A stretch of 39,134 nucleotides of DNA from Clostridia bacterium (GTDB lineage Bacteria > Bacillota > Clostridia > Oscillospirales > Acutalibacteraceae), in assembly GCA_017439545.1 (NCBI GenBank), contig JAFSIW010000064.1:1-39134 (forward strand), read 5' to 3'. The notes under the pieces are model-generated. The model saw only the letters and a list, made by a program, of their open reading frames with translations, did not search any database and had not been told where the DNA came from. Below, piece by piece: positions 1-39,134 of this stretch. Position numbers and translations under genes: made by a program. Every line of letters starts with the position of its first letter. The stretch's first letter is position 1.

Positions 1-929
1 AGGGTTCGCATCAGCATCCAGAACATCATCAGCACAACAAGGATAATAAGATGGCGACGAATCTCCTTGTTCACGATACGGTCGTATACCGAGATCTCCC
101 ACGATACCAAAATGCCGAGATAAATCATCAGCACCACGATGTGGGATATCACATACATTGCCGGTGTGGTGTTCATGGTAATAACACGGACAAAGTTTGC
201 AAATAAAAGCAGGAATATGGTCAGCAATACGTTGATGGTATAGGACTGCGTTCTTCCTTCCTTGCTCATCAGCCCCCCATTTTGCATAGAGCGGTAAATA
301 GCAAGCATCAGGCATTCGGTCAGTATATAGGAAACCGAGAGCCATTCAAAGCCACGGAGCAAAAACTGCTCGATAAGCCAAATCAGTATGTTACAGAAAA
401 CCGTACACAGCAGAAGGATCGTATGTAAATGGGATTTGATCTTTTTCTTTGCGACGGCGTAAATTGCGACACCCACCATCGAGAACATATACCCGATCAG
501 ATAAACGTAGTACAACAAGTGTAGCGGGCCGTACTCACGGACGAGCTTGCCTGCCCCGTTTACGACCTCAAAATCAACTGTTTTGTAGTAGATCGGCAGG
601 ATGCCCGGACTTGTGGTAATGCCCAGCATCACGATACCGATGGTCACGAGAGCGATCATCAGCGGTTTTGGACGTTTCATTCCGCAAAAGCGCAGTACCA
701 TCATCAGCATAAAGAACGGCAGAAATACGCTGCCGAGATAGGCAAGTCTGTTGGAATTTAACGCCGAGCCAAGGCTTTGGGATACCGACAACATAAAATA
801 ACCGAGGTTACAAATAGATACCGAAACGAATACGAGCAATAGCCACACGTCACGCTTCTTGTCCGAAGCCACGCAGATTCCTACCATACACAAAGAAACC
901 AAGGCGATAACACCGTAAGCCAATGACAT
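1..929 (-). CDS. 7TM-type histidine kinase N-terminal membrane region (partial)
   Basis: The reading frame starts at an ATG at 929 and stays open to the left edge (309 codons), so only the N-terminal part is present. An AGGTGA ribosome binding site lies a few bases upstream of the ATG. The visible protein is almost entirely membrane: about seven hydrophobic helices in the first 220 residues, then a charged stretch and at least three more helices. The pattern of short helices and the segment with NRLAYLGSVFLPFF resemble the N-terminal 7TM region of histidine kinases (HisKA_7TM type), which usually precedes a PAS, kinase ATPase or GGDEF output domain. That output domain would lie outside the window, so kinase activity cannot be confirmed. 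The gene is divergent from the AraC gene at 1293. Confidence 0.6.
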   Translation of the reverse strand, partial: MSLAYGVIALVSLCMVGICVASDKKRDVWLLLVFVSVSICNLGYFMLSVSQSLGSALNSNRLAYLGSVFLPFFMLMMVLRFCGMKRPKPLMIALVTIGIVMLGITTSPGILPIYYKTVDFEVVNGAGKLVREYGPLHLLYYVYLIGYMFSMVGVAIYAVAKKKIKSHLHTILLLCTVFCNILIWLIEQFLLRGFEWLSVSYILTECLMLAIYRSMQNGGLMSKEGRTQSYTINVLLTIFLLLFANFVRVITMNTTPAMYVISHIVVLMIYLGILVSWEISVYDRIVNKEIRRHLIILVVLMMFWMLMRT

Positions 930-1149
930 TTTCTCACCTGCTTTTTCTCTTTCTTTTGGTTCTTATTGGTTATTTTATCACATTTACTATAAAAATGCTA
1001 CTATTTTCGTTAGGGTGAACATTAAACAAGAAAATCAGCACGGTGATGCGCCGTGCCGTAAAGCCTTTGTTGATACGGTTTCCCTTTCGTTGCGGCCGTA
1101 CCTCCTCAAGATTTTATATGAGAATTGTGCAAGTTTTCGGGTTTTTCCC
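930..1149. other. Divergent intergenic region with a minus-strand hairpin and an orphan Shine-Dalgarno
   Basis: About 360 bases separate the two divergent start codons (929 and 1293). Besides the two promoters the stretch holds an inverted repeat at 1038-1056 (GCACGG / CCGTGC, 7-base loop). On the minus strand this repeat is followed by the T-rich TGATTTTC. A perfect AGGAGGT lies on the minus strand at 1106-1100, with no ATG, GTG or TTG at a usable distance. A frame open from 1110 down to a stop at 970 has no recognisable start codon, so no gene is called. The hairpin could attenuate transcription in a longer leader of the sensor gene. Confidence 0.3.
972..1000 (-). promoter_or_regulatory. 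Candidate sigma-A promoter for the 7TM sensor gene
   Basis: Read on the minus strand, TAGCAT and TAAAAT are separated by 17 bases. The -10 is good and the -35 is weak. It sits about 43 bases upstream of the sensor start codon. A second -10-like TATAGT lies inside the spacer. Confidence 0.35.
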
Positions 1150-1178
1150 TTGATACAACATAGACGATATCTTATAAT
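1150..1178 (+). promoter_or_regulatory. Sigma-A promoter for the AraC-SGNH operon
   Basis: TTGATA and a perfect TATAAT are separated by 17 bases. Transcription would start near 1185, leaving a leader of about 108 bases before the ATG at 1293. Confidence 0.7.
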
Positions 1179-1292
1179 AGTATAAAACCTATTCCTTTTT
1201 CTTGGTTGGGTATTCGTCTTTTTGAATCAACGACAATCGGTTGGATTTTCTTGATCTCACGAGAAAAACGTTCTTTGCAAGGAGGAATGGCA

Positions 1293-2189
1293 ATGTCTTA
1301 TCAAAATATTCAGCTTAGGTCAATTCCCGTGGTGGTGCATTCTCATCGTTTTACTACAACTTGTTACAACATCCCCTTCAAAGCCATTCCCCACCATTTA
1401 GAAATCTCCTATATTGAACAAGGCGCAGTTGAGATCTACAAGGAAGACCGCCTTTTATACACCCTGCCCGAAAAAAGCATCGTTATCAACTTTTATGAGC
1501 AACCATTGCGATTTGTCAGCAAGGCTCCTGTTCATTCTCACGTTACGGTGGGACTGGTTGGCAATTACGTAATGTCGCCTATGTCGTCCAAAGACGTTTT
1601 GGCTTGCAGTCGGATGCATTCTTCCCATCAGCCGGAATACATGGCCGCCATTTTACCCTATCAAAACAAAATGATATTGGATCATAACAGCCGCATTTAT
1701 CGTTTGTTTGACAAAATTATTCAGACCAATACCGGTGCCTTGGGAGAACACTCGCTGGAAACCTCTGCTTTGGCAATGACCTTGATGGCGGAAATTTCCA
1801 AAGAATGTGTACGGCAATGCTATGTGAATCTTCAACTTCCGCCCAGCGATATTGTGTATACCGAGCGTGCCATGGATTACATTGCGGCGCATTTATCTCA
1901 AAAAATAGAAGTGCAGGATATTGCTCGTGCCGTGGGCATCAGCAGCGGATATCTGAGCGGCATTTTTAAAACCGTTACCGGTAAAACTATGGTGGAATAC
2001 ATCAATCTGGTTAAACTGCAACGAATAACCGAACTGATGTCTTCTCTGGGAATCTCGGCCGGCGAGGCGGCAGAGCAAGTAGGGATCACTGATCCCAGTT
2101 ATTTAAGCCGCTTGTTCCGCAAGTATCTGGATATAGGAATTCGTGATATTAAAAAAGAGAAAGACAAATTGGAGAGAGAGAACCGATGA
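1293..2189 (+). CDS. AraC-family transcriptional regulator
   Basis: The protein has 298 residues, a usual size for an AraC regulator with an N-terminal sensing domain. The last 95 or so residues hold the two helix-turn-helix motifs (VQDIARAVGISSGYLSGIFK, then the AAEQVGITDPSYLSRLFRK segment), matching HTH_18. The N-terminal 150 residues look like a cupin-type ligand-binding domain, with HHLEISYIEQG near its start. The ATG at 1293 is chosen because AAGGAGG (1279-1285) lies seven bases upstream. A TTG at 1206 and an ATG at 1287 keep the frame open but have no correctly spaced site. The stop overlaps the next start (ATGA). As the first gene before the esterase and glycyl radical cluster, it is the natural candidate regulator of that cluster; its ligand is unknown. 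Confidence 0.9.
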   Translation: MSYQNIQLRSIPVVVHSHRFTTTCYNIPFKAIPHHLEISYIEQGAVEIYKEDRLLYTLPEKSIVINFYEQPLRFVSKAPVHSHVTVGLVGNYVMSPMSSKDVLACSRMHSSHQPEYMAAILPYQNKMILDHNSRIYRLFDKIIQTNTGALGEHSLETSALAMTLMAEISKECVRQCYVNLQLPPSDIVYTERAMDYIAAHLSQKIEVQDIARAVGISSGYLSGIFKTVTGKTMVEYINLVKLQRITELMSSLGISAGEAAEQVGITDPSYLSRLFRKYLDIGIRDIKKEKDKLERENR

Positions 2190-3265
2190 GTGATATTACA
2201 GAAATTGATAAAAATTTTGCCAAACATTCCGTTGTTTATGAAGGGATGAAGGTCTATCATATAACCGAACCGCCCTTTACAATCTATGGCTTATACCAAC
2301 CGAAACCGGGTGATTTTCGACGGATGCCACAAGAGCTTGCGCAAAGCATCAGTCGCGGGGTTGATTTTGTACATACCAACACATCAGGTGGACGGATACG
2401 ATTCAAAACCGATTCGTCCCGTATCACCTTGCGCAGTATAATGCCCAAATTATGCAAGTTTCCCCATATGCCCACCACCGGAACATCTTGTTTCGATCTT
2501 TATGTAGATGGTGCTTATTGCGGTCCTTTCAATTTTGGTAATGGCGTGCAGGAAGAAACCTGTGTTGTATGCGAAGCAACTTTGAATGCACCCAACCACG
2601 GGATGCATGAGGTGCTGATTCACTTCCCGCTATATAACGATGTTACCGATGTTTACATTGCCCTGGATGAGAATGCAAAAATTGAAAAAACCGATGGGTA
2701 TGCCGATGAAACGCCCGTAGTATTTTACGGCTCGTCCATCACCCAAGGGGGATGTGCTTCCCACGCGGGCAACGCATACCCTGCCATACTTTCGCGTAAA
2801 ATGGATTTTAACTATATCAACCTTGGTTTTTCGGGCGCCTGCCACGGTGAAACAGCTATGGCAGAGTATATCGCTTCGTTACCTATGAGGGCTTTTGTGT
2901 TAGATTATGACCACAATGCAGGCTCTGTGGACCAACTGTTGCAAACACATTCTGCCATTTATGCGTGTGTTCGCAAGCATCACCCAGAACTGCCGATTTT
3001 GATGATCACAACGGCAGATCTGCATTTTGGAGATACAATAGAAGCGCGCAAGCAAGCTATCAAGGAGACCTATCGTAAGGCGAAACAAAACGGAGACGAG
3101 CGAGTCTGGTTTTTAGACGGACAAACCATATATCGTACCGTTGGATTGGATCACTGCACGGTGGATACCGTACATCCAAATGACTTGGGTTTTTGGTGTA
3201 TGGCACAGGTAATCGGCAAAAAATTACAAGAAATGCTGACGGTATGTGAGAAAAATTCAAAATAA
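2186..3265 (+). CDS. SGNH/GDSL-type esterase with GxDLY N-terminal domain
   Basis: This 359-residue protein has a two-part architecture known from acetyl-xylan-esterase-like SGNH hydrolases. The N-terminal beta domain contains SCFDLYVDG near residue 98, the GxDLY signature. The C-terminal hydrolase domain has block I as GSSITQGG (nucleophile Ser184), a block II glycine in NLGFSG, and block V DTVHPND with Asp327 and His330. No signal peptide is visible, so it probably works in the cytosol on an imported ester, for example an acetylated sugar. It overlaps the AraC gene by four bases and is followed by a strong terminator, so the two form a separate transcription unit. The substrate cannot be read from the sequence. 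Confidence 0.85.
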   Translation: MSDITEIDKNFAKHSVVYEGMKVYHITEPPFTIYGLYQPKPGDFRRMPQELAQSISRGVDFVHTNTSGGRIRFKTDSSRITLRSIMPKLCKFPHMPTTGTSCFDLYVDGAYCGPFNFGNGVQEETCVVCEATLNAPNHGMHEVLIHFPLYNDVTDVYIALDENAKIEKTDGYADETPVVFYGSSITQGGCASHAGNAYPAILSRKMDFNYINLGFSGACHGETAMAEYIASLPMRAFVLDYDHNAGSVDQLLQTHSAIYACVRKHHPELPILMITTADLHFGDTIEARKQAIKETYRKAKQNGDERVWFLDGQTIYRTVGLDHCTVDTVHPNDLGFWCMAQVIGKKLQEMLTVCEKNSK

Positions 3266-3274
3266 TCATTTGTG

Positions 3275-3322
3275 AAAAAAGAACAAAGAGACGGGAATAT
3301 GCCCATCTCTTTGTTCTTTTTT
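3275..3322 (+). terminator. Rho-independent terminator after the AraC-SGNH operon
   Basis: A near-perfect stem pairs AAAGAACAAAGAGA with TCTCTTTGTTCTTT around a short GGG/CCC-containing loop, followed by a T run. It ends ten to sixty bases after the esterase stop. Confidence 0.85.
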
Positions 3323-3442
3323 GTGGAAACAAAATAAAACGCCCTGCATTGATACGCCAAAATCTTACCTTGTGCAGAAATTTTGAAATTAGAATTGTCC
3401 ATATTCTTGTAATCGTCCATTTTCTTTGATGATCAACAGAAT

Positions 3443-3468
3443 TATAATAAAATTGACATTCCCCCCCC
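3443..3468 (+). promoter_or_regulatory. Leader of the glycyl radical operon: -10-like TATAAT and C8 tract
   Basis: A TATAAT lies at 3443-3448. No convincing -35 sits 16-18 bases upstream (TTTTCT at 3420), which would suit a promoter that needs an activator such as the AraC protein. A run of eight C residues (3461-3468) lies between this -10 and the start codon. A TTGACA at 3453-3458 has no matching -10. Confidence 0.3.
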
Positions 3469-3490
3469 ATTGGGAGAAAGCAGGGATTTT

Positions 3491-5641
3491 ATGAATCAAT
3501 CGTTAACCCGTTTAAAGCAAGAAATCGATCGATCGCAACGAGCAAAGATTTCGGTGCGTGAGATTTTAATGGCAAAAGGCTTTATGGCTCATTATACCGA
3601 TCCCATCCCCTTAGCCAGAGGGTATGCGTGCTACACGCTGTTTACCGAGCACGCCAAAAAGGTGTATGAAAACGACCTGATTGCAGGTTCTTACTTTGGT
3701 TTACTGCAAGAACCCTTTCCGGTGAATGATGCCATGATCAACAAAAGCCGTCAGGTGGTCGCCAATTACGGTTGGCGCACCTTCGGTCACAATGCCGACC
3801 ACTTCGCTCCTGATTATGCTACCTTTATTCAGGACGGTGTGGGTGGAACGTTGGAAAAAATCCACCGTTCCCTTGTCCGTTATGAGGGGGATACGGAAAA
3901 AACGGTATTTTTGCAATCCGCCCGCGTAGCCATGGAAGGCTTTCGTGAAATGATTGCTCAGTATGCGAATGCGGCTGCCGAAACCGCCGAAACCGCTCCT
4001 GCCGAACGAAAAGAGCAGTTGTTGCAAATTGAGCAAACCTGTCGGGCAATTGTAAACGACAAGCCCCAAACCTTCCGACAAGCACTGCAACTGGTTTGGC
4101 TTGCTCATCTTGCTTTTGTATATGAAGGCCGCTATGCTATGGCGCTGGGTCGGTTAGATCAATACTTATACCCCTACTATAAGAAAGACGTGGAAGAAGG
4201 CATATTAACCCGATGTGAAGCCAAAGCGCTAATGGAATGCACCTTGTATAAAATCGGGGAATCCCATTTCATCGGCGGAGACGACGTGGTCAACATTGCC
4301 ATTGGCGGCGTAACCAGAGACGGAGCCGATGCCGTCAATGAACTGTCTTATATCATTTTAGAGTCGGTGCGAGATTGCGGTATTCCCGGCCCCAACCTTT
4401 CGGCGAGAATTCACAGTGAATGTCCCGATCGTTTTTTGGATGAATGTTTAAAGGTCATCGGCACGGGACTTGGGTATCCCGCCCTGATGAACGATGGGGC
4501 TAATATTCCCGCCTTAGCCCGCAACGGCTATGCCATAGAAGATTGCCGAGACTATTGTATGGTGGGATGCATTGAAAACTTTTTGCCCGGTCAGCAGCCT
4601 CCTTGGAGCGACGGACGTTACAATTCCCCCAAATACATTGAACTGGCGCTCAACAACGGGGTATGTATGCAATCGGGGATACAAATGGGACCTGCTACCG
4701 GTTCAGCTGAAACCATCACGTCTATGGACGACTTTATGGCACGGTTGCACCTGCAAATGCAAGCAGGCGCCGATGAATACGTTGCTTTTTTCCAAAACGA
4801 AAACCAACGGTACAACCCCAAAACCTACACGCAACCGTTCTTATCTTGTTTTTGTCAAGATTGCATTGAGCGGGGATTGGATATTAACAACGGCGGTGCG
4901 CATTATCCCTCTGCCCACGGGGCAGGATGTATGGGAGTTGGCACAATGGCCGACTCGTTGGCGGCTATGGAGCAAGTGATCTTTGTGAACAAAAAAGCCA
5001 CCATCACCCAGCTTCGGGATGCCCTGCTTGCCAACTTTGAAGGGTATGAAGACCTGCAACAAGAACTGTTGGCAGCTCCCAAATACGGCAACAACGACGA
5101 CCGTGTAGACCGATATGCGGTATGGTACGTGGATGAGCACGCCCGTTTGTTTGACCGATATCGTACCTGGGACGGCGGTCGATTTTACGTGGCCATTGCC
5201 TCAAACATTCAAAACATTTCGGCAGGTACGCTGGTTGCGGCCACCCCCGACGGACGCAAAAACGGCGAGCCGTTAAGCGATGCCGCCTCTCCCATGCACG
5301 GAATGGATCAAAAAGGGCCTACCGCTACGGTGCTTTCTACCGCCAAACCCGACTACACCAAAGCCTCTTGCGGTACGGTACTCAATCAAAAATACAGCCC
5401 GTCTATGTTTACCCATGACGAAAAGCGGGCAAAATTGGCTTCTTTGATTCGGGTATATTTCAAAAACGGCGGTCAGGAAATGCAAATCAACTCGGTATCC
5501 CGTGAAATTTTGCAAGATGCGATGGAGCATCCTCAGCAGTATCCCTCGCTGGTGGTGCGGGTATCGGGATTCAGCGCCTATTACAACGCTTTGACACGGG
5601 ACGTACAAGAGGATATTCTTCGTCGTACCGAACAGGGGTGA
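3491..5641 (+). CDS. Glycyl radical enzyme, pyruvate formate-lyase / dehydratase family, substrate unknown
   Basis: The protein has 716 residues. The glycyl radical loop is close to the C-terminus (RVSGFSAYY, radical Gly693). The active-site cysteine is in VGCIENF (Cys360, Glu362). The GCxE arrangement is that of the dehydratase, decarboxylase and C-N or C-S lyase branch (glycerol dehydratase, CutC, HypD, PflD-like), not the double-cysteine of true pyruvate formate-lyase. An N-terminal block GHNADHFAPDYATF near residue 98 fits the family's substrate-channel region. The residues after the cysteine (ENFLPGQQPPW) do not match any characterised subgroup I can recall, so no substrate is assigned. 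The ATG at 3491 follows AGGGA at a good distance; the TTG at 3470 does not. The dedicated activase follows directly. No microcompartment shell genes are present. Confidence 0.9.
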   Translation: MNQSLTRLKQEIDRSQRAKISVREILMAKGFMAHYTDPIPLARGYACYTLFTEHAKKVYENDLIAGSYFGLLQEPFPVNDAMINKSRQVVANYGWRTFGHNADHFAPDYATFIQDGVGGTLEKIHRSLVRYEGDTEKTVFLQSARVAMEGFREMIAQYANAAAETAETAPAERKEQLLQIEQTCRAIVNDKPQTFRQALQLVWLAHLAFVYEGRYAMALGRLDQYLYPYYKKDVEEGILTRCEAKALMECTLYKIGESHFIGGDDVVNIAIGGVTRDGADAVNELSYIILESVRDCGIPGPNLSARIHSECPDRFLDECLKVIGTGLGYPALMNDGANIPALARNGYAIEDCRDYCMVGCIENFLPGQQPPWSDGRYNSPKYIELALNNGVCMQSGIQMGPATGSAETITSMDDFMARLHLQMQAGADEYVAFFQNENQRYNPKTYTQPFLSCFCQDCIERGLDINNGGAHYPSAHGAGCMGVGTMADSLAAMEQVIFVNKKATITQLRDALLANFEGYEDLQQELLAAPKYGNNDDRVDRYAVWYVDEHARLFDRYRTWDGGRFYVAIASNIQNISAGTLVAATPDGRKNGEPLSDAASPMHGMDQKGPTATVLSTAKPDYTKASCGTVLNQKYSPSMFTHDEKRAKLASLIRVYFKNGGQEMQINSVSREILQDAMEHPQQYPSLVVRVSGFSAYYNALTRDVQEDILRRTEQG

Positions 5642-5646
5642 GGGGA

Positions 5647-6534
5647 ATGAAAGAACTGTTCATCAGTAACATTCAGCGCTTTTCGGTGGGAGACGGCCCC
5701 GGGATCCGCACCACCGTGTTTATGAAAGGATGCAACCTACATTGTCCTTGGTGTCATAACCCTGAAACCATTTCCGCCAAGGCAGACGTGTTGTTCACGT
5801 CCTCTCGCTGTACAGGGTGCGGTCGGTGTATAACCGCTTGTCCCAATCATACCGTTATAAGCGGTGCGCACCACATTGACCGAGGCGTCTGCTCCGCTTG
5901 CGGAAAATGCGTTCAACTCTGCCCTTCAGGTGCTTTGGAATTGAGCGGCCGCTCAATCAGTGTAGACCAAATTGTAAAAGAAGTTTTGGAAGACAAGGAA
6001 TTCTATCAGGCGTCCGACGGGGGTGTAACCCTTTCGGGAGGCGAGCCTTTACTGCAAGCCGACGGTTGCGCCGCCCTTGCTCAAACGTTGCAACAACAAA
6101 ACGTACCGGTGCTGTTAGACACCGCAGGGTGCGTACCTTTTTCAGCCTTTCAAAAGGTTTTGCCCTACCTGTCGATGTGCTATTTCGATGTGAAATCGGT
6201 CAACGAGCAAGGGTACCGGATCATCGGCGGCAATCTGTCGCTGATCCTTGACAATCTGAAAAAAATGGTGGCAAGCGGTGTGCCAACGGTGGTGCGCATT
6301 CCTGTAATCCCCCATTTCAACGCCCATCAGTTGGCGGATTTTGCCACGGTTTTGCAAGATATCAGTCCCACGCGCGTGGACTTGCTCCCCTTTCACCGAA
6401 TGGGAAGCGGCAAATATACGGCGCTGGGGAGTGATTACGCTTATGCGAATACTCCGTCTCTTTCACCCGAAGAACTTCTCGGCTATCAGACCTTGTTTAT
6501 GAAACACGGTCTGACGGTCACAATAGGAGGTTAA
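5647..6534 (+). CDS. Glycyl radical enzyme activating enzyme (radical SAM)
   Basis: The 295-residue protein installs the glycyl radical on the upstream enzyme using S-adenosylmethionine. The radical-SAM cluster motif is CX3CX2C (Cys29, Cys33, Cys36), inside the family signature GDGPGIRTTVF...KGCNLHCPWC. Two ferredoxin-like motifs follow (CTGCGRCITAC and CSACGKCVQLC), so it carries two extra 4Fe-4S clusters. This is typical for activases of the dehydratase-type branch and differs from short PflA. SGGEPLLQ is the GGEP SAM-binding motif. The frame also opens with a GTG at 5638 overlapping the previous stop. The ATG at 5647 is preferred because AGGGG (5634-5638) sits eight bases upstream, but both are possible. 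Confidence 0.92.
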   Translation: MKELFISNIQRFSVGDGPGIRTTVFMKGCNLHCPWCHNPETISAKADVLFTSSRCTGCGRCITACPNHTVISGAHHIDRGVCSACGKCVQLCPSGALELSGRSISVDQIVKEVLEDKEFYQASDGGVTLSGGEPLLQADGCAALAQTLQQQNVPVLLDTAGCVPFSAFQKVLPYLSMCYFDVKSVNEQGYRIIGGNLSLILDNLKKMVASGVPTVVRIPVIPHFNAHQLADFATVLQDISPTRVDLLPFHRMGSGKYTALGSDYAYANTPSLSPEELLGYQTLFMKHGLTVTIGG

Positions 6535-6537
6535 TCT

Positions 6538-7548
6538 ATGATTCGTATCGTATGTACCGGCGACTCCCACACTTGGGGACAGGGCGCCGACGGTGTGGTG
6601 GCATCCTTTGACCCGCCGGTTTGCGCCGGTGATTTGCGACCGGTCCCTTTTCGTTTTCCTTGCTACGTGAATCAGTTGCGCGCCCTGATTGAAGCCCAAA
6701 CCCCTTCTTTTTCGAAAGAGTGGCAAGATGAGACCTTGTCAAAGGCATTAGCTTGCCCGCTGCAACACGGCTTGGTGATCGTTTCCCAACCCACCGCATC
6801 CCTTGACTTTGAGGGAGAACTTCTTCGTTTGGTGGTCAAGCCTATCCAAAAAGAAGCAGCCCTTACGGTACGGGTGGATGCCACCGAACACCGTTTTTCT
6901 GTGTTCGGGGCGAATACAGAAAACGATTACCGTTTGTTTCATATTTTTTGCCCTGCAGGAAAGCACACGTTGCAGTTGACGGTCGACAGTTCTCTTGCCT
7001 TGCAAAGAATGGAAGCCTACGGCGGGGAATATTGCGTGCTCAACGGCGGCGTGGGGAGTATGCCCACCTTTGCCTATGAAGCACAATGGTTTGATTCCCA
7101 CGTGGCGGCGGCAAAGCCCGATATGATTCTGGCAGAAGCCCATACCATCAACGATTGGCTTCACGGCGCAACGCCACAGTCCTATGGGCAAACGTTGCAA
7201 CGGTTGTTAGAGCGGTTTTTGACCTTGACCGATCGGGTGGCAGTTCTATCGGTGATTCCGATTGGCGGCGAGAGTCGCTCACCCAACTCCGGAGAAGAGT
7301 ATAACGACCTGGCGCAGGTTGTGTCGCAGGTTGCCCAAACCCTGAAAGTTTCGTTTTGCGATGCAAGGGCTGCCGTATGGCAACGATCGGCCGGTTTGAG
7401 CAAAGCAGAATATGAAGCCGCTTGGCTGGATGACGTATGGCACCCAAACGACCAAGGACACCAATTCTATGCACGGGAATTATTTTCCCTTTTACAACAA
7501 CAAAATTGGATCAACATCAATGGAGGTAATACAGATGAAAACAGGTAA
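6538..7548 (+). CDS. Second SGNH-type hydrolase, cytosolic
   Basis: The 336-residue protein starts almost at once with block I, TGDSHTWGQG (nucleophile Ser10), so there is no export signal. Block II is LNGGVGSMPT, block III AHTINDW, and the catalytic Asp-His pair is Asp299 and His302 in DVWHPND. About 100 residues between block I and block II are beta-rich and look like an inserted domain. An AGGAGG lies nine bases before the ATG. It is translationally coupled on both sides: three bases after the activase and a 14-base overlap with the dehydrogenase. It is only distantly similar to the esterase at 2186, so it is probably not a simple duplicate. The likely role is release of an acyl or similar ester from the substrate or product of the glycyl radical enzyme. 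Confidence 0.8.
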   Translation: MIRIVCTGDSHTWGQGADGVVASFDPPVCAGDLRPVPFRFPCYVNQLRALIEAQTPSFSKEWQDETLSKALACPLQHGLVIVSQPTASLDFEGELLRLVVKPIQKEAALTVRVDATEHRFSVFGANTENDYRLFHIFCPAGKHTLQLTVDSSLALQRMEAYGGEYCVLNGGVGSMPTFAYEAQWFDSHVAAAKPDMILAEAHTINDWLHGATPQSYGQTLQRLLERFLTLTDRVAVLSVIPIGGESRSPNSGEEYNDLAQVVSQVAQTLKVSFCDARAAVWQRSAGLSKAEYEAAWLDDVWHPNDQGHQFYARELFSLLQQQNWININGGNTDENR

Positions 7549-8650
7549 AATTGCAATTATGACAGGCGTAGATCAGCCCTTTGAAATTCGGGAGTATCCC
7601 GTCACCGAGCCTCAACCGGGCATGGCGCAAATGGGGTTGATCGCCAGCGGTATTTGCGGTACCGACGTGCACATTCATCGGGGCAAGATTCCCGTAGGTC
7701 TGCCTGCCGGCATCGGTCACGAGTTTGTGGGTAAAGTGCTGTCCATTCACGACGAAGACAGCAAACAAAGCGGCATTACCGTAGGCACCAACGTGATCGT
7801 AGATATTGCTTGCCCCTGCGGCGAATGTGTGTTGTGTGAACACGGCGACGATGCCAACTGTCTGCATATGGGCGTGACCAACGGCGGAAACCCCGACGTG
7901 GCGCCTCACTTTTACGGCGGCTACGGCGAATACAACTATTCTCCCGTTGCCAATCTGATCCCCATTCCCGACTCCTTAGATCCTACCATGACCTGCGTAT
8001 TTGCTTGCGCAGGACCTACCGCCACCCACGCTTTTGAGCTTGCAAAGAAAGCGGGAGAAAACCTGTCCGACGTGAAAGTTGCGGTGGTACAAGGGCTTGG
8101 TCCCGTTGGTTGCTATGCGGTGATGTATTTAGCGGCATTGGGTATTCCAAACGTGGTGGCTGTGGTGGCCGATCACAACAAAGAACGGGTTGCTCTTGCC
8201 AAAGAATTGGGCGCAACCCACGTGTTCAATCTGTTGGAGCAGGATGCTGATTCGGTAACCGCCGCCATCCGCGATCTGAACAACGGAATCGGTGCCGATC
8301 TGGTGTTTGAAGCGTCGGGTGCTCCCGTTGCCGTCCCCCAAGGATTGGCTATGTTGCGCAACCGCGGCGTATATCTGATCCCCGGTCAGTATTCCAACAG
8401 CGGCGGCATTGAAATTCAACCGCAAATGATCACCTTTAACGCTTTGCATATCATCGGTTCCTCTCAATATTCGGTGTGCGACGTGAAAAAGTATCTGCAA
8501 TTCTTGCTGGATAACCCCCAACTGCACGCTCCCATTGCCAAAATGGCCAATCAATATACCATTGACCAAATCAACGAAGCCTTTGACGATGCCAAGGCCC
8601 GCACCAACATCAAAACCATGTTGGTGGCGCAATCGGTACAAAACTCGTAA
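7535..8650 (+). CDS. Zinc-dependent MDR alcohol dehydrogenase
   Basis: The 371-residue protein is a medium-chain dehydrogenase of the sorbitol/threonine dehydrogenase type. Catalytic zinc ligands are Cys41 in GICGTDVH and the His of GIGHEFVG. The four structural-zinc cysteines are in CPCGECVLCEHGDDANC. The Rossmann motif is GLGPVGCYA. The start at 7535 follows GGAGGT (7522-7527) inside the end of the preceding gene; longer in-frame starts are ignored. A dehydrogenase next to a glycyl radical dehydratase usually oxidises the diol or polyol substrate or reduces the aldehyde or ketone product. Which one applies here is not decidable from sequence. Confidence 0.9.
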   Translation: MKTGKIAIMTGVDQPFEIREYPVTEPQPGMAQMGLIASGICGTDVHIHRGKIPVGLPAGIGHEFVGKVLSIHDEDSKQSGITVGTNVIVDIACPCGECVLCEHGDDANCLHMGVTNGGNPDVAPHFYGGYGEYNYSPVANLIPIPDSLDPTMTCVFACAGPTATHAFELAKKAGENLSDVKVAVVQGLGPVGCYAVMYLAALGIPNVVAVVADHNKERVALAKELGATHVFNLLEQDADSVTAAIRDLNNGIGADLVFEASGAPVAVPQGLAMLRNRGVYLIPGQYSNSGGIEIQPQMITFNALHIIGSSQYSVCDVKKYLQFLLDNPQLHAPIAKMANQYTIDQINEAFDDAKARTNIKTMLVAQSVQNS

Positions 8651-8727
8651 AGCGTTACAAGAGTCAATTCGGTCGACTCAGCCACGTCTGAACGAGCTGT
8701 AAATATTTATTTTTGGAGGAATGTTCA

Positions 8728-11448
8728 ATGAAAACCATCCTGAAAAAAGGTCTGGCGACCTTGCTGACAGTAGCCCTGCTGCTGTCCTGCCTGTCGGTGA
8801 TTTCCCTTTCCGTGTCGGCAGAAGCGACCGCTCCCACGCTGGACGGTACCAAAGATGCCCTGTACGCCGATGCTTACGTGCTGGAAATTTCTACCGCTTA
8901 CGCAGGCTCCGGTCAAGCGTTAACTTCCAACGTGAACAATATTAAAACCATCTCTTATTACACGTGGGATGCCAACTACGTGTACATCTGGACCGACGTG
9001 TACGATCCCAATAACGCTTGTGCCAACGACCTGCTGTATTTTGCCAGCGGCAACTACGCTTCGGGGGATATGACCTTTACCTTTAACGCCCCCAACGGCG
9101 GCGGTTGGGAATATGATTTCCGCAACAAGGTTGTAGGCGGTATTCCCGGACCGATCGAATTCAAAGAAGGCAGCGGCACCGACGCTACCCGTTCTTATGA
9201 ATTCCGCTTCCCCCTGGCAGAAGGCGCCGTGGGCTTTGTGTTTAACCCCGTTGCTCACGTCAGCGGCTCCCACATTATTTCTTACGGCACCAATATGTAC
9301 GTTACCAGTTTTTGCAAACAAGTAACCTTTGATGATCCCTCTACTTTTGTGGACACCTCTGCCATTGACCCCAATTTTGGCAAAGAACCCGAACCCACAC
9401 CCGATCCCGAGCCCTCCAACGCGCCCGACGGTGTGAAGGATGACCGTTACGTGGACACCCAAATGCTGGAGATCTCCCAAGCCTATGCCGGTTCGGGCGG
9501 TGGCAAAATTGCCAATGTCAATCACGTATTCACCCGCTCCTATTATGCATGGGATGACGACTACGTTTACATTTGGGTAGACGTGTTTGACCCCGATAAC
9601 GTGGGCAGCATTGACGTGTTCTACTTTGCCAACGGTGTGTTCGATTCTACCGACCGCAGTTTTATTTTCCAAAAAGACGGCGGCGGTGACTTGGAGATCA
9701 AATTACCCGAAAACTCCACCAAAGAATCCAATCCCCAAAGCACCCTGCAATGGGCCATTACCACCGGTGCAGGTGACCGTGCTTATGAATTCCAATTTGA
9801 CCGTATGAAAGGTGCTCCCGGTTTCACCTTTGGTCCTGTTGTGTGGATGAACGGCGGTTACAGCGTTTCTTACGGCTCGAACTACTACGTAACCGGTGAT
9901 TGCAAGAGCATTGTTTTCAACGATCCTGCTTCCTTCTATGATACCTCCGCTATCGATGCTAACGTTGTAAACGATCCCGCAAAACTGCAGACCATTGAAG
10001 ATGCCATGGCCACTTTACCGGAAGACGCTTCTTCTTTGACCATCGAAGATCAAGCGTTGGTAGACGGCGTAAAAGAAACCGTTTCGCAAGTGCCTGCTTC
10101 TTGGCTTAGCCGTGCCAATGCCGCTCTGGTTACCCGTTACAACGCGGCGGTAGAAAAAATGACCGCTCTGAAAGCCGAGCAACAACAAGAAGCCATCAAG
10201 CAAGTAGAAGACCTGATTGACGCTCTGCCCGACTCGGTGGGTCTGGACCGTGCCGATGACGTGGCTGCCGCCAAAGAAGCCTATGATGCTTTGGGCGACA
10301 TCAAATCCTTTGTAAATCAAGAAAAAATTGAAAAATTGAATGCTGCCGTTATTCGCATCAACACCTTGTCTGCTCCCGTTAAAATTGACGGAAAACGCGA
10401 TCCCGCTTATGAAGCTGTGGATACCTATGATATCAGTCAGGAATATACCATCCACAACAGCTCCGATATGTGGGGTATCACACCCGATACCACCGGTGTG
10501 GTCACGGTGCTGACCGACGAAGACTATATGTATATGTACGTTGAAGTATTTGACGCCAACCGTGTCTTAGTACCCGACGGCGTAGACTTTATTACCGCTA
10601 TGGAAAACCGTTACGACGGTATTATCACCTACATCAATATGGACCCTGCCAACGATCCCGTTGGTGCGCCCTATCAAGACGATCTTGCCGCAGGCTGTAT
10701 GGACTATTATTTTGATATGCTGGCTGACGGCACGTTACACGACTTCTACATTGTGGAAGGTAAAAACGAGTATTTGCAAGATCCCACCTACTTTGTTCCT
10801 TTTGCCACCGAAACCACCTACGGTTATGAAATGCGCGTTCCCCGTGTAGAAGGGGAAGAAGATTTCTCCTTTAACATTGTGATTGCCGACCCTGCCTATG
10901 ATGAAGCAGGCGACGGTTCTTTGGTTTTCAACGCCGACAACAGCCGTTTTATTGCCTTTGGCGGTGAATGGTGGGCAAACTACGTACAATGGGGCAGATT
11001 CTATTATGAAGATTTCCCCACCTTCTACAACTACGTAGAAATTGAAGAAATGATCAACTCCTTGCCCGATCCCGAAGCCTTAAAAAACAAAGATTGCGAA
11101 AAAGCCGCCCAAAAAGCCAAAGCCGCTATGGCCTATCTCAACGAGGATCAATTGCAGGCAATGAACGCCGATCTGGTACAAAAGCTGGATGCGGTTTTGC
11201 TGGCACTTGAAAACCTGGTAGAAGGTGTATACGGTGACGTAGACGGTGACACCGAAGTGACCGCTGCCGATGCATTGGAAGTTTTGAAAAGCGTGGTAGG
11301 CAAGATCCAAGTGACCGAAGAGCAAACCGTATTGGCCGACGTAAACGGTAACCAAAACGTGGGCGCCGATGATGCCTTGCTGATCTTGCAAAAGGTCGTA
11401 GGCAAAATCCAAATTTTCCCTGTGGAACAAGCAGGTGACGTGGCATGA
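8728..11448 (+). CDS. Secreted dockerin protein with three CBM9-like modules
   Basis: The 906-residue protein has a signal peptide (positively charged start, hydrophobic core, cleavage near VSAEA at about 31). Two similar modules follow, about 33-210 and 229-416. They share the pattern LDGTKDALYAD / PDGVKDDRYVD and YYTWDANYVYIW / YYAWDDDYVYIW, typical of the CBM9-like/DOMON-like sugar-binding fold, and are joined by an EPEPTPDPEP linker. A helical stretch (about 418-548) leads to a third, more divergent module (about 548-767, starting KIDGKRDPAYEAVD). After another helical segment the C-terminus holds two dockerin repeats (GDVDGDTEVTAADALEVLK and ADVNGNQNVGADDALLILQ, about 834-900). No catalytic domain is visible. 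It probably binds a polysaccharide and attaches to a cohesin protein encoded elsewhere. AGGA/GGAGG lies just before the ATG at 8728. Confidence 0.85.
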   Translation: MKTILKKGLATLLTVALLLSCLSVISLSVSAEATAPTLDGTKDALYADAYVLEISTAYAGSGQALTSNVNNIKTISYYTWDANYVYIWTDVYDPNNACANDLLYFASGNYASGDMTFTFNAPNGGGWEYDFRNKVVGGIPGPIEFKEGSGTDATRSYEFRFPLAEGAVGFVFNPVAHVSGSHIISYGTNMYVTSFCKQVTFDDPSTFVDTSAIDPNFGKEPEPTPDPEPSNAPDGVKDDRYVDTQMLEISQAYAGSGGGKIANVNHVFTRSYYAWDDDYVYIWVDVFDPDNVGSIDVFYFANGVFDSTDRSFIFQKDGGGDLEIKLPENSTKESNPQSTLQWAITTGAGDRAYEFQFDRMKGAPGFTFGPVVWMNGGYSVSYGSNYYVTGDCKSIVFNDPASFYDTSAIDANVVNDPAKLQTIEDAMATLPEDASSLTIEDQALVDGVKETVSQVPASWLSRANAALVTRYNAAVEKMTALKAEQQQEAIKQVEDLIDALPDSVGLDRADDVAAAKEAYDALGDIKSFVNQEKIEKLNAAVIRINTLSAPVKIDGKRDPAYEAVDTYDISQEYTIHNSSDMWGITPDTTGVVTVLTDEDYMYMYVEVFDANRVLVPDGVDFITAMENRYDGIITYINMDPANDPVGAPYQDDLAAGCMDYYFDMLADGTLHDFYIVEGKNEYLQDPTYFVPFATETTYGYEMRVPRVEGEEDFSFNIVIADPAYDEAGDGSLVFNADNSRFIAFGGEWWANYVQWGRFYYEDFPTFYNYVEIEEMINSLPDPEALKNKDCEKAAQKAKAAMAYLNEDQLQAMNADLVQKLDAVLLALENLVEGVYGDVDGDTEVTAADALEVLKSVVGKIQVTEEQTVLADVNGNQNVGADDALLILQKVVGKIQIFPVEQAGDVA

Positions 11449-14400
11449 AACGCTCTATCGTTTTTTTGCTGATCCTCACTCTGTTGTTCAGTCTTCTTTC
11501 TCCTGTGACAACGGCGGCTTCCGCCGTTGTCTACGGAGACTTAAACGAAGATGATAAATCCACCGCCGAAGACGCCTTGACCGTGCTGAAAAGCGTGGTA
11601 GGCAAAGTCACGCTGACCGAAGAACAAACGTCGGCAGGAGACGTAAATCTGAGCGGCAAAGTGGATGCAACCGATGCGTTAATGATCTTGCAATTCGTCG
11701 TAGGCAAAATTGACCTATATCCCGCTCAGGCGATCACACAAATGACCGAAGAAGAACAGTTCTATTACCGACTGAATCAGCAGTATAAAGCAACCTTTGC
11801 CGATTTCAGCGACCCCGTAAAGGTCAGTTCCCAATTAGACCCTGCCGAGCTGGTGGAACAATTCGGCGGTGATCCCGCGGTTGCTCCCGTAGACGGCTAT
11901 ACCGTCACCGCCAACGGAAAGCTTTGTTACACCCCTCTTTCTAACGAAGCGAAGCGATTGGGCAATTTGGCAAAATACAACATTGCCCAAAAGGTCAGTG
12001 GCTCGTTACAACTGGGCGGCACTACCCTCACTTATTCTATGCCCAAGGATGTAACGGCTTACGACGTGATCCCCATTAACTATTCGGTGTATTCCTCTCA
12101 GGACCATCCGATCCACGTAGAGGCGGTCGCCTTTGAAGAACCCGCTCGCAATAAGGGGAATACTTACTACGACGCCAATTTGGCGGGCACGGTGGATATG
12201 ACTCTGTCTTATGAAGGCTACGTGGTGGCCGACAATCGCCCCACCGCCCCCTATCTTTCTCCTTTGGCAGACAGAGACGTGCAAGGCTCGGCTTATCCCA
12301 ACTTTGAAGCCTCCGAGCTTGTCAAGTCGGGTACGTTAAAGGTGGGAGACTACACTTGGCTGAAGTTCAAATACACCAACACCGGTGACACCATTTTAGA
12401 CGGTGACGGCAACAGCGCGTTTCGTTTTGCACCCCATTTGTACAAATATCAAGATGGCGGATGGGTACACGTAGGAGACACGCCCAATCTGTATTACCCC
12501 CTGCTTGACTACGTTTATCCCGGCGAGTCGGGAGAATTCTGGGCCTTGTTTAACATTGGGGGTACTTCTACCGTCTACGGTCTGGAAGCAGGCGACTACA
12601 AAGTGGAAATCGACGGGTATCTTCGTACCGAAGGGGATACCTACCCCACCAATCCCATGGCGTTTACAGGTGGGCGAGTGACCCACTCTTCTTTTGAATT
12701 CTCGGTTACCGAAGAGGGTGCTCAAACCACTCCCAACACCGTGAAACATTCCAAGCCTACTGCGGTCAAACGAAACAACTGGCTGGCAAATTTCGAGGAA
12801 TTTATGTCCTCTTATTCCACCTTATATCAGGTTGGCAAATCTGCGTCCGCTCCCACCAAAGGTGTGTTGTATTTACAGGTTGCCCCCTTTACCGAAGAAG
12901 TGGTGCTTAAGGTGATGCACGGCAATACCGCAGGGCTGTCAGCGGTGCATATTCCCGTAACGGTAGACACCGATTCGGTTTCCATTACCCTGAATCCTTA
13001 TAACAACAACTACGTGATTCAAGCGGACGGCACCCGTACACCTATGGTGATGACCCAGAACATGGTGGATATGCGGGGCAATATTGACCGCGGTCCCAAC
13101 TGTGCCGATATTGTGGTCAATGATCTGCGGAATATGAAAGAAGCGGGCATCAACACTCTCACCACCACCCACGCCTACACGGGACATTTGAGCGGCCTCT
13201 ATGATATGAGTATGTTTATGCTGGACTGCGCCCGTAAAATGGACTTTTCGCTGGAAGGTCATGCCCTGTATTACTATCGCCATCAAGGCGCGATCAATCG
13301 GGTGCGTGCCTACGACAAAAAGGTCAATTTGGGCAGTGTGCGAGATTCCTTCGGAATGAGTCAGATAGACGCCGCCAACGGCATTCTGGCACGGTGGAAT
13401 CTGCTTCGTTATGGTGACTTCTATCATTACGATCCGGTTACCAAAACCGTTCCTATCGCGGTAGAAGACAATTTCGGATGGATGAACTCGGTGCTCAACT
13501 GCCGTTTTGGCATTGATAACGAGTACAGTGACCGCTTACTGTGGAAATGGCTTGAAAAAGCCTATAACGGCGATATTGCCGCGGTAAACGAAAAGTACGA
13601 TGCCAGCTACAGTCAGTTCCGTGATATCACCGTCAGTGATCAAGGGACTGCTCAGGTGGCAGGACATTTGACAGGGCTGACGTTGGATAACGAAAACAAC
13701 GTGTACCACGACTGGAATGCCGCTACCATGGAGCTGGACGTGTTCCGTACCACCGAACGGGTACGGTATTATACCGAAATGCTTCGTACGCTGGACGTGC
13801 CCAATACCAAGGTATCGTTACGCAGCGAAAATATGCTGTTTTTGGCAGGCGGTATTTCTCAAACCACCTCCAATCCTCACTACCGTCACGTGTATTACGA
13901 TCAGCGTCGTGCAGCCATGATCCCCGAAATTCTGGCGGCATCCGATATCATTTATGCCGACAGCAGCTATGCCTGTATGGCTTTTACCGACCGTGAGGTA
14001 TACGAATTGACCCGCCAAGCGGCCAAAACCGGCTTTGTTACCGCCAAGACCCCTTCCTTTAACCATATGTGGGATCCTGCCATCAATGATATGCTGGGCT
14101 CGATGCAGTACGATGAGTTTATGTCGCTGGGCAGCTTGCAAAAGAGCGTGATGATGGCGCGCAACACCTCCTTGTTTACCTATTGGAAGGCCATGTATGA
14201 AGCAGGCGGCATTCCCGGTACCATGTGGATGGACTATAACTGCGATCTGTACGTGACCACCACCCAATACAAAGAAATGCAGTTCTTCAAACAAAAGGTA
14301 GATGAAATGCTGTCCACCGAAGAAGGCAAAGCATGGGCAACCTCCGTGCCTGACGAAGCGACGCAGTCCCCCCTTGCCGACATTGCCGTGGGCGCATACA

Positions 14401-14477
14401 GTTATCCCGAAGCCTATATTGAAGAACAACTGAATACCATTCCTCGTATCAACCGAATTACCTCCTTTGTTTTGTAA
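11445..14477 (+). CDS. Secreted dockerin protein with glycoside-hydrolase-like domain
   Basis: The 1010-residue protein starts with a signal peptide (about 1-27). Two dockerin repeats come immediately after it (GDLNEDDKSTAEDALTVLK and GDVNLSGKVDATDALMILQ, about 30-92). A beta-rich region (about 130-430) precedes a catalytic-looking region (about 530-1000) with TIM-barrel features. LRNMKEAGINTLTTTHAY is a typical barrel strand-helix. FGIDNEYSD (Glu693) resembles the acid/base segment of GH42 beta-galactosidases, followed by a WLEKAYNGDIAAVNEKYDA stretch like the GH42 motif for a short-helix and loop. Glu795 in RSENML is a possible nucleophile. I cannot assign a CAZy family, and a clan GH-A enzyme is an inference. 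It overlaps the previous gene by four bases. The N-terminal dockerin position is less common than a C-terminal one. Confidence 0.6.
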   Translation: MKRSIVFLLILTLLFSLLSPVTTAASAVVYGDLNEDDKSTAEDALTVLKSVVGKVTLTEEQTSAGDVNLSGKVDATDALMILQFVVGKIDLYPAQAITQMTEEEQFYYRLNQQYKATFADFSDPVKVSSQLDPAELVEQFGGDPAVAPVDGYTVTANGKLCYTPLSNEAKRLGNLAKYNIAQKVSGSLQLGGTTLTYSMPKDVTAYDVIPINYSVYSSQDHPIHVEAVAFEEPARNKGNTYYDANLAGTVDMTLSYEGYVVADNRPTAPYLSPLADRDVQGSAYPNFEASELVKSGTLKVGDYTWLKFKYTNTGDTILDGDGNSAFRFAPHLYKYQDGGWVHVGDTPNLYYPLLDYVYPGESGEFWALFNIGGTSTVYGLEAGDYKVEIDGYLRTEGDTYPTNPMAFTGGRVTHSSFEFSVTEEGAQTTPNTVKHSKPTAVKRNNWLANFEEFMSSYSTLYQVGKSASAPTKGVLYLQVAPFTEEVVLKVMHGNTAGLSAVHIPVTVDTDSVSITLNPYNNNYVIQADGTRTPMVMTQNMVDMRGNIDRGPNCADIVVNDLRNMKEAGINTLTTTHAYTGHLSGLYDMSMFMLDCARKMDFSLEGHALYYYRHQGAINRVRAYDKKVNLGSVRDSFGMSQIDAANGILARWNLLRYGDFYHYDPVTKTVPIAVEDNFGWMNSVLNCRFGIDNEYSDRLLWKWLEKAYNGDIAAVNEKYDASYSQFRDITVSDQGTAQVAGHLTGLTLDNENNVYHDWNAATMELDVFRTTERVRYYTEMLRTLDVPNTKVSLRSENMLFLAGGISQTTSNPHYRHVYYDQRRAAMIPEILAASDIIYADSSYACMAFTDREVYELTRQAAKTGFVTAKTPSFNHMWDPAINDMLGSMQYDEFMSLGSLQKSVMMARNTSLFTYWKAMYEAGGIPGTMWMDYNCDLYVTTTQYKEMQFFKQKVDEMLSTEEGKAWATSVPDEATQSPLADIAVGAYSYPEAYIEEQLNTIPRINRITSFVL

Positions 14478-14510
14478 AGCGCCTTTAGAAAGTTACAAAA
14501 CAAAAAGAAG

Positions 14511-14552
14511 AACTCCGCTTGCTGACCAACGCAGTAAGCGGAGTTTGTTTTT
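14511..14552 (+). terminator. Rho-independent terminator after the dockerin genes
   Basis: The 14-bp stem pairs AACTCCGCTTGCTG with CAGTAAGCGGAGTT (one G-T pair) around a 7-base loop and is followed by TTGTTTTTG. It ends the glycyl radical and dockerin operon. Confidence 0.85.
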
Positions 14553-14677
14553 GATACCTGACATACTCATAGCCTCACTCTTTTCCTCCCATCGATTGAT
14601 CCATCATATACAACAAACCATCCGAGGATTCCTGCTCCGTTGGGAGTAAAAAAGTTAAAAAACTTTACACCGTTTCC

Positions 14678-14706
14678 TTGCATTTTGTCAAGATATGGAG
14701 TACACT
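14678..14706 (+). promoter_or_regulatory. Possible promoter of the surface polymer locus
   Basis: TTGCAT and TACACT are separated by 17 bases. Its start point would fall near 14713, which would leave only about eleven bases before the ATG at 14724, so this is doubtful. Confidence 0.25.
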
Positions 14707-14723
14707 GAATGCAGGTGATCATT

Positions 14724-16700
14724 ATGAAAAAGTTTTTTCGTTCCGACAAATCGCTGAGACGGAGTTGGATCACATATTTGTTTTTTGTTCTGTCGGTGGT
14801 CTACTGCGAAACGGTATTTCGTTTTGCCACCATCGGCGGAGTGTTTTCCCTTTCCATGCTGTACGTTGCTTTGTTCAGCGCAGTGGGAGGGGGGATGCTG
14901 TTTTTGCTGAGCACGCTTTCTAAAAAACGAAAGATCAATCATATTCTCGGCACCTTGCTGCTATCGTTGGTCTCGTTGACCTTCACGGTGGAATACTTCG
15001 TATTTCGCTCCTTCAAGGTATTCTACGATCTGAACACGGTGGTAGGCGGCGCCGGCGGCGTTGCCGGGGATTTTTTAGGCGACGTTTTCAAACTGATCTT
15101 CTCTTTGCGGGGCATTGGTATGATGCTGTTATTCTTTTTGCCAACCCTTTTTTACGCCTGCCTTGCCAAGTTATTCCGTTTGCGGTCGGCGGCTAATACC
15201 AAAGGGCGGTTGCGGGTTGCGGCAACCTCGCTGATCTGCTATCTGCTGTGTCTGGGAATGATCCTGGTCAACGGTGCTGTTCGCCCCTCCTACCACAAAG
15301 AACACGATTTTGCCACCGCCATCGGCAACTTTGGTTTGCTGACCGGCATTCGGTTGGACGTACAGCATATGCTGTTCGGTCACAGCGGCGGCTTTGAAAG
15401 CCAATCCCCCTCCACCCCGTCAGACGTAGTCGCTCCCATTGAATACGGTGAAAACAAAATGGAACTGAATCTGACCAAGCCTGCTTCGTCTGCTGTTCAG
15501 GAGCTCAACGATTACGTTTCCTCTCTGACACCCACCAAGAAAAACGCTTACACCGGCTTATTCAAAGGCAAGAATCTGATTATGATCAGCGCCGAAGCCT
15601 TTACCGCTGAGGTGATCGACCCTCAACTGACTCCCACCTTGTATCGACTGGCCACCAAAGGCATCAATTTTAAGGATCATTATCAACCCTCCACCGCAGG
15701 TACCACCGGCGGGGAATACCAAAACGTATTCAGCATGCTGCCCACCGAAGGTGGGATGTCCTTCAAGGACACTGCCGACAATAACAACTACTTTACCATG
15801 GGCAGTCAACTGAATCGGCTGGGCTATTACGGTAAGGCGTTTCACAACAACTCCTACACCTATTACGACCGCAACAAGACCCACGTAAACTTAGGCTACA
15901 GCGACGGATTTATGGGCTACGGCAACGGGATGGAGCAATACGTGAAAAAATGCTGGCCGCAAAGCGATCTGGAAATGATGGCAGGCACCCTGCCCACCTA
16001 CATAGACAAGCAACCCTTTAACGTATATTATATGTCGGTCAGCGGGCACAGCGCCTACTCTCGCGGCGGCAACTCCATGACTGCCAAAAACTGGGATCGG
16101 GTCGCCCATCTGCCTTATTCCGACCCGGTGAAAGGGTATTTGGCCGCCAATTTGGAATTGGAGGACGCGATGACCCATCTGGTGGCGCAGTTAGAGGCCA
16201 AGGGCATTGCCGACGATACGGTCATCTGCCTCTCCACCGACCACTTTCCTTACGGACTGGATGAGGGCGGCTCTTTGGGGAATATGCCCTATTTGTCCGA
16301 ACTGTACGGTTATTCGGTAAACACCCTGTTCCAACGGGATCATTCGGCGTTGATTCTGTGGTGCGGCAGTCTGGAGGCAAGCCAGCCCATCGTGATCGAC
16401 ACCCCCACCTCCTCGCTGGATATTCTGCCCACCCTTTCTAACTTATTCGGCACCGAGTTTGACTCCCGCCTGATGGTGGGACGGGACGTGTTTTCAGACG
16501 CGGAAGCGCTGGTCTTTAACCTAAACTACTCATGGAAGACCGCTTTGGGCACCTATGAAAACGGGAAGTTCACCCCTGCCACGCCCGATACGCAAATTCC
16601 CGATGGATACGTGGATCGCATCAAAACCGTGGTTCGCAACAAGATTCGCTATTGCGACGGAGCGCTCAATCAGGATTATTTTGACTATTTATTCTCATAA
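14724..16700 (+). CDS. LtaS-like membrane phosphotransferase (sulfatase/alkaline phosphatase fold)
   Basis: The protein has 658 residues, with about five transmembrane helices in the first 190 and an extracellular sulfatase-fold domain after residue 270. The segment KNLIMISAEAF opens the domain and carries the first metal-site acid. GTTGGEYQNVFSML aligns with the LtaS nucleophile region (GKTSxxEF), making Thr328 the likely catalytic threonine. STDHFPYG holds the conserved Asp-His metal ligands. Members transfer glycerol-phosphate or similar groups from lipid donors to a polymer or to glycans outside the cell. It stands between two terminators, so it is its own transcription unit beside the teichoic-acid type genes. 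The ATG at 14724 (AGGTGA five bases upstream) is preferred; an ATG at 14709 is also possible. Confidence 0.8.
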   Translation: MKKFFRSDKSLRRSWITYLFFVLSVVYCETVFRFATIGGVFSLSMLYVALFSAVGGGMLFLLSTLSKKRKINHILGTLLLSLVSLTFTVEYFVFRSFKVFYDLNTVVGGAGGVAGDFLGDVFKLIFSLRGIGMMLLFFLPTLFYACLAKLFRLRSAANTKGRLRVAATSLICYLLCLGMILVNGAVRPSYHKEHDFATAIGNFGLLTGIRLDVQHMLFGHSGGFESQSPSTPSDVVAPIEYGENKMELNLTKPASSAVQELNDYVSSLTPTKKNAYTGLFKGKNLIMISAEAFTAEVIDPQLTPTLYRLATKGINFKDHYQPSTAGTTGGEYQNVFSMLPTEGGMSFKDTADNNNYFTMGSQLNRLGYYGKAFHNNSYTYYDRNKTHVNLGYSDGFMGYGNGMEQYVKKCWPQSDLEMMAGTLPTYIDKQPFNVYYMSVSGHSAYSRGGNSMTAKNWDRVAHLPYSDPVKGYLAANLELEDAMTHLVAQLEAKGIADDTVICLSTDHFPYGLDEGGSLGNMPYLSELYGYSVNTLFQRDHSALILWCGSLEASQPIVIDTPTSSLDILPTLSNLFGTEFDSRLMVGRDVFSDAEALVFNLNYSWKTALGTYENGKFTPATPDTQIPDGYVDRIKTVVRNKIRYCDGALNQDYFDYLFS

Positions 16701-16707
16701 ACCTTGG

Positions 16708-16737
16708 CAGACCCGATGAAGAATCGGGTCTGTTTTT
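16708..16737 (+). terminator. Rho-independent terminator after the LtaS-like gene
   Basis: Stem CAGACCCGAT / ATCGGGTCTG with a five-base loop, followed by five T. Confidence 0.9.
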
Positions 16738-16786
16738 CTTTTACGGCAATATCCGCAAGTTTTTTTAGCAGAATCCGCCATTTTTC

Positions 16787-16815
16787 TTGAAAAGCCCATT
16801 GGTTTGTGGTACATT
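16787..16815 (+). promoter_or_regulatory. Candidate promoter for the polymer biosynthesis operon
   Basis: TTGAAA and TACATT are separated by 17 bases, with TGG just before the -10. The predicted start near 16822 lies downstream of the in-frame ATG at 16804. This argues that translation begins at 16870 or 16879. Confidence 0.45.
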
Positions 16816-16878
16816 ATAAGAGATTATGGGTACGTATACTTTTCTTCATTTTGTTTGAAAACGGATGTGATGTTCCCA

Positions 16879-18246
16879 ATGAGAAAAAGAGATTTCCGTA
16901 AAACCTATATATTTTTTACCGGCTGGCTGATCCTCCTTGGGGTGACCGGCTTATACGCCGTAGTATGGGGCTATTATAACGATCTGATCATGGACCCCTT
17001 CCACTCCGTGGGGAATTGGCTGATCTACGGTCTTTACCTTTTATTTTTGATGGTGCTTGCCAAAATCTACGGTGGCTATCAGGTGGGGCATCTGAACGCA
17101 GGCAACATTATTTATTCCTCCCTGCTTTGCCTGTTGTTTGTTAACGTGATCACCTATTTTCAGATCTCCCTCATTGGGCGGGAGCTGATGCCCGTGTTGC
17201 CTATGCTGATGCTCACTCTGGTGCAGGCGGCGGCCATCGTGATATGGGCGATCGTTGCCAACAAGCTGTATACCAAGCTCTATCCGCCCCGACGGATGCT
17301 GCTCATCTACGACGGCACGTATGCCGACTCCCTTGCCAAGAATCTGCGCACACGCCCGGAAAAATACGTGATTGCCGATGCCATCAGCATCAGCGAGGGC
17401 GTGGAAGCGGTATGTGCCCAAATGCAACACTATGATGCGGTGGTGATCTGTGATGTAAAATCTCCCTACCGCAATCAACTGCTCAAATATTGCTACGGGC
17501 ATTCCATCCGCACCTATCTGACCCCCAAGATCTCTGACGTGATCATGCGGGGTGCCATCAACGTGGATCTGTTCGACACCCCCATTTTGCTGTGTCCCAG
17601 CGCGGGACTTTCTCCCGAGCAAGCCTTTACCAAACGGGCGATGGATCTGTGCATTGCGGTTCCCATGACGGTTGTAACTGCTCCCATTATGCTGATCACT
17701 GCCATTATCATTAAGTGTCAGGACGGTGGACCGATCTTGTTCAAGCAAAAGCGGTGCACCCTGAACGAAAAGGTGTTTTCGGTGTTGAAATTCCGTTCTA
17801 TGATCGTGGATGCGGAAAAGGACGGCAAAGCCAAGCCCTGTGTGGACAATGATCCGCGGGTCACTCCCTTTGGCAAATTCATCCGCATTACCCGTATTGA
17901 TGAGCTACCCCAGTTATTTAACATTATCAAGGGAGATATGAGCATTGTGGGTCCTCGTCCGGAACGTATTGAGCACGTACGGGCGTACAATCAAAAGATT
18001 CCGGAATTCAAGTTTCGTTCCAAGGTCAAGGCGGGGCTGACCGGCTATGCACAAATTGCAGGCAAGTACAACACCACGCCCTATGATAAGCTGAAAATGG
18101 ATCTGATGTATATTGAGCAATACTCTCTGCTCACCGACTTAAAGCTGATGCTGTTGACCGTGAAGGTGCTGTTTATGAAGGAAAGCACCAAAGGCTTCTC
18201 TCAAAAAGATAGCCGCGATATGCATAAACAAGATTGGTCACGCTGA
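16879..18246 (+). CDS. Polyprenyl-phosphate sugar-1-phosphate transferase (initiating)
   Basis: The 455-residue protein has the layout of WbaP/WcaJ-type enzymes: four or five N-terminal transmembrane helices, a soluble middle domain (about 160-245), then a membrane anchor and the Bac_transf domain (about 250-445). Signature stretches are KRAMDLCIAV, KFRSMIVDAEKDGKA, the catalytic Asp341-Glu342 pair in RIDELPQLFN, and MSIVGPRPER. It links a sugar-1-phosphate to undecaprenyl phosphate, the first step of a surface glycan. It heads the operon that contains the CDP-alditol and TagF-like genes and could supply the lipid-linked primer. An ATG at 16870 is an alternative start; both have weak ribosome sites. 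Confidence 0.87.
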   Translation: MRKRDFRKTYIFFTGWLILLGVTGLYAVVWGYYNDLIMDPFHSVGNWLIYGLYLLFLMVLAKIYGGYQVGHLNAGNIIYSSLLCLLFVNVITYFQISLIGRELMPVLPMLMLTLVQAAAIVIWAIVANKLYTKLYPPRRMLLIYDGTYADSLAKNLRTRPEKYVIADAISISEGVEAVCAQMQHYDAVVICDVKSPYRNQLLKYCYGHSIRTYLTPKISDVIMRGAINVDLFDTPILLCPSAGLSPEQAFTKRAMDLCIAVPMTVVTAPIMLITAIIIKCQDGGPILFKQKRCTLNEKVFSVLKFRSMIVDAEKDGKAKPCVDNDPRVTPFGKFIRITRIDELPQLFNIIKGDMSIVGPRPERIEHVRAYNQKIPEFKFRSKVKAGLTGYAQIAGKYNTTPYDKLKMDLMYIEQYSLLTDLKLMLLTVKVLFMKESTKGFSQKDSRDMHKQDWSR

Positions 18247-18267
18247 TAAAAAGGAGACGTTCGCGCT

Positions 18268-19161
18268 ATGGCAACCTATTATTTGATACATATTCTTGCC
18301 TTGTCTATGACCCAAGCCAACGGCCTGCTGTTTATGAAAAAATTCCAACTGGTGGCAGGTACTTCTCTGCGTTCCAGCACCGTATATATGATCATCAACG
18401 GCATTGTATCGGCCATCGTACCCTTGGCGGTTTTGTTGGTACTGGGCAAGCCCTTACAAGTTACCCTCTATTCCCTGATCATGGCAGCGGCTATTGTGCT
18501 GTTATCGGCGGTTGACACGGTTTTAAAGCTGAAAGCCTACGAAAAAGGGCAGATGGCCATCGTTAACATTTTCTCCATTGTGGGAACGCTGATCTTATCC
18601 TGTCTTTGGGGCGTGTTCGTACTGCACGAAAGCCTATCCGTTCTCGGCATGTTGGCCATTGCGGTTATGCTGGTCGCCGTACTTCTTGTCAGCCGCACGG
18701 GAAAAAGCAAGCTTGACAAGCGTCTTTTGTGGATCTATCTGATGATCTGTATTGCCGCGAGCTTTGTGAGCATCTTCAGCAAACAGCATCAGGTGGAGAC
18801 CGCCTATGCCACCGTGGACACCCTCAGTTTCAGCGTATGGCTGGGTGTTGTTCGCACCGTACTGTTTTCCTTTGTGGCCTTGGGTCTGATGATCAAAAAC
18901 GGAAAAGAAGGCATCCGCACCCCCAAAGCGGCGGCAGGCTATGCGGTCTGGTCCTCTTTGGTGTCGGGCACCAGTTATATGCTCACCCTGTTTACCAACG
19001 CATTTCTGCCCATTGTCATCACCTCGCCGCTGGGAGTAGGCTTCGGCATTGTTATGAGCGCCGTTCTGCCTTGGCTGTTCTACAAGGAACGACTGAACAA
19101 ACGGCAATTGCTGGGTGTCGTTTTGGCACTGGCAGGCACGCTGCTGTTTGTTTTGGTATAG
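18268..19161 (+). CDS. DMT/EamA-type membrane transporter
   Basis: The 297-residue protein is made of about ten transmembrane helices in two halves (1-145 and 150-297), joined by the short basic SRTGKSKLDKR. This is the drug/metabolite transporter pattern. Both halves end in an EamA-like stretch, for example RQLLGVVLALAGTLLFVLV. AAGGAG lies about eleven bases upstream of the ATG. It lies between the sugar transferase and the CDP-alditol genes. A role in moving a lipid-linked or nucleotide-linked polymer precursor is possible, because some small DMT proteins flip undecaprenyl-linked sugars, but this is only inference from position. Confidence 0.7.
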   Translation: MATYYLIHILALSMTQANGLLFMKKFQLVAGTSLRSSTVYMIINGIVSAIVPLAVLLVLGKPLQVTLYSLIMAAAIVLLSAVDTVLKLKAYEKGQMAIVNIFSIVGTLILSCLWGVFVLHESLSVLGMLAIAVMLVAVLLVSRTGKSKLDKRLLWIYLMICIAASFVSIFSKQHQVETAYATVDTLSFSVWLGVVRTVLFSFVALGLMIKNGKEGIRTPKAAAGYAVWSSLVSGTSYMLTLFTNAFLPIVITSPLGVGFGIVMSAVLPWLFYKERLNKRQLLGVVLALAGTLLFVLV

Positions 19162-19189
19162 CCCCTGATTTTACAAAGGGAGGAAACTT

Positions 19190-19897
19190 ATGAATACCGC
19201 AATGATTCTCTCAGGCGGCGTGGGCACCCGTATGGGTACCGCCTGCCCCAAACAATACTTAACGGTGAACGGTCAGCCCATCATCGCTTATGCTATGGCG
19301 ATTTTTGAAAGCCATCCCATGATCGATCACATTGTGATCGTGGCAAGCGAAGAATGGCACCCCTTGATCGAAGAATGGATCGCAAAAAAGAATATTACCA
19401 AGTTTGCGGGATTTGCTCCCGCCGGTCGCACCCGCCAGCACTCCATTTTCAACGGCCTGCTGGCAAGCAAAGGGTGTACCCCTGACGACGGGGTAGTGAT
19501 CATTCACGATGCCGCCCGTCCTCTGACCGCCCATTCTATCATTACCGATTGCCTGATCGGGGCAAAGGAAGACGGTGGCGCTATGCCGGTCATTACGGTG
19601 AAGGACACCACCTATTTCAGCCGTGACGGTAAGCAGATCGACCAACTGTTAGACCGTAACTGTCTGTATGCGGGACAAGCTCCCGAAGCCTTTCGGTTTG
19701 GGGAATACTTAGCCATTCACCGCACCGTTTCGGACGAAGAAATTGCCCAAACCGTGGGCACCAGCCAGATCGCCCACAAGCACGGCATGAAGGTACGGCT
19801 GGTCAAGGGCAGTGAGCGGAACATCAAAATTACCACGGTAGAAGACCTGAACACCTTTGAAGTCATTCTTGCTGAGCAAGAGAAAGGCGGAATGTAA
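19190..19897 (+). CDS. Alditol-phosphate cytidylyltransferase (IspD/TarI family)
   Basis: The 235-residue protein joins CTP to an alcohol phosphate. LSGGVGTRMG and PKQYL form the CTP-binding loop, HDAARPL is the family signature, and NIKITTVEDL near the C-terminus carries the conserved lysine and the ITT(x)EDL segment. Sequence alone does not separate MEP cytidylyltransferase (IspD) from ribitol-5-phosphate or arabinitol-phosphate cytidylyltransferases. The neighbours decide: a reductase starts directly after it, followed by a pentulose-phosphate epimerase and TagF-family transferases. This favours a CDP-alditol product for wall polymer synthesis over isoprenoid synthesis. AGGGAGGAAAC lies just upstream of the ATG. 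Confidence 0.8.
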   Translation: MNTAMILSGGVGTRMGTACPKQYLTVNGQPIIAYAMAIFESHPMIDHIVIVASEEWHPLIEEWIAKKNITKFAGFAPAGRTRQHSIFNGLLASKGCTPDDGVVIIHDAARPLTAHSIITDCLIGAKEDGGAMPVITVKDTTYFSRDGKQIDQLLDRNCLYAGQAPEAFRFGEYLAIHRTVSDEEIAQTVGTSQIAHKHGMKVRLVKGSERNIKITTVEDLNTFEVILAEQEKGGM

Positions 19898-19898
19898 T

Positions 19899-20951
19899 AT
19901 GTCTACAATGAAAGCCAACGTGTTGCACGGTGTAGGAGATTTGCGTTATGAAGACGTAGCCATGCCCACCTTAAAAACCGGCGAAGTTCTGGTTAAGGTA
20001 CGTGCCTGCGGCATTTGCGGCTCGGACGTGCCCCGTGTTTTTGTGAACGGAACCTATCACTTCCCCACCGTTCCCGGTCATGAATTCGCCGGCGAAGTGG
20101 TGGATGCTTATGATGAAAAAAACAAAGGATTGATTGGTACCCGTGCCGCCATTTTCCCTCTGATTCCCTGTATGGAATGCAACAGCTGTAAGCAGGGCAA
20201 ATATGAGATGTGCTCGCATTACAACTATCTGGGTTCCCGTTGTGACGGCGGCTTTGCGCAGTACGTAGCCGCTCCCGTGTGGAATCTTGCTCCCATTCCC
20301 GAGCATCTGCCCTTTGAGCAGGCGGCTATGTGCGAGCCCATTGCGGTGGCGCTCCACGCCCTGCGGCAAGCCACCCTGCAATTGGGAGATAAGGTAGTGA
20401 TTTACGGTCCCGGTACCATTGGGGGACTGATTGCTCAATGGTGTCGTGCCAACGGCGCCACCAAGGTAATGCTGGTGGGCAACCATTCTTCCAATTTTGA
20501 TACGGTCAAAAAGTTGGGATTTGATCTGCTGTGCAACAGCGACGAGACCGACGCGGTAGCCTGGGTAAAAGAGCAGACCGACGGCAACGGTGCCGATCTT
20601 TGCTTTGAAGCAGTGGGTTGCGGCGAGACCTTTTGCTCCTGTCTGCTGTCGGCCCGTCCCGGCGGCACAGTGGTAGCGGTGGGCAATCCCCACGGGGATT
20701 ACACCCTGCCCCGTGACACCTATTGGCAGATTCTCAGAAAACAGTTGACCGTACACGGCACCTGGAATTCCGGCTTTAACGCTTCGGATAAAAACGATTG
20801 GCTCACCGCCATTGACGCTATGGCAAGCGGTCTGATCGACGCCCATTCCCTGATTACTCACCGTTTTTCGCTGCAAGACACCATAAAAGGTCTGGAACTG
20901 ATGCGGGATCACAAAGAACCCTTCTGCAAGGTCATGATCTGCATCGACTAA
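19899..20951 (+). CDS. Zinc MDR dehydrogenase, TarJ/GatD-like alditol-phosphate reductase
   Basis: The 350-residue protein is a zinc-dependent medium-chain dehydrogenase. Catalytic zinc ligands are Cys40 in GICGSDVP and the His of PGHEFAG, with a glutamate in MCEPIAVALH. The structural-zinc cysteines are in CMECNSCKQGKYEMC, and the nucleotide motif is GPGTIGGLIAQ. The C-terminal GTWNSGF is shared with galactitol-1-phosphate 5-dehydrogenases. It follows the cytidylyltransferase by one base. In TarIJ pairs the reductase turns ribulose-5-phosphate into ribitol-5-phosphate, which the cytidylyltransferase then activates. The GatD-like character leaves open another alditol, such as arabinitol-phosphate. 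The GGCGG before the ATG is a weak ribosome site, and translation is probably coupled. Confidence 0.82.
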   Translation: MSTMKANVLHGVGDLRYEDVAMPTLKTGEVLVKVRACGICGSDVPRVFVNGTYHFPTVPGHEFAGEVVDAYDEKNKGLIGTRAAIFPLIPCMECNSCKQGKYEMCSHYNYLGSRCDGGFAQYVAAPVWNLAPIPEHLPFEQAAMCEPIAVALHALRQATLQLGDKVVIYGPGTIGGLIAQWCRANGATKVMLVGNHSSNFDTVKKLGFDLLCNSDETDAVAWVKEQTDGNGADLCFEAVGCGETFCSCLLSARPGGTVVAVGNPHGDYTLPRDTYWQILRKQLTVHGTWNSGFNASDKNDWLTAIDAMASGLIDAHSLITHRFSLQDTIKGLELMRDHKEPFCKVMICID

Positions 20952-20968
20952 TCCGAAAGGAGTATGCT

Positions 20969-21634
20969 ATGAAAGGACAGTTATCCGCATCGCTGATGTG
21001 CGCCGATCTGCTGAATTTAGAATCGGAACTGACCCGCCTGCAACAGTTGCAGGTGGAGTATCTGCATTTTGATTTTATGGACGGTCGCTTTGTACCCAAC
21101 ATCACCTTTGGCAACGCCTTTATTCGGGCGTTCCGCAAGGCATTCCCCCATTATCCCGTGGATATTCACATTATGGCCTTTGAACCCCAACAATATTTTG
21201 ATGCCATGGGCATCGGCAAGGGGGATCTGGTATCGGTTCACTTTGAGGCCTGCGAGGATGTCCACGCAGTGCTTGCCGACCTGCGGGCACGAGGCGCGAG
21301 ACCGCTGCTTGCCATCAGTCCCGACACACCGGTAGACGCGATCGTGCCTTATCTGGACGAACTTGACGGGGTGCTGGTGATGACCGTGTATCCCGGAGAT
21401 TCGGGCAAGCCTTTAGCTCCCCACAGTATGGAGCGGCTTGCCGCTACCCGTGCCCTGCTGGATGCTACGGGCCGCCATCTGATCTTAGAGGTAGACGGTT
21501 GTGTCAGTTGGGTCAACGCACCCAAAATGCGGCAGGCGGGCACCGATTTATTTGTGCTGGGCTCTTCATCGGTGTTTGAAAAGGGTGGGGTTTATGAAGA
21601 AACCGTCCCCCGTTTTCGCCAACTGATTCAATAA
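20969..21634 (+). CDS. Ribulose-phosphate 3-epimerase family protein
   Basis: The 221-residue TIM-barrel protein has the full set of Rpe signature segments: SASLMCADL at the start, LHFDFMDGRFVPN with the metal His and Asp, VDIHIMAFEP with the second metal His, GVLVMTVYPG, and LEVDGCVSW with the last catalytic Asp. Rpe interconverts ribulose-5-phosphate and xylulose-5-phosphate; AlsE does the same reaction on allulose-6-phosphate. Its place between the alditol-phosphate reductase and the TagF-like genes suggests it feeds the reductase with a ketose-phosphate rather than serving the general pentose pathway. YPGDSGKP differs from the usual NPGFGGQ loop that contacts the phosphate, so substrate preference may be altered. 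Confidence 0.85.
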   Translation: MKGQLSASLMCADLLNLESELTRLQQLQVEYLHFDFMDGRFVPNITFGNAFIRAFRKAFPHYPVDIHIMAFEPQQYFDAMGIGKGDLVSVHFEACEDVHAVLADLRARGARPLLAISPDTPVDAIVPYLDELDGVLVMTVYPGDSGKPLAPHSMERLAATRALLDATGRHLILEVDGCVSWVNAPKMRQAGTDLFVLGSSSVFEKGGVYEETVPRFRQLIQ

Positions 21635-21666
21635 CTACCTATTATTTTCAAGAAAGGAGCATCCCT

Positions 21667-23442
21667 ATGGAATACGGATTGACCGTGCATCAACTGCGTA
21701 TTGAAAATAACACTCTGACGGTGTCGGTATCGGGATGGGTAAAGGATGACGCCCTGCCCGAAGATGCCTTTTGCCGTCCTAAAGTGGTACTGCACTTTGA
21801 CAACCAATCGGAAGACCGTCGTATTCCCATGGTGCTCAAGGAAATACAACATGAGAAGGGGCTGTGCCGTTTTGCAGGCAGTTACGCCTATCGACTGGAC
21901 TGTTTGTATTGGAAGACCCGCTCTCTTACGGCTGATACCACCCTTCGTTTTCACCTTTTTTACGGCAACGGATATGAAGAAGCCATTCCCTTTGATTTCA
22001 CGCAGACGGAAATTCAGGATGACGGTCGGTATTGGTATCCCCCCGTTTGCTCAAAAGAAGGAATTTTGCTTTCGCCCAAAAAGCGATTCCGCCTGCCCAA
22101 ATGGGCGGTGGCGGTCACCTTTCCCCTGCGCTGTGTGGTGGTAGGCTGTAACGCTCTTTTGGCGGTTGCCCTGCTGCCGTGGTTTTTTGCCGAAGCCCTG
22201 CTGGCGCTGATGGGGATCGTAAGCACCGCTCCCGCCGTCAAGACCACCCATCCTCTGCGGCGACTGGTGGGACACACCAACGCCCGTTTTTCGGCAGTGT
22301 TAGGCTATAAGATCACCTTGGGCGGCATCTATCGCGGCTTAGTCATCAGCCTGTATCGGCTGTTTTGCCTGCTTCCTGTGCAAAAAAAGCGGATCACCTT
22401 TATTTCGTTGCGCCGCAACGATCTGACCGGCAATTTTGCCTTTGTTTATGATCAACTGAAGGATGATCCCACCCTGAACATTCACTTTATTTTATCCTAT
22501 CGACCCACGGCGTGGATCCCACCCCTTACCCTGCTTCGGTTTTGCTATGCCTGTGCCGTAAGCAAGGTGATCGTGCTGGATGAATTCACCCCTCAGATCC
22601 ACTATTTTAACCTGCGCAAAAAGACCAAGCTGATTCAATTGTGGCACGCCTGCGGCGCCTTTAAGACCTTTGGCTTTACCCGTTTGGATAAGCCGATGGG
22701 CTCACCCCAGACCACGCGGATGCATCGCAGTTACGACTATGTGACCGTCAGCTCCTCTTACTGCAAAAAATGCCACGCCGAAGGCTTTGGCATTGCCCAA
22801 AACAACGTAGTACCAACCGGAATTCCCCGTACCGACGTGTTTTTTGACCAAGCTTACAAAGACCGTGTAAAGCAGGAGTTTTTTGCAAAATACCCCCATC
22901 TGCAAGGCAAAAAGATCTTGCTGTTTGCCCCCACCTTTCGGGGCAACGTAAAGGAGACCGCCCATTATCCCATGGAACGGTTTGACCTGAAGGCGGTATA
23001 CGAGGCTTTGGGCGAGGACTACGCCATTTTGGTGAAGCATCATCCCTTTATCAAACAAGCCCATCCCATCCCTGCCGAATACGGGGATTCTATCATAGAT
23101 CTTTCTCACAACAGCGAGTTAAACGACCTGCTGTTGATTTCTCACGCGGTCATTACCGACTATTCCTCTTTGATTTTTGAAGCCTCTCTCATTGGGCTGA
23201 ATCAACTGTTTTACGTGTATGATCTGCAGGAATATATTCGGGATCGGGACTTTTATTTTGACCTGCCTCTCAGCGCCCCCGGCAAGCTGGTATACACCCA
23301 ACAGCAGGTGATCGACGCCATTCTTGCCGACGACTATCAGCCCCAGCGGATGGAGCAGTTTGCCCGACTGTTCTTCGACCATTTTGACGGACAGTCCTCT
23401 CGTCGGGTGGCCGACCTGATTCAAAGCGCCTGCAAGGAATAA
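21667..23442 (+). CDS. CDP-glycerol/ribitol phosphotransferase family protein with N-terminal extension
   Basis: The 591-residue protein carries the TagF/TarL domain in its C-terminal two thirds. Typical blocks are QLWHACGAFKTFGF, VPTGIPRTDVFF, LFAPTFRGN, LVKHHPF and ITDYSSLIFEASL. The histidines in WHA and KHHPF correspond to the catalytic pair of TagF. The first 150 residues are beta-rich and soluble (SVSGWVKDD..., HFDNQSEDRR) and are followed by a hydrophobic helical stretch (about 150-180). Such N-terminal domains occur in long polymerases of this family. It probably uses the CDP-alditol made by the genes just upstream to extend a phosphoalditol chain at the inner face of the membrane. 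Confidence 0.87.
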   Translation: MEYGLTVHQLRIENNTLTVSVSGWVKDDALPEDAFCRPKVVLHFDNQSEDRRIPMVLKEIQHEKGLCRFAGSYAYRLDCLYWKTRSLTADTTLRFHLFYGNGYEEAIPFDFTQTEIQDDGRYWYPPVCSKEGILLSPKKRFRLPKWAVAVTFPLRCVVVGCNALLAVALLPWFFAEALLALMGIVSTAPAVKTTHPLRRLVGHTNARFSAVLGYKITLGGIYRGLVISLYRLFCLLPVQKKRITFISLRRNDLTGNFAFVYDQLKDDPTLNIHFILSYRPTAWIPPLTLLRFCYACAVSKVIVLDEFTPQIHYFNLRKKTKLIQLWHACGAFKTFGFTRLDKPMGSPQTTRMHRSYDYVTVSSSYCKKCHAEGFGIAQNNVVPTGIPRTDVFFDQAYKDRVKQEFFAKYPHLQGKKILLFAPTFRGNVKETAHYPMERFDLKAVYEALGEDYAILVKHHPFIKQAHPIPAEYGDSIIDLSHNSELNDLLLISHAVITDYSSLIFEASLIGLNQLFYVYDLQEYIRDRDFYFDLPLSAPGKLVYTQQQVIDAILADDYQPQRMEQFARLFFDHFDGQSSRRVADLIQSACKE

Positions 23443-23475
23443 GTCTGTACCATTCTATGAAAGGAGTTGCCCTCG

Positions 23476-24624
23476 GTGAGTTTACGATCTCTTTGCCCTT
23501 CGTTTTTGTATCCCCTGTTGCAAAAGGGACGGGCGTTGCCCGATTTGATTCGGTTTGCCCGTTATAAAAAGCGATACACCCCCAACCCCAAGGGAATCGT
23601 GATGATCTCCCCCTCCCGACGGGAGCTTTCGGGCAACTTTGCGTTTATTGCACAAGAGCTGCAGGATTCGGAATTTACCCTGACCCTGCTGTGCGAGGGT
23701 GACGGAAAAAGCCGCGACCAACAACTGAAAATTCTTGCCCAAAACGGCATTGTTTTGCTGGACGATCATACCCCGTGGATCTATCCCCTGACCTTTGCCA
23801 AAACCACCAAGGTGGTGCAGGTGTGGCACTCCACCGGCGCATTTAAGCGGATGGGTTTTGCCCGTATGGGGCGGCGGGGCAGTACTAAGCCCCACTCGTT
23901 GACCCACCGCAATTACACCCACGTGATCGTAAGCGCCAAATCGGTCGTGCCCGCCTTTTGCGAGGCTTTTGGGCTGACGGAGGATAAGATCTATCCCATT
24001 GGCGTGCCGCGCACCGATCTGTTTTTTGATGCCGAGACCATCCAACAAATGACCGAGGCATTTTATCAGGAATATCCCCGACTGCAAGGCAAAAAGCTGG
24101 TGCTGTTTGCCCCCACCTTTCGGGGAGACACCCGTGGGGACGCCCATTATCCCAAGGAGTGGTTTGATCCTGCGGCGTTTTTGGACGCTCTGCCCGAGGA
24201 CTACGTGCTGGGGCTGAAGCTGCATCCGTTTATTGAGGAGAAAATGCCCATTCCCGCAGGGTATGAGCATCGCATAGTGGACTTTTCGCATCTGCGGGAG
24301 ATCAACCCTCTGCTGTTTGTGACCCACACCCTGATTACCGATTATTCTTCGGTGATTTTTGAATATGCGTTGCTGAACAAGCCCATTGTATTTTACTTGC
24401 CCGATCTGGCGCAGTATGACCGTGACCGCAGTTTCTTTTACGATTTTGAAACCTACGTGTACGGCGCTCGTTGCCACGAAAAAAGCGAATTACCCGCCGC
24501 CGTATTGAACCCCCAAGAGGGATTACAAAACAGAGACCTCTTTATGGAACGGTTTTTAGGCAGTTGTGACGGGGCATCCACCCGTCGGTTTGTGGACGGC
24601 ATTTTACGGGGGAAACCGCTATGA
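23476..24624 (+). CDS. CDP-glycerol/ribitol phosphotransferase family protein
   Basis: The 382-residue protein is the TagB/TagF catalytic domain without an N-terminal extension. Blocks are QVWHSTGAFKRMGF, IGVPRTDLFF, LFAPTFRGD, LKLHPF and ITDYSSVIFEYAL. It resembles the C-terminal part of the preceding protein closely in these blocks, so the two are paralogues. The start is the GTG at 23476, nine bases after AAGGAG (23461-23466); the TTG at 23467 is too close to that site. Short members often act as primases that add the first one or two units, but a polymerase role is not excluded. It overlaps the next gene by four bases. Confidence 0.86.
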   Translation: MSLRSLCPSFLYPLLQKGRALPDLIRFARYKKRYTPNPKGIVMISPSRRELSGNFAFIAQELQDSEFTLTLLCEGDGKSRDQQLKILAQNGIVLLDDHTPWIYPLTFAKTTKVVQVWHSTGAFKRMGFARMGRRGSTKPHSLTHRNYTHVIVSAKSVVPAFCEAFGLTEDKIYPIGVPRTDLFFDAETIQQMTEAFYQEYPRLQGKKLVLFAPTFRGDTRGDAHYPKEWFDPAAFLDALPEDYVLGLKLHPFIEEKMPIPAGYEHRIVDFSHLREINPLLFVTHTLITDYSSVIFEYALLNKPIVFYLPDLAQYDRDRSFFYDFETYVYGARCHEKSELPAAVLNPQEGLQNRDLFMERFLGSCDGASTRRFVDGILRGKPL

Positions 24625-25772
24625 TCAAAACCCTGCTGATGCTTTGTTTTCGCTTGGGACTGACGGTATGCTACCTCCCCTTTCGCCTGCTTCGTCCCAA
24701 AGATAAAGTTGTATTTTTAAGCCGACAGACCGACACCCCCTCGCTGGATTTCCGTCTGCTTGCCGATGCCATCCGCAACACCGCTCCGCAGGTGCAGGTG
24801 GTCCTGCTGTGCCGCAGGATCCCCCGCTCTCTTGGGGGCAAGATCGGCTATGGCTTTCATTTGTTCACCCAGATGTTTCATCTTGCCACCGCCCGTGCCG
24901 CCGTGGTGGACGGATACTGTATTTCCGCCTGCCTGCTTCCCCACCGCAAGCAGTTGAAGATCTTTCAGATCTGGCATGCATTGGGATTGCTGAAAAACTT
25001 CGGCTACGCCGCTCTTGACAGCAGCGAAGGCTCATCTTCTGCCACCGCCCGTGTAATGCGGATGCACAAGGGGTATCATAAAATCGTATGCTCCTCGCCC
25101 CATTTGATCCACGATATTGCCCCTTGCTACCACGCCGATCCCCGACAAATGCTGCCCTGCGGCCTGCCCCGTATGGACTATTTGCGGGATGACTCCCTGC
25201 AGTTTGAACATCGGGAACAAATTTTCCGTCATTACCCCGTTCTTGCTAACGGCAAGCCTGTGGTTTTATACGCTCCCACCTTTCGCAAGCAGGGTGCAAT
25301 TCCCCATAAGGAGCTGGCTGACGCTGTGGATCTGACCCGTTTTCATTTGATGGTCAAGCTCCACGACGGGCAGGAGCTTTTATACACCGATCAGGGCGTT
25401 TATCAATCAGCCTCGGGGCTGAGCGGCTTGGAATGGCTGTCGGTATCCCAATGGGTGGTCACCGATTATTCCGCCTTGCTGTTTGAGGCGCTGGTTGCCC
25501 AAAAGCCTGTGATTCTATATTGCTATGATTGGGAGCAATACGACCTTGCCCGCGGCTTTGGGGTGGATTACAACGCCATTCCCCTGCCCCATTGCGTTAC
25601 GCCACGGCAGGTAGCAACACAATTGACAAAGCCACAAAACAGCGATCCTGCTTTGTGTCAATTTATACAACGTCACCTGAGCGCAGAAAACTGCACAACT
25701 ACCCTGTGCTCGGCTATTTTGACCGACGGCGGACTATTGCCGTCAGACCCTATTTCCTTAGAACGGACGTGA
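24621..25772 (+). CDS. CDP-glycerol/ribitol phosphotransferase family protein (third copy)
   Basis: The 383-residue protein is the most divergent of the three. It starts with a hydrophobic amphipathic segment (about 1-22) suited to membrane attachment. It then shows QIWHALGLLKNFGY, PCGLPRMDYL, LYAPTFRKQ, MVKLHDGQ and VTDYSALLFEALV. The second catalytic block reads KLHD rather than KHHPF or KLHPF, which may point to another acceptor or role. It resembles the TagF-like proteins found beside CDP-alditol genes in capsule and choline-teichoic acid loci. ATGA overlap with the previous gene and a three-base gap to the ABC permease place it in the same operon. Confidence 0.83.
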   Translation: MIKTLLMLCFRLGLTVCYLPFRLLRPKDKVVFLSRQTDTPSLDFRLLADAIRNTAPQVQVVLLCRRIPRSLGGKIGYGFHLFTQMFHLATARAAVVDGYCISACLLPHRKQLKIFQIWHALGLLKNFGYAALDSSEGSSSATARVMRMHKGYHKIVCSSPHLIHDIAPCYHADPRQMLPCGLPRMDYLRDDSLQFEHREQIFRHYPVLANGKPVVLYAPTFRKQGAIPHKELADAVDLTRFHLMVKLHDGQELLYTDQGVYQSASGLSGLEWLSVSQWVVTDYSALLFEALVAQKPVILYCYDWEQYDLARGFGVDYNAIPLPHCVTPRQVATQLTKPQNSDPALCQFIQRHLSAENCTTTLCSAILTDGGLLPSDPISLERT

Positions 25773-25775
25773 ATT

Positions 25776-26600
25776 ATGCTTTCGGTATGCAAGCGGATCC
25801 TGCGGGATCACACACACAATCTGAGTCAGATCTTGAAGCTGGCAAAAGCCGATCTGGTCAAGACCTATCGGGGCGCCGCTCTGGGCTGGTCCTGGGCGGT
25901 GATCAAGCCCTGCGTGACACTGTTCACCTATTGGTTTGCCCTGAGCTTTGGTTTTCGCAGTAACACCCCCATCACCGTGGGGGACAATACCTATGCCTTC
26001 TTTTTGTGGCTGGTGCTGGGCATTACCCCTTGGTTTTATATGAACGATATGCTGGTGGCAGGTACCGAAAGCATTCGCAAATACAAGTATTTGGTCACCA
26101 AAATGAAATTTCCCGTTTCGGTCATCCCCACCTTTGTCAGCGTATCGAAGCTGATGGTCAATCTGGTACTGCTGTTGGTAGTGATGATCCTGTTTTGGGC
26201 AAGCGGTCACGCACCTACCCTTTATTGGGTACAACTGCCTGTGTATATCGGCTTTTCCTTTGCCTTTTTTACCCTTTGGGCGCAGTTTGCCTCTCTGCTT
26301 GCCGCCATCAGTCAGGATTTTCTCAATCTGGTCAAGGCATTTATTACCCCGCTGTTCTGGCTGTCGGGCATTATTTGGCGGGCCGATACCCTCCACGAAC
26401 ACCCCTTGATCCAATGGTTTTTGCGGCTGAATCCCGTCACCTATCTGGTGAACGGTTTTCGCAATTGTATGATATTTGAGCGCTGGTTTTTTGAGACGCC
26501 GCTGGAAACGGGCATCTTTATGGGCTGGCTTGTGTTGCTGTGGATCTTGTCTTTGTGGGCGTACAAACGCTTGCGCAAGGACATTCCCGACGTGTTGTAA
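25776..26600 (+). CDS. Polysaccharide/teichoic acid ABC exporter permease (TagG-like)
   Basis: The 274-residue protein has six hydrophobic segments and the ABC-2 permease pattern. An amphipathic start includes the conserved LAKADLVKTYRGAALGWSWAVIKP, the typical interfacial segment of TagG/Wzm proteins. LTPLFWLSGIIW-like (ITPLFWLSGIIW) and RLNPVTYLVNGFRNCM mark the C-terminal half. Together with the ATPase at 26613 it would move the finished undecaprenyl-linked polymer across the membrane. The start codon comes three bases after the previous stop, so translation is probably coupled. Confidence 0.9.
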   Translation: MLSVCKRILRDHTHNLSQILKLAKADLVKTYRGAALGWSWAVIKPCVTLFTYWFALSFGFRSNTPITVGDNTYAFFLWLVLGITPWFYMNDMLVAGTESIRKYKYLVTKMKFPVSVIPTFVSVSKLMVNLVLLLVVMILFWASGHAPTLYWVQLPVYIGFSFAFFTLWAQFASLLAAISQDFLNLVKAFITPLFWLSGIIWRADTLHEHPLIQWFLRLNPVTYLVNGFRNCMIFERWFFETPLETGIFMGWLVLLWILSLWAYKRLRKDIPDVL

Positions 26601-26612
26601 GGAGGAGCGAGG

Positions 26613-27350
26613 ATGGAACAAAAAACGGTCATTCGCTTTTCAAACGTAAGCAAGGTATACTACCTATACAAAAGCAATAAGCAACGCCTGCTGGGCACCC
26701 TGTTCGGGCACAAAAAGTGCAAGCAAAAACGAGCGGTGGATCGCCTCTCCTTTGAAATCAAGCAAGGGGAAGCCATTGCCTTTTTGGGGCGAAACGGCGC
26801 AGGAAAATCCACCATTTTGAAGATGATCACAGGGGTGGCGTTCCCCACGGCGGGAGACGTGTTTGTAGACGGTCGGGTAGGCGCGCTGCTGGAACTTTCG
26901 GCAGGGTTTGACCCCGAATTCACCGGCAGAGAAAACATTTACCTCAAGGGGCATATTCTGGGACTGCACCAAAGCGAGATCGCCGCGCTGGAGCCCGCCA
27001 TTATTGAATTTGCCGATCTGGGAGACTATCTGGACCAGCCGGTGCGTACCTATTCCAGCGGGATGAAGGCGCGTCTTGGCTTTTCCATCAACGTGAATAT
27101 TCAGCCGGATATTCTGATTGTGGACGAGGCCCTCAGCGTGGGGGACGAGGAGTTTAAAAAGAAGTGTATCACCCGCATCAATCAGCTGATCAACCATCAC
27201 GGCATCACCCTGATGTTTGTTACCCACTCCATTTCTCTTGCTAAGGCGTTTTGCAAGCGGGGCATTGTAATGAACAACGGACGCGCGATGTACGACGGCC
27301 CCATTGAGGAGGCAATCTTACGGTATAACGCCCTGATCGTCAAAACATAA
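26613..27350 (+). CDS. Polysaccharide/teichoic acid ABC exporter ATPase (TagH-like)
   Basis: The 245-residue ATPase has Walker A GRNGAGKST, the signature YSSGMKARLGFS (the exporter-type SGM variant), Walker B DILIVDEALSVGD and the switch FVTHS. The YLYKSNKQRLLG segment near residue 14 is typical for TagH/Wzt/RfbE proteins. There is no C-terminal carbohydrate-binding or SH3-like extension, so it is the short form. AAGGAGGAG lies upstream of the ATG. It is the last gene of the polymer operon. Confidence 0.92.
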   Translation: MEQKTVIRFSNVSKVYYLYKSNKQRLLGTLFGHKKCKQKRAVDRLSFEIKQGEAIAFLGRNGAGKSTILKMITGVAFPTAGDVFVDGRVGALLELSAGFDPEFTGRENIYLKGHILGLHQSEIAALEPAIIEFADLGDYLDQPVRTYSSGMKARLGFSINVNIQPDILIVDEALSVGDEEFKKKCITRINQLINHHGITLMFVTHSISLAKAFCKRGIVMNNGRAMYDGPIEEAILRYNALIVKT

Positions 27351-27353
27351 TAA

Positions 27354-27367
27354 TGTATATAAATGCA
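27354..27367. promoter_or_regulatory. Distal ARG-box-like sequence
   Basis: TGTATATAAATGCA matches the ARG box core TGAATwwwwATTCA at most positions. It lies about 190 bases upstream of the argG promoter. ArgR/AhrC hexamers often bind two separated boxes. Confidence 0.3.
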
Positions 27368-27405
27368 TAAAATGGTGTTTTATACATCGTTTTATGCATT
27401 TGTTT
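27361..27405 (+). terminator. Hairpin at the end of the polymer operon, possible terminator
   Basis: AAATGCATAAAA and TTTTATGCATTT form a 12-bp AT-rich stem with a 17-base loop, followed by GTTTG. It lies ten bases after the tagH-like stop. The low GC content and the overlap with TGCATAA repeats mean it may instead be a protein-binding palindrome. Confidence 0.4.
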
Positions 27406-27532
27406 GTATATTCCAAAACGGTTTTTTTACCACTTTGACCTTTTCTTTCAACAATTTTAATTTACCATATAATAAAAGAGTTGTACACATCTCACAAACT
27501 TCTTGAAAATTGGATTTTTTTGCAATCTCGTA

Positions 27533-27561
27533 TTGACAGGGTATGCATAATTATGTATAAT
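27533..27561 (+). promoter_or_regulatory. Consensus sigma-A promoter of the arginine operon
   Basis: A perfect TTGACA (27533-27538) and a perfect TATAAT (27556-27561) are separated by 17 bases, giving a leader of about 45 bases before argG. Such a strong promoter suggests control by repression. Confidence 0.88.
27544..27557. promoter_or_regulatory. ARG-box-like operator overlapping the argG promoter
   Basis: TGCATAATTATGTA is a near-palindrome that matches the ArgR consensus TGAATAATTATTCA at 11 of 14 positions. It fills the spacer and enters the -10, a position where bound ArgR would block RNA polymerase. No argR gene is in the window. Confidence 0.6.
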
Positions 27562-27614
27562 AATCGATAGCAAATACACCGTGTGATTCGGTTGAAATTA
27601 TCGGAGGCATTATC

Positions 27615-28844
27615 ATGAACAAACAAGACATCAAAAAAGTCGTACTTGCCTATTCCGGCGGGTTAGACACGTCCATCATCATTCCCTGGTTGAAAGAAAA
27701 TTACAACAACTGCGAAGTTATCGCCGTTTCGGGGAACGTGGGCCAAGCCGATGAGTTGGAAGGTTTGGAAGAAAAGGCCATTAAGACCGGCGCTTCCAAA
27801 TGCTACATTGAAGACTTGACCGAAGACTTTGTGAACGATTTCATCATCCCCACCGTAAAGGCAGGGGCTATGTATGAACAATATATGCTGGGTACTTCCT
27901 TCGCCCGTCCCATCATTGCCAAGCGCATTGTAGAGATCGCCAAGGCCGAAGGTGCCGACGCAATCTGCCACGGTTGCACCGGTAAAGGCAACGACCAAGT
28001 TCGTTTTGAACTGGCCATCAAGGCATTCGCTCCCGATATGCCCATCATCGCTCCCTGGCGGGAATGGACCATCAAATCCCGTGAAGAAGAGATCGCCTAT
28101 GCCGAAGCCCACAACATCCCCTTAAAGATCACCCGTGAAACCAACTATTCCAAAGACAAGAATATGTGGCACTTGAGCCACGAAGGCTTGGATCTGGAAG
28201 ATCCCGGTAACGAGCCCACCTATGAAAAGAAGGGCTTCCTTGAAATGGGCGTGTCCCCCATCGACGCTCCCGACGCTCCCACCTACATCACGTTGGACTT
28301 TGAACAAGGTGTTCCGGTTGCTCTCAACGATGAAAAGCTGTCCGCCAAAGAGATCATTCTCAAGCTCAACGAGCTGGGCGGCGCTAACGGCATCGGACTT
28401 TTGGATATCGTAGAAAACCGCTTGGTTGGTATGAAATGCCGCGGCGTTTACGAAACTCCCGGCGGCGCTATTCTGTACAAAGCCCTGAACGTGCTGGAAA
28501 CCTTGTGTCTGGACAAATATGCCGCTCACAAAAAGCAAGAACTGTCGGTCACCTTTGCCGATCTGGTTTACAACGGTCAATGGTTCACCCCCCTGCGGGA
28601 AGCTCTCTCGGCTTTTGTTGACGTGCTGATGAAAAACTGCACCGGTAAAGTTCGCCTGAAACTGTACAAAGGCAATATGATCAACGCCGGCGTATGGAGT
28701 CCCTATTCTCTGTACGATCCCGAAATCGCCACCTTTGACGAAGACGAGGTTTACAACCAAGCCGACGCGACCGGCTTTATCAACCTGTTCGGTTTGCCCA
28801 TTGAAGTGCAAGCCAGAGCCAATCAAAAAAACGAAAACAAGTAA
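27615..28844 (+). CDS. argG: Argininosuccinate synthase
   Basis: The 409-residue protein condenses citrulline and aspartate with ATP to argininosuccinate. It has the N-type ATP pyrophosphatase loop [15 protein letters not shown] and the family stretches [29 protein letters not shown] and [11 protein letters not shown]. Its length is normal. CGGAGG sits nine bases before the ATG. It is the first gene of the operon driven by the promoter at 27533, and argH follows after 11 bases. Confidence 0.97.
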
Positions 28845-28855
28845 GGTTTTAAACT

Positions 28856-30232
28856 ATGAGCGATAAAATGTGGGCAGGCCGCTTTGCCAAAGCCCTTGAT
28901 AAGCAAGCCGACGACTTTAACTCTTCCATTCACTTTGACTGCAAAATGTTCCGTCAGGACATTCGTGGCTCTATGGCCCACGCCGCTATGTTAGGGGCGC
29001 AGGGAATCATATCCCAAAGTGACAGCGAGCAGATCATTGCCACGCTGGAAGAAATTTTAAAGGACATGGAAAGCGGCGCTACCCCCATTGATATGGACGC
29101 AGAAGATATCCATATGTTCGTGGAAGCGGAGCTCACCCGTCGCATCGGCGACGTGGGCAAGCGGTTACACACCGCCCGTAGCCGCAACGATCAGGTTGCG
29201 GTGGACATTCGCCTGTATTTGCGGGACGAAGCCGCCGAAGTGGTGGATCTGCTGAAAAAGTTGCTTTTGGCCATCACAAGTCAGGCGAAAGAGCACAAGC
29301 AAACCATTATGCCCGGCTACACCCACCTGCAACGGGCGCAACCCATCACCTTTGCTCATCATCTGATGGCCTACGCTATGATGTTCACCCGTGACATCAC
29401 CCGAGTGGAAGATGCCGTCAAGCGGATGAACGTCTCTCCTCTCGGCTCCTGCGCCTTGGCAGGGACAACCTATCCCACCAACCGAGAAATGACCGCAAAA
29501 GATTTGGGGTTTGACGGCATTATGCTCAACTCCATTGACGGGGTGTCCGACCGTGACTTTTGCGTGGAACTGATGAGCGCCTTTGCTCTCATTATGACCC
29601 ATCTGTCCCGCTTGTCCGAAGAGATCATTTTGTGGTCTTCTTGGGAGTTCAAGTTTGTGGAGCTGGATGACAGCTACACCACGGGATCGTCCATTATGCC
29701 CCAAAAGAAGAACTCCGATATGGCGGAACTGATTCGGGGCAAGACCGGTCGGGTGTACGGTGATCTGATGGGCTTGCTCACCACCTTAAAAGGTATTCCC
29801 CTTGCCTACAACAAGGATATGCAAGAGGATAAAGAGGCCATCTTCGACAGTCTGGAAACGGTGAAGAAATGTCTTTCCATTGCCGCTCCCATGATCGAAA
29901 CTATGAAAGCCATTCCTGCCAATATGCGCAAAGCCGCACAGGAAGGGTTTATCAACGCCACCGACCTGGCGGAATATTGGGTGAAAAAGGGACTCCCCTT
30001 CCGCAGTGCTTATAAGATCGTAGGACAGATCGTTGCCCTGTGCATTGAAAAGCATACCGTGCTGGAAGATTTGCCCTTGTGCGAATATCAGACCTTCAGC
30101 GATTTGTTTGCCGACGATCTGTATGAAGCCATCTCTCTTGCAACCTGCACCTTCTCCCGCACCAGCGCGGGCGGTCCCTCGGTGGCATCTTTGGATGCAC
30201 AACTTTGCTACGTGGCAAAGTTTTGTGAATAA
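28856..30232 (+). CDS. argH: Argininosuccinate lyase
   Basis: The 458-residue protein splits argininosuccinate into arginine and fumarate. MWAGRF at the start, TARSRNDQV, GYTHLQRAQP and the fumarase/aspartase superfamily signature GSSIMPQKKN (catalytic serine loop) are all present, and the length is normal. The ribosome binding site is weak (GTAAGG), so it is probably translated by coupling to argG. Confidence 0.97.
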   Translation: MSDKMWAGRFAKALDKQADDFNSSIHFDCKMFRQDIRGSMAHAAMLGAQGIISQSDSEQIIATLEEILKDMESGATPIDMDAEDIHMFVEAELTRRIGDVGKRLHTARSRNDQVAVDIRLYLRDEAAEVVDLLKKLLLAITSQAKEHKQTIMPGYTHLQRAQPITFAHHLMAYAMMFTRDITRVEDAVKRMNVSPLGSCALAGTTYPTNREMTAKDLGFDGIMLNSIDGVSDRDFCVELMSAFALIMTHLSRLSEEIILWSSWEFKFVELDDSYTTGSSIMPQKKNSDMAELIRGKTGRVYGDLMGLLTTLKGIPLAYNKDMQEDKEAIFDSLETVKKCLSIAAPMIETMKAIPANMRKAAQEGFINATDLAEYWVKKGLPFRSAYKIVGQIVALCIEKHTVLEDLPLCEYQTFSDLFADDLYEAISLATCTFSRTSAGGPSVASLDAQLCYVAKFCE

Positions 30233-30236
30233 AAAC

Positions 30237-30257
30237 GTTGACCGACCATCGGTCGAC
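30237..30257. repeat. Inverted repeat between argH and the binding-protein gene
   Basis: GTTGACCGA and TCGGTCGAC form a 9-bp stem (one T-G pair) with a 3-base loop. It is not followed by a T run, so it is not a typical terminator. It could protect or process the mRNA upstream of the highly expressed binding protein. Confidence 0.5.
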
Positions 30258-30282
30258 AAAATGAAAAAAGGAGTAAATGAAA

Positions 30283-31098
30283 ATGAAACAATTTGCAAAA
30301 GTTCTCTCTCTTGTTATGGCGATTTGCCTGTGCCTGAGCTTTGTTGCCTGCACCGGCGGCGAAACCGTAACCAACACCGACACGTCTGACAAGCTGATCA
30401 TGGCTACCAACGCTGCATTCCCTCCCTATGAATACAAAGAGGGTGACGGCTATGCCGGTATTGACGTAGAAATTGCCGGCCTGATTGCCGAAAAATTGGG
30501 CAAAGAATTGGTCATTGAAGACGTTGACTTCGGCGCCATCATCGGCGGCGTACAAACCGGCAAATACGATATGGGTATGGCCGGTATGACCGTGACCGAC
30601 GAACGGAAACAAAGCGTTAACTTCTCCAACACCTACGCCACCGGTATTCAATCGGTTATCGTAACTGCCGACAGTTCCGTTGCTTCTTTTGAAGATTTCT
30701 ACACCGGCTTTGATGCCGAAGGCAATCCCACCGGCGTAAAAGACGGCGTGAAGATCGGCGTTCAACAAGACACCACCGGCGATATCTATTCTTCTGATAA
30801 ACCCGAAAAATGGGGCTTTGGTGAAGATAACGTAATTCGCTACAAAACCGGTGCCGACGCGGTGCAAGCGCTGAAAACCGGCAAGGTTTCTGCCGTGATC
30901 ATCGACAATGAGCCCGCTAAATCCTTTGTTGCTTCTACCGACGGTCTGAAGATTCTGGACGGCGAATATGCCAACGAAGAGTATGCCATTTGCGTTGCCA
31001 AGGAAGATACCCAACTGCTGGCTGACATCAACAAAGCGCTGGATGAACTGACCAAGGAAGGCAAGATCCAAGCCATTATCGACAAGTACATCAAGTAA
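30283..31098 (+). CDS. Amino acid ABC transporter substrate-binding lipoprotein
   Basis: The protein has 271 residues from the ATG at 30283. An ATG at 30277 would add two residues but lies only three bases from AAAGGAG. The N-terminus is a lipoprotein signal with lipobox LSFVAC, so the mature protein is anchored at the outer face of the membrane. The rest is a type 3 solute-binding protein (SBP_bac_3): ATNAAFPPYEY, GIDVEIAGLIAEKLG, GMTVTDERKQSVNFS with the ligand-carboxylate-binding arginine, and a C-terminal YIK. This family takes up polar and basic amino acids. Its place inside the arginine operon suggests arginine, ornithine or citrulline as ligand. Confidence 0.93.
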   Translation: MKQFAKVLSLVMAICLCLSFVACTGGETVTNTDTSDKLIMATNAAFPPYEYKEGDGYAGIDVEIAGLIAEKLGKELVIEDVDFGAIIGGVQTGKYDMGMAGMTVTDERKQSVNFSNTYATGIQSVIVTADSSVASFEDFYTGFDAEGNPTGVKDGVKIGVQQDTTGDIYSSDKPEKWGFGEDNVIRYKTGADAVQALKTGKVSAVIIDNEPAKSFVASTDGLKILDGEYANEEYAICVAKEDTQLLADINKALDELTKEGKIQAIIDKYIK

Positions 31099-31112
31099 GT
31101 TGTTTAACCTAC

Positions 31113-31151
31113 GACCTCATTCCGAAGGAGGCTCTCCTTCGGAACGAGGTC
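31113..31151. repeat. Strong hairpin between binding-protein and permease genes
   Basis: GACCTCATTCCGAAGGAG pairs with CTCCTTCGGAACGAGGTC around a GCT loop: 17 of 18 positions pair and only one A/C mismatch is seen. No T tail follows. Such hairpins lower expression of the downstream transporter genes relative to the binding protein by stabilising the upstream mRNA or by partial termination. Confidence 0.75.
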
Positions 31152-31240
31152 ATTGTACTGTATATTGCTTCATTTTTACCCCTGCTGTTTCAGCCGTTTT
31201 TCCTTTTTTCAACGGCATATCTGTATGAAGGAGATTCGTT

Positions 31241-31975
31241 ATGACCGAATGGTTTGAAAAATTTAAAGCGGATTTCGTCTTGAACTTTTTGGATGACGAC
31301 CACTGGATGTGGCTGCTGGAAGGGTTGGGCCAAACCTTGCTCATCACCTTTTTCGCCGTACTGCTTGGCATTGCCATCGGTGTGGTGATCGCCATCATCC
31401 GTTCTACCTTTGACAAAAACCGTGAGACCTTAAAGGCCCGCAATCGGTTTACATATGGCCTGCTGGCCTTTTTTAACGCCATCTGCAATATTTATCTTAC
31501 GGTCATCCGCGGCACCCCCGTGGTGGTTCAGCTGATGATCATGTACTTTGTTATTTTCGCCTCCTCCACCAACGGAACCATGGTTGCCGTGCTGGCATTC
31601 GGTATCAACTCCGGTGCTTACGTGGCCGAGATCTTCCGCAGTGGTATTATGGCCATTGACAAAGGTCAGTTTGAAGCCGGTCGCAGTCTGGGCTTTAACT
31701 ACATTCAGACCATGATCTACATTGTGGTCCCCCAAATGTTTAAAGTGGTACTGCCCACCCTGTGCAACGAGTTTATCGTTCTGCTCAAAGAGACCTCTAT
31801 TGCCGGCTACGTTGGCATTGAGGATCTGACCAAGGCGGGCGACTTGATTCGCGGACGTACCTTCTCGGCCTTTATGCCGCTGATCGCCGTAGCAATCATT
31901 TATCTTGCCATTGTTATGCTGTTCACCTGGCTGGTGGGCAAATTAGAAAGGAGGCTGCGCAACAGTGACCACTGA
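31241..31975 (+). CDS. Amino acid ABC transporter permease
   Basis: The 244-residue protein has about five transmembrane segments and the HisM/GlnP pattern. [20 protein letters not shown] is near the start, followed by [20 protein letters not shown]. The cytoplasmic EAA loop [28 protein letters not shown] contacts the ATPase, and [15 protein letters not shown] follows. Only one permease is encoded, so it presumably works as a homodimer. AAGGAGATTCGTT precedes the ATG. It overlaps the ATPase gene by 11 bases. Confidence 0.94.
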
Positions 31976-32708
31976 TTCTCAACCCATCATCAAGGTAGAA
32001 AACCTGCAAAAAGCCTTTGGTGACTTAAAAGTCCTGCAAGGCATTGACATTGAAATCCAAAAAGGTGAAGTGGTGGTGGTCATCGGACCTTCCGGCTCGG
32101 GTAAATCCACCTTTTTGCGCACCCTCAACCTGCTGGAAATGCCCACCGGCGGCAAAATTATTGTGGACGGAGTGGACATTACCGACAAAAGCGCTAACGT
32201 AAATCTGCACCGTCAAAAAATGGGAATGGTGTTCCAACAGTTCAACCTGTTCCCCCATATGACGGTACTGAAAAACATGACCATCGCCCCTATGAAGCTG
32301 CTGAAAAAGTCCAAAGCCGAAGCCGAAGCAAAGGCAATGGAGTTGCTGGAAAAGGTGGGGCTTGCCGACCGTGCGGATGCCTATCCCTCTCAGCTTTCGG
32401 GCGGGCAAAAGCAACGTGTGGCAATCGTTCGGGCTTTGTGTATGGAGCCTGAGGTTATGCTGTTTGACGAGCCCACCAGCGCGCTCGACCCCGAAATGGT
32501 GGGCGAAGTGCTGGAGGTTATGAAGCAACTGGCGCGGGACAATATGACCATGGTGGTGGTCACCCACGAAATGGGCTTTGCCAAAGAAGTGGGCAGTCGG
32601 GTGGTCTTTATTGACGAAGGGGTCATTATGGAAGAAAACAACCCTGCCGAATTCTTTGAAAACCCCAAAAGCGAACGGTTGCAATCCTTCCTTGCAAAGG
32701 TTCTTTAA
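31965..32708 (+). CDS. Amino acid ABC transporter ATPase
   Basis: The 247-residue ATPase belongs to the polar amino acid (GlnQ/HisP/ArtP) group. Walker A is GPSGSGKST, the Q-loop [15 protein letters not shown], the signature [15 protein letters not shown], Walker [16 protein letters not shown], and the switch histidine is in VVTHEMGFA. The start is a GTG preceded by AAAGGAGG within the end of the permease gene. It completes the transporter formed with the two preceding genes. Confidence 0.96.
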
Positions 32709-32740
32709 TCCCAACAAATCTTACCATTAGGAGTTAGTAT

Positions 32741-33724
32741 ATGAACATCAAAGGCAGACATTACTTAAAACTGTTAGACTTTACCCCCGAGGAAATCGGC
32801 GGTCTGCTGGACTTGGCGGCCGAACTGAAAGCCAAAAAGAAGGCTGGCATTCCCCATCGGATGCACGAGGGCAAAAACATTGTGCTGATTTTTGAAAAAA
32901 CCAGCACCCGTACCCGTTGCGCCTTCGAGGTTGCCGCCCACGATCTGGGAATGGGAGTCACCTACTTAGACCCCTCCGGCTCTCAGATCGGTAAAAAAGA
33001 GTCCATTGCCGACACTGCCCGCGTGCTTGGCAGAATGTATGACGGCATTGAATACCGCGGCTACGGGCAAGCCATTGTAGAAGAATTGGCGGCCCACGCA
33101 GGGGTTCCCGTATGGAACGGTCTGACCGATGAGTTTCATCCCACCCAGATTCTGGCCGACTTTTTAACCATTAAAGAGCACTTCGGTCACTTAAAGGGCA
33201 TCAACTTTGTGTATATGGGCGACGCTCGCTTTAATATGGGCAACTCCTTAATGATCGGTTGCGCAATGATGGGGCTGAATTTCACCGCTTGCGCGCCCGA
33301 AAAATATTTCCCCGATCCCGCATTGATCGAACAAGCCAAATACTGGGCCAAACAGTCGGGCGCTACCCTCACCTTTGAGTCGGATCCCGACAAGGCGGTC
33401 AAGAACGCCAACGTGATCTACACCGACATTTGGGTGTCCATGGGCGAGCCCACCGAGATCTGGGAAGAACGCATCAACGAGCTTGCTCCTTATCAGGTCA
33501 ACGACGAGTTGATGAGCAAAGCCGCTGACAATGCGGTGTTTATGCACTGTCTGCCCTCTTATCACGATCACAAAACCACCATCGGGAAGGAAATGGGCGA
33601 AAAATTCGGCAGAGACAGCATGGAGGTTACCGACAGCGTATTTGAAGGCCCTCGCTCCATTGTGTTTGACGAAGCCGAAAACCGTATGCACACCATCAAG
33701 GCCGTTATGGCGGCCACGCTGTAA
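32741..33724 (+). CDS. argF: Ornithine carbamoyltransferase
   Basis: The 327-residue protein makes citrulline from ornithine and carbamoyl phosphate. [11 protein letters not shown] is the carbamoyl-phosphate binding loop, FHPTQ the second phosphate-side motif, [16 protein letters not shown] belongs to the ornithine domain, and HCLPSYHD carries the catalytic cysteine. Anabolic argF and catabolic arcB enzymes cannot be told apart by motif. Linkage to argG, argH and carAB, and the absence of arcA and arcC, favour biosynthesis. TTAGGAG precedes the ATG. Confidence 0.96.
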
Positions 33725-33741
33725 ATAGGGAGATGAGAACA

Positions 33742-34797
33742 ATGAGAAAAGCCTATTTAGTATTACAAGACGGCACCGTGTTTGAAGGCAAAGGCTTTGG
33801 CGCCGCCTGCGGCAACATCGGTGAGCTTGTATTTAACACCGCCGTGGTCGGCTATATTGAAAACCTGACCGATCCCGCTTATTACGGACAAATTCTGGTA
33901 CAGACCTTTCCTATGATCGGCAACTACGGCATGATCGAAGCCGACATCCAAGGCAAATGCTGTGTGAAAGGTTACGTGGTGCGGGAGTGGTGCGAAAAGC
34001 CTTCCAACTTCCGCTGTGAATACGATCTGGATACCTTCTTGAAAAATCAAGGCGTGCCCGGCATTTACGGAGTGGACACCCGTGAACTCACCCGCATTTT
34101 GCGAGACAAAGGCACCATGAACGCCATGATTACCGATACCGTTCCCCAAGACGTTGCACCCATCAAAGCCTACACCATCAGCGGCGGCGTGGAAGCCGTT
34201 ACCTGTAATGAGATTGCCACCTATCCTGCCGAAAAGGAACAGTACAAAGTGGTAATGATGGACTTTGGCGGCAAACGGTATTTGATTGACGAACTCAATA
34301 AAGTGGGTTGCACCGTAACGGTGGTACCCGCTTCTACCAAGGCTGACGAGGTTTTGGCGATGAATCCCCACGGGGTAGTGCTTTCTGCCGGTCCGGGCAA
34401 TCCTTGTGAAAACACCGCCATCATCACCGAGATCGGCAAGCTGTTCGGCAAAAAGCCGATTCTTGCCATTGGCTTGGGGCATCAGATGTTGGCCCTTTCT
34501 CAAGGCGGGCAGGTCATCAAACTGCCCCACGGTCATCGGGGCGGACAGCCTGCGAAAATGATTGGGGTGGACGCTACCTACATCACCGCCCAAAACCACG
34601 GCTATGCGGTGGTTTCTGACACGGTGGAAAACGGGGTCATCACCTTCTACAACTTAAACGACAACACCTGCGAAGGGTTGGAATATAAAGAAGCAAAAGC
34701 GATATCGGTGCAATTCAATCCCGAATCCACTTCCGGTCCTCGCAGTACCGCTTTGATCTTTGATCGCTTTGTTAACTTGATGGGAGGGAACAACTAA
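33742..34797 (+). CDS. carA: Carbamoyl-phosphate synthase small subunit, glutaminase site degenerate
   Basis: The 351-residue protein is full length and follows CarA along its whole course: the N-terminal domain with GYIENLTDPAYYGQI and IPG-like GIYGVDTRELTRILRDKG, then a class I glutamine amidotransferase domain. The amidotransferase site is altered. The nucleophile motif reads AIGLGHQ with Gly244 where active enzymes have Cys. The histidine of the triad is Asn326 in QFNPES (Glu328 kept). The oxyanion strand reads SAGPGNP instead of SNGPGDP. Glutamine hydrolysis is therefore not expected. The start at 33742 follows AGGGAG by nine bases; an ATG at 33733 lies directly on that site. Its stop overlaps the carB start by one base (TAATG). 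Confidence 0.92.
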   Translation: MRKAYLVLQDGTVFEGKGFGAACGNIGELVFNTAVVGYIENLTDPAYYGQILVQTFPMIGNYGMIEADIQGKCCVKGYVVREWCEKPSNFRCEYDLDTFLKNQGVPGIYGVDTRELTRILRDKGTMNAMITDTVPQDVAPIKAYTISGGVEAVTCNEIATYPAEKEQYKVVMMDFGGKRYLIDELNKVGCTVTVVPASTKADEVLAMNPHGVVLSAGPGNPCENTAIITEIGKLFGKKPILAIGLGHQMLALSQGGQVIKLPHGHRGGQPAKMIGVDATYITAQNHGYAVVSDTVENGVITFYNLNDNTCEGLEYKEAKAISVQFNPESTSGPRSTALIFDRFVNLMGGNN

Positions 34798-37700
34798 TGC
34801 CTTTTGATTCTTCGATTAAAAAAGTTATGGTAATCGGTTCCGGTCCTATCGTGATCGGACAAGCCGCCGAATTTGACTATGCCGGCGCTCAGGCTTGCCG
34901 TGTGCTGAAAGAAGCAGGAGTCAACGTGGTGTTGGTCAACTCCAACCCCGCCACCATTATGACTGACAAAGCCTTGGCGGATGAAATTTATCTGGAACCC
35001 TTGACGGTGGACACCATCAAGCGGATCATTATGAAAGAAAAACCCGACAGTCTGCTGGCAGGCTTGGGCGGTCAAACAGGGCTGACTCTTGCCATGCAAC
35101 TGAATAAAGAAGGCTTTTTGGAACAGCACGGTGTCCGTCTGATCGGTACCAACTGCGAAGCCATTGACAAAGCAGAAGACCGTCAGATGTTTAAAGACAC
35201 CATGGACGAGATCGGCGAGCCTTCTATCCCCTCTGACATTGCAGAAGATTTAGACACCGCTTTGGCGATTGCCGACAAAATCGGGTATCCCGTTATCGTT
35301 CGTCCCGCCTTTACCCTTGGCGGCTCGGGCGGCGGTGTTGCCAACAACGTGGAAGAACTGCGTATTGTGGCTAAAACCGGTCTGGATGCTTCGCCCATCA
35401 CCCAAATTTTGGTAGAAAAATACATCTTCGGATGGAAAGAAATTGAATTTGAAACCATGCGTGACGCCGCAGGCAACGTAATTGCGGTATGCTCGATGGA
35501 AAACTTTGACCCCGTTGGGGTGCACACCGGCGACTCCATTGTAGTTGCCCCCGCTCTGACCTTGTCAGACAAAGAATATCAAATGCTGCGCACCGCTTCT
35601 ATGAACATTGTTTCGGCTTTGGGCATTGTGGGCGGCTGTAACTGCCAATTCGCCCTCAATCCCAACAGCTTTGAGTATGCGGTAATTGAGGTAAACCCCC
35701 GTGTTTCCCGTTCCTCGGCGCTGGCTTCCAAAGCCACGGGGTATCCCATCGCCAAAATCACCACCAAGATTGCGTTGGGCTACACGCTGGACGAAATCAA
35801 AAACGATATTACAGGCAGTACTTATGCCTGCTTTGAACCCACCGTGGACTACTGCGTGGTCAAGTTCCCCAAATGGCCCTTTGAAAAATTCGTTGGCTCC
35901 AGCCGCAAACTGGGCACTCAAATGAAAGCCACGGGCGAAGTAATGTCCATTGGCAGCAGCTTTGAAATGGCCATTATGAAGGCGGTACGTGGTGCGGAAA
36001 TCTCTCTTGACACCCTCAATGCCAAGCCCACCGACGACCGTCCCTTGATGGAACGGTTGGCGGCTATGGACGATCGTCGGTTGTTTACCATTTTTGAAGC
36101 ATTGAAAGCCGGCATCGCCAAAGAAGAGATCTACAACATCACTCGCATTGATCCTTGGTTCTTAAACAAACTGCAAAATCTGTGCGATTACGAAGCCGAA
36201 ATTGCAAACGGCTTGACCGACGAGCAATATTTTGAAGGCAAGCGGTTGGGGTATCCCGACAAGGCCTTGACCCGTTTGTCCGGTCGCACCGATCTACCCT
36301 CTGCCGACGCCGTTTACAAAATGGTAGACACCTGCGCCGCCGAGTTTGACGCAGTTACCCCCTACTTCTACTCCACCTACGATTCGGCTTGTGAAGCCCG
36401 CTCCTTTAAAGACCAGCACAAAGAAACCATTATGGTTTTGGGCTCGGGTCCCATCCGCATCGGTCAAGGCATTGAGTTTGACTATTCTTCGGTGCACTGC
36501 GTGTGGAACTTAAAAGAAATGGGTTACGACGTGGTGATTGTGAACAACAACCCCGAAACCGTATCTACCGACTATGATACCGCCGACAAGCTGTATTTTG
36601 AGCCGCTGACCGAAGAAGACGTAATGAACATCATCAAGGTGGAAAAGCCCATCGGCGTGGTTGTGGCATTCGGCGGTCAGACCGCTATCAAGCTGACCCA
36701 ATTCTTGGATCAAAGCGGTATTCAAATTCTGGGCACCTCTGCCGAAGGCATTGACGTGGCCGAAGACCGTGAACGGTTTGACGCACTGTTGGAACAATTC
36801 AACATCAAACGTCCCAAGGGGATGGGCGTTGCCACGCTGGAAGAAGCCTTGGAAGCCGCCCGTGGATTGGGTTATCCCGTTTTGCTTCGCCCCTCTTACG
36901 TTATCGGCGGTCAAAACATGAAAATCGTGCACGACGACGAAGAAGTGCGGGTCTATATGGAACGGATCTTGTCCCAAGGTATTGACAATCCCGTGCTGGT
37001 GGACAAATATATGATGGGCACCGAAATTGAGGTGGACGTCATCTCCGACGGCAAAGACGTGCTCATTCCCGGTGTGATGCAACACATTGAACGGGCAGGG
37101 GTACACAGCGGTGACTCCATTGCCGTTTATCCCCCTTACAACATCAACGATAAAATGATGAAAACCGTGGTGGAATGCTCCCGTCAATTGGCGCTTGCCA
37201 TGGGCACCAAGGGTCTGGTGAACATTCAATACCTGATCTATCACAACGAACTGTACGTCATCGAGGTGAATCCCCGTGCCTCCCGTACCGTGCCTTACAT
37301 CAGCAAGGTGACGGGCGTACCGATGGTTGACCTTGCCACCCGCGTAATGATCGGCGAGCCTTTGGCCGACATGGGCTACGGCGTGGGACTGTATCGCACG
37401 CCTCCCTATTTCACCGTAAAGGTTCCCGTGTTCTCTTTTGAAAAACTCAGCGACGCCAACTCCTACTTGGGACCCGAAATGAAGTCCACCGGCGAAGTAC
37501 TGGGCATTGGTAAGACCCTGAACGAAGCCTTGTTCAAGGGGCTCACCTCCGCCGGTATGAAGATTAAGCCTTCCCTGATCGGCGGCAAGCAAACCGGTGT
37601 GTTCATCAGCGTGGACCGCTACGACCAGTTAGAGATCATCTCGCTGGCCAAAAAGCTGGACGATCTTGGCTTTAAGCTGTACGCCACTCCCGAAACCGCC

Positions 37701-38831
37701 GAATCCATCGGCAGATTGGGCATTACGGTGGAACACGTAAGCGGCATCACCAAAGAGGACAATCTGTGGCCGCTGATGGAAAACGGCGAGATCAGTTACA
37801 TTATCTACACCGGCTCGCTGATGGATTCCAACGTAAACGACTACACCAAGCTCCATCACAGAGCGCTCCACTTCTCCATTCCCTGCTTCACCTCTCTGGA
37901 TACCGCCAATGCTATGGCCGACATCATTGCCAGCCGCTTTAACCAAAGCAACACCGAACTGGTAGACATCAACCATATGCGGGAGCACCGTCAGACCCTC
38001 AACTTCTCCAAAATGGAAGCCACCGGCGACGACTATATCTTCATCAACAACATTGATGAGAAGATCACCTGCCCCGAATCGCTGTGCATCAGTTTGTGCG
38101 ACCGTCACACCGGCATCGGCGCACTGGGCATTGTTCTCATTGAGCAATCCCTGATTGCTGACGCCAAAATGCGGATGTTCAACCAAGACGGCAGCGAAGG
38201 CAAAATGGCAGGCAACTGCATCCGTTGCGTGGGTAAATATCTGTACGACAAAGGCATTGTGCTCAAAGAAGAAATGGATATTGAAACCGCCAGCGGCGTG
38301 AAACATTTGAAGCTGTACACCAGCAATAACAAGGTGACCTTGGTGAGTGTTGCCATGGGCAAAGCCAATCTGGATCCCAAGGCTCTGCCTTGCACCATTG
38401 AAGCCGATCAGCTCATCAACTACCCCACCGTCATTGGGGATAAAGAATACCATATCACCTGCGTTGGCGTGGGCAACCCCCACTGTGTGGTATTCACCGA
38501 TTATGTGGACGGCGTGAACTTAAGCGAAGTTGGTCCCTTGTTTGAAAATGCGCCCATCTTCCCCGAGCGCATCAACACCGAATTTGTTCGGGTGGTCAAT
38601 AGCACTACCCTGAAAATGCGGGTGTATGAACGGGGCAACGGCGAGACCATGGCCTGCGGCACCGGCGCTTGCGCCGCTGTGGTAGCCGCCGTAGAAAACG
38701 GCTATTGCAAAAAGGGTGTGGATATCACCGTCAAAGTCAAGGGCGGCGATCTGATCGTCAACTACACCGACGAGGGCATTACCCTCACCGGCGAAGCCAA
38801 GCTGGTCTATCGCGGCTCGTTGGAATATTGA
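34797..38831 (+). CDS. carB: Carbamoyl-phosphate synthase large subunit fused to diaminopimelate epimerase
   Basis: A single frame encodes 1344 residues, about 270 more than CarB needs. Residues 1-1068 are a complete CarB: two ATP-grasp halves (VIGSGPIVIGQAAEFDYAG at the start and VLGSGPIRIGQGIEFDYSS near residue 545), the glycine-rich loop TLGGSGGGVANN, VIEVNPRVSRSSAL and VIEVNPRASRTVPY, and a C-terminal MGS-like allosteric domain (about 945-1068). From residue 1069 the protein becomes DapF: NFSKMEATGDDYIFINN, GNPHCVVF, and YERGNGETMACGTGACA with catalytic Cys1287. The first DapF cysteine is missing: the motif reads MAGNCIRC, with Ala1138 in its place and Cys1141 at the usual glycine. The ATG at 37977 has no Shine-Dalgarno sequence, so a separate DapF start is unlikely. 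This is the last gene of the operon. Confidence 0.93.
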   Translation: MPFDSSIKKVMVIGSGPIVIGQAAEFDYAGAQACRVLKEAGVNVVLVNSNPATIMTDKALADEIYLEPLTVDTIKRIIMKEKPDSLLAGLGGQTGLTLAMQLNKEGFLEQHGVRLIGTNCEAIDKAEDRQMFKDTMDEIGEPSIPSDIAEDLDTALAIADKIGYPVIVRPAFTLGGSGGGVANNVEELRIVAKTGLDASPITQILVEKYIFGWKEIEFETMRDAAGNVIAVCSMENFDPVGVHTGDSIVVAPALTLSDKEYQMLRTASMNIVSALGIVGGCNCQFALNPNSFEYAVIEVNPRVSRSSALASKATGYPIAKITTKIALGYTLDEIKNDITGSTYACFEPTVDYCVVKFPKWPFEKFVGSSRKLGTQMKATGEVMSIGSSFEMAIMKAVRGAEISLDTLNAKPTDDRPLMERLAAMDDRRLFTIFEALKAGIAKEEIYNITRIDPWFLNKLQNLCDYEAEIANGLTDEQYFEGKRLGYPDKALTRLSGRTDLPSADAVYKMVDTCAAEFDAVTPYFYSTYDSACEARSFKDQHKETIMVLGSGPIRIGQGIEFDYSSVHCVWNLKEMGYDVVIVNNNPETVSTDYDTADKLYFEPLTEEDVMNIIKVEKPIGVVVAFGGQTAIKLTQFLDQSGIQILGTSAEGIDVAEDRERFDALLEQFNIKRPKGMGVATLEEALEAARGLGYPVLLRPSYVIGGQNMKIVHDDEEVRVYMERILSQGIDNPVLVDKYMMGTEIEVDVISDGKDVLIPGVMQHIERAGVHSGDSIAVYPPYNINDKMMKTVVECSRQLALAMGTKGLVNIQYLIYHNELYVIEVNPRASRTVPYISKVTGVPMVDLATRVMIGEPLADMGYGVGLYRTPPYFTVKVPVFSFEKLSDANSYLGPEMKSTGEVLGIGKTLNEALFKGLTSAGMKIKPSLIGGKQTGVFISVDRYDQLEIISLAKKLDDLGFKLYATPETAESIGRLGITVEHVSGITKEDNLWPLMENGEISYIIYTGSLMDSNVNDYTKLHHRALHFSIPCFTSLDTANAMADIIASRFNQSNTELVDINHMREHRQTLNFSKMEATGDDYIFINNIDEKITCPESLCISLCDRHTGIGALGIVLIEQSLIADAKMRMFNQDGSEGKMAGNCIRCVGKYLYDKGIVLKEEMDIETASGVKHLKLYTSNNKVTLVSVAMGKANLDPKALPCTIEADQLINYPTVIGDKEYHITCVGVGNPHCVVFTDYVDGVNLSEVGPLFENAPIFPERINTEFVRVVNSTTLKMRVYERGNGETMACGTGACAAVVAAVENGYCKKGVDITVKVKGGDLIVNYTDEGITLTGEAKLVYRGSLEY

Positions 38832-38840
38832 TATTCAGCA

Positions 38841-38874
38841 AAAAACCGCTATCTCGTTTGAGATAGCGGTTTTT
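38841..38874 (+). terminator. Rho-independent terminator of the arginine operon
   Basis: A perfect 15-bp stem AAAAACCGCTATCTC / GAGATAGCGGTTTTT with a four-base loop starts nine bases after the stop codon. The A and T flanks would let it work for the minus-strand gene as well. Confidence 0.93.
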
Positions 38875-38968
38875 ATGAATCGATTTGCAACTGTTCCATA
38901 GAGCATTATACTACTTTTCCGAAAATAAATCACTCAAAATGGAATCGGTCATAAAACCTGATTTTCTT

Positions 38969-39134
38969 TTATTTTTTCTTTATTGTTACCTTGGCACCCA
39001 CTTCAATATCGTATGTATCGCAAAATCTTTGATTATAAATACAAATATTAATGTTATGGTCTTCTTTATCAAAAAATAGTTGAAGTTTTCCGTCTTCAGC
39101 AATAAGAATATCCACGAAAGGCATTTCTTCACTA
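38969..39134 (-). CDS. Unidentified protein, C-terminal 54 residues (partial)
   Basis: A minus-strand frame runs in from the right edge and ends at a TAA at 38971-38969, next to the bidirectional terminator. The visible end includes MPFVDILIAEDGKLQLFFDK and ends VGAKVTIKKK. It is acidic and beta-rich, with no recognisable domain. Convergent orientation to the arginine operon and codon content support a real gene, but it is A+T-richer than the operon. I do not recognise a family. Confidence 0.45.
   Translation of the reverse strand, partial: SEEMPFVDILIAEDGKLQLFFDKEDHNINICIYNQRFCDTYDIEVGAKVTIKKK

Follow-up and report, generated by a model that had tools for sequence, protein, structure and literature searches.

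A diaminopimelate epimerase domain, often without a catalytic cysteine, at the C-terminus of CarB in gut and rumen bacteria

CarB, the large subunit of carbamoyl phosphate synthase (CPS), is fused to the diaminopimelate epimerase DapF in many bacteria of the gut and rumen. The window, which is the whole 39,134-nucleotide stretch of DNA analysed here, encodes one such protein in a single frame, and its epimerase domain is kept but probably disabled by loss of the first catalytic cysteine, which suggests an enzyme that has turned into a non-catalytic part. Our preferred explanation, to which we assign a probability of about 0.7 as a whole, is that a fusion once active in both functions has turned into a CPS whose pseudo-epimerase tail is non-catalytic.

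Using profile searches, we were able to assign residues 4-1042 of the fusion protein to CarB (TIGR01369, 1399.4 bits against a cut-off of 1027) and residues 1069-1343 to DapF (TIGR00652, 266.8 bits against a cut-off of 114.65). In unfused relatives, CarB ends near residue 1060 of the window fusion. The first-pass annotation had described a frame running unbroken from CarB into DapF, a real fusion as more likely than two genes, and a junction without an internal start, and our data bear out all three points (Table 1). Among 115 readable fused genes, all with a junction that fitted the pattern, 85 have ATG as the codon for residue 1061, and the remaining genes have CTG, CTT, CTC, TTA, TTG, AAG and others at this position. 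A Shine-Dalgarno-like stretch upstream of residue 1061 was found in 0 of the 115. The junction data, together with the occurrence of the same frame in relatives and in single-contig genomes, rule out both a faulty assembly and a pair of genes that share a frame.

Table 1. Features of the window in and around the CarB-DapF fusion gene
Feature	Position	Strand	Basis or remark
argG	27615-28844	+	profile scan
argH	28856-30232	+	profile scan
Polar amino-acid ABC transporter	30277..32708	+	three genes
ABC binding protein	30277-31098	+	profile scan
ABC permease	31241-31975	+	profile scan
ABC ATPase	31965-32708	+	named by eye from motifs
argF, ornithine carbamoyltransferase	32741..33724	+	profile scan
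carA, small subunit partner	33733..34797	+	TIGR01368, 368.5 bits against a cut-off of 307.35
CarB-DapF fusion gene	34797..38831	+	single ATG-started frame, 1344 aa, no stop inside
CarB part, residues 1-1060	34797..37976	+	both ATP-grasp halves and MGS-like allosteric domain
MGS-like allosteric domain, residues 946-1032	37632..37892	+	'ISTSxKGR...DSVKIRR' and 'KIHE' replaced by 'YIIYTGSLMDSNVNDYTKLHHRAL'
DapF domain, residues 1069-1343	38001..38825	+	TIGR00652 match
Asp1078, at the site of a substrate-binding Asn in separate DapF	38028..38030	+	taken as N15 of C. glutamicum, matched by order
Ala1138, replacing the first catalytic cysteine (Cys73 type)	38208..38210	+	alignment; taken as Cys83 of C. 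glutamicum
Cys1287, second catalytic cysteine (Cys217 type), kept	38655..38657	+	alignment
Intrinsic-terminator-like hairpin, directly 3′ of the fusion gene	38841..38874	+	folding

Single frames spanning about residues 1-1343 of the window protein recur in relatives at 95-54% identity. With the window genome (a draft of 85 contigs, 87% complete) counted each time, we observe the fusion in 29 of the 60 relatives and in 48 of the 128 genomes from the order; the class has it in at least 41 of 293 genomes and the phylum in 15 of 299, the last two figures being tallied by hand. Two of the 15 (G604 and G627) are single-contig genomes, so that the fusion is no binning or assembly artefact. A fused frame is also present in the record of Ruminococcus sp. 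FC2018, which we take to be a cultured rumen isolate; this fusion has retained both catalytic cysteines, and dapL lies about 20 nt downstream of it. The synteny around the fusion genes is mixed. Searching the PMC literature by listings, we found no publication on a CarB-DapF fusion, no published biochemistry on it and nothing related to DapF as a pseudoenzyme; excerpts of PMC9026213, which treats DapF variants in gut genomes, make no mention of the fusion.

The DapF domain is full length, as had been annotated, but its first catalytic cysteine is absent. Active DapF epimerases have two catalytic cysteines, and the window domain has Ala1138 and Cys1287 at these positions, where the H. influenzae numbering of residues other than Cys73 (such as the Cys217 type) is our assumption. 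When residues are paired by their order along the chain, seven of eight substrate-binding residues are kept and the first Asn is Asp. Excerpts of PMC5296763 report that in C. glutamicum DapF an Ala at either catalytic cysteine almost abolishes activity and that Ala mutants of the eight substrate-binding residues (five Asn, Glu, Arg, Thr) are nearly dead. By analogy with these mutants of another DapF, the window domain has probably lost its epimerase activity, and the missing cysteine leads us to reject a simple bifunctional enzyme in the window genome. We also considered a compensating cysteine three residues on ('AGNC') and rejected it; other Cys-less rows have S, A, G or N there.

Loss of catalytic cysteines is widespread among the fused domains. 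Cys73 is kept in 77 of the 78 separate DapFs that were fetched (part of all separate dapFs listed) versus 24 of 65 fused DapFs, and in 21 of 57 fused rows of a partly overlapping named set. At least one catalytic cysteine is missing in 43 of the 65 fused rows, with Cys73 replaced by A in 29, G in 6, F in 3 and S in 3. The 78th separate DapF, that of G030, is without Cys73; its frame begins at the edge of a contig, and it is probably a truncated fusion. In G604 and G627, Ser and Ala occupy the two cysteine positions, and a separate dapF is present and intact; as these are single-contig genomes, the loss there is no sequencing error, and such an error is ruled out more broadly by the many genomes involved and the varied replacing residues.

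The retention of the cysteines matches pathway need. Both are kept in 15 of 16 fused genomes with DapL and no separate dapF, and one is lost in 43 of the 50 other fused genomes, both counts ignoring kinship. Among the 60 relatives (with the fragment of G030 included), the cysteines are kept in all 8 genomes of the first kind and one is lost in 20 of the 22 others, and the corresponding figures for 36 further fused genomes are 7 of 8 and 23 of 28; the rule had been noted before this second scoring, for which the cysteines and separate dapFs were already known and DapL alone was new. Eight genomes break the rule (G062, G036, G057, G087, G154, G109, G111 and G079), and G041 and G143 have lost Cys217, yet DapL, Ddh and a second dapF were not found in them. 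A phylogeny-corrected pair test on the looser trait of having Ddh or dapF gave no association across 3 usable pairs. The sequence DNPR in MurE is a mark of meso-DAP specificity. The window genome carries a DNPR-type MurE, Ddh and LysA, and neither DapL nor a separate dapF, for which the first-pass annotation had advised a check, was found in this 87% complete genome. Given Ddh and no DapL or second dapF, the epimerase should therefore be unneeded. The earlier suggestion that the fusion might tie wall-precursor supply to carbamoyl phosphate finds no support in the window genome, where a catalytic cysteine is gone and meso-DAP can come from Ddh.

We propose that an old fusion of carB and dapF, most likely created when the stop that separated two adjacent genes of a carA-carB-dapF-dapL group disappeared, has been kept across many related lineages. 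In DapL lineages without another dapF, the fused domain would be a working diaminopimelate epimerase, judging from its retained active site and from what the pathway requires. Where a lineage can obtain meso-DAP otherwise (through Ddh or a second dapF), the epimerase would have been switched off through loss of a catalytic cysteine, several times and independently, with Cys changing to Ala or another small residue in the clade of the window. The tail would then have been held by purifying selection with most other active-site residues intact. The window protein would be the large subunit of a CPS for arginine and probably also serves pyrimidines, because no other CPS was found in the window genome. 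We infer a non-catalytic role for the tail, in which a pseudo-epimerase at the end of the allosteric domain may stabilise, oligomerise or regulate CPS.

The tail is under purifying selection after the presumed loss of catalysis. In the Cys-less clade of the window, it is present on 13 of 14 CarBs of the 60-genome set and in 52 of 53 rows of a larger tree, a figure that is inflated because the loci were found through their DapF part. The larger tree leaves out G098 (long branch) and contains two identical fused pairs (G163 = L167 and G112 = L155); for G001, whose fused gene is split over two contigs, the C-terminal piece was used for scoring. In the clade, 40 of the 45 universal DapF columns are still ≥0.90 conserved, with identical domains counted once and with L136 (the separate copy in G109, which is degenerate) and the fragment of G030 dropped. 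We found dN/dS values of 0.01-0.34 for the Cys-less domain (10 usable of 11 pairs, several with high dS, so that the values are rough) and of 0.03-0.28 for separate dapF pairs (6 usable).

A possible, if doubtful, alternative is that the tail is trapped baggage with no role of its own, a redundant domain that is merely decaying and whose partial loss would misfold the C-terminus and harm CarB. The rate of the tail relative to CarB is 1.5-3.7 times in 9 of 10 usable Cys-less pairs versus 0.3-1.9 in Cys-kept pairs (5 usable of 8; Mann-Whitney p 0.019, with pairs sharing genomes), and part of the constraint may therefore be slow decay. Decay would also fit the varied cysteine replacements by lineage (A, G, S, F, T, D) and the absence of the tail from two or three lineages: it has been lost in two nested ones, G055 and G038, where it is therefore dispensable, and the placement of tail-less G040 differs between the two trees, one of which nests it whereas the other makes it sister to the fused clade. 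However, G055 also indicates that clean loss at the junction is feasible, and nearly all CarBs of the Cys-less clade keep the tail. Additionally, the scored active-site columns are 92-100% conserved in the clade, except for the cysteine and columns 1078, 1110 and 1137, and the dN/dS values lie within the range of the separate dapF pairs.

A pseudo-epimerase tail that regulates CPS could act through the MGS domain, beside which the first-pass annotation had correctly placed DapF (MGS at residues 946-1032, DapF from 1069). The canonical MGS nucleotide-effector pattern, which is not a defining feature of every CarB, is absent from the window and from 50 of 50 rows of its Cys-less clade, whereas 41 of 43 Cys-kept rows have the phosphate-loop pattern. 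Compared by eye, the lost stretch presumably holds the E. coli UMP site at Thr977. This residue of E. coli CarB is a UMP-site residue (PMC6245113). The loss of the motif in the adjoining domain would be compatible with a regulatory role and is no proof of one. In an unlikely special case of the preferred explanation, the Cys-less pocket would bind a DAP-like amino acid and signal through MGS, replacing nucleotide control; that the DAP pocket of a redundant epimerase was kept as a putative sensor of a cell-wall or lysine precursor (DAP or a look-alike), reporting to a remodelled MGS in place of UMP/IMP control, is quite unlikely. Sensing would agree with the DapF domain lying directly behind the allosteric domain, with the missing MGS motifs and with the conservation of most substrate-pocket residues. 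However, position 1078 has Asp in the window and the expected Asn in only 59% of the clade, and C. glutamicum DapF is nearly dead when its corresponding Asn is changed to Ala (excerpt of PMC5296763). Also, 19 of 23 Cys-less rows outside the clade of the window keep the MGS pattern, and the two losses are therefore unlinked there.

It is very unlikely that the domain is still an active or altered enzyme, using one-cysteine catalysis, or one-base chemistry with a different substrate. In its favour, 96% of the Cys-less clade retain the second catalytic cysteine, and the DapF fold runs other racemisations, as in the O-ureido-serine racemase of the PDB and the histidine racemase described in excerpts of PMC11602996. 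However, that histidine racemase loses most of its turnover when either cysteine is changed (same excerpts), the replacing residue in the fused domains is not uniform and is even Phe in one group, and G604, G627 and G670 are without both cysteines. The chance that the fusion is an artefact of assembly or annotation (a chimeric contig, or two genes that share a frame) is negligible despite the fragmented draft of the window genome, and for the fusion family this reading is already refuted by the same frame in 65 fused genomes, in the Ruminococcus sp. FC2018 record and in single-contig genomes and by a junction without a start signal.

The window protein resembles CarB (TIGR01369) in its full CarB architecture, its carA operon partner and the adjacent argF, and differs in the DapF domain of about 276 residues added after MGS and in the MGS effector motifs replaced in its clade. 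Its tail resembles DapF (TIGR00652) in its full length, second catalytic cysteine, E/R pair and oxyanion residues, and differs in having Ala in place of the first catalytic cysteine, Asp for one substrate-binding Asn, and a fusion to CarB. The bifunctional DapF/glutamate racemase (NF038284) is likewise a named DapF variant with a second role, but the window scores 104.9 bits against its cut-off of 350. None of the 25 families listed, out of 47 matched, describes CarB-DapF. According to excerpts of PMC4655335, vertebrate CPS1 likewise has within its CPS chain an ancestral enzyme domain that is catalytically dead, and its C-terminal domain serves as the switch; the dead domain there is a glutaminase in the N-terminal moiety, whereas in the window the presumed dead domain is an epimerase at the C-terminus.

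These fusions provide a natural series in one gene family, in which an enzyme fused across pathways appears to have been repeatedly inactivated where unneeded and mostly retained, and which makes the general question of why dead enzyme domains persist testable. Annotation by profile only would name these domains epimerases although 43 of the 65 fused rows are without a catalytic cysteine, and metabolic models of bacteria from gut and rumen would be misled by it. Regulation of CPS by the tail, if real, would add a new kind of control where the arginine and pyrimidine pathways branch, and if the tail is a sensor, the level of wall precursor would set the supply of arginine and pyrimidine precursors in these gut bacteria.

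In the carA product, the positions that we take to be the glutaminase triad are Gly/Asn/Glu, not Cys/His/Glu. The terminator-like hairpin, which a consensus terminator scan did not list, belongs to a 51-nt stretch that folds at -25 kcal/mol (z -7.9).

That a carbamoyl-phosphate synthase (CPS) large subunit, CarB, is joined in one frame to the diaminopimelate epimerase DapF had been proposed in the first-pass annotation, and our survey bears this out, with the same fusion found across relatives, order, class and phylum. In profile searches the window protein matches CarB over residues 4-1042 and DapF over residues 1069-1343, each above the curated cut-off. The gene ends a row of argG, argH, an amino-acid ABC transporter (ATPase identified by eye), argF, carA and carB-dapF, and has a strong U-tailed hairpin on its 3′ side.

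Features of the window around the fusion gene
Feature	Position	Length	Remark
Teichoic-acid-type polymerase-like proteins and Wzm/TagH-like exporter	23467-27350		5′ of the arginine genes; scores below curated cut-offs
carA	33733-34797		
CarB-DapF fusion gene	34797-38831	1344 residues	single frame, no stop

The CarB-DapF fusion is real and old. The search for other single chains of this kind found CarB and DapF in one frame in 29 of 60 relatives, in 48 of 128 genomes sampled from the order (scored on the length of the open frame and on inspection of the loci), in at least 41 of 293 genomes of the class and in 15 of 299 of the phylum, the window genome counted each time; G030, another relative, has a fragment abutting the end of a contig. 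Fusion is also seen in 57 of the 80 best-matching loci drawn from named GTDB records. These belong to Oscillospiraceae and other Clostridia, with rumen or gut in many titles, and include Ruminococcus sp. FC2018, the one record without MAG in its title, as well as three spirochaete MAGs and two Gracilibacteraceae MAGs that may reflect transfer or mis-binning. On a 130-row CarB tree, built with the allosteric (MGS) domain left out, the fused proteins fall in one 116-row clade with support of 100, which also holds three unfused rows (G038, G040 and G055). A second tree, with 47 rows from the 60-genome set, instead makes G040 the sister of the fused clade; since its placement differs between trees, two losses of the DapF tail are firm and a third is unsure. 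The fusion in G036 (L026) has a different, longer junction, lies outside the fused clade in both trees and looks independent of the others. It has both cysteines, and its genome carries carB, dapF and dapL in a row as well (L061). In this row and in L059 and L051, carB and dapF are on the same strand with a gap of 2 to 63 nt, but these carBs represent a more distant CarB lineage. Unfused relatives carry carA-carB beside dapF-dapL, a plausible starting point for the fusion. No paper on a CarB-DapF fusion was found in the literature searched.

DapF catalysis is served by two cysteines, here Cys73 and Cys217. The window reads KMAGNCIRC versus CGN in solved DapFs. Across the aligned fetched domains, Cys73 is kept in 77 of 78 separate DapF rows versus 24 of 65 fused rows, where it is replaced by Ala (29), Gly (6), Phe (3) or Ser (3); in the partly overlapping set of named records it is kept in 21 of 57 fused rows. 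At least 19 changes at this position were counted on the 130-row tree. According to PMC5296763, C. glutamicum DapF loses almost all activity when either catalytic cysteine, or any one of eight binding residues, is changed to Ala. In the window DapF one of these cysteines is missing, and Asp replaces one of the eight binding residues. The spirochaete (L197, L201, L206) and Gracilibacteraceae (L216, L230) fusions are all Cys-less. Fused domains that have lost both cysteines (now Ser and Ala) were seen in L236, L238 and L240 (genomes G604, G627 and G670), the first two genomes having a separate intact dapF alongside. In L070 (G041) and L111 (G143) Cys73 is present and Cys217 lost; no DapL, Ddh or other dapF was found in these genomes.

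Pathway need predicts retention of the fused DapF cysteines. In a first comparison, Ddh or a separate dapF was present in 39 of 44 fused genomes that had lost a cysteine versus 13 of 22 that had kept both. The product of DapL is LL-DAP, and adding DapL to the comparison sharpened the association, need being defined as DapL present with separate dapF absent. Among the 60 relatives, both cysteines are kept in 8 of 8 need genomes and one is lost in 20 of 22 others. This rule was fixed before it was applied to another 36 fused genomes from the order sample, for which DapL was the only new datum, their cysteines and separate dapF genes having been scored earlier; here 7 of 8 need genomes have both cysteines and 23 of 28 others have lost one. 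Pooled, the counts are 15 of 16 and 43 of 50, with Fisher p values, which ignore shared ancestry, of 8e-6 (60 relatives), 6e-4 (further 36) and 9e-9 (pooled). A pair test that takes phylogeny into account, run on the looser Ddh-or-dapF trait, had 3 usable pairs, too few to be informative. The exceptions to the rule are G036, G057, G062, G079, G087, G109, G111 and G154. No separate dapF was found in G062, yet two congeners have one; the second dapF copy of G109 is degenerate, and the second cysteine position of G079 lies outside the covered sequence.

The synteny of dapL gives a mixed picture. Among the 60 relatives, 7 of 8 need genomes have dapL at 0.8-2.5 kb from the fusion, and where dapL and a separate dapF occur together the two are at most 2.2 kb apart in 8 of 9 cases. 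Only 1 of 8 need genomes in the order sample has dapL close to the fusion, the others having it on another contig; where a separate dapF is present, dapL lies at most 2.2 kb from it in 11 of 15. dapL is also found 1.1-1.2 kb from a Cys-less fusion in G068 and G133, and in FC2018 it starts about 20 nt past the fusion. In G015 a CTP synthase gene (pyrG; L068, 7178-8773) lies between the two.

The window genome (87% complete) encodes Ddh, LysA and MurE with a DNPR motif. Neither DapL above the cut-off nor a second dapF was found in it or in four same-genus genomes, three of which have Ddh (the fourth, G001, is 90% complete). Given this combination, meso-DAP is probably made through Ddh, leaving no epimerase job for the fused domain. 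A single CarB was found in the window genome, so the fusion CPS probably supplies both arginine and pyrimidines. The bifunctional link between cell wall and carbamoyl phosphate suggested in the first-pass annotation fits other lineages better; in the window one catalytic cysteine is gone, and the protein is best read as a CPS with a pseudo-epimerase tail.

The Cys-less tail is under relaxed but remaining constraint. For the 60-genome set, CarBs were retrieved through the CarB part as well, and there the window's clade comprises 14 rows, 13 fused and all Cys-less plus one tail-less; in the 130-row tree the tail is present in 52 of 53 rows, a figure inflated because most added loci were retrieved through the DapF part. 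Forty-five columns reach 95% conservation or more in Cys-kept fused DapFs as well as in separate ones; in this clade 40 of them still reach 90% or more, and the catalytic cysteine is the only one whose ancestral residue is wholly gone. Tail dN/dS is 0.01-0.34 in Cys-less pairs (10 usable of 11; rough values, with high dS in several), similar to the also rough 0.03-0.28 of separate dapF pairs (6 usable). Relative to CarB, the tail value has a rough median of about 2.3x in Cys-less versus 1.2x in Cys-kept pairs (5 usable of 8). Resemblance to separate dapF together with the higher ratio to CarB indicates constraint that is relaxed yet present.

In E. coli CPS this C-terminal (MGS) domain binds UMP, IMP and ornithine, and Thr977 and Lys993 play an important part in the case of UMP (PMC6245113). 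By pattern search, the MGS effector motifs are missing in 50 of 50 rows of the window's clade; the phosphate-loop pattern occurs in 41 of 43 Cys-kept rows and in 19 of 23 Cys-less rows outside that clade. The combination of an altered control input with an adjoining dead enzyme pocket hints at a sensor, but the tail may instead have a structural role or be in slow decay.

The window CarA has Gly and Asn at the positions where the glutaminase requires Cys and His. The Cys is absent in 16 of 81 CarA frames from the fetched loci, including FC2018 (L180), L154, L161 and L011, which suggests a repeated switch to ammonia-dependent CPS. This reading contrasts with the statement in PMC4655335 that glutamine is used by all CPS types except CPS1.
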